Shown: positions 1 through 64,000 of the stretch, one piece after another
Position numbering within the stretch: the first letter of the stretch is position 1
How the letters are laid out: every line of letters starts with the position of its first letter
NCBI GenBank assembly: GCA_016778465.1
Contig: JADHPM010000002.1
Span: forward strand, 1-64,000
Direction of reading: 5' to 3'
Source: Methylophilaceae bacterium
GTDB lineage: Bacteria; Pseudomonadota; Gammaproteobacteria; Burkholderiales; Methylophilaceae
DNA: 64,000 bases
Notes under the pieces: generated by a model
What the model saw: the letters and a program-made list of their open reading frames with translations, nothing else
What the model was told of the DNA's origin: nothing
The model's database searches: none
Made by a program: the position numbers and the translations under genes

Positions 1-73
1 ATAATGCTAGCAGGCTAACAATGGTTTCTGATAATCCACCAGCCCACTTTCTTACGGTTGCTAGTACATCCAT
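1..73 (-). CDS. Start of an unknown minus-strand gene, cut by the window edge
   Basis: Only the first 24 codons are visible, beginning MDVLATVRKWAGG. The start is well supported: an AGGAG Shine-Dalgarno element sits about six bases upstream of the ATG on the minus strand, and the frame stays open to the edge. The end of the visible part (SETIVSLLAL) is turning hydrophobic, so a membrane segment may follow. I do not recognise the family. It is divergent from the pyrophosphatase gene and the two share the intergenic region 74-361. Confidence 0.7.
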   Translation of the reverse strand, partial: MDVLATVRKWAGGLSETIVSLLAL

Positions 74-361
74 ATCTTTCTCCTGTTGTAATATAAAAAA
101 GTTTAAACTTTCTGCTCTTTAAACTTGTAAAAAGTCTACGCCTGTTTTTTTAAAAAAACACAATATGTAGAGTTTTTTTTTAAAAATAAACTAAATGTAG
201 AAATTTTCGTGTAGTATTAGAGGTTCACCTCTCAATTTAGATATTTTGTGGCTTAATGCCAAATAATCCCTTTTATTTAAAAACAATTTCATTTTTTGTA
301 ATAAATTTTTCATAATTGCTAAATACAATCGATCCATCTTCATCCCCTAGGACTCTTCAGT
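74..361. other. Divergent intergenic region upstream of ppa
   Basis: This 288-base AT-rich stretch separates two divergent genes and must hold both promoters. It contains long A and T runs, three TGTAG repeats near 165-213, and a perfect inverted repeat, AGAGGT-TC-ACCTCT, at 219-232. I see no open frame of credible length and no clear Pho box. No single -35/-10 pair stands out. Confidence 0.5.
219..232. promoter_or_regulatory. Perfect 14-base inverted repeat, possible operator
   Basis: AGAGGTTCACCTCT is a perfect palindrome with a two-base centre. The loop is too short for a good RNA hairpin and no T-tract follows, so a dimeric regulator site is likelier than a terminator. It lies midway between the divergent genes. 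The regulator is unknown. Confidence 0.3.
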
Positions 362-940
362 ATGACTAAATTTCTTCTTGTCTTTCTTTTATTACCACTT
401 AGCATTCTTGCCAATCCGGTTAACTCTAATAATTATAAAAACTCAGATGGGTCATACAATTTTTATGTTGAAATTCCAGCTGGTACAAGACAAAAATGGG
501 AAGTTAATAAAGATGGCATACTGGAATGGGAGGAAAAAAAAGGAAAAAAAAGAATTGTTAATTTTTTAAGCTACCCAGGTAATTACGGTTTTATTCCTCA
601 AACAGTTGGTGGCGATGAAGATCCTATCGATGTTATTGATCTTGAGACTGCTGTAAATAGAGGTCAAGTTGTTAGTCGTAAAATAATTGGCGGTATGTAT
701 TTTGAAGACAAAAAAGAGGTCGATGTGAAATTAATTGCGATAGACCCCAATGATATATTTTCAAAATATGATTCGATTGAAGATTTAATGCTTGATAGGC
801 CAGCAGTCATAGAAATTATAAAAAAATGGTTTGAATCTTATAAAAAACCTGGAAAAATGATTTTCTTTCGATTTATGGGTAAGAAAGAGTCTGAAGAAAT
901 GATTGAAAAAGCTTATTTGGAATGGAAAAAAAATAACTAA
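362..940 (+). CDS. ppa: Exported family I inorganic pyrophosphatase
   Basis: The protein hydrolyses pyrophosphate to two phosphates. Family I signatures are intact: EIPAG near residue 38, YPGNYGFIP near 73, and GDEDPIDVIDL, which carries the metal-binding aspartates in the usual D-x-D-x-x-D spacing. Downstream, FEDKKEVDVK keeps the D, D and K expected of the active site, and SYKK matches the conserved Tyr-Lys pair. The oddity is the N-terminus: MTKFLLVFLLLPLSILA reads as a cleavable signal peptide, so the enzyme is probably periplasmic, whereas the usual bacterial PPase is cytosolic. Its 192 residues minus the signal match the family length. It is monocistronic and convergent with glmS. Function is secure; location is inferred. 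Confidence 0.9.
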   Translation: MTKFLLVFLLLPLSILANPVNSNNYKNSDGSYNFYVEIPAGTRQKWEVNKDGILEWEEKKGKKRIVNFLSYPGNYGFIPQTVGGDEDPIDVIDLETAVNRGQVVSRKIIGGMYFEDKKEVDVKLIAIDPNDIFSKYDSIEDLMLDRPAVIEIIKKWFESYKKPGKMIFFRFMGKKESEEMIEKAYLEWKKNN

Positions 941-941
941 G

Positions 942-961
942 AACTTTATCTCAATAAAGTT
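942..961. terminator. Bidirectional terminator between ppa and glmS
   Basis: AACTTTAT-CTCA-ATAAAGTT is a perfect eight-base-pair stem with a four-base loop. It lies between convergent ppa and glmS, with A-rich sequence on the left that reads as a T-tract for the minus strand. The stem is AT-rich and so fairly weak, but its position fits a shared terminator. Confidence 0.6.
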
Positions 962-973
962 TATCGCTTGAAA

Positions 974-2803
974 CTATTCCACAGTAACTGATTTAGCTAA
1001 ATTTCTTGGTTTATCAACATCAGTTTTCTTTATTAATGCAACATGATAAGCCAGTAACTGAACAGGAATAGCGTGAATGATTGCAGATAAAACACCAGTA
1101 TGCCTTGGTGTTCTGATAACTTTAATATCGGGCTCTTCATGAAAGTGGCTATCACTGTCTGCAAATACGTACAATATACCTCCCCGAGCCTTTACCTCTT
1201 GCATATTGGATTTTAATTTTTCTAGCAAAGCGTCATTGGGTGCAATCACAACAACTGGCATATTATTATCTACTAGAGCCAATGGGCCATGTTTTAATTC
1301 GCCCGCTGGGTATGCCTCTGCGTGAATATATGAAATTTCTTTTAATTTTAACGCGCCCTCTAGTGCAATAGGATAGTGGATACCCCTCCCTAAAAATAAA
1401 GCATTATCTCTATTGGCAAAAAGCTTTGCCCATTCTTTTATCTGTGGCTCTAAATTTAATGCAAACTGAATACTTCCTGAAAGACGACGTAATTCTTCTA
1501 AAAATGTTAACTCCAACTTCTTATTAATTTTTTTCTTTTTCTTAGCTAAACTCACACAGATTATGAAGAGCGCCGCTAATTGCGTTGTAAATGCTTTTGT
1601 TGATGCAACACCAATTTCAATACCTGCTCGAGTATAAAGTACCATGTCAGATTCACGAACAATTGCGCTATCTTGGACATTACATATAGTTAAAGTTTTT
1701 TTATGTCCAATTTTTTTGGCATGCTTTAATGCTTCAATTGTATCTAAGGTCTCACCTGATTGCGAAATAGTAATAATAAGTTGCTTAGATTTAAAAACTG
1801 AATCTCGATACCTATACTCACTTGCAATTTCAACATTAGTTGGGATTTGCGCGATTGACTCAAACCAATATTTTGCCGTAAGTCCGGCATAGTAACTTGT
1901 ACCAGCGGCTAAAATTAAAATGCTATCAATATCTTTTAATAATTTTTCAGATTTTTTTCCTAATAACTTTATATCAAAATTATTTTTATCAATAACAGCC
2001 TCAATCGTATCTGCAATTGCACGTGGTTGCTCATAAATTTCTTTTTGCATGAAATGATCATGCGGACCCAGCTCCATTGACTCTAAATTTACTTTGCTGT
2101 TATGAACCTCTCTTGATACCTCTTTCAATTTGGAATCATAAATTTGAAAATTATCTGTAGTAAGCTCAACAATATCACCGTCCTCAAGATAAATTATTTT
2201 TTTAGTAATTGCTAAAAGCGCCGTAACATCAGATGCAATGAAATTCTCACCATTGCCTACTCCTACTATAAGAGGACATCCTTTACGTGCGCATACTAAT
2301 TTATCTGGATGATTTAATGATACAACTCCAATGGCAAACGCACCTCTTAACTCCTTGGTTGCCAAAGTTGTAGCGTGAAGGATATTTTTTTCTTTCTTAT
2401 AAAAATAGTGTATGAGATGAGCAATTACTTCTGTGTCTGTCTCAGACTCAAATTTATAGCCAAGTTTTTTTAATTCTTCACACTGCTCAGAGTGATTTTC
2501 TATAATGCCATTATGAACCACTGCAATTTCATTATTCGAAACATGAGGATGGGCATTTTGTTCCGTGACGCCACCATGAGTTGCCCAACGTGTATGCCCA
2601 ATTCCAAGTAAGCCTTGAAGATCGCCCTGATGTATTTTATTTTTTATTGTTGCTACTCTTCCTGTTGATCTTACCCGCTCAATGCTTCCATTAACTAGGG
2701 CAATCCCAGCCGAATCATAACCACGGTATTCTAACCTCTCTAAACCATTTATTAGATGAGGAAGAATATTTTTTGTTGATATACCGCCGACAATTCCACA
2801 CAT
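974..2803 (-). CDS. glmS: Glucosamine--fructose-6-phosphate aminotransferase (isomerizing)
   Basis: This makes glucosamine-6-phosphate from fructose-6-phosphate and glutamine, the first step towards UDP-GlcNAc for peptidoglycan and LPS. The track start is eight codons too long: the catalytic cysteine must follow the initiator Met, so the start is the ATG giving MCGIVGG at 2803. That leaves 609 residues, the normal length. An N-terminal class II glutamine amidotransferase domain (about 1-225) is followed by two SIS sugar isomerase domains, and the protein ends in the typical KSVTVE. The ATG overlaps the glmU stop by one base (TAATG), so the two pathway genes are translationally coupled. Confidence 0.97.
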
Positions 2804-4155
2804 TATTTCTTGGTTGGCCTTTTCCAATCTGACACTGTTTTTTGCTCGGTTCGTGAAAGGGTTAATTTGTCTGCCGGGACATCTTGAGTAATCGTTGAAC
2901 CTGCCCCAATAGTTGCACCCTGACCAATTTTTACAGGAGCGATTAATTGTGTATCCGAACCAACAAAGACATCAGACTCAATTATTGTTTTATGCTTGTT
3001 TGCGCCATCATAGTTACAGGTAATTGTTCCTGCTCCCACATTAACATTACTACCGATTTCGGCATCACCAATGTAGCTTAAATGATTAATTTTAGTTCCT
3101 TCACCAATTGCAGTATTTTTAAGCTCAACAAAATTTCCTATATGGACATTATCTGCAAGCGTGCTTCCGGGTCTTAAGCGTGCATAGGGACCAATCTTAT
3201 TATGATGGCCAACAACACTTTCATCAATATGCGAGAAAGGTTCGATTACCGTATTCTCTTTTATCTCGCAATTTTTTAATATGCTATAAGCCTTAACATG
3301 AACTCCATCACCGAGAATCACCTTATCTTCAAAAACACAACCAACGTCAATAATGACATCTTTTCCACAAACTAATTGCCCTCTTATATCAATCCTTGAG
3401 GGATCAATCAAAGTGACACCTTCATCCATTAATTTATTTGCTAAACTCATTTGGTAGGCCCTCTCCATCATTGCCAACTCACTTTTGGAGTTAATTCCAG
3501 AAATGGTAATTTCATTTAACGCTTTATAAGACGATATTTCTACATTATCTTCAGCTGCAAATTTTACAATATCTGTTAAATAATACTCCTTTTGTTGATT
3601 ACTATTGCTTAATCTTTTTAACCATAGCTTAAGTTGGTTTGAATCAACCGCCATAATTCCAGTATTAATTTCAGTAATTTTTCTCTCTTCACTGGTGCAG
3701 TCTTTATCTTCAACAATTGCACAAATCTTATTATTTTTTCTAACAATTCGGCCATATCCTGCTGGGTGCTCTTTATCAAATGTCATGATACTGATACCAC
3801 CGTTCGTTTGTCCAACTAACTGATTTAGTTCTTTGGCATCTATTAGGGGAACATCGCCATATAAAATTAAAGTAATATCTCCTTGAATATAAGGGGTAGC
3901 TTGTAATAAAGCATGGCCTGTCCCCAACTGCTCTTTTTGTAATGGCCAGTTGAATATGCTCTGAGAAAACAATGATTTAATACTTTCTGCACGGTACCCA
4001 ATAACGATTGAAATATCATTTGGGTTAAGCGATAGCGCAGAATCGACAACATATTTTATGAGAGGTTTTTTGGCAAGAGGCTGCAATACCTTGGGAAGCT
4101 CAGAACACATCCGCGTTCCTTTTCCAGCAGCTAAAATCACAACACTTAATGTCAT
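2803..4155 (-). CDS. glmU: Bifunctional UDP-GlcNAc pyrophosphorylase / glucosamine-1-phosphate acetyltransferase
   Basis: GlmU carries out the last two steps of UDP-GlcNAc synthesis: acetylation of glucosamine-1-phosphate, then uridylylation. The N-terminal nucleotidyltransferase domain opens with LAAGKGTRM and [13 protein letters not shown]. The C-terminal half is a left-handed beta-helix with hexapeptide repeats ending in the acetyltransferase region ([20 protein letters not shown]). The first 12 codons of the track ORF run back towards the terminator and are not conserved, so I start at [11 protein letters not shown] (4155), giving 450 residues. It is first of a glmU-glmS pair lying just downstream of the atp operon terminator. 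Confidence 0.96.
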
Positions 4156-4177
4156 ATTTTTTACTTTTAGTATAAAC

Positions 4178-4205
4178 AAAAAAAGCAGCACTAAGCTGCT
4201 TTTTT
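4178..4205. terminator. Strong terminator after the atp operon
   Basis: GCAGC-ACTAA-GCTGC forms a five-base-pair GC-rich stem flanked by A7 and T6, so the helix extends through A-T pairs and ends in a U-tract on either strand. On the minus strand it directly follows atpC, closing the ATP synthase operon before glmU. Confidence 0.85.
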
Positions 4206-4218
4206 CATTATTTCTAAT

Positions 4219-4641
4219 TTATCTTTTTTTTCTTAGCTTTTCAATCGCTTGCAGTTGAGCCATAGCTTCCGCTAACTCAGCTTGTGCTTTAGCAAAATCA
4301 ATTTCAGCACTTTTAATCTTAATTGCTTCCTCAGCGGATTTTTTTGCCGCCAAAGCTTTTGCCTCATCAAGATCAGATCCTCGAATTGCAGTATCTGATA
4401 ATACTGTTACATGACCTGGTTGTACCTCTAATATTCCACCTGAAACAAATATTAATTGTTCCTCAGCTTTGTCAGCTAATTTAATTCTAACGGATCCAGA
4501 CTTCAGGGCAGTAATCATAGGTGCATGATGAGGATAGATACCGACTTCACCCATAATCGCTGGTGCGGCAATAAATTCGGCGGTACCAGAAAAAATGGAT
4601 TCTTCAGCGCTTACAATATCGATTTGGACAGTATTAGCCAT
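4219..4641 (-). CDS. atpC: ATP synthase F1 epsilon subunit
   Basis: The epsilon subunit is part of the central rotor stalk and can inhibit ATP hydrolysis. The N-terminal beta-sandwich includes the family segment [19 protein letters not shown], and the C-terminal half is two predicted helices rich in Ala, Lys and Glu. At 140 residues it has normal length. It is last in the atpIBEFHAGDC operon, two bases after atpD, and is followed by a strong terminator. Confidence 0.96.
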
Positions 4642-4643
4642 AA

Positions 4644-6074
<1,431 letters not shown>

Positions 6075-6111
6075 TTATCCTTACTTATGCATAATTAATA
6101 TTTTTTAAAAT

Positions 6112-6978
6112 CTAAGACACTGCAGCCGCGCCACCTACAATTTCAGATATTTCTTTGGTAATCGCTGCTTGTCTTGCCTTGTTATAAACTAATGTTAACT
6201 CATCAATAACTGCTCCAGCATTATCGGATGCTGCTTTCATAGCCACCATTCGCGATGATTGTTCAGATGCCATATTTTCAGTTACTGCATGATAAATTGT
6301 TGACTCAATATATCTTGTCAATAATTGGTCAATAACCTCTTGAGCCTCAGGCTCGTAGATATAATCCCAGCTACTATCAGGGCTACCTACTTTTTCGCCT
6401 GACAGAGGTAGGACCTGTTCCATTACAGGTTCTTGTTTCATCGTATTTATGAAATTGGTATAACAAATATGAAGCTCATCAATCTCTTCATTTATATATG
6501 CGTCGAGCATGACTTTAATCGTACCAATTAAACTTTCTAGGTTAGGAGTGTCTCCCAGACCCGTTAAATTAGATTTAATATCAGCTCCCACACGACCCAT
6601 AAATCCTAGTGCCTTATTACCAATCACACTTACTTGTACTTTCTTATTTTCTTTTTCCCAGTTTCGCATTTGATTGATTGAAGATCTCAAAACATTTGTG
6701 TTTAATCCACCACACAAACCCTTATCAGAAGTAACGACAATTAAACCAACATTTTTAACTTGTTGTCGCTCTATCAAAAAAGGATGTTTGTACTCAGACT
6801 GCGCATATGAGAGATTTGCAACCACATTTCTAATTTTTTCGGAATATGGACGAGCTGCTGTCATTCTATCTTGCGCTTTACGCATTTTTGAAGCAGCAAC
6901 CATCTCCATTGCTTTCGTGATTTTTCGTGTATTTTCAACACTTTTTATCTGGGTTCTTATCTCTTTACCGACTGCCAT
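6112..6978 (-). CDS. atpG: ATP synthase F1 gamma subunit
   Basis: Gamma is the rotating central shaft of F1. The N-terminal helix begins [20 protein letters not shown] and the C-terminal helix holds the conserved [18 protein letters not shown] segment. Its 288 residues are normal for proteobacteria. It lies between atpA (13 bases upstream) and atpD (40 bases downstream). Confidence 0.97.
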
Positions 6979-6991
6979 TAATAATCCTTAA

Positions 6992-8533
6992 TTAGTAAGA
7001 GCTTGATGATTTAAAATCTTCGATTGCTTTCGATAATGCTTTTGCGTCATCTTCTGAGAGATCTTTTGTGCTCTCAATAATATCCATAATTTTCTTGTAT
7101 TTTGATGACATAAAACCATGAAGGTCTTTTTCAAAAGCTAAAACTTTATTCGTAGGAACATCGTCTAGAAAACCATTATTTGCCGCGTATAATGAGACGG
7201 CCATTTGCGGAACGGATAAAGGAGAATACTGGGATTGTTTCATTAGTTCAGTAAACATCACACCTTGATCAAGCTGTTTCCGTGTTGCCTCGTCTAAATC
7301 AGACGCAAACTGTGCGAAAGCAGCCAGTTCTCTGTACTGCGCCAAAGCCAAACGCACACCACCCCCCAGCTTTTTAATTACTTTTGTTTGAGCCGCTCCA
7401 CCTACTCGTGAAACAGAAATACCTGCATTCATCGCAGGACGAATACCCGCGTTAAATAAATCAGTTTCCAGAAAGATTTGTCCATCCGTAATTGAAATAA
7501 CGTTTGTAGGAACAAACGCTGATACGTCACCTGCAGCTGTTTCAATTACTGGCAAAGCTGTCAATGATCCAGTTTTACCTTTAACTTTGCCGTTAGTAAA
7601 TTTTTCGACATATTCTTCATTAACCCTAGCTGCGCGTTCCAACAATCTTGAATGAATATAAAAGACATCGCCTGGGTACGCTTCACGACCTGGAGGTCTT
7701 CTTAGTAATAGAGAAATTTGTCGATAAGCTACTGCTTGTTTTGTAAGGTCATCATAAATGATTAATGCATCTTCACCGCGATCACGAAAATATTCACCCA
7801 TTGTACAGCCAGAGTAGGGGGCAAGAAATTGCAGAGCTGCTGAATCAGACGCTGATGCAGAAACAACTGTGGTGTATTCCATTGCACCATTTTCCTCTAA
7901 TTTACGAACAACGTTCATAATCGTTGACGCCTTCTGACCAATAGCCACGTATATACATTTCATGTTTTGGCCTTTTTGGTTGATGATCGCGTCTACTGCA
8001 ACAGCTGTTTTACCAGTTTGTCGATCGCCAATAATCAATTCACGTTGACCACGCCCAATAGGTACCATAGAATCAACAGCTTTTAATCCAGTTTGAACAG
8101 GTTCAGATACAGATTTTCTAGCAATCACCCCTGGGGCTACTTTCTCAATTTTGTCAGTTTCTTTTGCTTTTACAGGGCCTTTACCATCAATTGGATTACC
8201 TAATGCATCGACAACACGACCAATAAGTTCTGGTCCAACTGGAACTTCCAAAATTTTACCAGTACATTTACAAGTGTCGCCTTCAGTAATATGCTCATAG
8301 TCACCCATAATAACTGCGCCAACAGAATCTCTTTCAAGATTTAATGCTAATCCATAAGTATTTCCCGGAAACTCAATCATTTCTCCCGACATTACATTGG
8401 ACAAACCATGAATACGTACGATTCCGTCTGTCACAGAAACCACAGTACCCTGTGTTTTTGCCTCAGAGCTAGCAGAAAAGTTTTTAATTCTGCTCTGTAT
8501 TAATTCACTTATTTCTGACGTTGATAACTGCAT
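6992..8533 (-). CDS. atpA: ATP synthase F1 alpha subunit
   Basis: This is the non-catalytic nucleotide-binding subunit of F1. The Walker A sequence GDRQTGKT is at residues 169-176, and the family segments AIGQKASTI and [18 protein letters not shown] are present. At 513 residues it matches the family. It follows atpH by about 22 bases in the operon. Confidence 0.98.
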
Positions 8534-8555
8534 TCATATCTCCCAATTTAAAAGC

Positions 8556-9089
8556 TTATGACTTTAAGCTGTAAGCTAAACTATTTAATTGTCCTTTAAC
8601 CGAGGCATCAATTACGGTGTCGCCAACTATAATTTTGGTACCACCAATGATACTTTTATCGATTACTAAATTACTTTCAATTTTTCTATTAAATTTTTTT
8701 TCAAGGCTAGCTATTAGGCTTTTCACAACAGCGGCCTCTGGTTTTTCAGCAACAATAATCTGTGCTTCCATTGTGCCCTCTTCTGAGTCTTTTAATTCTT
8801 CAAAGAGATTAAAGATATGAGGTATAACCATCAATCTTTTATTTTCAATTAGTAATTTAATGAAATTTTTTCCGTGCTCATCAATATCACCAACACATTT
8901 CATCAGAGCAGATTCGCGGTCGGAATCTAATATTTTTGTATCCTCTAAATAAGCTCGAAATTCTACATCTTTAACCAAGCCACTGAGCAAACTCAATAAG
9001 TCTGACCAAACTGCTAATTTTTTTTCGCCTTTGGCTAATTGAAAAACAGCTATGGCATAAGGTCTGGCAATTGTTGAAATCTCAGCCAT
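8556..9089 (-). CDS. atpH: ATP synthase delta subunit
   Basis: Delta joins F1 to the peripheral stalk. The N-terminal helical domain begins with IARPYAIAVFQLA, typical of the family, and the C-terminal domain contains IIGGTKIIVGDTVIDASVKG. It has 177 residues. It starts four bases after the stop of atpF, consistent with coupled translation. Confidence 0.96.
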   Translation of the reverse strand: MAEISTIARPYAIAVFQLAKGEKKLAVWSDLLSLLSGLVKDVEFRAYLEDTKILDSDRESALMKCVGDIDEHGKNFIKLLIENKRLMVIPHIFNLFEELKDSEEGTMEAQIIVAEKPEAAVVKSLIASLEKKFNRKIESNLVIDKSIIGGTKIIVGDTVIDASVKGQLNSLAYSLKS

Positions 9090-9093
9090 GAAC

Positions 9094-9564
9094 TTATAAA
9101 TCCCTCGCTAATTTAGATAACATATCGGTATGTGCTTTTTTATCAATTTCTTTATTGATTATTTTCTCAGCAGCAGCAATTGCGATTGTTGCTAGTTCAT
9201 TTCTAAGTTGATTTCTAGCCTTATTCACTTCATTCTCAACTTCATTTTGAGCATTTTTAATTATTAATTCGGCTTCAATTTTTGCCTTTTCTTGTGCATC
9301 TTTAATAATCTCGTTTGCTCTTTTTTCAGCAAGAGTAACGATCTCTGTTGATTTGCCTTTAGCACCTGATAAAACTTCTTCTTTTTTTAAGTCAGCTTCT
9401 TGCAATGCTTTTTGTCCCTCATGGGCCGCAGCTAAACCATCAGCGATTTCCTTCTGCCTTTTTTCAATGGCTCCTAAGAGTGGAGGCCAAATGAATTTAA
9501 CTGTAAACCATATAAGGATGGCAAAGGTAAGCCCTTGCGCAATAATTGTTAATTGTATATTCAT
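9094..9564 (-). CDS. atpF: ATP synthase Fo b subunit
   Basis: Subunit b dimerises to form the peripheral stator stalk. One N-terminal membrane helix (about 7-25, ending FIWPPL) is followed by a long charged coiled-coil helix rich in Ala, Glu and Lys, ending near residue 156. Length and layout are standard. It lies between atpE and atpH. Confidence 0.96.
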   Translation of the reverse strand: MNIQLTIIAQGLTFAILIWFTVKFIWPPLLGAIEKRQKEIADGLAAAHEGQKALQEADLKKEEVLSGAKGKSTEIVTLAEKRANEIIKDAQEKAKIEAELIIKNAQNEVENEVNKARNQLRNELATIAIAAAEKIINKEIDKKAHTDMLSKLARDL

Positions 9565-9584
9565 GCATCGTCCTAATTTCTAAG

Positions 9585-10709
<1,125 letters not shown>

Positions 10710-11105
10710 TTAATCTATTTTTTCAATTTTTGATACAGCAAAACCCGAATAGAGCGCTGCGATTACCAAACCTAAAATTAAATTAAAACTAACTAAACTT
10801 TCATAGCTATTGAAAGCTACGAACAATCCCAAGGCAATCACAATAAGTTTGATCAACTCAGCCTTTAATGCATTTATAACAACTTTCGAAGACGATAAGT
10901 TGTCAGTTTTAGCTAAGGGCGCTGCAATTAAAACCCCTAAAATAACCGTAAAGCCACCTATAAAAAGAGAGAGGCCATAGTCTATGCCATAAAAAAAAGT
11001 AATTATTAGCGCAATAAAAGCCTCAATTAGTAAAAGCCTCTTTACCATCCGTCTAATTTCTAATGAATATCTACCAATGATATTAACCATTAAAGAATTC
11101 TCCAT
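10710..11105 (-). CDS. atpI: ATP synthase accessory protein AtpI
   Basis: AtpI is a small membrane protein at the head of many atp operons and is linked to c-ring assembly. The 131 residues contain about four hydrophobic segments, matching the family layout. An internal Met at residue 6 is an alternative start. It is first in the operon and has a promoter-like sequence directly upstream. The call rests on topology and position more than on motifs. Confidence 0.85.
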   Translation of the reverse strand: MENSLMVNIIGRYSLEIRRMVKRLLLIEAFIALIITFFYGIDYGLSLFIGGFTVILGVLIAAPLAKTDNLSSSKVVINALKAELIKLIVIALGLFVAFNSYESLVSFNLILGLVIAALYSGFAVSKIEKID

Positions 11106-11137
11106 ACTCAGATCTATTCAGAAATTAGAGAAACGTG

Positions 11138-11166
11138 ATTTTGGCTTGATTTATCAAAACAGTCAA
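11138..11166 (-). promoter_or_regulatory. Probable promoter of the atp operon
   Basis: On the minus strand TTGACT (11161-11166) and CAAAAT (11138-11143) are separated by exactly 17 bases and lie about 33 bases upstream of atpI. The -35 is a strong match and the -10 moderate. It lies in the only sizeable gap between parB and atpI. Confidence 0.5.
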
Positions 11167-11177
11167 GGCTTGATTAG

Positions 11178-12020
11178 CTATCTAAGTTTATTTATAAAAT
11201 TTTGAATTTCATCAATGTTTGTGTAGGTTACTTTAAAAAACCCATTACCCTTAGGATTGTGATGAAAACTAACTTTCATGCCTAATTTTTCAGATATTTC
11301 ATTTTCTAATATTCGCAAATCCTCAGATTTCGATGAAGTTCTTTTTTTTGTTTTTTGCGAGGAATCTGAAACTATTCTTTCAATATCTCGCACTGACAGG
11401 TTTTCTGCAATAATTTTCTGGCATAGCATCACTTGGTTACTCGCAGGCAAAGATACTAAAGCCCGAGCATGTCCCATATCAATTTTTTTTGCTAACAGCG
11501 CATGCTGAACACGTTCATTTAAATTAAGCAATCTTAATAAATTTGTAACAGCTACCCTTGACTTACCCAACGAAGTAGCTGCCCCTTCATGTGTCATACC
11601 AAATTCCTCTATGAGTCGCTTAATACCTTGAGCTTCTTCAATAACGTTAAGATTTTCTCTTTGAATATTTTCAATTAGGGCCAGCGCTAATGCATCATTA
11701 TCAGAAATTTCTTTTATTAAAACGGGGACCTCTTTTAATCCAGCTATCTTTGCTGCCTGCCATCTTCTCTCGCCAGCAATTATCTCGTAATTATTTTTTG
11801 AAACTAATCTAACTAGGATTGGCTGAATAATCCCTTGCTCCTCTATAGAGGATGCAAGTTCTTGAAGTTGTTCATTATCCATAGACTTCCTAGGTTGATA
11901 TTTTCCTCTTCCAAGGTCGTCGATTTTCAAATATGTCAAACCGTTACTATCAGCATTATTTATTTCTTCAGAATTGCCTAAGAGTGCGTCCAAACCACGC
12001 CCTAAACCTTTAGTTTTCAT
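11178..12020 (-). CDS. parB: Chromosome-partitioning protein ParB
   Basis: ParB binds parS sites and spreads to build the segregation complex near the origin. The N-terminus MKTKGLGRGLDALLG is typical. The CTP-binding/ParB core includes QPILVR and GERRWQAAK, followed by a helix-turn-helix near residues 130-165. The C-terminal dimerisation region is intact. At 280 residues it is complete. It starts one base after parA, and two parS sites lie about 3.3 kb away between mnmG and mnmE. Confidence 0.96.
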   Translation of the reverse strand: MKTKGLGRGLDALLGNSEEINNADSNGLTYLKIDDLGRGKYQPRKSMDNEQLQELASSIEEQGIIQPILVRLVSKNNYEIIAGERRWQAAKIAGLKEVPVLIKEISDNDALALALIENIQRENLNVIEEAQGIKRLIEEFGMTHEGAATSLGKSRVAVTNLLRLLNLNERVQHALLAKKIDMGHARALVSLPASNQVMLCQKIIAENLSVRDIERIVSDSSQKTKKRTSSKSEDLRILENEISEKLGMKVSFHHNPKGNGFFKVTYTNIDEIQNFINKLR

Positions 12021-12021
12021 A

Positions 12022-12777
12022 TTAATTTCCTAGTAAAATTTCATCTGCCAATTGTAAATATGCTTTTGCACCCTTTGACGATCTGTCATAACTAATTACC
12101 GATTGACCATAACTCGGCGCCTCAGCCAATCTAACGTTTCTCGGTATGATTGTGTCATAAACTTTCCGGCCGAAATGAGCTGCCAATTGATCCGATACTT
12201 GCCTTGTGAGGGTGTTTCTCTTGTCATATAGGGTTCTTAATAAGCCTTCAATTTCAATATCTGGATTTAGATTTCTTTTTACTTTTTTAATTGTATCGAC
12301 AAGATCAGAAAGTCCCTCAAGCGCGAAATACTCACATTGCATCGGAATAATTACAGAGTGAGCTGCAACTAAAGCATTAACAGTAAGAAGGCTCAATGCA
12401 GGAGGACAATCAATTAAAACAAAATCATATTTGTTAAGTTGATTAATTTGCTCTTTTAAAATAAATTCTCGCTTTTCAAAATCTACTAACTCAACCTCCG
12501 CACCTGCAAGTGATTGGTTTGCGGCAACAACATCAAATTTATCGTCTTCGGCCGGAAATATTGCTTCCTGTAAATTTATTTTTTTGATTAAAACATCATA
12601 AATTGTCTTTTGAGCTTCTTTTTTTAAAATACCTACTGCTGACGTTGCGTTACCTTGCGGATCTAAGTCAATTAAAAGAACTCTTCTTTTTTTTGCTGCA
12701 AGCGCAGAAGCTAAATTAACAGAAGTTGTTGTCTTTCCAACGCCACCTTTTTGATTAGATATTGCAAAAATTTTCAA
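12022..12777 (-). CDS. parA: Chromosome-partitioning ATPase ParA (Soj)
   Basis: ParA is the ATPase that moves ParB-bound origins. The deviant Walker A motif KGGVGKTT is at residues 10-17, followed by LLIDLDPQGNAT and FVLIDCPPALSLLT. At 251 residues it is full length. It lies between rsmG and parB, the classical order next to the origin. Confidence 0.97.
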   Translation of the reverse strand: MKIFAISNQKGGVGKTTTSVNLASALAAKKRRVLLIDLDPQGNATSAVGILKKEAQKTIYDVLIKKINLQEAIFPAEDDKFDVVAANQSLAGAEVELVDFEKREFILKEQINQLNKYDFVLIDCPPALSLLTVNALVAAHSVIIPMQCEYFALEGLSDLVDTIKKVKRNLNPDIEIEGLLRTLYDKRNTLTRQVSDQLAAHFGRKVYDTIIPRNVRLAEAPSYGQSVISYDRSSKGAKAYLQLADEILLGN

Positions 12778-12791
12778 AAATATTCCTTCAT

Positions 12792-13433
12792 TTAGTTATT
12801 AATTTTGACTAAGTAACGTTCAGCATCTAAAAAGGGGACGTTAACAGGAAAAATTTCATATTTTTTTCCAATATCATTTAAATCTTCAAATATTACTTTT
12901 CTGCTTTTCATAGCAAACCAAGAACCATCTGTTTTTATTAGATGTTTGGTTAAGTTAACAAAACTATTAATGTCACTAAAAGCTCTTGAGATAATGGCAT
13001 CATAAAAAAATGGTTTTTTAAGGTCCTCAACTCGTAAATTTACAACCTCAACGTTTTTTAATTGCATTTCAAATTTAGCCTGCTTTATAAAAGCTGTTTT
13101 TTTCTCAACCTTATCAACTAACTCAATTGAACTTGAAGGATTTAACATGGCAATGATTAATCCTGGCAATCCAGCACCGCTTCCCACATCCAAGATTTTT
13201 TGTCCTTTAACGCTATTAGCCACAGCCAAACAATCTAGCAAATGAAGCAGAATAATATCTCGTTTACTGGTCAGTGATGTTAAATTATATGTCTTATTCC
13301 ATTTTATTAATAAGTCTATATAAATCAATAATTTATCATAAATATTTTCAGTCCCAATCGATAACGATTTTATCCCATTCTCAAGTAAAGCTTCATCATT
13401 AAGCCACTCTTTTTTTTTGCTTAACGCTTCCAT
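12792..13433 (-). CDS. rsmG: 16S rRNA (guanine-527-N7)-methyltransferase RsmG
   Basis: RsmG (GidB) methylates G527 of 16S rRNA. The SAM-binding segment [16 protein letters not shown] is at about residues 79-94, and the N-terminal YNLTSLT region is typical. It has 213 residues. Its ATG lies 35 bases inside the end of mnmG. No later start gives a family-like N-terminus, so I accept the overlap, which implies coupled translation. Confidence 0.95.
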
Positions 13434-15303
13434 AGATGTTTTTTCTTTTTAAGTGCACTAATAAAATAGATATTGTTGCAGGGGTTATTCCTGATATTCG
13501 TGTCGCCTGATCGAGTGTCTCTGGTAAATGCTTCAAAAGAAGTTGTTTGGCTTCAATGCTTAATCCATGAATAGCGTTATAGTCAAAATCAGCAGGAATG
13601 TTTAGTTTTAAGTGTGCTTTATTTCGCTCAATTTCCTCTTTTTGCCTATTTATGTAGCCAGAATATTTTGCAAATATTTCAACTTGTTCGCCAATCACCT
13701 TATCAACTGAAGGCGTTTCGCCCATAATTTCGTATAGACTTACAAATGACAGCTCTGGTCGTTTTAAGAGATCAAATGCCGAATATTCATTTTCAATTTC
13801 CTTTGATAAGTACTTGTTTTGAATAGATTTATTTAGATTTTTTGGTTTTAAGATAGTTTTCTTAAGCTTTGTCTTTTCATTTTCAATTTGATCTTGTTTG
13901 CGAGAAAATGACTCCCAATGATGATCGTCTATTAGACCCAAAGTCCTCGCTTTTGGGGTAAGCCGAATGTCTGCATTATCTTCCCTCAATAAAAGCCTAT
14001 ACTCTGCCCTACTGGTAAACATGCGATAAGGCTCTGTTACCCCTCGGGTAGTTAGATCGTCAATCATGACTCCAATATAGGATTCGTCTCTACTAGGAGA
14101 CCAACATTCTTTATTTTGAACTGCCAATGCAGCATTCATACCAGCAATTAACCCTTGAGCAGCAGCTTCTTCATAACCCGTTGTGCCATTTACTTGTCCT
14201 GCAAAAAATAATCCTTCAATCACCTTGCTTTCTAAACTGCTTCTTAAGGATCTTGGGTCATAGTAATCATATTCAATTGCATACCCAGGTCTTAAAATAT
14301 GAACGTTTTCTAATCCAACAATGGTTCGCACGAAATCGCATTGAATATCAAATGGTAAGCTTGTAGATATCCCGTTAGGATATACCTCGTGCGTAGTTAA
14401 GCCTTCTGGTTCAATAAATATTTGATGTGACGATTTGTCTGCAAAACGTTGAATTTTATCCTCTACAGACGGGCAATACCTTGGGCCAACTCCCTCAATA
14501 ACGCCTGTATACATTGGGGAGCGATCTAATCCTTCTTTTATAATTTCGTGTGTTTGAGTATTTGTATGAGTAATCCAGCATGAAATTTGCTGTGGATGTT
14601 CATTCTTGTTTGATAAATTGGAAAAGTATGGTGTAGGAAAGTCTCCAGACTGTTCAATCATCTTTGAGTAATCAATCGTTCGTCCGTCAAGCCTTGGAGG
14701 CGTTCCTGTTTTCAATCTTCCAACGGGTAAGTCCAGCTCTCTTAACTTTAATGCAAGGCTACTGGCAGAGGGATCTCCGGCGCGACCCGCCTCATAGTTT
14801 TCTAAACCTACATGTACTAGACCACTTAAAAACGTTCCTGCTGTTAAAACGACTTTTTTTGCATAAAAAATCAGGCCCATTTGTGTTTTTACGCCAACAA
14901 TCTTGTCTGCTTTAATTATCACGTCATCGACAGCTTGTTGGAATATTGATAAATTCTCCTGGTTTTCAAGCGCTGTGCGAATAGCGGCTTTATATAAAAC
15001 TCGGTCTGCTTGGGCGCGTGTTGCTCTTACAGCTGGGCCTTTACTCTGATTTAAGATTCTAAATTGAATACCACTTTGATCGATCGCTTTTGCCATCATG
15101 CCACCCATTGCATCTATCTCTTTCACTAAATGCCCCTTTCCAATGCCACCAATGGAAGGATTGCAAGACATTTGGCCTAAGGTTTCAATATTGTGTGTGA
15201 TAAGAAGCGTCCTAGTTCCCAAGCGAGCAGAAGCCAACGCCGCTTCCGTTCCTGCGTGACCGCCTCCGATAACAATTACATCAAAATTTTCGTGGTATTT
15301 CAT
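13399..15303 (-). CDS. mnmG: tRNA uridine-5-carboxymethylaminomethyl modification enzyme MnmG
   Basis: MnmG (GidA) is the FAD-binding partner of MnmE in wobble-uridine modification of tRNAs. The dinucleotide-binding motif [12 protein letters not shown] is at residues 11-22, and the signatures [20 protein letters not shown] and [15 protein letters not shown] are intact. At 634 residues it is full length. Its partner mnmE lies just upstream across a gap holding two parS sites. Confidence 0.97.
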
Positions 15304-15344
15304 AATTAGAATTTTACTTTATTTATGCGAACTTTAATATGTAT

Positions 15345-15360
15345 AGTTCCACGTGAAACA
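15345..15360. other. parS site 1
   Basis: AGTTCCACGTGAAACA matches the bacterial parS palindrome at all but the first base. It lies in the 84-base gap between mnmG and mnmE, close to parAB and the origin, as expected for a ParB nucleation site. Confidence 0.9.
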
Positions 15361-15371
15361 AAATTGCTATT

Positions 15372-15387
15372 TGTTCCACGTGAAACC
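15372..15387. other. parS site 2
   Basis: TGTTCCACGTGAAACC matches the parS consensus at all but the last base. It starts 27 bases after site 1 and abuts the stop codon of mnmE. The pair probably works as a cluster for ParB loading. Confidence 0.9.
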
Positions 15388-16737
15388 TTATTTGCCGATA
15401 CAAAACTGGCTAAATATCTCACCTAATAAATCCTCAGATGAAAAGCTACCAGTTACCCGAGATAATGCTTTTTGCGACAATGAAAGGTCTTCGGCGCATA
15501 AATCAGGGTTTTTAAGATTATAAATTGCATTAGCCAAATGATTATTTACCTCATTTAAGGCAACTACGTGCCTTTCCCGTGCCATAAAAATTTGCTCATT
15601 ACTATCTGCATCATGAAATCCTAATAGCTTAAGTATTTCGTCATGAACATGCTCTATCCCTTGATTTAGTTTCGCGGATATAAAAATAGGCTCTACAAAA
15701 TCTTGTGTAAGGTTTGCCTTTTGCCCATTGAGTAAATCGAGTTTATTGTAAACCCAAATAATATTTATGTCTTTAGGTAGTTGTTTATAAACATTTTTTT
15801 CATACTCCGTAATACCTGTTCTGGCATCAACAAGAAAAATAATAATTCCTGCTGTTCTGATATTGTCCCAGGTTTTTGTGATGCCAATTTTCTCTACAAC
15901 ATCGTCAGTTTCTCGCAACCCTGCAGTGTCTACAAGATTTATAGGAATGCCTCCTAACGATAATTGACTAGACACAGGATCTCTAGTCGTACCTGGCACC
16001 TCAGCAACAATAGCTTTGTCCTCACCCAAAAGTTGATTTAATAAGCTCGACTTTCCAACATTTGGCTGACCAATAAGAACCAGTTGAACGCCCTCACGAA
16101 GTAATTTACCCTGCTTAGCTGTTTTTGTAATTTCTTGAATGGAAATGGCAAGGCTCTCAATTTTTTCTTTTATTTGGCCGTCTTTAATAAAGTCTATTTC
16201 CTCTTCTGGAAAATCTAAAGAGGCTTCGACATACGTTCTTAACTGAATTAACTTTTCTAATAACTCATTGATTTTTTTTGAAAAATTTCCGCTTAGAGAT
16301 TGCATAGCACTTTTTGCGGCCTTTGTAGTTGAAGCATTAATAAGATCAGCTACGGCTTCAGCTTGGGATAAATCAATTTTGTTATTCAAATACGCGCGTT
16401 TCGTAAATTCCCCTGGTTCAGCTAAACGCGATCCCTGGCTTATACATTCTTGCAAAAGTATTTGCAATACAATGGGGCCGCCGTGGGCATGAAGCTCGAT
16501 GACGTCGTCACCTGTAAAGGAATGGGGTTTTTGAAAAAACAATGCTACTCCCTGATCAATTAATTCTTTTTTAGCATTTTTGAAACTATGAAACGAAAAT
16601 TGGTTTGGTGTAATTGGTTTACTGCATATTTTTTCGGCAATGGATAATGCTTTAGGTCCTGCCAACCTTACAATTCCTATACCTCCAGGTCCGGGAGCGG
16701 TTGCTACAGCAGATATAGTATCGTTAAGATTATGCAT
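15388..16737 (-). CDS. mnmE: tRNA modification GTPase MnmE
   Basis: MnmE (TrmE) works with MnmG on wobble uridines. An N-terminal tetrahydrofolate-binding domain (about 1-120) is followed by a helical domain with an inserted G domain: GQPNVGKSSLLN (P-loop), PGTTRD, DTAGLRETDD and NKLD. The C-terminus ends FCIGK, the catalytic cysteine motif of the family. It has 449 residues. Its start overlaps the end of yidC by eight bases. Confidence 0.97.
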   Translation of the reverse strand: MHNLNDTISAVATAPGPGGIGIVRLAGPKALSIAEKICSKPITPNQFSFHSFKNAKKELIDQGVALFFQKPHSFTGDDVIELHAHGGPIVLQILLQECISQGSRLAEPGEFTKRAYLNNKIDLSQAEAVADLINASTTKAAKSAMQSLSGNFSKKINELLEKLIQLRTYVEASLDFPEEEIDFIKDGQIKEKIESLAISIQEITKTAKQGKLLREGVQLVLIGQPNVGKSSLLNQLLGEDKAIVAEVPGTTRDPVSSQLSLGGIPINLVDTAGLRETDDVVEKIGITKTWDNIRTAGIIIFLVDARTGITEYEKNVYKQLPKDINIIWVYNKLDLLNGQKANLTQDFVEPIFISAKLNQGIEHVHDEILKLLGFHDADSNEQIFMARERHVVALNEVNNHLANAIYNLKNPDLCAEDLSLSQKALSRVTGSFSSEDLLGEIFSQFCIGK

Positions 16738-18346
16738 TACCTTTCTTTTTTAAGGCTTCAGCATGAATTTTTTTATTTACATACCACTGTTGTGCAATTG
16801 ATAATATGTTATTAACAAGCCAATAAAGCACCAATCCTGCAGGGAAAAAGAAAAAGAAAATACTAAATATAATTGGCATCATAATCATTAGCCTTGCCTG
16901 CATCGGATCTGTAGGCTTAGGATTTAATTTGGTTTGCAAAAACATAGAGGCTGCCATAAGTAATGGCAGGATATAGTAAGGGTCTATGGAAGATAAATCT
17001 TGAATCCAGCCGAAAAATGGTGCGTGCCTTATTTCAACTGAACCCAATAGCACCCAATACAACGCAATGAAAACTGGAATTTGAATTAGAATTGGCAAAC
17101 AACCGCCTAATGGGTTAATTTTCTCAGTTTTATAGAGCTCCATCATGGCCTTTTGCATTTTTTGCTTATCATCGCCGAATTTTTCTTTCATGCTCTGGAG
17201 TCTAGGCGCCAATTCTCTCATTTGCGCCATTGAGCGATAACTTGATGCAGATAATGGATAAAAAAGTAATTTAATTAACATGGTGAGCAAAATGATTGCT
17301 ACTCCCCAATTTCCTACCATAGAGTGAATACCCGATAACACGGAAAAAAGCGGTGCGGCAATAAATGTTAACCATCCATAATCAACTGTGTACTCAAGAC
17401 CCGGTGCAGCATCAGCTAAGCTATTTTTTAATTGAGGTCCAGCATATAACTCAGCAGAAAAATTAATAGTTTGGTTTGCACCTATGGCTGCAAGCTGGGT
17501 AATCGTTCCTGCTGAATAAATATTATCAGCTATTTTTTTGGAATAAAACTTTCTAGGTGTTCCGTCAGGAAGGATCCAAGCGGCGGCAAAATATTGCCGA
17601 ATCATGCCGATCCAACCATCTTGTGTGTTCATAGAAAATGATTCATCGTCAACATCATTAAAAGCTAGCTTCTTAAAATTATCACTTTTGGTGAAATATG
17701 CTGTGCCTGTAAAAGATGGCATCATAGCTGAGCCTTGATTTGAGCTTCCATCATGCAAGAGCTGATAGTATGCTTTAGGCTTAATATCCTTGTCTGTCTT
17801 ATTCGTGATTTCATAGTCAACTGTGACGAGATAGCTTCCCTTATTAAACTTGAAGGTTTTAATTACCTTAACAGCATCAGATTCGTAAAAAAGAGGCACC
17901 TCAAGAGTGTCGCTCGTCATCTCATAGGTTGTTCTCTCAAACTGAAAAGTATCTTTGTGTGATGGCAGATTATTGTTTGAAAATCCCGATTGTGCAATGT
18001 AAAGCGCAGGGTCATATTTGTCCGAAAACAAACTATACAATTCAACTTTATCATCAGCTTTGAAATTTTGAAGTTTAAGTTGACGCAAATCACCACCAAT
18101 ATTTGAAATAACAATTTCAAAATGATCCGTTTTAACTAATGCATTGTTTCCAGAAACGAGTTCATAATCTTTAGAAATTTTATTAGGTTGCGCTTCAAGG
18201 CCTCCCTCAAAAATAGGAATTTCTTTATCCGCTTGTGCTTCGGTAGGCACGGGATTTAAATCAGCCTGTTTTCTCTGCCAAGAATCCCATAGTAAAAGTA
18301 AAGAGAAAGAAAAAATTACAAATAATATTAAACGTTTTGTATCCAT
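16730..18346 (-). CDS. yidC: Membrane protein insertase YidC
   Basis: YidC inserts proteins into the inner membrane, alone or with SecYEG. One N-terminal membrane anchor (about 5-20), a large periplasmic domain (about 50-345) and a C-terminal hydrophobic core with PLSASSYRSMAQMRELAPRL and INPLGGCLPILIQIPVFIALYWVL match the Gram-negative form. It has 538 residues. Gene order rpmH-rnpA-yidD-yidC-mnmE is conserved in bacteria. Confidence 0.97.
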   Translation of the reverse strand: MDTKRLILFVIFSFSLLLLWDSWQRKQADLNPVPTEAQADKEIPIFEGGLEAQPNKISKDYELVSGNNALVKTDHFEIVISNIGGDLRQLKLQNFKADDKVELYSLFSDKYDPALYIAQSGFSNNNLPSHKDTFQFERTTYEMTSDTLEVPLFYESDAVKVIKTFKFNKGSYLVTVDYEITNKTDKDIKPKAYYQLLHDGSSNQGSAMMPSFTGTAYFTKSDNFKKLAFNDVDDESFSMNTQDGWIGMIRQYFAAAWILPDGTPRKFYSKKIADNIYSAGTITQLAAIGANQTINFSAELYAGPQLKNSLADAAPGLEYTVDYGWLTFIAAPLFSVLSGIHSMVGNWGVAIILLTMLIKLLFYPLSASSYRSMAQMRELAPRLQSMKEKFGDDKQKMQKAMMELYKTEKINPLGGCLPILIQIPVFIALYWVLLGSVEIRHAPFFGWIQDLSSIDPYYILPLLMAASMFLQTKLNPKPTDPMQARLMIMMPIIFSIFFFFFPAGLVLYWLVNNILSIAQQWYVNKKIHAEALKKKGNA

Positions 18347-18349
18347 TAA

Positions 18350-18571
18350 TTACCTTTTTTTGATTGGGAGCGGATCATATCCGCCTTTATTTTTGGGATG
18401 GCACCGACAAAGACGTTTTATTGATAGCCAACTACCCTTGATAACGCCATAATGTCTCAAGGCCTCAATTGTATACATTGAACATGTAGGAGTAAACCTA
18501 CAGTGATTACCAATAAATGGACTTAAACAAAGCTGATAAATTTTAATCATTAAAATAAGTATTTTTTTCAT
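18350..18571 (-). CDS. yidD: Membrane protein insertion efficiency factor YidD
   Basis: YidD is a small inner-membrane-associated protein that assists YidC-dependent insertion. The 73 residues contain the family signature [19 protein letters not shown] and the C-terminal [15 protein letters not shown]. It overlaps the end of rnpA by four bases and precedes yidC by three bases. Confidence 0.95.
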
Positions 18572-18900
18572 GCTTTTATTTTTAAGAATAGGCTTTTAAG
18601 TTCATCTTTAATTATAAAAAATTCTGTTTTATCAAAAGTTTTTTTTACACGAAGAACTATATCAACAGCGAGTCCAGATGGGAAGTCGGCTTGAAAAATT
18701 TCACTTATAGAGCGCTTAATATAATTTCTCTTTACGGCACGTTTCTCAATTTTTTTAGGAACGATACACCCCAATCTAAATACTGTGTATTCATTGGAGG
18801 AGTAATGTAAAAAAAAATGGGATGCGGTAAGGCGTTTTTTTTTAGAAAAAACGGATGAAAACTCATCCGTTGAAGTTAATTTATTTTTTTTATTTAGCAA
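18568..18900 (-). CDS. rnpA: Ribonuclease P protein component
   Basis: RnpA is the protein subunit of RNase P, which matures tRNA 5' ends. The 110-residue basic protein has the N-terminal [11 protein letters not shown] and the RNA-binding RNR-type segment [19 protein letters not shown]. The only plausible start is a TTG at 18900, seven bases after the rpmH stop, giving a typical LNKKNKLTS opening. A non-AUG start here would lower expression relative to rpmH. Confidence 0.92.
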
Positions 18901-18907
18901 TAAGAAT

Positions 18908-19042
18908 CTAAAGACCTAATCGAGCTCTTCCTTTAGCACGCCTTGATGCAATAACTGCTCTTCCGCCTCTTGTTTTCATGCGAACAAGAAAACCGTGGGT
19001 TCTAGCACGCTTTATTTTTGATGGTTGATAAGTTCGTTTCAT
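18908..19042 (-). CDS. rpmH: 50S ribosomal protein L34
   Basis: This gene is too short for the ORF track. The minus-strand ATG at 19042 opens [18 protein letters not shown] and the frame closes with GRARLGL at 18908, giving 44 residues. That is a textbook L34. It is first of the rpmH-rnpA-yidD-yidC-mnmE block and has a strong promoter directly upstream. Confidence 0.97.
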
Positions 19043-19072
19043 TAGAAATCCAATAGTCAAATTGAACGCGAG

Positions 19073-19101
19073 AAGATACTCCAAATAGGTATATTTGTCA
19101 A
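19073..19101 (-). promoter_or_regulatory. Strong sigma-70 promoter of rpmH
   Basis: On the minus strand TTGACA (19096-19101) and TATCTT (19073-19078) are separated by exactly 17 bases, about 30 bases upstream of the rpmH start. This is one of the best consensus promoters in the window and fits a ribosomal protein gene. Confidence 0.75.
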
Positions 19102-19132
19102 TTCTATTATTTTAAAAAATATTTTATTTGCT

Positions 19133-19141
19133 TGTGGATAA
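19133..19141 (-). other. Perfect DnaA box upstream of dnaA
   Basis: TGTGGATAA is the reverse complement of the consensus TTATCCACA. It sits about 60 bases upstream of the chosen dnaA start, in the divergent rpmH/dnaA gap. A possible dnaA promoter, TTGCTT-N17-TATAGG, begins at 19128 and overlaps it, which would suit autorepression by DnaA. It may also belong to the origin. Confidence 0.75.
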
Positions 19142-19202
19142 CTTTGAAAATATAGGCTACTATGAATTCCCTTTTTTAAAAATTGTTAAAGAATTTATTG
19201 AG

Positions 19203-20540
19203 ATGGAAATTACTGAGGTTTGGAATGAGTGCATTGAAGAAATAAAAAAGAAAATTTCTAAACAACAATTTTCAACCTGGATAACCCCCCTCAGCTTTTC
19301 CTTTGAAAAAGAATCTCACACTGTAATAATCTCAGCTCCAAACCAATTTATCTTGCAGTGGGTCAACGCTCGCTTTCATGATGAAATAAAAAATAAGTTT
19401 TTGAAAATGAATCAAGCAACAACCATCGAATTTAAAAGTATAAAAAAACAAAAAAATTCACAAACATCTCATACAAAGAAAATAGACAAAAAAAATAAAG
19501 AAACACCTGAAAAAACAAAAACTACTGGACTTAATAAATCTTTTAATTTTGATAACTTTGTCACTGGAAAGGCCAATCAATTAGCAACTGCTGCCGCAAA
19601 ACAAATATCGGAAAATCCTGGAAAATCTTATAATCCGTTATTTATTTATGGTGGTGTGGGTTTAGGTAAAACCCATTTAATTCAAGCCATTGGAAATCAC
19701 TTAAAGGGCTTACAGCCAGAATCTAAAATAAAATATCTACATGCTGAGCGTTATGTATCAGATGTTGTAAAAGCCTATGAGAACAAATCATTTGATAGTT
19801 TTAAAAAACAATACCACTCTTTAGATCTTTTGCTTATCGACGACATTCAATTTATTGCGAAAAAAAACCGAACACAAGAGGAGTTTTTTTATGCATTCAA
19901 CAGTTTAATAGAAAATAAAAAACAGATAATTATCACCTGCGACAGCTATCCAAAAGAAATTATAGGTGTTGATGAAAGATTAAGAACTCGATTTAGTTGG
20001 GGTTTAACGGTTGCAATTGAGCCTCCGGAACTAGAGATGCGTGTAGCAATATTAAAAAAGAAGGCTGAAGAGGTAAATATTATACTACCTGAAGAAGTAG
20101 CTTTTTTTGTAGCTAAACAAATAAGGTCAAATGTTAGGGAGCTAGAAGGTGCGCTTAACAGAATTGTAGCAATGGCTAATTTCTCTGGTAGGCAAATTGA
20201 TATGCATTTAACAAAAGAGTCGCTAAAAGACCTTATCGCTGTCAGGGGGCGACAAGTGAGCGTTGAAAATATTCAAAAAACGGTAGCTGATTACTATAAG
20301 ATCAAAATTGCAGACATGCACAGCAAGAAAAGATCTAGAAATTTTTCTCGGCCCAGACAAATTGCTATGTCACTTACTAGGGAGCTCACAAACCTAAGTT
20401 TTCCTGAAATAGCTGAGGCTTTTGGGGGGAGACATCATACAACCATTATGCATGCCTGTGATGAAATTGAATCGTTAAGGTTAAACGATCATAATGTGGG
20501 GCAGGATTTAGGTTTTTTAACACAGGTTTTAAAAGGTTAG
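19203..20540 (+). CDS. dnaA: Chromosomal replication initiator DnaA
   Basis: DnaA binds DnaA boxes and opens the origin. I start at the ATG giving [17 protein letters not shown] (19203); the 25 extra codons in the track begin at a TTG and run across a DnaA box. That gives 445 residues. Domain I covers about the first 90 residues, a Lys-rich linker follows, and the AAA+ domain has [16 protein letters not shown] and LLIDDIQFI. The C-terminal DNA-binding domain ends with the signature [15 protein letters not shown]. It heads dnaA-dnaN-gyrB. Confidence 0.97.
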
Positions 20541-20752
20541 TTGTGAATTGTTTGTGTATAAGTTGTTTATTATAAAAGGATAAGGTTTGCTTTAATTTTT
20601 TTTGTTTTTTTATGCAGATTTTATCCACAAACGAAACACAGCCAAATAGGAGATAAATTTTGCATTTAAATAATTGTTTTAAAAAAAAATTTATTGATTA
20701 CACACAGTTTATACTTACATTATTATTATTATTAATTAAATAAATAAACACT
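20541..20752. other. oriC: Probable replication origin (oriC) between dnaA and dnaN
   Basis: The 212-base gap holds a perfect DnaA box TTATCCACA at 20621-20629. A TTATNCACA match lies on the other strand at 20553-20561 (TGTGTATAA), and there is a one-mismatch box TTACACACA at 20698-20706. A run of ATT/TTA triplets at about 20718-20750 is a good candidate for the AT-rich unwinding element. The nearby parS sites, the dnaA and dnaN genes and the reversal of gene direction at 19.1 kb support an origin here. Cumulative GC skew would settle it. Confidence 0.75.
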
Positions 20753-21853
20753 ATGAATATTAAAATAGGAAGAGATCTTTTAATTAAACCCCTATCTAAT
20801 GTATCGGGAATTGTTGAGAAACGTCACGCCCTACCAATCCTTTCTAATTTACTAATTGAAGGAAAAGAAAACATCCTAAAGTTCACTGCTACCGATCTTG
20901 AAGTTCAAATTTCATTACACATTCAGACACAAATTACAGAAAATTTTTCTACAACCATTGCAGCGAGGAAGTTGTTTGATATTACAAGAGCGCTCCCTGA
21001 TCAAAGTGAAATGAGTATTCAAATCGAAGAAAACAAAGTTTTGGTTAGCGCCGTTAAAAGTAAATTTAATCTACAGTCTCTTCCCCCAAAAGACTACCCA
21101 TTAATGAAAAAAAACGAAACCACCGACGCAGAAATAGAGTTGACACAAAACCAACTCAGGGGCCTCCTAAAACAAGTTGAGTTTGCTATGGCTCAACAGG
21201 ATATAAGGTACTATTTAAATGGACTTCTTTTTGAAATTGATGGAAAAAAAATTAATATAGTCGGTACCGATGGCCACAGACTAAGCTTTACATCATCAAG
21301 CCTTAAGGAGGCAAATAATAAATTTCAAACGATAGTTCCAAGAAAAACCGTCTTAGAATTAGTAAAATTGCTTGAAGAAAACGACGAAAGCGTTTCCATA
21401 AGCCTTACTTCAAACCAGGCTGTCTTTGCTTTTAGTAACATTGAACTAATTAGCAAGGTAATAGATGGAAAGTTTCCAGATTATCATAGGGTGATACCAC
21501 AAAATCATGAAAATAGTTTCCAGATTAATCGATTAGAGCTTCTTTCATCAATGCAGCGAGCCTCTATTCTCTCAAATGAAAAGTATCGCGGAATCAGAAT
21601 GGTTATTAGGGCTAATAGTTTAAAATTAATAAGCTCAAACAGCGAACAAGAAAAAGCAGAAGAGGAAATGGAAATAAATTATTCAGGGCCTAGTATTGAT
21701 ATTGGTTTTAATGTTACATATTTAATTGACGTATTAACCAATATACAATTTGAAAAATTAACCCTAGCCTTTCATGACTCTTCAAGTAGTTGCCTAATCA
21801 CAATACCAAATAACAACGATTACAAATATGTTGTTATGCCTATGAGAATTTAG
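20753..21853 (+). CDS. dnaN: DNA polymerase III beta subunit (sliding clamp)
   Basis: DnaN is the ring-shaped processivity clamp. The N-terminus MNIKIGRDLLIKPL is followed by ALPILSNLLIE and FTATDLE, and the protein ends YVVMPMRI, a standard clamp C-terminus. It has 366 residues, hence three clamp domains. Its stop is followed immediately by the gyrB ATG. Confidence 0.97.
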   Translation: MNIKIGRDLLIKPLSNVSGIVEKRHALPILSNLLIEGKENILKFTATDLEVQISLHIQTQITENFSTTIAARKLFDITRALPDQSEMSIQIEENKVLVSAVKSKFNLQSLPPKDYPLMKKNETTDAEIELTQNQLRGLLKQVEFAMAQQDIRYYLNGLLFEIDGKKINIVGTDGHRLSFTSSSLKEANNKFQTIVPRKTVLELVKLLEENDESVSISLTSNQAVFAFSNIELISKVIDGKFPDYHRVIPQNHENSFQINRLELLSSMQRASILSNEKYRGIRMVIRANSLKLISSNSEQEKAEEEMEINYSGPSIDIGFNVTYLIDVLTNIQFEKLTLAFHDSSSSCLITIPNNNDYKYVVMPMRI

Positions 21854-24274
<2,421 letters not shown>

Positions 24275-24275
24275 C

Positions 24276-25172
24276 ATGACACTAAGTGAGCTCAAATTTA
24301 TTATTGCAGTTGCTCACGAAAAAAATTTTAGAAAAGCTGCGGAAAAATGTTTTGTAAGCCAGCCCGCATTGAGCTTGGCTATAAAAAAACTCGAAGATGA
24401 GTTGAGTCTAACGATCTTTGAAAGAAGTCGGACAGAAGTGGCTGTAACGCCCGTCGGGCAGCTAATCGTTAATCAAGCAATCGTTATCTTGGACGAAGCC
24501 GCAAAAATAAAGGAGCTAGCAAAGGTTGGTGATAATCAATTAAGCCAGCCTTTTAAGTTAGGCTTGATATACTCAGTCGCCCCGTACCTATTACCCCTTG
24601 TTATTCCAAAACTAAGGCAAAATGCGCCTACTATGCCCTTTGAAATTGAAGAGAATATTACACAAAATTTAGAAGAAAAGTTAAAGAAGGGAAATATCGA
24701 TGCAGCTATAATTGCTTTACCTTTTGATGTTATGGGTATTGATGTTATTAATTTGTATGATGAAAAATTTGTTGCTGTGATTCCGGTGGAACACAAGTGG
24801 TCTGATAAGAAGTTAATCAAAACGAAAGAGTTAAATGATGAAAAAGTTTTGCTTTTGGATAATTCCCATTGTTTTAGTAACCAAGTAAAAGAAGCGTGCC
24901 CCGGTTTAAACAAAAATAGCGAAGTTCAATTAGGTAATTCGCTTGAGACGATCAGAAATATGGTTGCATCTAATTTAGGCATTTCAGTCCTGCCAGAAAG
25001 TGCCTGTTCCTTAAGATATCAAAATAATCTTGTAAAAATCCTCCCCTTTGAAGAGCCTGCTCCTTTTCGGAGGGTTGCGCTTGCTTTTAGGAAAAGTAGC
25101 GCGAAAAAAAATGCAATATCAGTTATAGTAGAATCTATTAAAGATTTAAACATAAGAGGCTTTAACACATAA
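24276..25172 (+). CDS. oxyR: Hydrogen-peroxide-sensing LysR regulator OxyR
   Basis: This LysR regulator has an N-terminal winged HTH (about 1-60, with FRKAAEKCFVSQPALSLAIKKLE) and a C-terminal effector domain. The two redox cysteines of OxyR are present at exactly residues 199 and 208 (HCFSNQVKEAC), the same numbers as in E. coli, so the OxyR call is firm. It begins one base after the gyrB stop, so it is probably cotranscribed with the replication genes. Transhydrogenase genes follow 16 bases later. In peroxide stress OxyR would activate defence genes; the peroxiredoxin and rubrerythrin at 31.5-34.8 kb are possible targets. Confidence 0.93.
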   Translation: MTLSELKFIIAVAHEKNFRKAAEKCFVSQPALSLAIKKLEDELSLTIFERSRTEVAVTPVGQLIVNQAIVILDEAAKIKELAKVGDNQLSQPFKLGLIYSVAPYLLPLVIPKLRQNAPTMPFEIEENITQNLEEKLKKGNIDAAIIALPFDVMGIDVINLYDEKFVAVIPVEHKWSDKKLIKTKELNDEKVLLLDNSHCFSNQVKEACPGLNKNSEVQLGNSLETIRNMVASNLGISVLPESACSLRYQNNLVKILPFEEPAPFRRVALAFRKSSAKKNAISVIVESIKDLNIRGFNT

Positions 25173-25188
25173 TGGTGAGCCATAAAAT

Positions 25189-26313
25189 ATGATTATTGGT
25201 ATTTTAAAAGAAACAAAAAGCAATGAATCTCGTGTCGCTGCCTCATTAGAGACAGCCAAAAAATTAATTGGGCTTAATCATAAAGTAATTGTTGAAAGTG
25301 GCGCAGGGATTTTATCTTTCATTCAGGATGCTGATTATCAAAATTTGGGCGTTAAAATAGTTAGCAGGCAGGAGGTCTTTGACGCTGAGATCATCCTTGT
25401 GGTCAATGCCCCATCGGCAGTTGATATTGAAAACCTAAAACCTAATCAAATTTTAATTGGTATGCTAGAACCGTTCAATAAACAGCTCACAACCCAATTA
25501 GCCGAAAAAAAAATTACCGCTTTTGCCTTAGAGGCGCTGCCAAGAAATACACGGGCACAAACCATGGATATTTTATCTTCACAAGCGAATATTGCCGGTT
25601 ACAAGGCAGTAATATTAGCAGCCAATACGTATAAGAAATTTATACCCATGTTAATGACCGCAGCGGGCACAGTAAAAGCCGCAAGAGTAATGATTTTAGG
25701 TGCGGGTGTTGCTGGCCTTCAAGCAATTGCAACAGCAAAACGTCTGGGCGCAATCGTTGAGGCCTCTGATGTTAGGCCTTCTGTAAAAGAACAAATAGAA
25801 TCACTAGGTGCAAAATTCATTGATGTTCCCTATGAGACGGATGAAGAAAAGGCAGCAGCTCTTGGAGAAGGTGGTTATGCAAAGGCTATGCCAAGGTCTT
25901 GGTTAAGTCGACAAGCGACATTGGTTGCAGAAAAGGCCGAGCAAGCAGACATTATTATTACCTCAGCGCTTATCCCCGGCAAAGAACCTCCAATCCTTAT
26001 TAACGAAGATACCGTAAAAAAAATGAAACAAGGTTCCGTTATTGTTGATATGGCTGCAGGACAGGCTTTAAATGGTTCCGGTAATTGCCCGTTAACAAAA
26101 GCGGATGAGATTGTTTATATCAATGGCGTAACTATAATTGGTACCACTAATTTGGCGAGTGAGTTGAGCGCAGACGCGACATCTTTGTATGCTCGTAATG
26201 TGTTTGAATTCGTAAAACTGTTATTTGACGAAAATAACGATTTAAAAATAAACATGGATGACGAACTTTTGGCTGGAAGTTTATTAACAATGGATGGACA
26301 AACTATAAAATAG
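25189..26313 (+). CDS. pntAA: NAD(P) transhydrogenase subunit alpha part 1 (domain I)
   Basis: This soluble NAD(H)-binding domain I of the proton-pumping transhydrogenase opens MIIGILKETKSNESRVAAS. The Rossmann motif is GAGVAGLQAIATAKRLGA, and the SDVRPSVKEQIESLGAKF segment follows. It ends at residue 374, before any membrane helix, so the alpha subunit is split as in Rhodospirillum-type enzymes. The complex uses proton motive force to make NADPH from NADH. It is followed by pntAB and pntB. Confidence 0.95.
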   Translation: MIIGILKETKSNESRVAASLETAKKLIGLNHKVIVESGAGILSFIQDADYQNLGVKIVSRQEVFDAEIILVVNAPSAVDIENLKPNQILIGMLEPFNKQLTTQLAEKKITAFALEALPRNTRAQTMDILSSQANIAGYKAVILAANTYKKFIPMLMTAAGTVKAARVMILGAGVAGLQAIATAKRLGAIVEASDVRPSVKEQIESLGAKFIDVPYETDEEKAAALGEGGYAKAMPRSWLSRQATLVAEKAEQADIIITSALIPGKEPPILINEDTVKKMKQGSVIVDMAAGQALNGSGNCPLTKADEIVYINGVTIIGTTNLASELSADATSLYARNVFEFVKLLFDENNDLKINMDDELLAGSLLTMDGQTIK

Positions 26314-26322
26314 GGGCTAACT

Positions 26323-26649
26323 ATGGCAGAAATACTTACTCTTCAAAACATTACAATTTTTGTATTAGCAATATTTGTCGGATATCACGTTGTGTGGAAC
26401 GTAACTCCAGCACTGCACACCCCCTTAATGTCCGTGACGAATGCTATTTCAGGTATTGTTGTGGTTGGTGCAATATTACAAGTTGTTGAAATTAACGACA
26501 ATGTAATATCTTTTAGTAGCATTTTAGGTGCTTTTGCCATCTTTTTTGCTTCTATTAATATTTTTGGTGGTTTTTTTGTAACGCAGCGCATGCTCGAGAT
26601 GTTTAAGAAAAAAGACAAGGTTAATAAGGAAATAAAGCTCGATGACTGA
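26323..26649 (+). CDS. pntAB: NAD(P) transhydrogenase subunit alpha part 2 (membrane segment)
   Basis: The 108-residue protein supplies the membrane helices of the alpha subunit: about three hydrophobic segments, with [21 protein letters not shown], a family hallmark, between the first two. It lies nine bases after pntAA and overlaps pntB by eight bases. Confidence 0.95.
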
Positions 26650-28009
26650 ACAATCTTTTTCTATCATTGCCTATTTAGTTGCGGCTATTTTCTTTATTCT
26701 TGCCCTAAAAGGGCTTTCGTCTCCAACATCTGCAAGGCAAGGTAACCTCTTTGGCATGATAGGTATGACCATTGCGGTCATCACCACTTTAATCATTGGT
26801 GAGAATTTAATTGCTCTGTTGATTTTAATACCGATCGCACTTGGTGGCGCCATTGGTTTTGTTGCGGCTAAAAAAGTTCAAATGACCAAAATGCCAGAGT
26901 TAGTCGCTCTAATGCACTCGTTTGTTGGTTTGGCTGCCGTGCTCATTGCTCTGGCCGCCGTTTTAAATCCAATTGAAGTTCATACCACGGTGCAAAGAAT
27001 TGAACTATTTATTGGCGCATTCATTGGAGCGATTACGTTTACGGCCTCAGTGATCGCCTTTGGAAAGCTGTCAGGAAAATTTGGCGCCAAAGCGTTAGTC
27101 TTTAAGGGTCAACATCTACTGAATTTAATTCTAGCTATTTTAATGATTGGGTTCGGGGCGATTTATTTTCAAAATGAATCCATTTTGGCTTTCATCGTAA
27201 TGGTAATTTTTGCACTCATATTGGGCGTGTTGTTGATTGTCCCAATCGGTGGCGCTGATATGCCAGTGGTGGTATCGATGCTTAATAGTTATTCAGGATG
27301 GGCTGCCGCAGGAATCGGATTTACTCTGAATAACTCAGTTCTCATTATTGCAGGGGCATGCGTTGGATCATCGGGCGCAATCTTGTCTTATATTATGTGC
27401 AAGGCCATGAATCGTTCAATCGTTTCCGTCCTGCTCGGCGGGTTCGGTAGCGATGTAGCTGAAGACTTAGCAGACAAAGGCGAAAAAAATTACAAATCAG
27501 GGTCCGTCGACGATGTTGCTTTTTTAATGAGTAATGCGGACTCCGTTATTATTGTGCCAGGCTATGGTTTGGCTGTAGCAAGAGCCCAACATGCATTGCA
27601 AGAACTAACTGTAAAGTTGGTAGAGAAGGGTATAACTGTTAAATATGCAATTCATCCAGTAGCTGGTCGCATGCCGGGGCACATGAACGTCTTATTAGCA
27701 GAGGCTGATGTTCCCTACGAGCAAGTTGTTGAAATGGAAGACGTCAATAGTGAGTTCCCACAGACAGACGTTGTTTTGGTTATTGGCGCAAATGACGTCG
27801 TAAATCCTGCTGCAAAAACTCCAGGAAGCCCCATTTATGGAATGCCTATTTTGGAGGCACAAAAAGCTAAAATGATTATTGTGAACAAACGCTCAATGGC
27901 TCCCGGATACGCTGGTCTCGATAATGATTTATTCTACATGGATAAAACCATGATGCTTTTTGGTGACGCAAAAAACGTTGTGGAAGAGCTAGTAAAAACA
28001 ATAGAATAA
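26642..28009 (+). CDS. pntB: NAD(P) transhydrogenase subunit beta
   Basis: PntB has an N-terminal membrane domain of several helices (about 1-265) and a C-terminal NADP(H)-binding domain III with [18 protein letters not shown] and [18 protein letters not shown]. It has 455 residues. With pntAA and pntAB it makes a complete enzyme. NADPH from it could feed peroxide-reducing systems, which fits its place beside oxyR. Confidence 0.96.
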
Positions 28010-28101
28010 TATATCAACGATAATAATTTATTAAAAAACAATCTTAACTTTTTTGCTGCGCAACTAAAAAAATATTATCTATATTTAAGTAATAAAATAC
28101 T

Positions 28102-28130
28102 CTTACAATATTCTTTCATCACTCTATAAT
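28102..28130 (+). promoter_or_regulatory. Sigma-70 promoter giving a probably leaderless mRNA
   Basis: CTTACA (28102-28107) and a perfect TATAAT (28125-28130) are spaced by 17 bases. The ATG of the next gene begins eight bases after the -10, where transcription should start, so the mRNA would have almost no 5' leader. No Shine-Dalgarno element is visible. Confidence 0.6.
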
Positions 28131-28137
28131 TAAATCT

Positions 28138-28398
28138 ATGAGTGAATTAGATGAATTCCTAAACTATCTTGAGATATCTTATGAAAAGCTAAATGCTTTT
28201 GTAATATTAAATTTAAGTGAATTTGTTTTGGGGATTCTAATAATTTCAATAGCGGTAGTAATAATTTCAATGGCATATGTGTTGGTTTTATCAAAAGCAA
28301 CATCAAAAAAAAGGTCTGCACCAAAACGAAAAAAAATGAAATACACGAACGAGTTTATACAAGGCGTGCAAGGCATCGATCTTGATTTAAAAAAGTAA
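28138..28398 (+). CDS. Small single-pass membrane protein of unknown function
   Basis: I do not recognise a family. The 86 residues have an acidic N-terminus, one strong hydrophobic helix (about residues 28-53) and a very basic stretch KKRSAPKRKKMK just after it, which by the positive-inside rule puts the C-terminus in the cytoplasm. It has a consensus promoter whose start point coincides with the ATG. It is a single gene between pntB and the sigma-factor module. The opposite-strand ORFs here are shadows. Confidence 0.65.
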   Translation: MSELDEFLNYLEISYEKLNAFVILNLSEFVLGILIISIAVVIISMAYVLVLSKATSKKRSAPKRKKMKYTNEFIQGVQGIDLDLKK

Positions 28399-28519
28399 CA
28401 GCTCTAATTTATATTGTTTGTGTTAATACAAAACAATATGTTAGAAGCAGAAACAATGATAATAATGTATTTATAAAATAAGCCATAGGTGAATATTAAA
28501 GAAAAAATAAACATCATGT

Positions 28520-28538
28520 GTTACTGCGAATCATTATC
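28520..28538. promoter_or_regulatory. Candidate Fur box
   Basis: The 19 bases match the classical Fur consensus (GATAATGATAATCATTATC) at 15 positions, including an unbroken AATCATTATC. It lies about 150 bases upstream of the sigma gene. The surrounding DNA is AT-rich, which raises the chance rate, but ten consecutive matches are hard to dismiss. It suggests iron control of the sigma/Sel1 module. Confidence 0.45.
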
Positions 28539-28644
28539 ATTTTCATTTAAGAAAGCCCATATATCGCTTGGGCTGAGCGGCAATAGTTGAACAGGAGGAA
28601 TAACTATTACGCTTATGTAGTCTGTAAAATATTGAAAATGTCAG

Positions 28645-28671
28645 CCCTGACAAATTCATACCTTCATCGTC
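28645..28671 (+). promoter_or_regulatory. ECF-type promoter of the sigma-factor gene
   Basis: CCCTGAC (28645-28651) is followed after 16 bases by CGTC (28668-28671) and then T. CGTC is a common -10 element for ECF sigma factors. The identical elements and spacing recur upstream of the secreted Sel1 gene at 29936-29962, which suggests both are read by the sigma factor encoded here. The -35 overlaps a perfect inverted repeat (28639-28652). Confidence 0.6.
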
Positions 28672-28691
28672 TACCTGATTAAGGAGGAATC

Positions 28692-29249
28692 ATGTGGCAA
28701 AAAGATTGTTTTGATCTCATAAAAAGTAATGCCCCAGAGGATAAAAACAAAGGCATAGAAATTTTGTATGAAAATAATAAAATAAAATTTGAGGGATTCT
28801 TATTTAACCGGGGCTTTAAAAAAGAGCAAATAGAAGAAATTTTGCAAGAAAGCTTTATTAAAATTTTTAAGAGTTTTAATACACTTAAAGACTTTAATAC
28901 GCTTGAATCTTGGTGTTGGAGAATTCTGCGAAATACAACAAATGATTATCTTAGCCCAATCATAAAGGGCAGAGAAGGAATAAAAAAATTGGAGAGCGAA
29001 ACAGAAGAAGCGGCCTTAGAAGATAACCAAAATGATTCACAAAGTGATTGCGTATCAAAGGGTTTACAAGAATTTAATTTAGCAGAGCCTGATCGTGGCT
29101 ACGCTTTACAGTTGCAATTAGATAATTACCCTATCACTGAAGTTGCTATACGAATCGGGAGAACACCAGCAGCAACAAAAGAGTATTTAAGTCAAATAAG
29201 AAAAAAAGTTGCACCATTTATTGAACATTGTTTAGAGAATGACGAATGA
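28692..29249 (+). CDS. ECF-family RNA polymerase sigma factor
   Basis: The 185-residue protein has region 2 at about residues 30-90 (EEILQESFIKIFKSF, then LESWCWRILRNTTNDYL) and region 4 at about 140-180 (YPITEVAIRIGRTPAATKEYLSQIRKKV), joined by an acidic linker. There is no region 1 or 3, so it is an ECF (group IV) factor. Its ATG has an excellent AAGGAGG. The stop overlaps the next gene's ATG (ATGA), as expected of a sigma/anti-sigma pair. It probably drives its own promoter and that of the Sel1 gene two places downstream. The ECF subgroup cannot be fixed by eye. Confidence 0.88.
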   Translation: MWQKDCFDLIKSNAPEDKNKGIEILYENNKIKFEGFLFNRGFKKEQIEEILQESFIKIFKSFNTLKDFNTLESWCWRILRNTTNDYLSPIIKGREGIKKLESETEEAALEDNQNDSQSDCVSKGLQEFNLAEPDRGYALQLQLDNYPITEVAIRIGRTPAATKEYLSQIRKKVAPFIEHCLENDE

Positions 29250-29941
29250 AAAAGATAGATTTGGATAACGCATGGCTTCAAGTAATACAAGGCAAGTCAG
29301 TAGAGTTGATTGGTAATAGAAAGCTAATTCTACAAGCTAAATTAGTTAGACAGGCGCTTATTCAACAAAGGCAAAGATTCGAGAGCCTTAAAATAGATGA
29401 CGATAAAGTTCTGGCAAATATTCATCAAGCATGTGGTACGACAAAAAATAAAAATCCAATAATCAGGCAAATTTCTAAATGGGTTGGCATATTAATTTTG
29501 GGCAGCGGGGTTGTTTATGCCACAAAGACAATTCTTCATTTTAATGAGTTTCAGGAAACCAAAATTAATACTGAGACAAAAAACGAAACAGTTTTAAAAA
29601 ATGATAGCAAGGGGTTTTGGGGTGAGTGGTTTGATTCCAAGGGATCGTTTACAGGTTTTTGGTCAAAGCTCCAGCTCAGGCATTATGACCAACCAATCAA
29701 TACGGCAAACAACAACTGCAGACCTGATAATTTAGTATTCGAGAATTGTTTAAAATTAGCTAAGGAAAACAATGCAAGCGCACAATTTAATATCGCACTC
29801 ATGTATGAAAAGGGAATTCAAACGACGCAAAACTATGATAAAGCGTATGAGTGGTATAAAAAATCTGCAGCCTTAGGTAATGTAGAGGCACAATTTAATA
29901 TGAATTTCTTGATCGAAAAAAATTTAGTTAACAAACCCTGA
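29246..29941 (+). CDS. Membrane-anchored putative anti-sigma factor with a C-terminal Sel1 repeat
   Basis: The 231-residue protein has a charged cytoplasmic N-terminal part (about 1-76), one membrane helix (about 77-97) and a C-terminal part likely in the periplasm. That outer part carries FWGEWFDSKGSFTGFW (124-139) and one to two Sel1-like repeats (about 165-225, with AQFNIALMYEKG and KAYEWYKKSAALG). The layout and the four-base overlap with the sigma gene indicate an anti-sigma factor, but I see no canonical anti-sigma motif. The FWxxW...GSFxGF motif recurs in the secreted Sel1 protein that follows. Function is inferred from context. Confidence 0.65.
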   Translation: MKKIDLDNAWLQVIQGKSVELIGNRKLILQAKLVRQALIQQRQRFESLKIDDDKVLANIHQACGTTKNKNPIIRQISKWVGILILGSGVVYATKTILHFNEFQETKINTETKNETVLKNDSKGFWGEWFDSKGSFTGFWSKLQLRHYDQPINTANNNCRPDNLVFENCLKLAKENNASAQFNIALMYEKGIQTTQNYDKAYEWYKKSAALGNVEAQFNMNFLIEKNLVNKP

Positions 29942-29962
29942 CTATTAGAACCTATGGTCGTC
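29936..29962 (+). promoter_or_regulatory. ECF-type promoter of the secreted Sel1 gene
   Basis: CCCTGAC (29936-29942) is followed by 16 bases and CGTC (29959-29962) plus T, identical in both elements and spacing to the promoter of the sigma gene. The -35 overlaps the stop codon of the anti-sigma-like gene. Predicted transcription starts about 27 bases before the ATG at 29996, leaving room for the GAGG ribosome-binding site. Confidence 0.6.
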
Positions 29963-29995
29963 TTAATGATTAAGTAAATCATTTATGAGGCGATT

Positions 29996-31240
29996 ATGAA
30001 AATTAAAAAAATTTCTTGTATTTTAACTTCTGTTTTTTTGATCTCTTCAAGTTACGCAAGTGAAGATTGTATCAAAAAAGATTTTTGGTCAACTTGGTAT
30101 AGCCAAGGAAGCTTTAAGGGATTTGGTTTGCCTCCAATAAAAGCTGAAATCCATAAAGCAGAGTATCAATTGGCCGAGGAATATTATCAGGGTAAAAGGG
30201 TATCTAAAAATTATACAAAAGCACGCGAGTTATTTTCTAGTGCGGCTGATGGAGGCCTCGATCAAGCAAACTTTCGCTTGGGGTTAATACATCACTACGG
30301 ACAGGGGACAACTAAAAATTTACCGAGAGCCTTTAATTATTATTTAGTCCTTGCAGAGCAAAATGATATTAGGGCTCAATTTAATATTGGATTAATGTAT
30401 CGCTATGGCTTGGGCACAGACAAAAATTTAACAGAGGCATTTAATTGGTTTTATAGGTCTGCTTCAGCTCAAGAAAAAGTTGATATAAATAATTGCTCTG
30501 TTGAGCAAACTCCTTCAGCAGAATCTCAATATAATATAGCGCAAATGTATCATTATGGCTTGGGCATTGATAAAGATATTAAAAAAGCATTTTCTTGGTA
30601 TGAAAAAGCTGCAAAAAATAATTTAAAAGAGGCGCAATTTAATTTAGCAAAACTCCTTTTAGAAGATAACATTATTGAATTAAATTTTGAAAGAGCCATT
30701 GAAAGCTACCAATTAGCAGCAGAACAAGGTCTAGCAGAAGCGCAATTTAATTTGGCTCAACTACTGCATTATGGCCCAAGTTATTTTCAAAATCATCGCA
30801 GAGCATATAAATGGTATCTAAAGGCGGCCGCACAAGATTCAAAAGAGGCAATTTTTAATTTAGCCTTAATGAATCAATATGGCAGAGGCACAACACAAAA
30901 CTATATTTCTGCAAAAAAATATTATCACCAAATTGAAGATCAAAATATACCTGAAACTTACATTAATTTAGGATTTATATACCACTATGGATTAGGAACC
31001 CCTGTTGATGATAGAAAAGCAGTAGGCTATTTTCAACAAGCGTCGCGTTATAATTTTGGCGAAGCTGATTTTCACCTTGGAATTATTTACCGGGACGGAA
31101 GAGGAGTTAGTAAGAATTTAATACTTGCTGAGTCCTTTTTTCAAAAAGCAAAAGAAAAAGGTATTTTCGAGGCAAATCAAATTATGAATACTTTGGCTAT
31201 GCGTGAGCCAAATGATGTCAAATTGTTTGAGTTGCCATAA
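29996..31240 (+). CDS. Secreted protein with nine Sel1-like repeats
   Basis: The N-terminus MKIKKISCILTSVFLISSSYA is a cleavable signal peptide, so the protein is periplasmic or exported. FWSTWYSQGSFKGF (30-43) follows, matching a motif in the preceding membrane protein with one gap. The rest is about nine Sel1-like repeats of roughly 36 residues with the pattern AQFNxGxxYxxGxG...A..WYxKAA. Sel1 repeats form a helical solenoid that binds other proteins. It has its own ECF-type promoter. I infer that it acts outside the cytoplasm with the anchored Sel1 protein, perhaps as a sensor partner or effector; the ligand is unknown. Confidence 0.85.
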   Translation: MKIKKISCILTSVFLISSSYASEDCIKKDFWSTWYSQGSFKGFGLPPIKAEIHKAEYQLAEEYYQGKRVSKNYTKARELFSSAADGGLDQANFRLGLIHHYGQGTTKNLPRAFNYYLVLAEQNDIRAQFNIGLMYRYGLGTDKNLTEAFNWFYRSASAQEKVDINNCSVEQTPSAESQYNIAQMYHYGLGIDKDIKKAFSWYEKAAKNNLKEAQFNLAKLLLEDNIIELNFERAIESYQLAAEQGLAEAQFNLAQLLHYGPSYFQNHRRAYKWYLKAAAQDSKEAIFNLALMNQYGRGTTQNYISAKKYYHQIEDQNIPETYINLGFIYHYGLGTPVDDRKAVGYFQQASRYNFGEADFHLGIIYRDGRGVSKNLILAESFFQKAKEKGIFEANQIMNTLAMREPNDVKLFELP

Positions 31241-31507
31241 GAGTGTTTCGTAGCTCACACTTTTTGAAAGTTATCTTACTTATTTTTGTTTTTTATATGT
31301 TGGCAGAAATTATAGAAACATCAATAGATAAAAGACTTATTAACATTTCTCGAGTATATGAACAAAATTTGGCGGTATCAGAATTATAATTTTTGTGATT
31401 GGTTGCTTTAAGTGCTTTACGAGCTAAGGGGATATATAGATCAAAAGAAGAAGAGACTTAGGGTTATTGGACAGTAAAATTGTTTAAGCAATAGATAGTG
31501 AGTTAAC
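31241..31507. other. Gap between the Sel1 gene and the peroxiredoxin gene
   Basis: This 267-base stretch lies between converging genes. Its left half contains the possible small ORF listed separately. The right half shows no gene, clear hairpin terminator or repeat. Confidence 0.4.
31243..31389 (+). CDS. Possible 48-residue membrane peptide (weak)
   Basis: A GTG-started frame reads MFRSSHFLKVILLIFVFYMLAEII and ends at a TAA at 31387. The first half is strongly hydrophobic with a basic start, like a small membrane protein or a signal anchor, and the second half is polar. It starts two bases after the Sel1 gene stop. No Shine-Dalgarno element is visible and the start is not ATG, so this may be chance in AT-rich DNA. 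Confidence 0.22.
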   Translation: MFRSSHFLKVILLIFVFYMLAEIIETSIDKRLINISRVYEQNLAVSEL

Positions 31508-32326
31508 TTATTTAAATCCACCCTTGCTTCTTTTTTTACCCCTTTCCGTGCCGTCAAAAAAATCTGGTTGTTTAATAAATTTTAAGTAGTCTTCAAACTC
31601 ACTCGAGTCGTCATTTTGATAACTATCATTAAAATCTTTGGACTCAATCTCATTAGACATAATCACATCATCACCCGGAAACCAATTTGCTGGAGTTGAT
31701 ACTTTATATTTAGCTGAAACTTGAAGGGCATCAATGATTCGTATTATTTCATTAAAGTTTCTTCCAATATTTTTTGGGTAGACTAAAATAGCCTGTATTT
31801 TTTTGTTGGGATCAATAATAAAAACAGATCTGATTGTTTCTTTTAAGGGCGTGCCAATTGAGCCACTGTTTGGAAGAGCGTTAGGGTGATACATGTCATA
31901 TAGATTTGACACCTTAAGGTCCTCGTCACCAATAATAGGATAATTTACATCTGTATTTTCGTCAAAGATGTCCATTGTAGTAAGGATACCTAGCTCTCGC
32001 TCAAGTTTGTTTTTATACTTATTAATATCAGGAATCCACTCAAGATGATCTTCAATAGAATCTGCACTGAGCGCGATAACCTTGACATTTTTTTTATAAA
32101 ATTGAGGCTGAAGTAAAGCAACGCTTGCCAACTCAGTTGTACAGACAGGAGTAAAGTCACCAGGATGTGAAAACAAGACCACCCAATGATTTTGTGCCCA
32201 TTGGTAAAAGTTTAATTTACCTAAAGTGGTTTTTGCGTCAAAGTCTGGGGCCTGATCACCAATTTGCAAAGCGAAGCAATTACTAAAAAGGAAAATAAAA
32301 ATTATTAACCAGCAATTTTTGATCAT
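31508..32326 (-). CDS. Exported 1-Cys peroxiredoxin (Prx6 type)
   Basis: The enzyme reduces peroxides. The catalytic site HPGDFTPVCTTEL has the peroxidatic cysteine at residue 62. The C-terminal part (about 165-225) fits the Prx6 group, with PANWFPGDDV as family hallmark. No other cysteine exists outside the leader, so it is a 1-Cys enzyme. Unusually, it begins with MIKNCWLIIFIFLFSNCFA, a signal peptide, so it should act in the periplasm. After the Prx domain there is an extra tail, first acidic (SKDFNDSYQNDDSSEFED) and ending basic (GKKRSKGG). It converges on the sigma/Sel1 module. Confidence 0.88.
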   Translation of the reverse strand: MIKNCWLIIFIFLFSNCFALQIGDQAPDFDAKTTLGKLNFYQWAQNHWVVLFSHPGDFTPVCTTELASVALLQPQFYKKNVKVIALSADSIEDHLEWIPDINKYKNKLERELGILTTMDIFDENTDVNYPIIGDEDLKVSNLYDMYHPNALPNSGSIGTPLKETIRSVFIIDPNKKIQAILVYPKNIGRNFNEIIRIIDALQVSAKYKVSTPANWFPGDDVIMSNEIESKDFNDSYQNDDSSEFEDYLKFIKQPDFFDGTERGKKRSKGGFK

Positions 32327-32395
32327 TAAACTCTTTCGTATGAATAGTTCAGTGAGTATAACAATTTTTCAAAAATTCACCCTATCAAATAAAAT

Positions 32396-32977
32396 TTATG
32401 CAAGATCTTTGATTAATGATTGTTGAATTTCAGGGGGCACTATCACTTCAGTTTTAAAAAGCGGATGATCAATACCAAATACAATGGGTAAACCCACTTT
32501 CGCATCAGCACACATATTTTTTGTTAACTCAAATCTGAGGAAATGCACAGATGCAGTTTTTTCATCATTTTCTCGACTCAAGTCCTCATTTGCAATCGCA
32601 TAGATTTTTTCACTATCTTCAATTTTTACCCATATTGATTTTTCGATACCAATAAGTTTCTCAAGTGCCCTTTTTCTTTCCTCAACTTTTTCATATTCGA
32701 TCATAAAAGTTGCTTTCCAATTTGTTCCATCTGGAATGAGCGGGTTATATACGTCAAGCTCCTCTTGAATTCCTTCTGACTCAAAGATTTTTTCAATACG
32801 AAGCATTTCTTGTACTTGATATTGCATAGTTAATTTATCTTCAAAATAAATAGCTGCATGCGGATTAAGGGCTAGACGTCTATTTTTTTTATGCGCCATA
32901 ACTTTGTTTCTATATTCTTCACGAATTTCAGCGTACTTTTCTAAACTGTATAAATCTTTTTTTTCTAAATGTGCCAT
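32396..32977 (-). CDS. DUF3501 family protein
   Basis: The 193-residue protein matches the DUF3501 pattern: an N-terminal EIREEYRNKVMAHKKNRRLALNPHAAIYFED, then an alpha-beta middle, and a C-terminal GLPIVFGIDHPLFK. The function is unknown. Family members are typically encoded beside an Fe-S oxidoreductase and rubrerythrin, as here: it starts one base after the stop of the Fe-S gene. A role in peroxide or iron-sulphur chemistry is inferred from that linkage. Confidence 0.8.
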   Translation of the reverse strand: MAHLEKKDLYSLEKYAEIREEYRNKVMAHKKNRRLALNPHAAIYFEDKLTMQYQVQEMLRIEKIFESEGIQEELDVYNPLIPDGTNWKATFMIEYEKVEERKRALEKLIGIEKSIWVKIEDSEKIYAIANEDLSRENDEKTASVHFLRFELTKNMCADAKVGLPIVFGIDHPLFKTEVIVPPEIQQSLIKDLA

Positions 32978-34309
32978 TTATAATCCATAAGCTTTTCTTA
33001 ATAAGGTAATTGGGTGCTCAGGTTGTGTCCCATCATTTTTTATGTGACTAATGTGATACCCAGCCATCGCACAATCGCTTCCATAATGGTCTGATTCATT
33101 TTGATTTATTTTGTTCACTACAGGTTTCACAATTTTTACAGAAAAATCATGACATTCTTTCTTTACGGCATAGGTTCCATCATGACCTGAGCATCTTTCA
33201 ATAATTTGAACCTCAGTGTTTGGGATCATTGCTAGTGTATCTTTAGTTTTAGGGCCAATATTTTGGACTCTTTGGTGACAAGCCGCATGATAAGAAACCT
33301 TGCCCAGACCGTGTTTAAAGTCCTTCATAAATTTATTTTCTTTGTTTCTTAGCATTAGATATTCAAAAGGGTCATAAAAGGCGTTTTTAACTTTGATTAC
33401 ATCGGCTTCTTCGGGAAACATTAATGGTAATTCTTGTTTGAACATTAAAACACAAGAGGGAATGAGTGAGGTCAAATCCCAGCCATCATCGACTAATTTG
33501 GCTAAAACGGTGATATTAATATTTTTAGCCATCTCAACGGCATCTAAGTTTCCTAATTCAAGCTTTGGAATTGCACAACATGTTTCTTTTTCAGTTAGCT
33601 TTACTAAGATATTGTTGTGTTCATATACTTTAAAGAAATCTTCTCCAGGACCTGGTTCATTTCTGTTCATAAAACATGTCGCAAATAAGGCAACTTTGCC
33701 TTTCGTATTGCCAACAGGTTCTGGAACGATTTTCGTTTCGTGCTTCTTTAGCCTTTTTCTTAGTGTGCTGCTTTCAAATTTTGGTAACCATGCTTTTGAG
33801 TGTATGCCGGCAACGACCTCTAGAGCTTTTCTTGCAATGCCAACATTGTTTAACACGTTAACAGTTTGAGCTATAACCGGAATACCTGCAATTTTTCCAA
33901 CCGTATCGGTACTTGTTAAAACTTTATCACGAAGTTTGGCGTCACCTTTTTTATAATAAATGGCTTTTGCGCGTAACATTAAATGTGGAAAATCTACATT
34001 CCATTCATGAGGTGGAACGTATGGGCATTTGGTCATGTAGCAGAGATCACATAAGTAGCATTGGTCCACTACTTTTTTAAAGTCTGACTTGGCAACACCA
34101 TCAACTTCCATTGTTGGAGATTCGTCGACGAGATCAAATAAAGTAGGAAATGACTGACAGAGACTAACACAGCGTCGACATCCATGACAGATATCATAAA
34201 CGCGCTCTAACTCTTCATTTAAAGAATCTTCGTTATAAAATTCTGGATTTCTCCAGTCAATAGGATGCCGCGTGGGCGCTTGTAAACTTCCTTCTTTAGG
34301 CGATGTCAT
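32978..34309 (-). CDS. Fe-S oxidoreductase, GlpC/HdrD-like
   Basis: The 443-residue protein has two [4Fe-4S] ferredoxin-type motifs near the N-terminus (CHGCRRCVSLC and CYLCDLCYMTKC) and two cysteine-rich CCG-type domains (ATCFMNRNEPG...TCCAIPKLE and AACHQRVQNIG...ERCSGHDGTY). That is the plan of GlpC and HdrD electron-transfer subunits. No partner dehydrogenase is nearby. With rubrerythrin upstream and DUF3501 downstream it probably passes electrons to a peroxide-reducing system. The substrate is unknown. Confidence 0.85.
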   Translation of the reverse strand: MTSPKEGSLQAPTRHPIDWRNPEFYNEDSLNEELERVYDICHGCRRCVSLCQSFPTLFDLVDESPTMEVDGVAKSDFKKVVDQCYLCDLCYMTKCPYVPPHEWNVDFPHLMLRAKAIYYKKGDAKLRDKVLTSTDTVGKIAGIPVIAQTVNVLNNVGIARKALEVVAGIHSKAWLPKFESSTLRKRLKKHETKIVPEPVGNTKGKVALFATCFMNRNEPGPGEDFFKVYEHNNILVKLTEKETCCAIPKLELGNLDAVEMAKNINITVLAKLVDDGWDLTSLIPSCVLMFKQELPLMFPEEADVIKVKNAFYDPFEYLMLRNKENKFMKDFKHGLGKVSYHAACHQRVQNIGPKTKDTLAMIPNTEVQIIERCSGHDGTYAVKKECHDFSVKIVKPVVNKINQNESDHYGSDCAMAGYHISHIKNDGTQPEHPITLLRKAYGL

Positions 34310-34317
34310 AAAAATAG

Positions 34318-34337
34318 ACCGGGGTTAACACCCCGGT
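34318..34337 (-). terminator. GC-rich hairpin between rubrerythrin and the Fe-S gene (attenuator)
   Basis: On the minus strand ACCGGGGT-GTTA-ACCCCGGT forms a perfect eight-base-pair stem with a four-base loop, followed by CTATTTTTATG. The short T-run and the start of the next gene just nine bases on suggest a partial terminator. It would let rubrerythrin be made in excess of the Fe-S protein and DUF3501. Confidence 0.7.
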
Positions 34338-34346
34338 TATTTGAAT

Positions 34347-34763
34347 TTATACCAGTTCGTTTAATGCTTTTTCATAACGGTTTGCATGCGAACGCTCGGC
34401 CTTAGCAAGCGTTTCAAACCAATCCGCTATTTCGTCAAAGCCCTCATCACGAGCAGTTTTTGCCATACCCGGATACATATCTGTATATTCATGAGTTTCG
34501 CCGGCTACAGCTGCTTTCAAATTATCTTCAGTCGCTCCAATTGGAAGGCCAGTTGCAGGATCTCCACACTCTTCAAGAAACTCAAGGTGTCCATGAGCAT
34601 GACCAGTTTCTCCCTCTGCTGTTGATCTAAACAACGCTGCTACGTCGTTGTAACCTTCAACATCAGCCTTAGCTGCAAAATAAAGATAACGACGATTTGC
34701 TTGTGATTCACCAGCAAATGCATCTTTCAAATTTTGTTCGGTTTTGCTTCCTTTCAAAGACAT
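34347..34763 (-). CDS. Rubrerythrin (diiron domain only)
   Basis: The 138-residue four-helix protein carries the paired iron ligands of rubrerythrins: [36 protein letters not shown] and [12 protein letters not shown]. The usual C-terminal rubredoxin domain is missing, so electrons must come from a partner, plausibly the Fe-S protein encoded next. Rubrerythrins reduce hydrogen peroxide. The start has a good AAGGA ribosome-binding site. It is first of the three-gene unit. Confidence 0.92.
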
Positions 34764-34868
34764 AATTGTATCCTTTATAAAATTTATAGAACTACCAGTT
34801 GATTTTATTAGCGAAGGCTTGCGAGAGCAATGGAATTAATAAAAATTAGTTAATTTTAATGATATTTA

Positions 34869-35633
34869 TTAGTTTGATTTTCTTGGCTTCCTTGGTCCAT
34901 TCTTGGCTAGCCGATCCCAAATAAAATTTGGTAAAAATTGCATTATTTTGCCAACAATTGCCATTTGCCAAGGAATAATGACGAACTTTTTTTTAAAATG
35001 TATGGCTTGAATCATTTTTTTGGCAGCGTTGTTAGTGTCCATAATAAATGGCATAGGATAAGGATTTGCTTGTGTCATTTCAGAATAAATGTAACCAGGC
35101 GCAATGTTTGTTACCGAAATATTAAATTCAGCCACTTCAATTCGTAGAGCTTCAAGATAATTGCTCACGGCAGCTTTTGAGCAGCTGTAGGCGCTTGCAC
35201 CAGGTAAGCCACGAATACCGGCTACGCTGGAAATTCCTACTAAAGAGCCTTTATTTTGGGATTTTAGTGAACCTACGAAGGGTTGGAATAAATTGACCAT
35301 TCCAAACAAATTAGTTTGGACAATTTTTTTGAAAGTTTCTAAGTCATCTCCATGCTCGGTAAGGGTGCCATAGCTAATTCCAGCATTTGCAATAATAATA
35401 TCTGGTATCCCAACGTTATGAATAAAATGTTTTGCCATTGCCTGACAAGCTTTCACATCATTGATATCGATGGAATAAATATGGCTTTCAACCGGTAAGC
35501 TTTTTTTTAGTTTTTCAAGTATGTCTCTTCTTCGCGCGATAAGCCCAACAGTAGCACCTTTTCTTGAATACTCCTCAGCAAGAGCTTTTCCAATACCAGA
35601 ACTTGCACCGCTAATAATGACTTTAAGACCCAA
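34869..35633 (-). CDS. Short-chain dehydrogenase/reductase
   Basis: A classical SDR of 254 residues: the cofactor loop GASSGIG near residue 10, NAGIS near 87, the catalytic Ser in GISSVAG and the YSCSK (YxxxK) pair. The C-terminal tail is basic (RKPRKSN). The start is a TTG placed directly after the dsbA stop; no upstream ATG is possible. An Arg-Arg in the first binding loop (IARRRD) favours NADPH. The substrate cannot be told from sequence. Confidence 0.85.
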   Translation of the reverse strand: MGLKVIISGASSGIGKALAEEYSRKGATVGLIARRRDILEKLKKSLPVESHIYSIDINDVKACQAMAKHFIHNVGIPDIIIANAGISYGTLTEHGDDLETFKKIVQTNLFGMVNLFQPFVGSLKSQNKGSLVGISSVAGIRGLPGASAYSCSKAAVSNYLEALRIEVAEFNISVTNIAPGYIYSEMTQANPYPMPFIMDTNNAAKKMIQAIHFKKKFVIIPWQMAIVGKIMQFLPNFIWDRLAKNGPRKPRKSN

Positions 35634-36266
35634 TTATTTTTTGGCTTTGTCAGCCCTAACATTTTTGATGATGTAATCCATTAGTTGGAGCGTATTTTTT
35701 TCACCGCCAGCCATTGTTGTTGAGGTCATATACCTTCCATCAATAATGATAGCAGGCACTCCGGTAGCTCCTGCAGCTTTGAACATTTTAAAAGAATTTG
35801 AAAGTTTTGATTTCATCGAAAAACTGTTAAATGCATCTTTCACTTCATTAAGATCCTTTTTTCCATTTACAGCAATCCAATTAATTGCACTTATCTCACT
35901 TGATGGGTCAACAATTTTATCTTTATGAATAGCATCAAATAATTTTTCATGTAATTTGTGCTTAAGCCCAAGGGTTTCTAAAGCATAATAAGCTTTTGCC
36001 ATGGGAACCCAATCTTTTCTTGGAATGACAGGCACTCTTTTAAAAACAATATCCTTGGGTAATTTATCGGCCCATTTATCAAGATATGGATCAAAGTTAA
36101 AACAATGAATACAGCCGTACCAAAAGAATTCAATTACCTCTATTTTTCCCGGAGTATCTGTAGCTATCACTTCTTTTGTTTGCTTAAAATTGACACCGGG
36201 CTGTGGATCTATAGCAATAGCAGAAGTTGTCAAAAATAGCAAAACAGTAAGTAAAAATTTTCTCAT
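35634..36266 (-). CDS. dsbA: Periplasmic thiol:disulfide oxidoreductase DsbA
   Basis: DsbA introduces disulfides into exported proteins. A signal peptide (MRKFLLTVLLFLTTSAIA) is followed by a thioredoxin fold with active site C52-I-H-C55 and the cis-proline loop TGVPAIII. It has 210 residues. It lies between the SPOR protein gene (10 bases) and the SDR gene (0 bases). A partner DsbB is not in the window. Confidence 0.93.
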   Translation of the reverse strand: MRKFLLTVLLFLTTSAIAIDPQPGVNFKQTKEVIATDTPGKIEVIEFFWYGCIHCFNFDPYLDKWADKLPKDIVFKRVPVIPRKDWVPMAKAYYALETLGLKHKLHEKLFDAIHKDKIVDPSSEISAINWIAVNGKKDLNEVKDAFNSFSMKSKLSNSFKMFKAAGATGVPAIIIDGRYMTSTTMAGGEKNTLQLMDYIIKNVRADKAKK

Positions 36267-36276
36267 AATAATTCCT

Positions 36277-36831
36277 TTAATTTTTAGGCCTCGTTAATTT
36301 AATTAAGTTCGCTTTAAAGCCTTCTTTAATAAGTTTCTCCCGCATTTCTCTGGCTGTTTCATATTCCTCGTAAGGACCGACACTTACACGATGAAAAGTA
36401 CTATCACTGATTTTGGCTGACATAATGACAGATTCAAAACCCATTAATGCTAACTTAGCTTTTAAGTTGTCTGCAGGTTCTTGACGGGAGAATGCGCCAA
36501 CTTGAATATAATAGTCAACTAAACGACTTTCTTTTTTAATTTCTTGGATAGGCTCATTAGCATAATTAGATGAATCCTCAGGAAGCGTGTTGTAAAAATC
36601 AAATGTCGTATCTTCATCAATATTTATTACATCATCTTCACCTATGGCGGAGTTCACCTCAATACAAGACCCTATTGTTTCTTTAGAAACAAAAGGACTC
36701 TTACCATTTGTAATAAATAATGTCACAGCAATAGAAACTAGGATGCCGAGTAAGATGCCGACAAACAATCCATTGGTAAAGGGTGTGCCCTCTGCTTTTT
36801 TTTCTTTTAGTGTTCGGTAATCCTGGCTCAT
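36277..36831 (-). CDS. SPOR-domain membrane protein
   Basis: The 184-residue protein has a short cytoplasmic N-terminus, one membrane helix (about 25-44), a variable linker and a C-terminal SPOR domain (about 108-184: YYIQVGAFSRQEPADNLKAKL...YRVSVGPYEEYETAREM-like). SPOR domains bind denuded glycan strands at division septa, so a FtsN-like role is plausible. It lies 10 bases after argS, a common arrangement in betaproteobacteria. Confidence 0.88.
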   Translation of the reverse strand: MSQDYRTLKEKKAEGTPFTNGLFVGILLGILVSIAVTLFITNGKSPFVSKETIGSCIEVNSAIGEDDVINIDEDTTFDFYNTLPEDSSNYANEPIQEIKKESRLVDYYIQVGAFSRQEPADNLKAKLALMGFESVIMSAKISDSTFHRVSVGPYEEYETAREMREKLIKEGFKANLIKLTRPKN

Positions 36832-36841
36832 CTAATATCCT

Positions 36842-38500
36842 TTACATTTTTGCCGGTGCTGATATACCTAAAAGGTTCAACCCGTTCTTTAAAACGCATT
36901 GCGTAGCATAAATTAGGCTCAATCGACCAAGCATCTCTGTCTCATCTTCAACTAAAAACTTTGAGTCATTATAATAGCTGTGTAACTCAGCTGCACAATC
37001 TTTTAAAAAATTTGCAATTTGGTGTGGGGCAAGTTCATTACATGCAATTTCTATCAATTCAGGAAATTCACTTATTTTTTTAATAAGTTTTTTTTCGACT
37101 AGGGATTCATACTCATAACCATGATGTGTCATGAGCGAGACTAAATCACCTCCCCATTGCTTAAGGACGCCTTCAATACGTGCATGGGCATATTGAATAT
37201 AATAAACAGGATTTTCATTACTTTGAGATTTTGCTAAATCAATATCAAAAATGAGCTGCGAATCCGGCCGTCTAGATATGAGGAAGTAACGAGTTGCATC
37301 ACATCCTACTTCCTCGATAAGATCACTTAATGTGATATAACTCCCAGCTCTTTTGGAGATTTTTATTTCTGCGCCATGCTTAGTTACCGTTATCATTTGA
37401 TGTAACACATACTCCGGCCAATGCGGAGGGATGTCTTTTTTTAAGCCTTGTAGTCCAGCTCGAACTCTGTTAATGGTGCTGTGATGATCAGCACCTTGTT
37501 CGTTAATTACTCGATGGAAGCCTCGCTCCCATTTATCTAAATGGTAAGCGACATCGGGCACAAAATAGGTAAAGCTTCCATCACTCTTTCTCATCACCCT
37601 ATCCTTATCATCACCAAAACTTGTTGTCTTAAGCCAAAGCGCTTCGTCCTTTTCATAGGTATAGCCATTTTGTTTTAACAAGGAAACTACCTCTGCCACT
37701 TTATTTTTTTTGTAAAAAGTTGATTCAAGGCTATATACGTCGAATTTAATTTTGAAGTTAGCCAAGTCACGATCTTGTTCATTTCGAAGGTAAGCTACAC
37801 TGTATTTTTTTATACAATCAATATCATTGATATCCATACTTGCTTTTATGGTTTCTTGATCACACTGAATTGTTTTTCCTTGCATGAAGGAATCAGCAAT
37901 TTCTTTAATATATTCGCCACGATACCCATCTATTGGAAACTCATCACTGTCAACAGCAATGTTAAGACATCGGGCTTGTACGGATTTTGTCAGGTTATCA
38001 ATTTGAGCGCCAGCGTCGTTGTAGTAAAACTCTCTAGTAACTTGCCATCCAGAAAATTCAAATAATCGAGCTAAACAATCTCCAATCGCTGCACCTCGAC
38101 CATGCCCTACATGCAAAGGTCCAGTTGGATTTGCAGAGACAAATTCGATTTGTATTTTCTGATTATTACCTTGTTGGTTACTTCCAAAGGTATCTTTTTT
38201 CTTACAGATATTCTGAATTAGAGAAACTAAAACATCATTATTCAGGTAAAAATTTATAAAACCAGCACCAGCGATTTCAATTTTATTAAAAAAATCATTT
38301 TGTGTAATAGCATTGATAATATTTTCCGCGATCTCTCTAGGATTTTTTTTCAATGGTTTCGCTAACAACATGGCGATATTGGTCGAAAAATCACCATGCT
38401 CAATGAGCTTTGGTTTTTCAATGATAATTTGCTCTTGGGAGATTTCTATATTCAGGGATTGGATTGCCTGATAAAGTAGATTGGTAAGGTTTGCTTTCAC
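36842..38500 (-). CDS. argS: Arginyl-tRNA synthetase
   Basis: This class I synthetase charges tRNA-Arg. The HIGH motif appears as HVGHGRG and the KMSKS motif as KISKRAG. The N-terminal Add-1 domain (about 1-110) and C-terminal DALR anticodon-binding domain, ending LLGISAPAKM, are both present. It has 552 residues. It is divergent from priA. Confidence 0.97.
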   Translation of the reverse strand: MKANLTNLLYQAIQSLNIEISQEQIIIEKPKLIEHGDFSTNIAMLLAKPLKKNPREIAENIINAITQNDFFNKIEIAGAGFINFYLNNDVLVSLIQNICKKKDTFGSNQQGNNQKIQIEFVSANPTGPLHVGHGRGAAIGDCLARLFEFSGWQVTREFYYNDAGAQIDNLTKSVQARCLNIAVDSDEFPIDGYRGEYIKEIADSFMQGKTIQCDQETIKASMDINDIDCIKKYSVAYLRNEQDRDLANFKIKFDVYSLESTFYKKNKVAEVVSLLKQNGYTYEKDEALWLKTTSFGDDKDRVMRKSDGSFTYFVPDVAYHLDKWERGFHRVINEQGADHHSTINRVRAGLQGLKKDIPPHWPEYVLHQMITVTKHGAEIKISKRAGSYITLSDLIEEVGCDATRYFLISRRPDSQLIFDIDLAKSQSNENPVYYIQYAHARIEGVLKQWGGDLVSLMTHHGYEYESLVEKKLIKKISEFPELIEIACNELAPHQIANFLKDCAAELHSYYNDSKFLVEDETEMLGRLSLIYATQCVLKNGLNLLGISAPAKM

Positions 38501-38572
38501 AAGGTTAAAATAATAAAAAATATTATTTTAACCCATCCTTAGCCAATCTTAATTGGGGAATCCATTTATTAC

Positions 38573-40765
38573 ATGAAATCAAGTGAAAAAATAATCAATG
38601 TGGCTTTGAATGTTCCAGTAAATGAATTATTTGATTACTTGTCAAATGGTGAAGATATTCAGATTGGGCAATATGTCAAAGTACCTTTTGGCAGAAGAAA
38701 TCTCATTGGAATTGTTTATTCATTTGCATCCTCGTCAAAAGTTGAAAAGAATAAATTAAAAAAAATTAGCTATATTGATTCCGAAGTACTTTTTGACAAA
38801 AGGTTACTTAAATTACTTTCTTTTGTCTCTAGTTATTACCATTACCCTATTGGGCAAACCATAATGTCGGTCGTCCCAGCAAGAATAAAGCAAGATAAAA
38901 GTCACATAAACCGTATTGAGCTTTTAATTCAGCCTACCGAGACTCTCACACAAGAGGTAATTAACGCCCTACCAAAGAGACAAGTAAGATTAAGAAAATT
39001 AGCCCAAAAGTTACTTGAGGGTCCGATTCGTCAGTCAAATGTGTCAAAAACAATTTCAAGCCCATTGCCACTCATTAAAGTTTTAGAAAAAGCTAATTTG
39101 TGTACCACCCTTGAATGGCAGTTGAAAAGCGATAGCTTGAGCGCTGAAGCAATTCCAAAATTAAATTCTGAGCAAGAGATAGTTATTTCAAAAATTTTAA
39201 ACCATAATGGGTACAAGGCTTGGTTGGTTCATGGCGTGACAGGGAGCGGTAAAACTGAGATCTACCTTAACTTAATAGAAAAACTACTAAAAAAAAATCT
39301 ACAATCACTCATTTTAGTTCCAGAAATTAATTTAACTCCTCAGCTTGAAAGTCGTTTCATAAGAAGATTTTATGATAAAAAAATAGTTGTTTTACACAGC
39401 TTTTTATCAGATCGCGAGCGACTAAAACATTGGCAACAGGCAAAATCTGGTGAGGCAGACATCGTCATTGGCACACGTTTAGCTATATTTACACCAATAA
39501 AAGACTTGGGATTAATTATAGTTGATGAGGAGCATGACGCATCTTTTAAACAACAAGAGGGATTAAGATATCATGCGCGTGATGTCGCTCTCGTCAGAGG
39601 AAAAGAGCTAAATATTCCCGTTGTTATGGGCACAGCTACTCCATCACTGGAGTCCTGGTTAAATACTAAACAGACAGTTGAGAAATTCGATTACTTGAGA
39701 CTAACGAAGCGAGCAATTTCTGAGGCTAAACTTCCTAGCATTAAACTAATCCCATATGCTAAAGATAAATATTCAACCCGGCTCTCGCAAGAATTATTAA
39801 AGGCAATTGAAGAAAGAATAAAAAAAAGGCAACAAGTATTAATTTTTATTAACCGCAGAGGTTATGCGCCGGTACTAGTATGCACCAGTTGTGGTTGGAC
39901 ACCAAAATGTCATCGTTGCTCTGCAAAACTTGTATATCATCGCCAGCAAAATAAACTTCGCTGTCATCACTGTGATCATCAGCAAGTAATGATTTCTCAG
40001 TGCCCCGATTGTGGAAATTTGGATTTGTTGCCCTTAGGAAAAGGGACGCAGCGTCTGGAAGATGAGCTTGAAAACTATTTTCCTAAGGCAAGCATTCTTC
40101 GAGTGGATCGCGATACGATGCGCTCTAAAAAAGCGCTTAATGACCTTTATACAAAGGTTAATGAAGGAGATGTAGATATCCTGGTCGGTACACAAATATT
40201 GTCAAAGGGCCATGACTTTAAAAATTTATCACTTGTTATTATTTTGGAAATTGATCATGCGTTATACAGCACTAATTTTCGATCAACAGAACGCATTTTT
40301 TCACAACTAACTCAAGTTTCTGGCAGATCAGGGCGTGCTTTAATTGAAGGTGATGTTTTAATTCAAACCAATTTTCCTAACCACCCTATCTTTCATTATT
40401 TAAAAAACCATGATTTTTCTGGTTATGCAGACCTGTTGCTAGAAGAACGAAAACAAATGAACCTTATACCCTACAGTTATATGGCAATCTTAACAGTTCA
40501 GGCAAAAGCATTTTCCTGTGTGGAGGAATTCATTGATAAAGCCATAGCTGAAATTGGTAAAATTAAAACAGAAGTCAACTTTTTTGGCCCTGTAAGACCG
40601 ACTTTAGAGCGCTTAAAAGGATTTGAGAGGGTACAAATTATTTTTCAGTCAAATGATCGAAATGACCTACACCGTTTTCTTGGCCAATGGATGAATGCTA
40701 TCCAAAATCTAACAGAAATAAAGCGGGTCAAATTTTCACTAGATGTTGATCCAATTGATTTTTAA
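38573..40765 (+). CDS. priA: Primosomal replication-restart helicase PriA
   Basis: PriA reloads the replisome at stalled forks. The N-terminal 3' DNA-binding domain (NVPVNELFDYL) is followed by the helicase core with GVTGSGKTEIY and VDEEHD. A zinc-binding region with eight cysteines (CTSCGWTPKCHRC ... CHHCDH ... CPDCG) comes next, then the motif GTQILSKGHDF. It has 730 residues and is complete. Confidence 0.97.
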   Translation: MKSSEKIINVALNVPVNELFDYLSNGEDIQIGQYVKVPFGRRNLIGIVYSFASSSKVEKNKLKKISYIDSEVLFDKRLLKLLSFVSSYYHYPIGQTIMSVVPARIKQDKSHINRIELLIQPTETLTQEVINALPKRQVRLRKLAQKLLEGPIRQSNVSKTISSPLPLIKVLEKANLCTTLEWQLKSDSLSAEAIPKLNSEQEIVISKILNHNGYKAWLVHGVTGSGKTEIYLNLIEKLLKKNLQSLILVPEINLTPQLESRFIRRFYDKKIVVLHSFLSDRERLKHWQQAKSGEADIVIGTRLAIFTPIKDLGLIIVDEEHDASFKQQEGLRYHARDVALVRGKELNIPVVMGTATPSLESWLNTKQTVEKFDYLRLTKRAISEAKLPSIKLIPYAKDKYSTRLSQELLKAIEERIKKRQQVLIFINRRGYAPVLVCTSCGWTPKCHRCSAKLVYHRQQNKLRCHHCDHQQVMISQCPDCGNLDLLPLGKGTQRLEDELENYFPKASILRVDRDTMRSKKALNDLYTKVNEGDVDILVGTQILSKGHDFKNLSLVIILEIDHALYSTNFRSTERIFSQLTQVSGRSGRALIEGDVLIQTNFPNHPIFHYLKNHDFSGYADLLLEERKQMNLIPYSYMAILTVQAKAFSCVEEFIDKAIAEIGKIKTEVNFFGPVRPTLERLKGFERVQIIFQSNDRNDLHRFLGQWMNAIQNLTEIKRVKFSLDVDPIDF

Positions 40766-40811
40766 TGAGTCGTAAAACATTCGTATACAATGATTTATTT
40801 AATACAAGCTA

Positions 40812-40885
40812 GCGGATGTAGTTCAATGGCAGAACGTGAGCTTCCCATGCTCAATACGCGGGTTCGATTCCCGTCATCCGCTCCA
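40812..40885 (+). tRNA. tRNA-Gly (anticodon CCC)
   Basis: All four arms fold: acceptor stem GCGGATG/CATCCGC, anticodon stem TGAGC/GCTCA around loop TTCCCAT, and T arm GCGGGTTCGATTCCCGT. Discriminator T and an encoded CCA follow. Anticodon CCC reads GGG. It resembles E. coli glyU. The CCA ends only seven bases before the thiD ATG. Confidence 0.97.
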
Positions 40886-40892
40886 AGAAAAA

Positions 40893-41729
40893 ATGCATAA
40901 TCGTATTCCAAATGTAATGACATTTTCAGCTACCGATCCTAGTGGAGGAGCTGGTATGCAGGCCGATATTTTAACTCTTGCTAGCCTTGGCTGCCACCCG
41001 CTTGCTGTAGCCAGTGGAATTTCAGTGCAGGATACTATAGGTGTCGATAGTCTGATGGCATTAGGTTCGGATTGGATAAACGATCAAGCAAGATCGATTT
41101 TGGAGGATATTGAAGTGTCTGCATTTAAGTGCGGCCTTTTAGGAAGCGCTGAAAATATTGCTGTGGTTGCGGAAATTGTTGCAGATTACCCTGATATTCC
41201 ATTAATCCTGGACCCAATTCTAGCCTCTGGCAGAGGCGACGATTTAGTTGACGCTGCAATGATGAGAGCCATGTCCGAATTACTATTTCCACACACTCTT
41301 GTTATAACACCGAACAGCTTTGAAGCAAGAAGACTTGTAATTCAGGATGATGAGGACTTTATAGACATCACCCTTGATGAAAGTGCATTACGATTAAAAA
41401 ATATGGGCTGTAGAAACGTTCTAATAACCGGCACCCATGAGCAATCAGAATCCGTGATCAACTCTTTCTATACAAGCTTAGGACAAAAAATACCCTACTA
41501 TTGGGAACGTCTACCAGGTTCATACCACGGCTCTGGTTGCACCTTAGCTTCAGCCATTGCTGGTTGTATTGCTAGAGGTTTGGATTTGGATGAGGCGATT
41601 GACGAGGCACAAAACTTTACATGGCAAACTTTAAAAAACGCATTTAAACCTGGTATGGGCCAATTTATTCCAGACCGTTTTTTTTGGATAAATGAGGACG
41701 AGGATGATGGAAAATACACCCACCATTAA
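40893..41729 (+). CDS. thiD: Hydroxymethylpyrimidine/phosphomethylpyrimidine kinase
   Basis: ThiD phosphorylates HMP and HMP-phosphate in thiamine synthesis. The track start lies inside the tRNA, so the true start is the ATG at 40893 giving MHNRIPNVMTFSATDPSGGAG. That leaves 278 residues. The ribokinase-like fold shows the substrate loop DPSGGAGMQAD and the C-terminal PGSYHGSGCTLASAIAG, with the catalytic anion hole. There is no Shine-Dalgarno element and no TPP riboswitch; the mRNA is probably released by tRNA 3' processing. It overlaps thiE. Confidence 0.93.
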   Translation: MHNRIPNVMTFSATDPSGGAGMQADILTLASLGCHPLAVASGISVQDTIGVDSLMALGSDWINDQARSILEDIEVSAFKCGLLGSAENIAVVAEIVADYPDIPLILDPILASGRGDDLVDAAMMRAMSELLFPHTLVITPNSFEARRLVIQDDEDFIDITLDESALRLKNMGCRNVLITGTHEQSESVINSFYTSLGQKIPYYWERLPGSYHGSGCTLASAIAGCIARGLDLDEAIDEAQNFTWQTLKNAFKPGMGQFIPDRFFWINEDEDDGKYTHH

Positions 41730-42333
41730 AGGCTTGTATGCCGTAACGCCAGATGAGGCAGATACCAAAAGATTATTGCGCCAGATTGAATTATTAAACC
41801 AAGGTGGCTGCCACTTGTTGCAATACAGGAATAAAAGTTTGCCATTTTTAGATCAAATGGAACAGGCAGAACAGGTCAAAAGGCTTTGCGACGAGTTAAA
41901 AATAACTCTTATTATTAACGATAATGTTGATATTTGTTGTAATTTAGATGCAGATGGAGTACATTTGGGCGAAAATGACGACAAAATTGAAACTGCACGA
42001 GAAAAAATTGGCCCTAAAAAGTATATTGGACTTTCTTGTTACAATTCATTGGAGCGTGTGAACTTGGCGATAAAAAAAAAAGTAGATTACATTGCTTTAG
42101 GTTCCTTTTTTGAAACAAAGACGAAACCAAATGCGCCCCGAGTCACTCTAGAGACCCTAAGGCAAGTGAAAAAAATTTGTTCTTTGCCAGTCGTCGCCAT
42201 AGGTGGAATAACGCTAGACAATGTTTCCTGCTTAGTAAAAGAGCAAGTTGATGCAGTGGCGATTGTCAATGGGCTTTTTAAGGCAGATGACATAGCCTTA
42301 AGCGCAAAAAATTTTATTAAATTATTTTCTTAA
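41704..42333 (+). CDS. thiE: Thiamine-phosphate synthase
   Basis: ThiE joins HMP-diphosphate to the thiazole phosphate. It is a TIM-barrel protein with KGLYAVTPD, LLQYRNK, LIINDNVDICCNLDADGVHLGENDD and the phosphate-binding VVAIGGIT. I choose the tandem ATG at 41704/41707, which follows a GAGGA element inside the end of thiD; the track start has no such support. It has about 209 residues. The overlap with thiD implies coupling. No thiazole-synthesis gene is present here. Confidence 0.94.
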   Translation: MMENTPTIKGLYAVTPDEADTKRLLRQIELLNQGGCHLLQYRNKSLPFLDQMEQAEQVKRLCDELKITLIINDNVDICCNLDADGVHLGENDDKIETAREKIGPKKYIGLSCYNSLERVNLAIKKKVDYIALGSFFETKTKPNAPRVTLETLRQVKKICSLPVVAIGGITLDNVSCLVKEQVDAVAIVNGLFKADDIALSAKNFIKLFS

Positions 42334-42336
42334 ATT

Positions 42337-43614
42337 ATGGATAGAAATAAACAATTATTTGAACAATCTCAGATTACGATTCCGGGTGGCGTTAATTCAC
42401 CTGTGAGGGCTTTCGGTTCCGTTGGAGGCACACCTATCTTTTTTAAACGCGCTCTTGGCAGTCGCCTGTGGGATGAAAATGATAAAGAATATATAGATTA
42501 CATAAACTCTTGGGGCCCAATGATACTTGGCCATGCGCACCCTGAGGTCATTCAAGTTGTGCAAGAAGTTGCTAAAGGTAGCTTATCTTTTGGGGCGCCT
42601 ACCGAGCGTGAACTAACTATGGCTGAAACGATAGTGCGTTTGGTTCCAAGTATTGAACAAGTGCGATTAGTGAGTAGTGGGACTGAAGCAACCATGAGCG
42701 CCATTCGTGTAGCCAGAGGGCATACCAGACGAGACAAGATTGTAAAGTTTGAAGGTTGTTATCATGGCCATGCTGATGCCTTGCTTGTTAAAGCTGGCTC
42801 AGGAGCACTCACATTCGGCCAACCAAGTTCAGCTGGCGTGCCCCATGATGTAGCAAAAGATACTTTAACTTTACCCTATAACGACACAGAAGCCTTAAGA
42901 GAGTTATTTGATCAAATGGGCGCTGAAATTGCTTGTGTCATTCTGGAACCAGTTGTTGGGAATATGAACTTGATTATCCCAGAGCAGGAATTTTTATTAA
43001 CCTTAAGACGGCTGTGCACGGATCATGGCGTCGTTCTTATTTTTGATGAGGTAATGACTGGTTTTCGTGTTGCTTTGGGCGGAGCTCAAGAATTATTTAA
43101 TGTGATCCCAGATATGACTACTCTGGGTAAGGTGATTGGGGGAGGACTTCCTGTAGGAGCCTTTGGAGGAAAGAAAGAAATAATGAGTCAATTAGCCCCA
43201 CATGGGCCGGTCTATCAAGCAGGGACGTTATCTGGTAACCCCGTTGCAGTTGCTGCAGGTCTAAAAACGCTTGAGCTTATACAGGAGAAAAATTTTCATA
43301 CCCGCTTGGCTGAAATTACAAGTAATTTGGTCACAGGACTAACGCAAATTGCAAAAAATAAAGGTAAAGAATTTACAGCAAGAAATGTAGGGGGAATGTT
43401 TGGGATGTATTTCTCATCTAAAGCGCCAAATAGTTTTGATGAGGTGATGACATCCGATAGAGAGAGTTTTAAAAAGTTTTTTCATTTAATGCTAGAACAG
43501 GGCATTTACTTTGGGCCGTCGGCTTTTGAGGCAGGTTTTGTATCAGCTGCCCATACACAAGATGATATTCAACAAACATTAGACGCGGCCGAGGTTGCTT
43601 TTGCGGCATTTTAA
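42337..43614 (+). CDS. hemL: Glutamate-1-semialdehyde 2,1-aminomutase
   Basis: HemL converts glutamate-1-semialdehyde to 5-aminolevulinate, the start of tetrapyrrole synthesis by the C5 route. This class III PLP enzyme shows [38 protein letters not shown] and the PLP lysine in [18 protein letters not shown]. It has 425 residues. It starts three bases after thiE. hemE lies 6 kb further on. Confidence 0.97.
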
Positions 43615-43701
43615 ATCTTACTTCTTTAGCGTAGCAGACATTGAATTAATCAGCAAAAAGCCTTATTATTCAAGGTTCCGTTAAAATTTATTTTTTTACA
43701 A

Positions 43702-46700
43702 ATGACATTTACTAAAAAACCTATTAAACAGGGTTTGTACAATCCAAAAAACGAGCATGATTCTTGCGGCGTGGGCTTTGTTGCAAACATCCATGGCAAG
43801 AAAAGCCATCAGATAGTGCTCCAAGGGCTTGAGATTTTGACTAATCTGACACATCGTGGGGCAACTGGTTATGATCCAAAGCTCGGGGACGGTGCAGGTA
43901 TCCTTTTACAGATGCCTGATGATTTCTTTCGTGCCGAGACTAAGAAAATAAGTATAAATTTGCCTGATGAAGGGCACTATGGAATTGGAATGTTATTTCT
44001 TCCCCAAGACGCAAAAATTAGGAAGGAATGTGAAAAAATTATTTCTCAGATAATTAATGAGGAGGATCAACATGAGTTTGGATGGCGAGATGTTCCCGTT
44101 AACAATAAAGATATAGCAAAGGCAGCCAAGCATGTTGAGCCCTTTACTCGTCAGGTTTTTATTGGACGAGCTAATAATTTAGATACGCAAAATGCATTTG
44201 AGAGAAAACTGTTCGTTATTAGAAAACGAATCGAAAATGCCATAAGTAAGTTAGATTTCAGTGACCCTGCAAATTTTTATGTAAACTCAATGTCGTCAAG
44301 AACCATTGTTTACAAGGGCATGTTGCTGGCTTGCGAGGTTGGTAATTATTATCAAGACTTATTACAGGAATCTATGATATCAGCTCTAGCTCTCGTTCAT
44401 CAGCGTTTCTCGACTAATACTTTTCCAGCTTGGGAGCTGGCTCATCCTTATAGGATGATTGCGCATAATGGAGAAATTAATACAGTTCGAGGAAACATTA
44501 ATTGGATAAACGCGCGCCATGAAAAAATGCAATCAGATCTGTTGGGTGAAGATCTTGAAAAACTGTGGCCATTAATTGATGAAACTCAATCAGATTCAGC
44601 CAGTTTTGATAACTGTCTAGAACTTCTTGTCGCTGGTGGTTATAGCCTACCACATGCAATGATGATGTTAATCCCTGAGGCATGGTCAGGTAATCCCTTA
44701 ATGAGTGAGAACCGAAAATCCTTTTATGAGTATCACGCCGCTCTTATGGAGCCTTGGGATGGTCCTGCTGCAGTCGCATTTACTGATGGTCAGATGATTG
44801 GTGCAACATTAGACCGCAATGGTTTGAGGCCTGCACGTTATTTGATGACTGATGATGGCGTTGTCATGATGGCATCTGAGATGGGAGTTTTAAAATTTCC
44901 TGAAGAGAAAATTATTAAAAAATGGCGCCTTGAGCCAGGAAAAATGCTTCTTATCGACTTGCAGGCTGGTCGCGTTATTGATGATGAGGAAATCAAAACA
45001 CTTTTATCAAGTGAAAAGCCTTACGCTAAGTGGATTAAGCAGTCCCGCTATTTCTTGGGAGATCTTAAAGCGGTCAATAAAAAATTGGTGATGCATGAAT
45101 CTTTACTTGATACCCAACAAAATTTTGGATTCACACAAGAAGATATCAGTTTCATTTTAAAACCTATGATTGAAACAGGCCAGGAGGCATCAGGCTCCAT
45201 GGGTAATGATGCGGCTCTACCTGTTCTTTCCAATCGACCGAAGTTAATTTATAATTATTTTAAGCAACTCTTCGCGCAGGTTACCAATCCTCCAATTGAC
45301 CCAATTCGGGAAGAAATTGTTATGTCATTAGTAACATTTATTGGTCCCAGACCAAATCTTTTGGGGCTGAATGAGAAAAATCCACCGATGCGTTTAGAGG
45401 CAAGTCAGCCAGTTTTGAGCCTTGAAGAATTGGAGCAATTAAAATCCATAGAAACTCTAACCCAAAACCAGTTTAAGTCATTAGTTATTGACATTACCTA
45501 TGAAGTGGACGGGCAAGATTTACCATCTGATGTGATGAAAAATAAGCTTAATGATATTTGTGAGCAAGCAAATCAAGCGGTTAAGCAGGGTTTTAACATC
45601 ATTATTCTGTCTGACAGAGGCGTATCGCAGAAGAGACAAGCTATCCCAGCTTTATTGGCATGCTCTGCAACACACCAATATTTGGTTAAAGCGGGTAACC
45701 GAACGAATACAGGTTTAGTTGTTGATACAGGTTCTGCAAGAGAGGTACATCATTTTGCGCTTTTAGGTGGCTATGGTGCTGAGGCAGTATGTCCCTGGCT
45801 CACTTTTGAAACCATTAATTCCCTTACTGATAATTTCCTTGATGCGCAGGAAAAATTTATCAAAGCAATTGGGAAGGGTCTTTATAAGGTCATGTCAAAA
45901 ATGGGTATTTCAACCTATCAATCATACTGTGGAGCTCAAATTTTTGAAGCGGTTGGTTTGAATCAAAAATTTATTGATCAATACTTTACAGGTACAGCAA
46001 CAAATATTGAAGGAATTGGTATTGATGAAATCGCGCAGGAAGTTGAGCGTATGCACTCAGCAGCTTTTGGGGATGATCCAGTTTTGTCTAATGCATTGGA
46101 CGCAGGTGGCGAATATGCATTTCGAATTCGTGGAGAGGAACACATGTGGAATCCTGAGTCGATTGCAAAACTTCAGCACTCAACGCGAACAAATCAGTAT
46201 GAAACATACAAAGAATACGCGAAATTAATCAATGACCAATCTCACAGACATAAAACTTTGAGGGGCTTATTTTCATTCAAGTCAGCAAGTGCAATTTCAA
46301 TTGATGAGGTAGAGCCTGCTAGTGAAATAGTGAAACGTTTTGCAACGGGAGCAATGTCTTTAGGTTCAATTTCAACTGAGGCACATTCAACTCTGGCAGT
46401 TGCCATGAACCGCATTGGGGGCAAATCCAATACTGGCGAAGGTGGCGAAGATATTAAACGCTTTATTCCGATCAGTAAAAATTCATCGTTAGCAGATCAC
46501 TTGGGTCGAGATATTATTGAATCTAATTTTGAGTTAAAGGCTGGTGACTCAATGCGCTCGAGGATTAAACAAGTCGCTTCCGGCCGTTTTGGAGTGACGG
46601 CAGCCTATTTAGCTGCAGCAGATCAAATTCAAATTAAAATGGCTCAAGGAGCAAAGCCAGGTGAGGGGGGGCAGTTGCCTGGACACAAAGTAAGTCCTTA

Positions 46701-48324
46701 CATTGCTAAATTAAGATTTTCAGTTCCAGGTGTTGGACTCATTTCACCTCCGCCTCATCATGATATTTATTCGATTGAAGATTTGGCACAGCTAATTCAT
46801 GATTTAAAAAATGCAAATCCGAGTGCAGATATTTCGGTAAAATTAGTTTCAGAAACAGGCGTTGGCACAGTTGCTGCCGGGGTTGCAAAGGCCAAATCTG
46901 ATCACATCGTGATTGCTGGACATGATGGGGGTACTGGTGCCTCTCCAATTTCATCTATTAAACATGCAGGGACTCCATGGGAGATAGGTCTTGCAGAAAC
47001 ACAACAGACACTTGTTTTGAATCAACTCCGAGGTAGGGTCATTTTACAAGTTGATGGTCAGATGAAAACTGGAAGAGACGTGGCAATTGGTGCAATGTTA
47101 GGGGCTGATGAGTTTGGTTTTGCTACCGCACCGTTAGTAGTTGAGGGGTGCATTATGATGAGGAAATGCCACCTAAATACTTGCCCCGTCGGTATCGCTA
47201 CCCAAGATCCTGAGTTAAGAAAACGTTTTAAGGGTCAACCTGATCATGTGGTTAATTTCTTTTTCTTTATTGCCGAAGAAGTAAGAGAAATTATGGCTTC
47301 GCTGGGAATTAAGCAATTTAATGATTTAATTGGTCGAAGTGATTTACTTGATATGCAAAAAGGCATTGAGCATTGGAAAATACAAGGTTTAGATTTTAGT
47401 CGTATTTTCTATCAACCAAAATTAGACCAAGAAGTAGCACGTTATCATGTCGAAAATCAAGATCATGGTTTAGATAAGGCACTTGATCATGAGCTCATTA
47501 AATTAGCGACCACGGCGCTGGTTGAGAAAAAACCAATTGAATTGGATATTGGAATTACGAATACGAATCGAACTGTTGGTACGTTAATTTCTCATGAAAT
47601 TGCGAAACGTTACGGAAATGAGGGTTTACCGAAGGATACGATTAAGGTCAATTTAAAAGGAACTGCAGGTCAAAGTTTTGGTGCTTTTCTTTCAAATGGC
47701 ATTAGCTTTAATCTCTATGGCGAGGGCAACGATTATGTTGGCAAAGGATTATGCGGTGGCACTATTATCATCCAGCCCCCAGCAAATTTTAAAGGTATCC
47801 AAGGACAGAATATTATCGTTGGAAATACTGTGATGTATGGTGCAACATCCGGTGAAACATACTTTAGAGGCATTGCGGGGGAAAGATTTTGTGTTAGAAA
47901 TTCTGGGGCTAGTGCTGTAGTCGAGGGTGTTGGAAATCATGGCTGTGAGTATATGACGGGAGGAACGGTAGTCGTATTAGGTATTACAGGCCAAAATTTT
48001 GCTGCAGGCATGTCAGGTGGTGTTGCCTATATTTACGATATTAGCAATAGCTTTGATAAATTCTGCAACCCTTCTATGGTTAGTCTTGAAAAGGTAGAAA
48101 AGGAATCTGCACAAAATAAAGGGCCCAGGCATTTAAATCTGGCAGATGAAACTATCCTTAAGGGTTTAATTGAAAACCATGCGACCTATACAGGAAGCCC
48201 AATTGCAAAATCAATTCTTGAGGATTGGGAAAATGAATTGAACAATTTTGTCAAAGTTATGCCTCATGAGTATCAAAGAGCGTTAAATGAGTTACATCAG
48301 GCAACATCAAAGGAGGCTGCTTAA
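43702..48324 (+). CDS. gltB: Glutamate synthase (NADPH) large subunit
   Basis: GltB makes two glutamates from glutamine and 2-oxoglutarate. The N-terminal amidotransferase domain begins at Cys22 (HDSCGVGF), implying removal of a 21-residue propeptide. The central and FMN-binding domains follow, with the 3Fe-4S ligands C-x5-C-x4-C in [16 protein letters not shown], and then a C-terminal beta-helix of G-rich turns. It has 1540 residues, normal for the family. It is paired with gltD. Confidence 0.98.
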
Positions 48325-49752
48325 GTGGGAAAAGTGACAGGCTTTATGGAATATCCTCGTCTAGATGAGGGCTATATTCCACCCTCAGAGAGAGTAAAAA
48401 ATTATAAAGAATTCGTGCTTCACCTATCTGACGATGAAGCAAAAATTCAAGGTGCACGTTGTATGGATTGTGGAATCCCGTTTTGCAATAATGGCTGCCC
48501 TGTAAATAATATTATTCCGGATTGGAATGATTTGGTTTACCAACAAAATTGGCGTGCAGCCATTGATGTCCTGCATTCGACAAATAATTTTCCTGAATTT
48601 ACCGGGCGAATTTGTCCTGCACCTTGTGAGGCAGCTTGCACTCTAAATATCAACTCGGACGCAGTGGGTATCAAATCAATTGAGCATGCAATAATAGATA
48701 AAGCTTGGGAAAATAATTGGGTTGTTCCCCAACCACCAAAACATAAAACTGGAAAAAGAATTGCAATTGTGGGGTCAGGCCCTGCAGGTCTTGCTGCTGC
48801 CCAACAATTAGCAAGGGTTGGTCACGCGGTTGATGTGTTAGAAAAGAATGACCGTATTGGAGGTCTACTTCGATATGGCATCCCTGATTTTAAGATGGAG
48901 AAAACACATATTGACCGTCGTGTGGAACAAATGGAGGCTGAAGGCGTCACCTTCAAGACAAATCAAAATGTGGGTGAAACTATCTTACCTGATCAGTTGA
49001 CTGATGAGTATGATGCCGTGATTTTAGCTGGCGGAGCGGAATGGCCTCGTGACCTTCCTGTTCCTGGACGTGAATTGGATGGTGTGCATTTTGCTATGGA
49101 TTTTTTGCCATCACAAAATAAAGTAGTTGCGGGTGATAAGGTTGATGCACAGATTACAGCAACTGATAAACATGTAGTTGTGATTGGCGGTGGTGATACA
49201 GGTTCTGACTGTGTGGGAACTTCAAATCGTCATGGTGCGCTTTCGGTTACTCAATTTGAACTTATGCCACAACCTCCTGAGCAAGAAAATAAAGACCTGG
49301 TTTGGCCATACTGGCCTTTAAAACTTAGAACCTCGAGTTCTCATGAGGAGGGTTGTGACCGCGACTGGTCGGTAGCAACAAAATCATTTGTGGGCGAGAA
49401 CGGTAAGGTTAAAGAATTGATTGCTTCTAAAGTTAAATGGCAGGATGGAAAGATGCAAGAAATGCCAAATTCGGAGTTTAGAATTAAGACTGACCTTGTT
49501 TTACTTGCTATGGGTTTCCTTGGCCCCCAACAGAGTCTATTAGATCAATTTGGAGTCGAAAAAGATCAGCGTGGTAATGCAAAGGCGACAACTGACGGGG
49601 AAAATTGCTACGCAACCTCACGGAACAAAGTATTTACAGCGGGCGATATGCGGCGTGGCCAATCGTTAGTTGTTTGGGCCATTAGAGAGGGCCGTCAATG
49701 TGCTCGTTCGGTGGATGAGTTTTTGATGGGCAAAATCTCATTGCCACGTTAA
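48325..49752 (+). CDS. gltD: Glutamate synthase (NADPH) small subunit
   Basis: GltD passes electrons from NADPH to GltB. Two [4Fe-4S] cysteine sets lie near the N-terminus ([17 protein letters not shown] and CPAPCEAAC), followed by FAD ([16 protein letters not shown]) and NADPH ([11 protein letters not shown]) motifs. The start is a GTG giving the typical MGKVTGF, placed directly after the gltB stop behind an AAAGGAGG element. It has 475 residues. Confidence 0.97.
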
Positions 49753-49795
49753 CTCAAATCGCTTCATTTTTTAATAAGAATTCAACCTCAAATCT

Positions 49796-50860
49796 ATGTC
49801 AGTTTTAAAGAACGATAGTATTTTAAGAACACTAAGAGGTGAAAAGACGTCTTACACACCTTCTTGGATTATGCGCCAGGCTGGAAGATATCTTCCTGAG
49901 TACCGTGCCACAAGAAAAAATGCAGGAAGTTTTTTAGAGCTTTGTAAAAATACCGACTTTGCTACCGAAGTGACGCTCCAGCCTTTAGACCGTTTCCCAT
50001 ATCTTGATGCTTCAATTTTGTTTTCAGATATTTTAACGATTCCAGACGCAATGGGACTGGGATTACATTTTGTTGAGGGAGAGGGACCAAAATTTAGTCA
50101 TCCATTAAAAGATGAGTCCTCAATACAAAAACTCGATATTCCAAATGTGGAAGAAGAGCTATCCTATGTTTTTCAGGCTGTAAAAAGTATAAAGCAAGCG
50201 CTTAATGGCAGAGTGCCTCTTATTGGTTTTGCAGGCAGCCCATGGACACTAGCTACTTACATGGTTGAAGGACAGGGCGGCACGGATTTTCTGACCATAA
50301 AGAAAATGGCCTATGCGAGGCCAGATCTAATGGAACATATATTAAAAATTACTACTGAATCTGTCAGCAGATACTTAGCGCTGCAAATCAATGCTGGAGC
50401 AGATGTGGTAATGATTTTTGATTCTTGGGGAGGTGTATTGGCTGACAGAGAGTACGAGCCTTTATCATTAAATTATATGAAGGTCATTATTCAGAATTTA
50501 AATTTAATGGGCTACGAGAATACTCCAAAGATAATCTTTACCAAGGGCGGTGGTCAGTGGCTCCATAAGCAGGCTAAGAGTGGCGCCCAAGCTCTTGGTG
50601 TTGATTGGCAGACAAGTTTGAGTAATGCAAGGCAGATTGTTAAGGATAAATTAACATTGCAAGGTAACCTGGATCCTGCAATCTTATTATCAAATCCAAA
50701 AGCTATTGAAGGTGCTGCAAAAGCTATTCTTGACGACTATGGTATTGGCGAAAGGCATATTTTTAACTTAGGTCATGGGATCACTCAATTTACACCTCCA
50801 GAAAATGTTCAGTGTCTATTAGAGACTATTAGAGACTACAGCCCCCAATTTCACATATAA
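49796..50860 (+). CDS. hemE: Uroporphyrinogen decarboxylase
   Basis: HemE converts uroporphyrinogen III to coproporphyrinogen III in heme synthesis. The N-terminal signature PSWIMRQAGRYLPEYRA and the second signature GFAGSPWTLATYMVEG are intact, as is the C-terminal FNLGHGITQFTPPENV. It has 354 residues. It is the last housekeeping gene before the phosphate/lipid island. Confidence 0.98.
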   Translation: MSVLKNDSILRTLRGEKTSYTPSWIMRQAGRYLPEYRATRKNAGSFLELCKNTDFATEVTLQPLDRFPYLDASILFSDILTIPDAMGLGLHFVEGEGPKFSHPLKDESSIQKLDIPNVEEELSYVFQAVKSIKQALNGRVPLIGFAGSPWTLATYMVEGQGGTDFLTIKKMAYARPDLMEHILKITTESVSRYLALQINAGADVVMIFDSWGGVLADREYEPLSLNYMKVIIQNLNLMGYENTPKIIFTKGGGQWLHKQAKSGAQALGVDWQTSLSNARQIVKDKLTLQGNLDPAILLSNPKAIEGAAKAILDDYGIGERHIFNLGHGITQFTPPENVQCLLETIRDYSPQFHI

Positions 50861-50864
50861 CTAT

Positions 50865-50898
50865 TTGTAATAATTCTGTCACACCCACTTAATAACAT
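50865..50898 (+). promoter_or_regulatory. Candidate Pho-box promoter of the PAP2/GT4 operon
   Basis: TTGTAAT (50865-50871) and CTGTCAC (50876-50882) are spaced 11 bases apart, the PhoB half-site period, and match CTGTCAT at 5/7 and 6/7. Ten bases later TAACAT (50893-50898) fits a -10. The geometry is that of a classical Pho promoter. The GTG start of the next gene lies about 20 bases further on. Confidence 0.6.
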
Positions 50899-50918
50899 GC
50901 CACCTATGGGGACATGTT

Positions 50919-51488
50919 GTGAATAAATTATTTAAAAATTCATTTTTTGTACTTAACAAATATGATTCGTTAATCTGTGTTTTTATGAATCAGTTTAGTA
51001 GCGTAAAGTTGATACGCTATTTTTTCAAGTTTATCAGCCGTCTTGGTGATGGGCTATTTTGGTATCTCTTGATGGCGGGTCTGCTCATTTATGAGAACTT
51101 CTTAACAATAATTCCGGTAATGCATATGGCAGTTTTTGGTGGCTTAGGCACAATCATTTATTTGATTTTAAAAAATAAAATAGCACGTCCAAGACCCTTT
51201 GAGGTAAATCAAGCTATCCTAATGCAGGGAAAGGTTCTTGATAGGTTTAGTTTCCCCTCCGGACATACCATGCACGCTGTTATATTCTCTCTCATTGCCA
51301 TCCACTATTTTCCTTTTCTAGAGCTACCTTTAATTATGATGACTATACTTATCTCTCTGTCAAGAGTCATATTGGGTCTGCATTATGTTTCAGATGTTTT
51401 AATATCTTTTATTATAGGATTTTTCATTTTTGAACTATCTTTATTTATAAGCTGGAATAGAATTCCCAGCTACTTCATTTATTCTTAA
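50919..51488 (+). CDS. PAP2-superfamily membrane phosphatase
   Basis: A polytopic membrane protein of 189 residues with all three acid-phosphatase motifs: K-x6-RP (KNKIARPRP), PSGHT near residue 113 and SR-x5-H-x3-D (SRVILGLHYVSD). Such enzymes remove phosphate from lipid phosphates such as phosphatidate or undecaprenyl diphosphate. The start is a GTG behind a GGGGA element. Its stop overlaps the next ATG (TAATG). Given the Pho-type promoter and the following glycosyltransferase, making diacylglycerol from phosphatidate is my favoured role. Confidence 0.85.
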   Translation: MNKLFKNSFFVLNKYDSLICVFMNQFSSVKLIRYFFKFISRLGDGLFWYLLMAGLLIYENFLTIIPVMHMAVFGGLGTIIYLILKNKIARPRPFEVNQAILMQGKVLDRFSFPSGHTMHAVIFSLIAIHYFPFLELPLIMMTILISLSRVILGLHYVSDVLISFIIGFFIFELSLFISWNRIPSYFIYS

Positions 51489-52678
51489 TGAAAGTTTTGT
51501 TTCTTTCAGATGTTTATTACCCAAGAATTAATGGAGTATCCACATCGATCCGCAACAGCAAAATTAACTTAGAGAGACTGGGACATAGCGTGCATCTTAT
51601 AGCCCCTGAATACCCCTTTGATACTAATAAAGAAAAATGGATTACTAGAATTCCATCGATGAGTATTCCGTTTGATCCAGAGGATCGATTGATGAGCTAT
51701 TTTAAAATTAGAAAATTATCGAATTGGATTAAAAAGGAAAATTTTGACATCATTCATATTCATACCCCCTTCGTAGCTCACTATTTTGGGCTTCATTTAA
51801 AAAATTTTTTAAATATCCCTTGTGTTGAGACCTACCACACTTTCTTTGAGGATTATCTTCACTTATATATTCCTTGGCTACCAAAGATATTTTCTAAATG
51901 GTTTGCACGACGCTTATCAAAGAGGCAATGTAACAAGGTGGATGCGGTAATTTCGCCCTCCCCACAAATGGCAGACATATTAAAAAAATACGGCGTTAGT
52001 ACATCATGCGAGGTTATACCTACCGGTATTCAAGCTAGTTTTTTTACTCAAAGGGATAAAAAAGTATTCCGAACGCAATATAATATTCCCCTGAATAAGA
52101 AAGTATTATTGTATGTCGGGCGTGTGGCAAAAGAAAAAAATATTGAGTTTCTGATTAACGTTCTTAATGTCCTGTCCCAAGAAGACAAAGATATTATCTT
52201 GATGATTACCGGGCAAGGACCTGCAGAGCAAGAAATTGAAAAGAAAATTATTTCGCTTAATTTGCAAGAAAAAGTTAAAAAACTACCTTACCTAGATCAA
52301 GAGAATGAGCTTCCTCAATGCTATGCTGGGGCAGATATTTTTGTATTCTCCTCAAAAACAGAAACCCAAGGTATTGTGCCCCTCGAAGCAATGGCACAAG
52401 GTACCCCAGTGGTTGCGATAGCAGAATTAGGCATCGCATCAGTGATTAAAGATGAGGAGGGAGCACTTATAGCGAAAGATGATATTCAACATTTTTGTTC
52501 ACAAGTAAAGCGCCTCTTAGACCATAGGAAATTTTCAATTGAACAATCTAAAAAAGCAAAAAAATATGCCATGGAAAATTGGTCTGCGGAGCATATGGCT
52601 GAAAATACGATTAATTTCTATCAAAAAATTATCAGAGAGAGTTCTGCAAAAAAACAGTTGGCTTTAAACCAACCTTAA
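51488..52678 (+). CDS. GT4 glycosyltransferase, probably diacylglycerol glycosyltransferase
   Basis: A GT-B fold enzyme of 396 residues. The acceptor domain opens LFLSDVYYPRINGVSTSIRN, close to diacylglycerol glycosyltransferases, and the donor domain has LLYVGRVAKEKNIEFLI and the E-x7-E motif ETQGIVPLE. It is translationally coupled to the PAP2 phosphatase and would use the diacylglycerol that enzyme releases. An LPS or phosphatidylinositol-mannoside type activity cannot be excluded. It converges on ppk. Confidence 0.8.
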   Translation: MKVLFLSDVYYPRINGVSTSIRNSKINLERLGHSVHLIAPEYPFDTNKEKWITRIPSMSIPFDPEDRLMSYFKIRKLSNWIKKENFDIIHIHTPFVAHYFGLHLKNFLNIPCVETYHTFFEDYLHLYIPWLPKIFSKWFARRLSKRQCNKVDAVISPSPQMADILKKYGVSTSCEVIPTGIQASFFTQRDKKVFRTQYNIPLNKKVLLYVGRVAKEKNIEFLINVLNVLSQEDKDIILMITGQGPAEQEIEKKIISLNLQEKVKKLPYLDQENELPQCYAGADIFVFSSKTETQGIVPLEAMAQGTPVVAIAELGIASVIKDEEGALIAKDDIQHFCSQVKRLLDHRKFSIEQSKKAKKYAMENWSAEHMAENTINFYQKIIRESSAKKQLALNQP

Positions 52679-52685
52679 TATTTTG

Positions 52686-54731
52686 TTAAAGGTTATGAAT
52701 AATTTTTTCTTGTGCAGGCAGCTCTTTCTTTTTATTTGAAACCTTCTTATACAGCCCTTTAGACTTTTTCACCCAGCGATCTTTATCGTTAATCAATGTC
52801 ATTAGACATTCATTATAAATTTTATTGATATGAGCCTTATCTTCAACAGGGAAAGTCACTTCAAAACGTCGATTTAAATTTCGCTCAAGCCAATCCGCTG
52901 AAGATAAGAAAATCTTGGGCTGGCCATTATTGCCAAAATAAAAAATACGATGATGCTCTAAAAACCGACCGATTACTGAGTGAATTCTAATGTTTTCTGA
53001 GTGTTTATTTAGATTTGGAATTAAAGAACACATACCTCGAACAATTAAGTCAATTTTTACACCAGCACTTGATGCCCTGTAAAGATATTGAATCATTTCA
53101 TGATCACACAAGGAATTAACTTTGATGATTATTTTCCCTGCTTTACCATTTTTGGCAAAGCGAATCTCTCTCTTCAGATAAAGAATAAAATTTAATCTAT
53201 TCTCCTCAGGGCTGTGCCACAATTTTTTTAATTTAATATTTGATCGACTACCCGCTAATTTTTGAAAAACCTGATTTATATCTTTACAGATGATTTTATC
53301 TGTTGTCAGGAAGCTATAGTCTGTGTATGTCATAGCGTTTTTCGGTGAATAATTACCGGTCCCAAGGTGAGCATAATGATTAATTCTATATTTGTTCGAT
53401 TTCTCGTCTAGCTCTCGGCGAGTAATGAGTAGCATTTTTGCGTGACACTTAAAGTTAACTGGAGAATGAATGACATGCGCGCCGACACTCTCAAGTTTTG
53501 CAGACCAGTTAAAGTTTGTTTCTTCATCAAACCTTGCCATCAACTCAATTACAACAGTCACTTCCTTGCCGTTTTTTGAGGCCTCCATGAGTGCTAACAT
53601 TATGGGAGAGTGGTCCCCCGTTCGGTAAATTGTTTGTTTTATTGACAGAACATCGGGATCAGTAGAAGCTTCATTGATCAGCTTCACCACTGGATTGAAT
53701 GATTCATAAGGATGCTGAATAAGTCTTGGAGAATCCTTGAGCCATTTAAAAATAGAGAAGTTTTTTGGTACTGGGTCTTTTGGTTTAAAGGGTGCAAACT
53801 TAAGTTGAGGATTTTTTATTGAATCAAGTAATGAGACAAACCTAAATAAATTACTTGGACCCCTAACTGAAAAAATACAATCATCTCTTAGAGAAAAAAT
53901 ATTTTTCAGGTAGGAGATAATTTTTTTAGGCATTCGCGTAGATACCTCAATTCTAACTCCAGCACCAAGATCACGGGTTGAAAGACCCCCTTGTAGGGCG
54001 TCTCTTAGGTCCTCAGCATCCTCAGAAATATATAAGTCAGAGTTTCGAGTGATTTTAAATTGATAGCTATCGATAACCTTTTGGTCTGGGAAAAGTCGCT
54101 GCATATATTCTCTCATTAGAGCGCCAATGAAAATAAAGCTCTGAGTTTTTTTTGAGATTTGCCCTGGCACCTTAAATACCCTTGGGATATATTTAGGCAA
54201 CTGAACAATCCCGAATTTTTTTAAGGATTTATCTTCAAGACTCACAATATAGGAGATTGTTTTATTGCTAATATTTGGGAAAGGTCTGTTTTCAGTAATC
54301 ACGATCGGGGAGACCAAATTCTCTATCTCTCTCTTAAATAATTTTAACGTCCAATTATCTAAATGTTGAGGCCACTTTGAATCGGTAATGAGGTGAATAT
54401 TATGCGAGACTAATGCGGGGATGATAGTCTTATAAAGTGTCTTTTGAATATCGTTATTAATGACTTTAGCTTTTTTACCAATTTCATCTAACAACCAATT
54501 AAATTCAACCCCATCTCTTGTATACCTCTGTTTTTTACTCTCTGACCGCTCTAAAATCTCTGCAAAACGAATTTCATAAAACTCATCTAAGTTGCTACTG
54601 ACAATACATGTAAATTTAAATCTTTCGATTAGAGGGATGTTCTTATTTTTAGCTTTTGATAAAACACGATCGTTAAAGTCAAGCAAACTCAGCGCTCGAC
54701 TCTCGAGAGGAATTGTAACCATTTTTTCCAT
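52686..54731 (-). CDS. ppk: Polyphosphate kinase 1
   Basis: PPK1 polymerises the gamma phosphate of ATP into polyphosphate. The N-terminal domain begins LESRALSLLDFNDRVL (SWLxFN-like), the head domain follows, and the phospholipase-D-like core has FKCHAKMLLI with the phosphorylated histidine and a second histidine in FLEHHRIFYFGNNG. It has 681 residues. It is divergent from ppx, and the shared gap holds a strong Pho box. Confidence 0.95.
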   Translation of the reverse strand: MEKMVTIPLESRALSLLDFNDRVLSKAKNKNIPLIERFKFTCIVSSNLDEFYEIRFAEILERSESKKQRYTRDGVEFNWLLDEIGKKAKVINNDIQKTLYKTIIPALVSHNIHLITDSKWPQHLDNWTLKLFKREIENLVSPIVITENRPFPNISNKTISYIVSLEDKSLKKFGIVQLPKYIPRVFKVPGQISKKTQSFIFIGALMREYMQRLFPDQKVIDSYQFKITRNSDLYISEDAEDLRDALQGGLSTRDLGAGVRIEVSTRMPKKIISYLKNIFSLRDDCIFSVRGPSNLFRFVSLLDSIKNPQLKFAPFKPKDPVPKNFSIFKWLKDSPRLIQHPYESFNPVVKLINEASTDPDVLSIKQTIYRTGDHSPIMLALMEASKNGKEVTVVIELMARFDEETNFNWSAKLESVGAHVIHSPVNFKCHAKMLLITRRELDEKSNKYRINHYAHLGTGNYSPKNAMTYTDYSFLTTDKIICKDINQVFQKLAGSRSNIKLKKLWHSPEENRLNFILYLKREIRFAKNGKAGKIIIKVNSLCDHEMIQYLYRASSAGVKIDLIVRGMCSLIPNLNKHSENIRIHSVIGRFLEHHRIFYFGNNGQPKIFLSSADWLERNLNRRFEVTFPVEDKAHINKIYNECLMTLINDKDRWVKKSKGLYKKVSNKKKELPAQEKIIHNL

Positions 54732-54789
54732 GCCATAATTCTATATTATTTTTTATCATGATACTTGAAGATAAATAAAGGTTGCGCAT

Positions 54790-54823
54790 TTGTCATCTAA
54801 CTGTCATATTTCTTTCATATGAT
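54790..54823 (+). promoter_or_regulatory. Strong Pho-box promoter upstream of ppx
   Basis: TTGTCAT (54790), CTGTCAT (54801) and CTTTCAT (54812) are three direct repeats at an exact 11-base period; the middle one is the perfect PhoB half-site. Ten bases after it, TATGAT (54818-54823) gives a good -10. Predicted transcription begins near 54830. The array lies between divergent ppk and ppx and may serve both. Confidence 0.85.
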
Positions 54824-54847
54824 CCAACGTTTGAAAGCTATTGTTTC

Positions 54848-56461
54848 TTGAAGAATATTAATAAAAATTCCATACCAAATAATTTAGTTGCTGGACTTGA
54901 TCTTGGCTCAAATAGCTTTAAGCTCATGATCGCCAGAATTAAATTTCATAAAGATAAACTGCATGTCCAAGAAATAGACACGATTAAGTCAACATTAAGA
55001 TTATCGGCAGGCATTAGTGCAGACGGTAATATAAACGACGAAACCTTTGACAAGGCGCTAAGTACTTTAATGAGGTTTGGCGATAGAATTCAAGATTTTC
55101 CAAAAAACAGCGTCACGGTTGTTGCTACTAATGCCTTTCGTGTTGCTAAAAATGGTGATAATTTAATTCATGAAGGCGAGAAGTTACTCGGATTTCCCAT
55201 AAAACTATTATCCGGTAAAGATGAAGCCGAGCTTGTTTTTCAAGGCGCATCGCATGTTGCACCCTTCTGCGAAGGAAGTCGACTGGTTATTGATATCGGT
55301 GGGAGCTCGACAGAAATTATACTTGGCAAAGATGAAAAAATCGCTGTTTTTGACTCGCTACAAATGGGTTGCGTGACTTTCAGCAGGGACTTTTTTCTTG
55401 ATGGAAAATTGACTGAAAAAAATTTTTCCTTGGCCGAATCGCGAGCAGAGAAGATATTAAAAAATATTTTTAAAAAGTATAAGAAATTTTCATATCAACA
55501 AGTGGTTGGCTCTTCAGGAACTATTCGAGCCATTGCAGATATTATTGCCGCAAATAACTTAGACCACCTTTCGAAATTACCAATAGATAATATCGGCACT
55601 TTAATCACGCTCAAGGGGTTAGAGCAAATAAAGCAATATCTCATTGAGGCTGGCGATACCAAAAAGCTTAATCTAAATGGCCTTAAAACGGAGAGGAAAC
55701 CCGTTATAGCCGGGGGCCTTTCAGTATTGTTAGCTATTTTTAAAGTTTTCAAAATTGAAATGATGGAGGTTTCAGAGTCCGCAATCATCTTTGGTGCGAT
55801 ACATGAATCTATCTTAAAAAATATAAATATTCAAAGTGAGGATAAATACGCAGGAGTATCAAAAAAAATAATTCCTATTGATGATTTTGATTCCGAGTAC
55901 GACCGCAGGATTGATGAGGTTGCAGAGTGGGCTAAACAATTCTCAGTAGATTTACCTCAAGCGAAACGAGTGTCAGCTTTAGCTACAGAAATCTTTAAAA
56001 ATCTTTCAAGTGAAGATAATGAAAGCTATCAAAATTCTCATAAAATTCTACAATGGGCCTCAATGCTTCATGAGATTGGTTTGGCAATTAACTACAGGAA
56101 GTACAATGTTCACTCAGCCTATATTATTTCTAATAAAGAATTAACAGCGTTCACTATTTCAGATCAGGCAAGATTAGCCAGTCTTGTCTTGGGGCATCGT
56201 GGGAATCTTGAAAAAATTAAATTTCCTTCCGATTACATGGATTGGGCTTTACTTTTTGCATTAAGGGTTGCTTATATCTTTTATAAAAAAAGAAATAATC
56301 AACTGCTTCCCAAATGTACATACATGGAAAAAAAATCAAAAAAATACTTAGTAATAGATGAAGCTTGGCTTAAAAACTATCCCTTTTTAAGATTTGGTTT
56401 GACAAAAGAATTAAATATTTGGAAAAAAATAGATTGCCAGTATCAATTACTCTTGGATTAA
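54848..56461 (+). CDS. ppx: Exopolyphosphatase (Ppx/GppA family)
   Basis: Ppx removes terminal phosphate from polyphosphate. The ASKHA-type ATPase fold shows GLDLGSNSFKLMIA, VVATNAFRVAKN and VIDIGGSSTEIILG, and the C-terminal third is an HD-type domain (SMLHEIG near residue 416). The track start at 54782 translates the Pho box and cannot be right if that promoter is real. The best in-frame start left is a TTG at 54848, giving 537 residues. A GppA activity on pppGpp is possible too. Confidence 0.88.
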   Translation: MKNINKNSIPNNLVAGLDLGSNSFKLMIARIKFHKDKLHVQEIDTIKSTLRLSAGISADGNINDETFDKALSTLMRFGDRIQDFPKNSVTVVATNAFRVAKNGDNLIHEGEKLLGFPIKLLSGKDEAELVFQGASHVAPFCEGSRLVIDIGGSSTEIILGKDEKIAVFDSLQMGCVTFSRDFFLDGKLTEKNFSLAESRAEKILKNIFKKYKKFSYQQVVGSSGTIRAIADIIAANNLDHLSKLPIDNIGTLITLKGLEQIKQYLIEAGDTKKLNLNGLKTERKPVIAGGLSVLLAIFKVFKIEMMEVSESAIIFGAIHESILKNINIQSEDKYAGVSKKIIPIDDFDSEYDRRIDEVAEWAKQFSVDLPQAKRVSALATEIFKNLSSEDNESYQNSHKILQWASMLHEIGLAINYRKYNVHSAYIISNKELTAFTISDQARLASLVLGHRGNLEKIKFPSDYMDWALLFALRVAYIFYKKRNNQLLPKCTYMEKKSKKYLVIDEAWLKNYPFLRFGLTKELNIWKKIDCQYQLLLD

Positions 56462-56503
56462 ATTAAAATGCACTGTCTTTATTTTATAGTGGCATGAGAA
56501 GTG

Positions 56504-56875
56504 ATGAAAGAAAGCCCTTTTAAAGGAAAAACTGGTATCAAGCGAATCACGAATGCAGTCATATACTCCATGTCTGGGTTTTATGCAGCCTTTAAGAACG
56601 AGGAAGCCTTTCGACAAGAAATAATTCTTGCAATTTTTTTGATCCCCTTAGGCATATTTGTTGGTGAAACTACCATTCAGAAAGTGCTACTGGTTTCTAG
56701 TCTGCTATTAGTTTTAATCGTAGAGCTCTTAAATTCTGGTATTGAGGCGGCTATAGACCGAATCTCATTAGAAAAGCACAGACTGGCTAAGCGCGCAAAA
56801 GATATTGGCAGTGCAGCAGTGTTTCTTACGATCATGAATGCCATTCTTACTTGGATAATTATCTTATTTCTCTAG
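56504..56875 (+). CDS. dgkA: Diacylglycerol kinase (small membrane type)
   Basis: DgkA phosphorylates diacylglycerol to phosphatidate in the inner membrane. The 123 residues have three membrane helices and the signature ELLNSGIEAAIDRIS, followed by H.LAKRAKDIGSAAVF. I prefer the ATG at 56504 over the GTG one codon earlier. It lies between ppx and the convergent acyltransferase. In this setting it would recycle diacylglycerol released by PlcP-like turnover. Confidence 0.93.
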   Translation: MKESPFKGKTGIKRITNAVIYSMSGFYAAFKNEEAFRQEIILAIFLIPLGIFVGETTIQKVLLVSSLLLVLIVELLNSGIEAAIDRISLEKHRLAKRAKDIGSAAVFLTIMNAILTWIIILFL

Positions 56876-57581
56876 TAACTTCACTTTGAATCATCTGATA
56901 AGCCAAGCTAGAGAGGATTTTTCTCTCTCTGTTAGATTTGATTCTATTTAGCACTTCAATTTTTACCGTAATTCTATTAAGTTTTAATATAGAAATCAGT
57001 GATTCAAGTATTGACATATCTCCATAGTAACTACAGGCGGCTGTTTTTTTATTGTCGATATAATATGAGATTGCAATCGGTAAAATTGATACGTTTGCCA
57101 TTATTGCAGATTCAAATAAGTTACTTTTGAAAGGTAATACATCGAATCCATCTGTGGATGTCCCCTCTGGGAAAATACAAACATTTTTTTGTGCTAGATT
57201 TTCACTGACTTGAACAATAACCTTTTTGACCTTTGCTGGACTGGAACGATCAATGAATATTGTTTCACTGATAGCGCATAATAAATTTATAAATGGCCAA
57301 TGCTTGATATCACTCTTGGCAACAAAAGAAACGGGATGTATAGCATTGAGGACAATGATATCTAGCCATGATACGTGATTAGAGACTATCAAAAATCGAT
57401 CATCTTTAATAACATCATATAAATTTATATTAGTACTCAGGTTTATATTTAATATCTTTAAGATCAATAGAGACCATTTTTTTATTACTTTAATTCTTAA
57501 AGCCCTGTAAAAAAAATAAATAAAAGGTGAAACAAGAAGAGTGGCAAATAAATAAAAAAAGATAAGTAAAAATTTAATCAT
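56859..57581 (-). CDS. 1-acyl-glycerol-3-phosphate acyltransferase-like (PlsC/OlsA)
   Basis: A 240-residue membrane-associated acyltransferase with an N-terminal hydrophobic helix. The catalytic NHVSWLD (H-x4-D) is near residue 88 and FPEGTS near 158, with FVAKSDIKHWPFINLL between. It could be PlsC, or OlsA, which O-acylates lyso-ornithine lipid. The OlsB-like gene 850 bases away favours OlsA. It is divergent from the plcP-like gene and shares a 50-base gap with a Pho-type array. Its 3' end overlaps dgkA by 17 bases. Confidence 0.82.
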   Translation of the reverse strand: MIKFLLIFFYLFATLLVSPFIYFFYRALRIKVIKKWSLLILKILNINLSTNINLYDVIKDDRFLIVSNHVSWLDIIVLNAIHPVSFVAKSDIKHWPFINLLCAISETIFIDRSSPAKVKKVIVQVSENLAQKNVCIFPEGTSTDGFDVLPFKSNLFESAIMANVSILPIAISYYIDNKKTAACSYYGDMSILESLISILKLNRITVKIEVLNRIKSNRERKILSSLAYQMIQSEVTREIR

Positions 57582-57582
57582 A

Positions 57583-57609
57583 TTGTCATAGTTGTCATAA
57601 AAAATTCAT
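57583..57609 (+). promoter_or_regulatory. Pho-type repeat array upstream of plcP
   Basis: TTGTCAT (57583), TTGTCAT (57592) and AATTCAT (57603) are direct repeats with spacings of 9 and 11 bases. The last pair has the PhoB period. The array ends exactly 22 bases before the ATG at 57632; TTCAAT (57620-57625) is a modest -10. The same 9+11 spacing and 22-base distance occur upstream of the distal GT4 gene. Confidence 0.65.
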
Positions 57610-57631
57610 AATTAAATTGTTCAATGTAGCA

Positions 57632-58372
57632 ATGAATTACTACAGAACAATTTGGATATCTGATATCCATTTGGGTACTAAAGCATGTCAATCGAAGTAC
57701 TTACTAAATTTTCTAAAGCATAATGATTCAGAAAAATTATATTTAGTAGGCGATATTATAGATGGCTGGGCCTTAAAAAAGAAATGGTACTGGCCACAGT
57801 CTCACAATGATGTTATTCAAAAGATTCTAAGAAAAAGTCGAAAGGGCACAAAGGTTATCTATATTCCCGGTAATCATGATGAGGCGGTTCGCCAATTTTA
57901 CAATTTGAGATTTTCTGAAATCAAGATTTTGAAAGAGGCTATACACAAAACGAAGACGGGAAAAAAATTATGGGTCACTCATGGAGATCAATTTGATGCT
58001 TTTCGGAGAGTTACAAAAATTCTTGAGCTGATTGGTGACGGTTTATACACCTTCATAACTTGGATAAATGAAAAGCTAAATAAAATAAGAGAGAAGTACA
58101 AGAAAAATTACTGGTCATTTTCAAGTCATATTAAAAGTAAGATAAGTAATGTCAATGAGTATATATCAAGTTATGAAAAGTTTATGCTAAGGGAGTCAAA
58201 ATTAAAAGGTTGTGACGGGGTTGTATGCGGCCACATTCATCGTCCCAGTATTAAGAAAATGAAAGATGGTATTTATTTGAATGACGGTGATTGGGTAGAG
58301 CATCTATCAGCCTTAGTCGAGACTAAGGAGGGTGAGCTTAAAATAATTTATTGGGTAAAGTTAGAAAATTAA
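57632..58372 (+). CDS. plcP: PlcP-like metallophosphoesterase (lipid remodelling)
   Basis: A calcineurin-type phosphoesterase of 246 residues with all metal motifs: SDIHLG, GDIIDGW, GNHDE, THGDQFD and GHIHRP. The segment WALKKKWYWPQSHNDVIQKILRKSRKGTK is the hallmark of the PlcP group, which hydrolyses phospholipids to diacylglycerol under phosphate starvation. LpxH-type UDP-diacylglucosamine hydrolase is a related alternative, but the PlcP hallmark and the Pho-type array argue against it. I start at the ATG at 57632; the track's TTG start is five codons earlier. An OlsB-like gene follows. Confidence 0.82.
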   Translation: MNYYRTIWISDIHLGTKACQSKYLLNFLKHNDSEKLYLVGDIIDGWALKKKWYWPQSHNDVIQKILRKSRKGTKVIYIPGNHDEAVRQFYNLRFSEIKILKEAIHKTKTGKKLWVTHGDQFDAFRRVTKILELIGDGLYTFITWINEKLNKIREKYKKNYWSFSSHIKSKISNVNEYISSYEKFMLRESKLKGCDGVVCGHIHRPSIKKMKDGIYLNDGDWVEHLSALVETKEGELKIIYWVKLEN

Positions 58373-58375
58373 GAT

Positions 58376-58393
58376 ATGTCATGAAATTGTAAT
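58376..58393 (+). promoter_or_regulatory. Weak Pho-box candidate upstream of the OlsB-like gene
   Basis: ATGTCAT (58376) and TTGTAAT (58387) are 11 bases apart and match CTGTCAT at 6/7 and 5/7. No good -10 follows at the expected place, and the gene could be read from the plcP promoter instead. Confidence 0.35.
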
Positions 58394-58432
58394 AAAAAAA
58401 ACTTAAGTTAACGTTATTTACGGGAAACTTTA

Positions 58433-59281
58433 ATGGCTTCAACCAACCTCGAGCAATTATCAGTTCTTGATACTCCAAGAAGAAAGAGACCTAAAGAAAA
58501 AAACAATCCCTCTGATATTCAAATATCCTGGGTCCAATCAAAAAAAGACATTAAAAAAATTCAAAAATTTCGCTATAAGATTTTTGTAGAAGAAATGGGT
58601 GCAAATATTAATGCAAAAAATAAAATTGATGAAGATATTTTTGACAGCTATTGCGAACACCTAATCGTAAAAGATACAAAGAAAAATATGATCATTGGAA
58701 CTTATCGTGTTTTAACTCCATTAGCTGCAAAGAGATTAGGTTACTTATACTCAGAAACTGAGTTTGATATTGGGTGTTTGGGTAATTTAAAAGATGAAAT
58801 TGTTGAGGTAGGAAGAGCATGCGTGCACAAAGACTATCGATCAGGATACACAATTATGTTGATGTGGTCGCAAATTGGTCGTTTTATGAAAAAGAATAAC
58901 TTTAGATACCTTATAGGTTGCTCAAGTGTGCCGATGAGTGATGGCGGAATACTAGCTGCGAATATATACAGAAAACTATACGACGAAAATAGAATTAATA
59001 ATATTTATGGTGTGAAGCCTAAAATACCACTTTCGTCAGAGCAGCTTCACTTTAAAACTGACGCAATGACTCCTCCTTTATTGAAAGGTTACTTACGGCT
59101 TGGTGCAATTGTTTGTGGTAAACCAGCATGGGATCCTGACTTTAATTCTGCAGACTTTCTTACCCTACTTGATATTAATAACGTTCCTCAAAAATATGCA
59201 AATCATTTTTTAAATGAGGAATCTAGAGAATCAACTGCAAGAAACCAATACAGAACAAAGGAATTTGCAATCCAAAATTAA
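58433..59281 (+). CDS. OlsB-like GNAT acyltransferase
   Basis: A 282-residue protein with a GNAT/autoinducer-synthase-like fold: ISWVQSKKDIKKIQKFRYKIFVEEMG at the start of the domain, then IIGTYRVL, VEVGRACVHKDYR and LMWSQIGRFM. This is the pattern of OlsB, which transfers an acyl chain to ornithine to make lyso-ornithine lipid. A charged 45-residue N-terminal extension precedes it. It follows plcP by 60 bases. Ornithine lipids contain no phosphorus, which fits the island. The assignment is by pattern and context. Confidence 0.7.
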   Translation: MASTNLEQLSVLDTPRRKRPKEKNNPSDIQISWVQSKKDIKKIQKFRYKIFVEEMGANINAKNKIDEDIFDSYCEHLIVKDTKKNMIIGTYRVLTPLAAKRLGYLYSETEFDIGCLGNLKDEIVEVGRACVHKDYRSGYTIMLMWSQIGRFMKKNNFRYLIGCSSVPMSDGGILAANIYRKLYDENRINNIYGVKPKIPLSSEQLHFKTDAMTPPLLKGYLRLGAIVCGKPAWDPDFNSADFLTLLDINNVPQKYANHFLNEESRESTARNQYRTKEFAIQN

Positions 59282-59444
59282 TTAGAATTGCCTTGTCTTT
59301 TGAAAGATATCCCGAAATGGTCCACCCAATCACCCCTCCTCCATGAAGGAATATGTTTAAGGGAAAAATATTTAAATTTGTAAGAAGTATTCCTGACAAG
59401 ACAAGCGAAGTACTGATCCATTTTAAAAAAACGATTTTTGGCAT
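59223..59444 (-). CDS. Small two-helix membrane protein
   Basis: The 73 residues have two hydrophobic segments separated by HGGGVIGW, then a basic SKDKA turn. It resembles small membrane proteins of the DUF6552 type, but I hold that loosely. It starts directly after the stop of the HAD gene, so the two form an operon. Its last 59 bases overlap the 3' end of the convergent OlsB-like gene. Confidence 0.65.
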   Translation of the reverse strand: MPKIVFLKWISTSLVLSGILLTNLNIFPLNIFLHGGGVIGWTISGYLSKDKAILINFGLQIPLFCIGFLQLIL

Positions 59445-59876
59445 TTATTTTCCTTGTAAAATCCAGAATTTAATTTTATCTAACTCTTGATCGCTTATAC
59501 CGGTATCAGGAGAACATAAAATTAGTTTTTTAAAATTATGCGGGAATTTATCTTTTTGATCATCTATCGCTATCCAATCAACACCTAAAAGATGATTTTG
59601 CGCAAGAAAGTATTCAATTTCTTTTAATCGGCAGGAGGCACCATAAAATTTAACTTGAGTTTCCCCGATAATTTTTTTCCTTATTTCTTGAGGAAACTTT
59701 GATTTAATTAGATTGTATTTTTCATCAAATTGCCAACTCGAGGTTATAACAATGTTTAATTCATGGTTCTCTATAAGTTTAAAAAAGTTTTTTGCTTTGT
59801 TGAAAAAAAGATCTAAACTGCAATCTACAGGGTGTAAGACTCCATCAAAATCAAGAAAAATAAATTTTTTTATCAT
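59445..59876 (-). CDS. HAD-superfamily protein (SAK-type HAD domain)
   Basis: The 143-residue protein opens FIFLDFDGVLHPVDCSLDLF, the HAD motif I with both aspartates followed by the LHP typical of the HAD domain seen in Swiss-Army-Knife RNA-repair proteins. Motif II is ITSSWQ, and an acidic DD pair (WIAIDDQKDKF) supplies motif IV. It is a stand-alone short HAD phosphatase or nuclease-like protein. The substrate is unknown. It is cotranscribed with the small membrane protein. Confidence 0.75.
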   Translation of the reverse strand: MIKKFIFLDFDGVLHPVDCSLDLFFNKAKNFFKLIENHELNIVITSSWQFDEKYNLIKSKFPQEIRKKIIGETQVKFYGASCRLKEIEYFLAQNHLLGVDWIAIDDQKDKFPHNFKKLILCSPDTGISDQELDKIKFWILQGK

Positions 59877-59922
59877 CTATTTATTTTGTATAAATTACTA
59901 TTAAAAATACAAATAAGATAAG

Positions 59923-60909
59923 TTAGTTTATTCTAAGAAGATTGTTAAATAATATTTTTTCACACTCACGCCATGACCATTTTTGTATTGACACTTGTTG
60001 TATTTCAGTTTTATTTAAATCGCTACATTGAATAATATTCTTTTTTAAATCATTACCTAAGAAGCCAGTAATTTTATTTTTTACTATATCTTTAGGCCCA
60101 GTGACATTATAGGCGGCAACTGGAAGACCATTACAAAGGGCCTCAATAATAACTATTCCAAAAGTATCTGTTTTGCTTGGAAAACAAAAAACATCGTGTT
60201 TTGAATATAACTCTGCAAGCTCCTTACCAAACTTATAGCCAACGAAATTTATATTTGAGTATTTAGATTTAAGGTTTTCTAATTCGGGACCGTCACCAAC
60301 AATTGTAATATTAAAATATTGATGCAAAGAGCATAAGGCGTCCAGGTTCTTTTCTTTACCAATTCTACCGACAGATAAAACCTTAATTTTTTTATTAGGT
60401 TTCTGATTTATTCTTTTTTTAATAAGTTCTTTATCAACGCCTCTTGTCCATAGCGCTAAATTTTTGAAGCCAAACTTTTTCAAATCATTAATGCATGAAT
60501 TAGTTGGTACCAATACAGCATTACTTTTTTTGTGAAATAATCTCATTAAAAAATAGCCGAATTTAACGGGTAGCCTAAAGTAAATATTTAGATATTCTGG
60601 AAATTTGGTATGGTACGCTGATGTAAAAGGTACCTTATAAAATTTACAATAGATCCGCGCAGCCATACCAATCGGGCCCTCTGTAGCGATATGTAAATGG
60701 GTCGGTTTGATAGCCTTTATTTTTTTAAAAACTTTTATGGGCTCTGTACAGAATTGAATTTCAGGATATGATTTAAATGACTTATATTTAAATTGTGAGG
60801 GATGGATTATTTCAATATCTCGTTTACTTACTTTTAAAATATTTTTATAAGTCGTCGATACTCCATTTACCTGATCAAATGTGTCTGTGGCTATTACATA
60901 TTTATCCAT
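59923..60909 (-). CDS. GT4 glycosyltransferase, Agt-like (glycolipid synthesis)
   Basis: The 328-residue GT-B enzyme opens VIATDTFDQVNGVSTTYKNI, resembling the TDxxxPQVNGV start of Agt-type diacylglycerol glycosyltransferases. The donor domain has VLSVGRIGKEKNLDAL and the acidic motif TDTFGIVIIEAL, with Asp in place of the first Glu as in that group. The track's TTG start is replaced by the ATG at 60909, which sits at the predicted transcription start behind a Pho-type array. Agt enzymes make glucosyl or glucuronosyl diacylglycerol from the product of PlcP. The sugar donor is unknown. Confidence 0.8.
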   Translation of the reverse strand: MDKYVIATDTFDQVNGVSTTYKNILKVSKRDIEIIHPSQFKYKSFKSYPEIQFCTEPIKVFKKIKAIKPTHLHIATEGPIGMAARIYCKFYKVPFTSAYHTKFPEYLNIYFRLPVKFGYFLMRLFHKKSNAVLVPTNSCINDLKKFGFKNLALWTRGVDKELIKKRINQKPNKKIKVLSVGRIGKEKNLDALCSLHQYFNITIVGDGPELENLKSKYSNINFVGYKFGKELAELYSKHDVFCFPSKTDTFGIVIIEALCNGLPVAAYNVTGPKDIVKNKITGFLGNDLKKNIIQCSDLNKTEIQQVSIQKWSWRECEKILFNNLLRIN

Positions 60910-60931
60910 ATGTTCAATATGCACTAGCAAT

Positions 60932-60958
60932 ATGACAATTTATTTACAATTATGACAA
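60932..60958 (-). promoter_or_regulatory. Pho-type repeat array upstream of the Agt-like gene
   Basis: Read on the minus strand: TTGTCAT (60958-60952), TTGTAAA (60949-60943) and TTGTCAT (60938-60932), with spacings of 9 and 11 bases. CATATT (60921-60916) is the -10 candidate and the ATG follows 22 bases after the array. This is the same geometry as at plcP. Confidence 0.7.
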
Positions 60959-60985
60959 AAAATAATATCGATATAAAATTAAAAT

Positions 60986-61240
60986 TTAATGGTTTAAATA
61001 TTTCCCCATTGTAATTATTGTTTTCCCATCATGGGATTGAATAAGATAAGAGTTACTATGATCTATCAAAAATAAAAACTCATCTTGCTTCAAGTGATCT
61101 TTAAGTTCTTTAATCGTGAGAAGTTTAAAGTATCTTAAATAACCACGGTGGTTAATTTTTTTTCTTGCTCCATATTTTATTAATGCATTTTGAATAATTT
61201 CTGGGATATCTTGAACCTGACAGGCCAATTCTTTTTTCAT
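60986..61240 (-). CDS. Small protein of unknown function
   Basis: I do not recognise a family. The track start is too early: an AGGAG element seven bases before the ATG at 61240 fixes the start (MKKELACQVQDIPEIIQ), giving 84 residues. The protein is soluble, basic (pattern KYGARKKINHRGYLRYF) and may fold as alpha/beta. An inverted repeat GCTAG-N8-CTAGC lies just upstream at about 61259-61276. It lies 77 bases upstream of the Agt-like gene's ATG on the same strand but is probably separately transcribed. Confidence 0.65.
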   Translation of the reverse strand: MKKELACQVQDIPEIIQNALIKYGARKKINHRGYLRYFKLLTIKELKDHLKQDEFLFLIDHSNSYLIQSHDGKTIITMGKYLNH

Positions 61241-61425
61241 TTGTTCTCCTAAAATGTGGCTAGTTTTCGCACTAGCCCTGCGAAGAAAGGAATTCATAGG
61301 GGAACAATACCTTTTCTTAAAAAATAAGACGAAGATTAAGCCAGAAAGTCAGGTTTTTAATTAAAAACCTGTTTAATTTTTTATTTGTTAAACTAAAGTC
61401 ATGATAAACGTACTCTTTGATTAAT

Positions 61426-62145
61426 ATGTATAAGAATGTTGCAATAATAGGTGCCTCAAGCTTAATTGCTAGAGCCATTATTCGTCAAATTCATTGTGAT
61501 TGTCCGAATGTTAAAATTATTGCATTTTCAAGAGAAGAAATAAAAATTGATGTTGAGAATACAAATTTTTATCGAATAAATTATGATGACGAAGCTTCTA
61601 TTAAGCATTCAGCAAACGTAGCATCAAAAAATGGACCACTGGATTTAATATTTGTTGCTAATGGAATTTTGCACGATAAAGTAATTAAACCAGAAAAATC
61701 TATTCGAGATTTTGATTTTGCAAATTTCGAAAAAATTTTTAAAGTCAATACAATCATACCTGCAATGATTGCAAAGTATTTTATGCCTTTATTAGATAAA
61801 GAGCAGCGCTCAATATTTGCGTTTTTATCAGCACGTGTGGGAAGTATCTCAGATAATAAATTAGGTGGCTGGTATGCTTATCGCTCGTCAAAATCTGCTT
61901 TAAATATGATTATAAAAAATTTAGCTATTGAGTCAGGTCGAACAAATAAAAAAGCAATTTTTTTAGGTTTACATCCTGGAACAGTTGATTCTCCTCTTTC
62001 TAAGCCTTTCCAAAAGAGTATTGCCCAAGAGAAAATATTTACTCCAGAGATAAGTGCAATGAAATTACTCAAGGTTATAGAAAATGCTTCCCCTGAAGAC
62101 ACCGGCTGCACTTTTGCATGGGATGGAAAATTTATAAAACCTTAG
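61426..62145 (+). CDS. Short-chain dehydrogenase/reductase
   Basis: The 239-residue SDR has an atypical cofactor loop, GASSLIARAI, in place of TGxxxGIG. It keeps NGILHDK (NAG-like), the Ser in FAFLSARVGS and the catalytic YRSSK. The C-terminal HPGTVDSPLSKPF is seen in CsgA/C-factor-like SDRs. I start at the ATG at 61426 since the track's TTG has no support. It lies 10 bases ahead of the PatB-like gene, so they may share an mRNA. The substrate is unknown. Confidence 0.8.
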   Translation: MYKNVAIIGASSLIARAIIRQIHCDCPNVKIIAFSREEIKIDVENTNFYRINYDDEASIKHSANVASKNGPLDLIFVANGILHDKVIKPEKSIRDFDFANFEKIFKVNTIIPAMIAKYFMPLLDKEQRSIFAFLSARVGSISDNKLGGWYAYRSSKSALNMIIKNLAIESGRTNKKAIFLGLHPGTVDSPLSKPFQKSIAQEKIFTPEISAMKLLKVIENASPEDTGCTFAWDGKFIKP

Positions 62146-62155
62146 GGTATTAACG

Positions 62156-63307
62156 ATGAATAATTTCGACCAGCCCATAGATAGAAGAAATACAGATTCG
62201 ATTCGATGGAACCGTTATGGCAAAGATATTATTCCACTATGGGTTGCTGATATGGATTTTAGGTCACCTCCCTGTGTCGTCGAAGCGCTCCACAAAAGAG
62301 TTGAGCATGGAGTTTATGGGTATACGCATGAGCCAAATGACTTAAAAGAGAAATTAGTTGATTACATTTACCAACAATTTAACTGGAAGATAAATAAAGA
62401 TTGGATTGTATTTATTCCAAGTGTGGTATCAGGGCTTTATTCTGCTGCCAGTAATTTTGTGAAAAATGACGAGACTATTCTAGTGCCTAGACCCGTTTAC
62501 CATCATTTGAGATGGGCACCCCAAAAGGCATTGCGTGATTTTTTCGAAATTGATCTTATCTGTGAAAACAATCGAATATATTTGAATGAGTCTTCTTTAT
62601 TAAGCTATAAAAAAAAGAACGTTAAGCTTCTGATGTTTTGCAATCCTCACAATCCTGGGGGCACTGTTTACAGCAAAAAGGAACTTGAAGGCATTGCAAG
62701 TTTTTGCGTCAAAAATAAAATTCTAATTTGTTCAGACGAGATACACGCAGGTATGGTTCTGGGTGATAAAAAACATATCCCGATTGCAAGCATCTCAAGC
62801 GAAATCTCTAAACAAACAATCACCTTGATGTCACTTAATAAAACTTTCAATTTTCCAGGATTAGGGACTGCTTGGGCTATTTCAGAAAATAAGGATTTAA
62901 GAGAGAGTATTAGTAAAGGTATCGGAACAATTATTCCAGATACACAAATTTTTGGATACATAACGACTCTTGCTGCGCTTGATAAAGGTGAGCCATGGCG
63001 AAAAGATTTATTAGATTATCTAGATAAAAACCGTAAATTGGTGCAAGAAAAAATCATACCTATTAAAGACTTGAAACTTTACACGACTGAAGCAAGCTAT
63101 CTTGCATGGATATCTTACGAAAAATTAAAAAATCTAGATCTATGTGAGCTATTTCTTCAATATGGTGTCGCAGTTCAACCAGGATCAATGTTTAATAAGG
63201 AAAAACACTTTCGCTTAAATTTCGCAACTCAAAGTAATATCTTAAATGAGGCATTGAATCGTATGGCTAAAGCAATAAAAATAGAAAAAAATAAAACCCC
63301 CCAATAA
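62156..63307 (+). CDS. PatB/MalY-like PLP enzyme (cystathionine beta-lyase)
   Basis: A fold-type I PLP protein of 383 residues. DFDQPIDRRNTDSIRWNRYG and PLWVADMDF at the start and CNPHNPGGTVYSKKEL in the middle are hallmarks of the MalY/PatB group. The PLP lysine is in SLNKTFNFPGL. These enzymes cleave cystathionine or other C-S bonds, giving homocysteine or thiols. No maltose genes are nearby, so a regulatory MalY role is unlikely. Confidence 0.85.
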   Translation: MNNFDQPIDRRNTDSIRWNRYGKDIIPLWVADMDFRSPPCVVEALHKRVEHGVYGYTHEPNDLKEKLVDYIYQQFNWKINKDWIVFIPSVVSGLYSAASNFVKNDETILVPRPVYHHLRWAPQKALRDFFEIDLICENNRIYLNESSLLSYKKKNVKLLMFCNPHNPGGTVYSKKELEGIASFCVKNKILICSDEIHAGMVLGDKKHIPIASISSEISKQTITLMSLNKTFNFPGLGTAWAISENKDLRESISKGIGTIIPDTQIFGYITTLAALDKGEPWRKDLLDYLDKNRKLVQEKIIPIKDLKLYTTEASYLAWISYEKLKNLDLCELFLQYGVAVQPGSMFNKEKHFRLNFATQSNILNEALNRMAKAIKIEKNKTPQ

Positions 63308-63330
63308 GCCATTGGAGAGTTTTATTTGTG

Positions 63331-63558
63331 TTACTTAATCTCTGGACTTAGCTCTAAGTCTGCACCGCCATCTTCAGCTGATGGATTAAATCCACCATTT
63401 CCTCCAATCAAGAGTGCATCAGTAGAATGAAAAGCTTTTTCCTCAGTAGGAGCCGCTTCATTAGCTGCTGTTGCTTCATCTGCGGCCGAATCTATTGAAG
63501 AGTTATTGCATGCGAAAAGAAACGTTGTTGCAAGAAAGATAAAAAATAGTCTAAGCAT
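63331..63558 (-). CDS. Small lipoprotein of unknown function
   Basis: The track start is too early: a GGGAG element precedes the ATG at 63558, giving MLRLFFIFLATTFLFAC with a lipobox LFAC and the lipidated cysteine at residue 17. The mature part is about 59 residues, rich in Ala, Asp, Glu and Gly and without hydrophobic stretches, so it is likely disordered and acidic. I know no function. It converges on the PatB-like gene. Confidence 0.75.
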   Translation of the reverse strand: MLRLFFIFLATTFLFACNNSSIDSAADEATAANEAAPTEEKAFHSTDALLIGGNGGFNPSAEDGGADLELSPEIK

Positions 63559-63669
63559 AAGTACTCCCTTTTTTAAAAAAACTAGATTAAATAATTTAAC
63601 CTGTAAAAATAGTAACATTACTATGATTTTTTTCAACAGCCTTAAAATGTAGGGGAAGAAATATTAAAT

Positions 63670-64000
63670 TTATTTTATTTTTAAAAGTAACTCATTTCTG
63701 CGAAAGAAGGGTAAAGTCCATGGGGGATTATATCTTGCGATTTGTACATTACCATCCACGATAAAATTATTTTCCTCTACGTAATTTTTTAATAATGTAA
63801 TTTTTTCTTCAAAACTTGATTCTCTGACTAATCCGGAAAAAACAATCACGGCATACTTTTCTATTTCAAGAGCAATTATTTTTACATCTGCATTATTTGG
63901 TTTTGGTAAAGTATCAAGCGAATATTCCGAAGGCATAACAAAAGAAATTAACCATTTATGTTTATCTTTTTCCGAGATCACGGGAGCAGTCATTTCAATT
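63670..64000 (-). CDS. SOUL heme-binding family protein, cut by the window edge
   Basis: The track gives an internal Met; the frame is open to base 64000 and reads IEMTAPV, the usual middle of a SOUL protein, so the gene starts outside the window. Visible hallmarks are KWLISFVMPSEYSLDTLPKPNN, YAVIVFSGLV and ARYNPPWTLPFFRRNE. SOUL proteins bind heme or other tetrapyrroles in many cases. About the C-terminal half is visible. Confidence 0.88.
   Translation of the reverse strand, partial: IEMTAPVISEKDKHKWLISFVMPSEYSLDTLPKPNNADVKIIALEIEKYAVIVFSGLVRESSFEEKITLLKNYVEENNFIVDGNVQIARYNPPWTLPFFRRNELLLKIK

Follow-up and report, generated by a model that had tools for sequence, protein, structure and literature searches.

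Family I inorganic pyrophosphatases (PPases) are usually regarded as cytosolic housekeeping enzymes. Of the closest described systems, the canonical Ppa (NF002317/PRK01250, the E. coli PPase) has the PF00719 fold, the catalytic residues and the metal ligands in common with the protein considered here, which is encoded in a 64,000-nucleotide stretch of a Methylophilaceae bacterium genome (the window). In contrast to canonical Ppa the window protein has a leader, is separated from the canonical sequences by a 99% branch and, at 77.9 bits, does not reach the NF002317 equivalog cut-off of 200 bits. Eukaryotic family I PPases (yeast IPP1, human PPA1 and the Plasmodium enzyme 5wru) are among its best sequence and fold matches, although it is without their long extensions, is of prokaryotic length and is predicted to be exported. 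In trypanosomatids the acidocalcisomal soluble PPase is a family I enzyme of a non-cytosolic compartment, found there alongside VTC and a H+-PPase; these acidocalcisomal or vacuolar enzymes (5c5v, 5cux, 5cuy) have an extra N-terminal domain and belong to a eukaryotic organelle, whereas the window genome is without VTC. The membrane H+-PPase (PF03030) also hydrolyses PPi and is present in the same genome, but is an unrelated integral membrane pump working on cytosolic PPi. The Clostridium perfringens locus NELoc-2 holds a VTC domain/'tubulin'/CotH gene group (PMC2879425), VTC and CotH standing together there as they do beside nine of the exported PPases described below, with no PPase seen in the available part of that account.

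A family I pyrophosphatase with a leader

The window gene (362..940, + strand) encodes a family I inorganic pyrophosphatase of 192 aa with a predicted N-terminal signal peptide, and matches PF00719 (catalytic domain 464..928, + strand) at E 2e-33 and 115.7 bits, exceeding the curated cut-off of 23.5. That all catalytic residues are kept, as originally claimed, was borne out on alignment with the E. coli PPase: E20, K29, E31, Y51, Y55, D65, D67 and D70 are present, as are D97, D102, K104, Y141 and K142, and the equivalent of R43 is taken to be R64, one alignment column off. The PPi and metal ligands typical of family I PPases are present. An AlphaFold model (mean pLDDT 95.1), the input for which left out one row from a plasmid record, matches solved family I PPases by Foldseek with a probability of 1.00, yeast, human, plant and bacterial enzymes being among the matches. 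From the conserved active site we infer that the enzyme would be catalytically competent. The GC content of the ORF is 0.31, against 0.36 for the window.

The leader comprises residues 1-17 (362..412, + strand), with cleavage predicted after A17 (an inferred site), and reads MTKFLLVFLLLPLSILA followed by NP, a single Lys preceding a hydrophobic core whose best 9-residue mean hydropathy is 3.1. The ATG is preceded by an AGGA at a distance of 9 nt. The leader call is based on a hydropathy rule (hydropathy of 2.2 or more over 9 residues near an upstream start, with at least 25 residues ahead of the domain) and on conservation among relatives. The same rule is passed by none of 59 canonical and none of 12 viral PPases (0/71 controls). 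The clear secretory signal of the original prediction held up; it looks like a Sec-type leader, and secretion is predicted. After codon 1 no further in-frame ATG, GTG or TTG occurs ahead of the catalytic domain, so that a product lacking the leader would have to begin at an unusual start.

A clade of predicted exported enzymes and its neighbourhoods

A single-sequence scan found no relatives in genomes and viral contigs, and it was a three-sequence alignment that found them, 80 loci being kept from a scan of GTDB genomes. The leader rule was passed by 61 of the 80; canonical enzymes of Caulobacter and Methylobacterium account for 13 of the 19 that failed it. The other six (L086, L089, L093, L097, L132 and L134), together with the plasmid copy L037, were assigned to the exported group by eye, their leaders being far upstream in fusions, their scores just below the cut-off or their genes at contig edges; the assignment of L089 is doubtful. 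In a tree of 132 rows (a quick search, no bootstrap) the 70 exported rows are set apart from the rest by a branch of 99% SH-aLRT support, and among them the window PPase belongs to a five-row subclade with L068, G074, L069 and L070. The starting expectation that family I PPases are normally cytosolic stands for the canonical clade and not for the one holding the window protein. Members come from Bacteroidota, Pseudomonadota, Planctomycetota, Gemmatimonadota, Cyanobacteriota (Prochlorococcus MIT 9302), Campylobacterota and others, and taxonomy is mixed even inside small subclades, a pattern that horizontal transfer would be expected to give. Nearly all members have leaders, of the signal-peptide type in some and the lipoprotein type in others, and because these differ in type and sequence it is export that seems conserved and not the leader sequence. 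Active-site residues are present in nearly all of the 70 members, K142 being replaced by Asp in 12 of them, a change that leaves the window protein unaffected. Another full family I PPase is encoded in about 29 of 50 host genomes. A word search of the accessible text of a 2024 review of microbial PPases (PMC11210485) gave no mention of an exported bacterial family I enzyme, and a literature search with little subscription coverage returned no relevant paper on a periplasmic, secreted or extracellular bacterial PPase; as far as could be searched, the clade is undescribed in print.

A Vibrio pelagius plasmid (L037, 4975-6519) encodes a fusion of signal peptide, ParBc_2 and PPase that is annotated as a ParB-like protein only, and a Marinomonas ORF (L086) has the same length and a similar N-terminus. 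This plasmid fusion is the best plasmid match, at 45% identity, and was rejected as a direct source. The viral family I PPases from IMG/VR (L148-L159) carry a VNAIVEIPKGTS motif and form their own group (95% SH-aLRT); a phage origin was likewise rejected, phage and viral PPases being without leaders and on the canonical side of the tree.

By neighbour clustering, at least two of the trio VTC, DUF4956 and CotH-like occur no more than a few genes away from nine exported PPases (L033 of G074, L069, L070, L091, L098, L112, L115, L120 and L134) from at least three phyla. In the Pelagibacteraceae locus L134 (2658-5486) an exported-clade PPase is fused to a CotH-like protein and lies between DUF4956 and VTC genes, and the CotH-like part of the fusion matches the CotH-like neighbour of the G074 enzyme at 5e-40. 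Nine adjacent VTC-PPase pairs were observed in a count that covered the exported PPases, against about 0.09 expected by chance, although the nine loci are not fully independent. VTC was found in 22 of 50 exported-PPase host genomes and in 8 of 369 class-sample genomes, a comparison in which the hosts mix phyla and the class baseline does not. This neighbourhood suggests an envelope role in polyphosphate or pyrophosphate metabolism for those relatives. Among the neighbours of the non-VTC loci a pooled Pfam tally gave no recurrent phosphate-transport family.

Promoter-proximal Pho-box-like sites at p<0.05 occur at 7 of 62 exported PPases, while among 56 canonical controls there are 2. One subclade, of Halomonas, Paracoccaceae, Hyphomonadaceae and Enterovibrio, accounts for six of the seven, and in it the matches reach 13/14 (L103), 12/14 (L097) and 11/14 (L096), with L099, L095 and L075 weaker. 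The seventh is that of the window, a weak site TTGTAATAAATTTTTCAT (295..312, + strand) lying 66 bp before the start codon with 10/14 matches. Its p = 0.05 is uncorrected and comes from one of 62 promoters tested, so the site is no evidence by itself; no strict Pho box with three or fewer mismatches is found near the window gene, and the signal is absent in its nearest relatives.

Insertion site and genomic setting

The gene lies on an insert of about 0.74 kb (236..973) between conserved flanks (1-235 and 975 onward). On one side is glmS (974..2827, - strand), whose 3' end is the insertion hotspot, and on the other a gene for a conserved membrane protein of 78 aa, of which the contig end leaves the 5' part (1..74, - strand). 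Window positions 1-235 and 975-1100 align to genus mates and the stretch between does not; G080, a genus mate in which the insert is absent, has an empty site with the same two flanks 19 bp apart, and at this site other genus mates have different genes, in some cases together with additional incomplete copies of the glmS 3' end. Taken together the aligned flanks, the empty site and the varied genes in mates make the PPase gene cargo at a glmS 3'-end hotspot, and an accessory gene acquired horizontally there is the best reading. Elsewhere in the genus (L160-L172) the hotspot cargo includes a likely cytosine methyltransferase, polysaccharide genes and small secreted proteins, L164 and L171 being the loci with the additional glmS 3' copies.

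The genome (G000, 1,237,308 bases or 1.24 Mb, 99% complete) gave on search no second family I PPase and no family II PPase. It does encode one full-length H+-PPase (PF03030) with its catalytic DVGADLVGKVE and DNVGDNVGD motifs intact, and so the window enzyme is not the only pyrophosphatase of its genome, in line with the original prediction. A GNTTKAVTKG stretch in this protein presumably marks a K+-independent pump. Among 31 genomes of the genus a soluble PPase is found only in G000 and G074, the two being 53% identical and both with leaders; a H+-PPase is found in all genus mates among the matches listed, and nearly all genomes of other genera in the family keep the canonical soluble PPase. 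From this distribution it seems that the genus lost the canonical cytosolic enzyme and relies on the H+-PPase pump, two members later gaining an exported PPase, and the pump probably handles cytosolic PPi in the window organism. With a real leader, the existence of an exported clade and an intact H+-PPase for cytosolic PPi, export of the window PPase is well supported.

Genes for PAP2, ppk1, ppx, dagK and a calcineurin-like phosphoesterase lie at 50.9-58.4 kb of the window. The original prediction had set the exported PPase in line with this phosphate island, but position gives this link no support, the ppk1/ppx/PAP2/glycosyltransferase region (50.9-61 kb) being 50 kb away and the PPase gene having a small insert of its own next to glmS. 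Between ppk1 and ppx lie two overlapping near-perfect Pho boxes (54790-54818, one mismatch each), which suggest that these polyphosphate genes are under PhoB control. At L068 2007-3479 the nearest relative is 1.5 kb from a glycosyltransferase-diacylglycerol kinase ORF, which recalls the lipid genes at window 50.9-61 kb.

Possible functions of the putatively exported enzyme

We consider it probable that the window PPase is a horizontally acquired periplasmic enzyme freeing Pi from extracytoplasmic PPi. Sec would export it in soluble form, beyond the cytoplasmic membrane it would split PPi, perhaps also short polyphosphate, so that Pi is freed for uptake, and scavenging of Pi would be the benefit of an accessory gene gained at the glmS 3' end. 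Cytosolic PPi would be left to the H+-PPase since the genus seems to have lost its canonical soluble enzyme. The originally proposed release of phosphate from external PPi is in this respect plausible, mainly through the relatives, Pho boxes being present in some, and less so through the window's own borderline site; the distance of the gene from the phosphate genes of the window weighs against it too, and the VTC/CotH cluster beside nine relatives points to a different or additional role. That role could be in an envelope system whose basis is a polyphosphate polymerase with a VTC domain, together with DUF4956 (a membrane protein) and a CotH-like kinase that is exported. Within it the PPase would clear away PPi, or cut back short polyphosphate, that is produced or consumed on the membrane's outer face, much as the acidocalcisomal soluble PPases do beside VTC in protists; the window copy would be a descendant now alone. 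The nine loci, the PPase-CotH-like fusion, the excess of adjacent pairs and the frequency of VTC in host genomes argue for such a system, but we regard it as an unlikely account of the window gene: most exported PPases are away from VTC, in the class sample the genomes with VTC have at best canonical-type PPase matches, and VTC is found neither in the genome of L068 nor, by genome search for PF09359, in G000, where 361 bp of contig precede the PPase gene. A VTC module in the window organism's own genome was accordingly rejected, and the VTC link is a clue to the clade and not an explanation of the window gene.

That the exported enzyme serves some end other than Pi supply, its main target being a different phosphoanhydride or else PPi bound as ligand of a mineral or metal (for instance in iron or calcium pyrophosphate), is improbable. 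The lack of a recurrent phosphate-transport family beside the non-VTC loci would fit this, as would the K142 to Asp change in some members, though the window protein does not share the latter and retains the family I PPi and metal ligands. Being the only soluble PPase in G000, the window enzyme could instead replace the lost cytosolic one, its leader being poorly used or the protein kept in the cytosol; this is very unlikely given an intact H+-PPase, the survival of most genus mates without any soluble PPase, leaders of varied sequence and type throughout the clade and the lack of an internal start. Periplasmic release of Pi from PPi remains the preferred reading for the window gene. A wider proposition, which we put forward as doubtful, is that exported family I PPases make up a pan-bacterial clade whose partner is a VTC/DUF4956/CotH module of the envelope, the two forming a periplasmic polyphosphate/pyrophosphate system like that of protist acidocalcisomes, members also being traded singly among marine bacteria as phosphate-scavenging genes.

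If the broad exported clade is real, extracytoplasmic PPi would be a true substrate for many bacteria, marine ones being prominent among those found, and metagenome counts of 'ppa' would lump housekeeping enzymes together with ones that may serve nutrient acquisition. The repeated VTC/CotH link, including one gene fusion, offers a testable way into the function of the VTC/CotH cluster.

Follow-up and report, generated by a model that had tools for sequence, protein, structure and literature searches.

In Escherichia coli, the RpoE regulon includes the small RNAs MicA and RybB. Elsewhere, ExoR, a secreted periplasmic Sel1 protein, restrains ExoS (PMC4550343), and at the CcaF1/CcsR (CIN1) locus small RNAs and the gene of a small protein are expressed from an alternative-sigma promoter (PMC10253847). 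For the OM43 methylotrophs, the transcriptome of strain NB0046 includes a classical RpoE with MucB/RseB (PMC5120137), which is a different system from the one considered here. The present locus lies in a stretch of 64,000 nucleotides from a Methylophilaceae genome, hereafter the window, and encodes an ECF sigma factor, a putative anti-sigma factor with a Sel1 repeat outside the membrane and a secreted Sel1 protein. The sigma factor, the anti-sigma factor and their predicted regulon probably form the core of an autoregulated ECF envelope-response system of OM43 methylotrophs. No description of Sel1 on an ECF anti-sigma factor was found among the open papers searched, a set that did not include the main ECF classification.

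The sigma, putative anti-sigma and secreted Sel1 genes

The features of the window are as follows.

28543–28618, minus strand: structured RNA, stand-alone copy (covariance-model matches, covariation)
28617–28644, minus strand: predicted divergent promoter CTGAC-N16-AGACTAC, back to back with the sigma promoter
28645–28672, plus strand: predicted ECF-type sigma promoter CCCTGAC-N16-CGTCT, 20 bp 5′ of the start codon
28692–29249, plus strand: ECF sigma gene, 185 aa, sigma2 and sigma4 regions (Pfam, NCBIfam and profile matches)
29246–29941, plus strand: putative anti-sigma gene, one transmembrane helix and one Sel1 repeat (Pfam, hhalign)
29936–29963, plus strand: predicted ECF-type promoter of the secreted Sel1 gene, spanning the anti-sigma stop codon
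29996–31240, plus strand: secreted nine-repeat Sel1 protein, 414 aa (signal peptide, Pfam)
60986–61240, minus strand: small protein, predicted regulon member, 84 aa (AlphaFold2 pLDDT 86; no Pfam or PDB fold match)
61247–61325, minus strand: structured RNA, second copy, 5′ leader of the small gene (R1 and R2 model matches)
61327–61353, minus strand: predicted third ECF-type promoter CCTGAC-N16-CGTCT (relaxed motif search)

A first-pass annotation of the window had described a sigma gene overlapping a Sel1-bearing membrane protein, followed by a secreted Sel1 protein, and this arrangement is borne out in its coordinates, in the ATGA overlap at 29246–29249 and in the presence of one and nine Sel1 repeats, respectively. 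The assignment of the sigma gene to the ECF type likewise stands, given its profile similarity to ECF structures and its matches to NCBIfam ECF models. The Pfam Sigma70_r2 match (5.7e-5) lies slightly under the cut-off, and the NCBIfam ECF models match below their curated cut-offs, the SigZ-like model at 1.9e-13. A profile of 16 sigma orthologues matches the RpoE, SigH and SigW structures with E 9e-11 over residues 8–164, from sigma2 to sigma4, and the 185-aa protein has the sigma2 and sigma4 regions alone, as well as the structural similarity, that define the ECF group. The protein is a fast-evolving ECF factor whose C-terminus carries the conserved signature RTPAATKEYLSQxRKK. An alignment of the sigma factor against viral contigs gave no confirmed relative, and a FecI/TonB reading was set aside because the locus has no receptor or FecR-like protein.

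The membrane protein consists of cytoplasmic N-terminal helices, a single transmembrane helix at about residues 79–97 and, outside the membrane, a Sel1 repeat at residues 177–212 (29774–29881; Pfam PF08238, E 1e-10), just ahead of which lies an FWxxWF..GxFxGFW segment (29615–29662). Its identification as the anti-sigma factor had been drawn from the gene overlap; to this can be added that the N-terminus is homologous to those of other sigma-linked membrane proteins (hhalign probability 97.3%, E 2.6e-11). Sigma genes of the same family in distant Betaproteobacteria have behind them the gene of a single-helix protein that lacks Sel1, and since the N-terminus is homologous to such Sel1-less sigma-linked proteins, the membrane protein is very probably an anti-sigma factor to which a Sel1 repeat has been added on the outside. 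The ATGA overlap with the sigma gene, the one transmembrane helix and the homologous cytosolic N-terminal domain are all those of a membrane anti-sigma factor. The AlphaFold2 model is confident for the Sel1 part only, with a pLDDT of about 46–70 at the N-terminus.

The third protein has an N-terminal signal peptide and nine Sel1 stretches (Pfam, E 1e-71). Its mature form opens with an FWxxWYxxGSFKGFG segment (30083–30127) that is also found in the anti-sigma factor, the common FWxxWF..GxFxGF segment being matched by hhalign at 94% and E 1.5e-7. In one clade, a small putative lipoprotein gene directly follows the secreted Sel1 gene (L122 1613–1795, L123 2268–2456, L124 1179–1403), and the gene next after it encodes an HGHxFGW-type secreted protein.

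The co-occurrence search suggested at first pass found the order of sigma factor, Sel1-bearing membrane protein and secreted Sel1 protein kept in 18 of the 18 other genus loci examined, among them that of G027, which has a fragmented sigma frame. Clades differ in the genes on either side (pntAB, primase and rpoD-like genes, among others), so that an intact trio is found at changing chromosomal positions. Of 14 near-complete genomes, 11 have both the sigma factor and the secreted Sel1 protein and 3 have neither. A search of 187 family genomes found orthologues in the genus of the window and two more distant ones in a single genome of another genus, the remaining matches being weak, as expected from housekeeping sigma factors. 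Contig L120 (genome G025) carries, near the small-protein family described below, a more distant pair of sigma factor and small membrane protein without Sel1 (4306–5457 and 8580–8894); this pair is possibly an ancestral form. A contig of a 'Bacteroidetes' MAG (L089) encodes an OM43-like sigma factor and an HGxxFGxLK-type secreted protein and is probably misbinned.

The promoter motif and its predicted regulon

The pattern CCCTGAC-N16-CGTCT, which had been noted to be identical before the sigma and secreted genes, occurs exactly twice in the window, at 28645–28672 and 29936–29963, and not once in 100 shuffles. The genome-wide search that had been proposed for it found CCCTGAC-N16-CGTC at exactly two sites in the whole 1.24 Mb genome, both at this locus, and the reversed pattern at none. 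When relaxed to CCTGAC-N15-17-CGTC, the motif has four genome sites against two for the reversed control: two at the sigma locus, one within a porin gene, which is probably a chance occurrence, and one at 61327–61353 on the minus strand, 5′ of the small gene. Among 31 genus genomes, CCTGAC-N15-17-CGTCT gives 52 sites and the reversed control 9. Nearly all loci have the motif 5′ of the secreted Sel1 gene, and in most orthologous loci it is also found before the sigma gene or before the first gene of the sigma operon.

Spacer length differs between genomes, at 15, 16 or 17 bp, and within a genome the unlinked promoters agree. In a table compiled by hand (62 sites, 20 genomes), the spacer is uniform in 16 of the 20 genomes, with a within-genome sum of squares of 2.75 compared to 25.4 for shuffles, and none of 20,000 shuffles is as uniform; relatedness inflates this test, and collapsing the genomes to 11 representatives gives the same result. 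The -10 block behaves similarly, as the clade of G001, G003, G005, G013 and G029 has CATC instead of CGTC in the sigma, secreted Sel1 and divergent promoters alike. Uniformity of spacer and -10 within each genome is what co-evolution with one sigma factor would give, and the joint change of the two is strong evidence for a single cognate sigma factor, which would recognise its own promoter and autoregulate. The shared promoter proposed in the first-pass annotation is upheld by this co-evolution and by its conservation across the genus loci, and the sigma-specific promoter of the system may be written YCCTGAC-N15-17-CGTC/CATC. The divergent -10 in the window is weak (AGACTAC) and off consensus at two core positions, where relatives have CGTC or CATC.

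The same pattern might instead be the site of a DNA-binding regulator, since CCTGAC and GTCAGG form a palindrome where the divergent promoters meet. Such a site would, however, have to account for a two-block motif of fixed orientation 20–35 bp from the starts, for spacer and -10 variants that are uniform in a genome, for a CGTC-type block typical of ECF promoters and for RNA copies that begin right after the motif, which makes this explanation scarcely credible next to that of a sigma promoter.

The locus had also been described as self-contained, a view that does not survive: within the window the same promoter lies 5′ of the small protein and the structured RNA, and elsewhere in the genus it precedes additional secreted proteins. 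Genus-wide, the motif is found 5′ of the small protein, a secreted 'HGHRFGW' protein, a single-Sel1 protein of about 200 aa, a SIMPL-domain protein and TIGR03788. The last, a marine sortase target protein, is present in 3 of 31 genus genomes and in all three lies directly behind the motif, or behind the motif and the small gene. The carriers that have TIGR03788 in the ECF regulon are HTCC2181, G017 and G027 (L126 1635–3500, L127 2447–4761, L121 3–1952), and in L127 a class GN sortase follows it.

Eleven genus genomes encode a member of the small protein family, which adjoins the motif and the RNA in 10 of them; in L095, L096 and G025 it stands next to the sigma gene. Given the RNA leader, the start of the gene in the window was revised from a 103-aa ORF to 84 aa. 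The product has a predicted mixed alpha/beta fold (AlphaFold2 pLDDT 86), and searches of Pfam and of PDB folds gave no match, for which reason a DUF4258/RelE-like reading was dropped. It is predicted to be a cytosolic member of the regulon. Near the sigma gene, just past the divergent RNA, the plus strand has at 28520–28560 a conserved GCGAATCATTATCATT sequence similar to a Fur box, which is found in the same place in L033, L034, L036 and L045; given this similarity, the sigma region might be iron-responsive as well.

The composition of the regulon bears on the role of the Sel1 proteins. Other secreted proteins of the regulon have no link to the anti-sigma factor, and some Sel1 proteins, AlgK and MotX among them, are structural; the regulon, including its secreted Sel1 protein, could accordingly be output only, serving to scaffold or repair the envelope, with a passive or structural Sel1 repeat on the anti-sigma factor. 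On the other hand, the Sel1 repeat and the FWxxWF..GxFxGF segment are both common to the anti-sigma factor and the secreted protein, and the genes of the two are adjacent in every locus, which leaves a pure output role as a possibility to be viewed with some doubt.

The structured RNA

The RNA predicted to start at the divergent promoter comprises stem 1, closed by a CCUCCUG loop, and stem 2, closed by a GCG loop, with a CGC junction between the stems and ACC after the second; the stand-alone copy at 28543–28618 on the minus strand has the CGC/GCG pseudoknot and a U-rich end. A model built from seven copies (R1) found further copies in the genus. The stand-alone copy, which is included in the alignments of both models, matches R1 with E 1.2e-14 and the second model, R2, with E 2.5e-12, and the leader copy at 61247–61325 on the minus strand matches R1 with E 0.004 without being part of it and R2, which includes it, with E 8.7e-11. 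With the second model, the RNA is found in this genus only, one of 24 genera of the family. At gathering score, no Rfam family matches window positions 28000–30100 or four loci with other copies.

In an alignment of 19 copies, fitted to the two-stem structure and therefore favouring the stems somewhat, 98% of cells are paired and 11 of the 16 pairs have changed on both sides; none of 500 shuffles is as good, and sliding the partners abolishes the pairing. The CGC/GCG pseudoknot hardly varies, with two of its three pairs varying on one side only, so that its support comes from conservation rather more than from covariation, and the RNA is probably pseudoknotted. A plus-strand reading was set aside because the G.U pairs fit the transcribed minus strand only, which is also the direction of the ECF promoter.

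Of 22 copies, 11 begin 0–2 nt past the -10 and one 13 nt past it, eight lie 281–292 nt 3′ of the motif, after the small gene, and two have no standard motif, one of them being the divergent copy of the window with its degenerate -10. The copies of G006, G008 and G027, which are outside both model builds, lie 1–13 nt behind motif sites. From these positions, the RNA appears to start at the sigma-type promoters. The CATC clade keeps the divergent promoter and gives no match to the RNA model; behind that promoter its loci (L035, L037, L038, L040, L041) have another sequence, which contains stretches of GGAGG and CCUCC.

Several copies end near U-rich stretches, and the RNA is repeated in some genomes, features that an intrinsic terminator or a mobile palindromic repeat would also have if it lay near promoters by chance. 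There are, however, only one or two copies per genome, nearly all of them at ECF promoters or the small gene, the loop and junction are conserved although unpaired, and most copies have no U run right after stem 2. An origin of this kind is therefore very unlikely.

Among the 58 genes of the window, the best pairing partner for the loop of the stand-alone copy is the ribosome-binding site of the sigma gene (-16.0 kcal/mol), and the site of the anti-sigma gene comes next. Across nine genomes, whose sigma ribosome-binding sites differ in sequence, sigma takes first place within its own locus in seven genomes and one of the first seven places among 153 pooled genes in eight; in G016 the complementarity is poor. 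Part of this complementarity is to be expected, because sigma genes have strong Shine-Dalgarno sequences, and the pairing is partly what any C-rich loop would show.

Nine of the 22 copies lie 4–23 nt before a gene and have a loop that can pair with its Shine-Dalgarno sequence, as in the small gene of the window, where the loop GUUCCCCUA stands opposite UAGGAGAAC; an H-type pseudoknot beside the Shine-Dalgarno sequence is, moreover, typical of leaders. The RNA could thus be a cis-acting leader or attenuator, perhaps riboswitch-like, and not a trans-acting small RNA, which is a reasonable proposition held at somewhat less than even confidence. It is countered by the ten copies that are divergent from sigma and have no gene after them, and by the pairing of loop with its own Shine-Dalgarno sequence, which gains only slightly on swapped pairing (-9.4 vs -8.7 kcal/mol). 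The favoured interpretation combines both modes, in that the RNA would be a sigma-dependent anti-Shine-Dalgarno regulator that limits sigma synthesis and acts in cis where it is a leader.

Proposed mechanism and comparison with known systems

In the proposed mechanism, an envelope signal would alter the state of the Sel1 domain of the anti-sigma factor and release the sigma factor, which would then induce itself, the anti-sigma factor and the secreted Sel1 solenoid. The solenoid, which has the FWxxWF..GxFxGF segment in common with the anti-sigma factor, would probably bind the same partner or the anti-sigma factor itself and reset the switch, in a way comparable to the restraint of ExoS by ExoR. 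A second negative loop would be provided by the divergent RNA, pairing via its CCUCC loop with ribosome-binding sites, that of sigma first, and the leader copies would act on the gene 3′ of them. The RNA feedback step is close to evenly balanced, with a slight lean towards doubt, and the Sel1 feedback on the anti-sigma factor is put forward a shade more tentatively.

Although OM43 genomes are streamlined to about 1.3 Mb, the system is retained in most of the genus and should therefore matter in coastal seawater. It offers a defined, testable candidate regulon in a group whose regulation is barely known, and the cultured OM43 isolate HTCC2181 (genome G002) carries it. What it would add to knowledge is a Sel1-bearing anti-sigma factor and a strongly covarying structured RNA for which the Rfam search gave no family.

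The likeness to RpoE-RseA of E. coli lies in the sigma2–sigma4 ECF factor, the linked gene for a (here putative) single-helix anti-sigma factor, the autoregulation, predicted in the present case, and the envelope regulon with small RNAs, likewise predicted. The present system differs in the Sel1 repeat on the putative anti-sigma factor, the secreted Sel1 partner, the CCTGAC/CGTC promoter and the pseudoknotted RNA with an anti-Shine-Dalgarno loop. Several betaproteobacterial ECF loci (L091, L095, L096, L097, L098, L101) belong to the same sigma family and have a homologous sigma factor with an AATxEYxSQCRKK C-terminus and a homologous anti-sigma N-terminus and, in L095 and L096, the small-protein family next to sigma; their anti-sigma factors, however, lack Sel1, and some of their neighbours are of caspase or TPR type and not Sel1.

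ExoR-ExoS/ChvI of the Rhizobiales resembles the present system in having a secreted periplasmic Sel1 protein act on a membrane signalling protein, and the signal peptide and nine repeats found here are those of an ExoR-type secreted Sel1 protein. In contrast, ExoS is a histidine kinase, whereas the membrane partner here, its binding being a matter of prediction, is a putative anti-sigma factor with a Sel1 repeat of its own. The NCBIfam ExoR model scores 56 bits against a cut-off of 450, and the genes neighbouring the locus include no kinase, of ExoS type or other. CcaF1/CcsR of the Alphaproteobacteria likewise places a small-protein gene and small RNAs under an alternative-sigma promoter. The small protein there is an unrelated DUF1127 protein, while the one here has no DUF1127 domain and no Pfam match; the RNA structure also differs, being pseudoknotted here, and control is by RpoH there and appears to be by an ECF factor here, in Betaproteobacteria. 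By homology the system is of the ECF sigma/anti-sigma kind, and by these comparisons it is neither an ExoR nor a CIN1 locus. It might, as a tentative and rather doubtful proposal, represent an undescribed ECF type, in which a Sel1-receptor anti-sigma factor is set by its own secreted solenoid and a new pseudoknotted RNA, made by the same sigma factor and feeding back on sigma translation as a second loop, acts both as leader and in trans.
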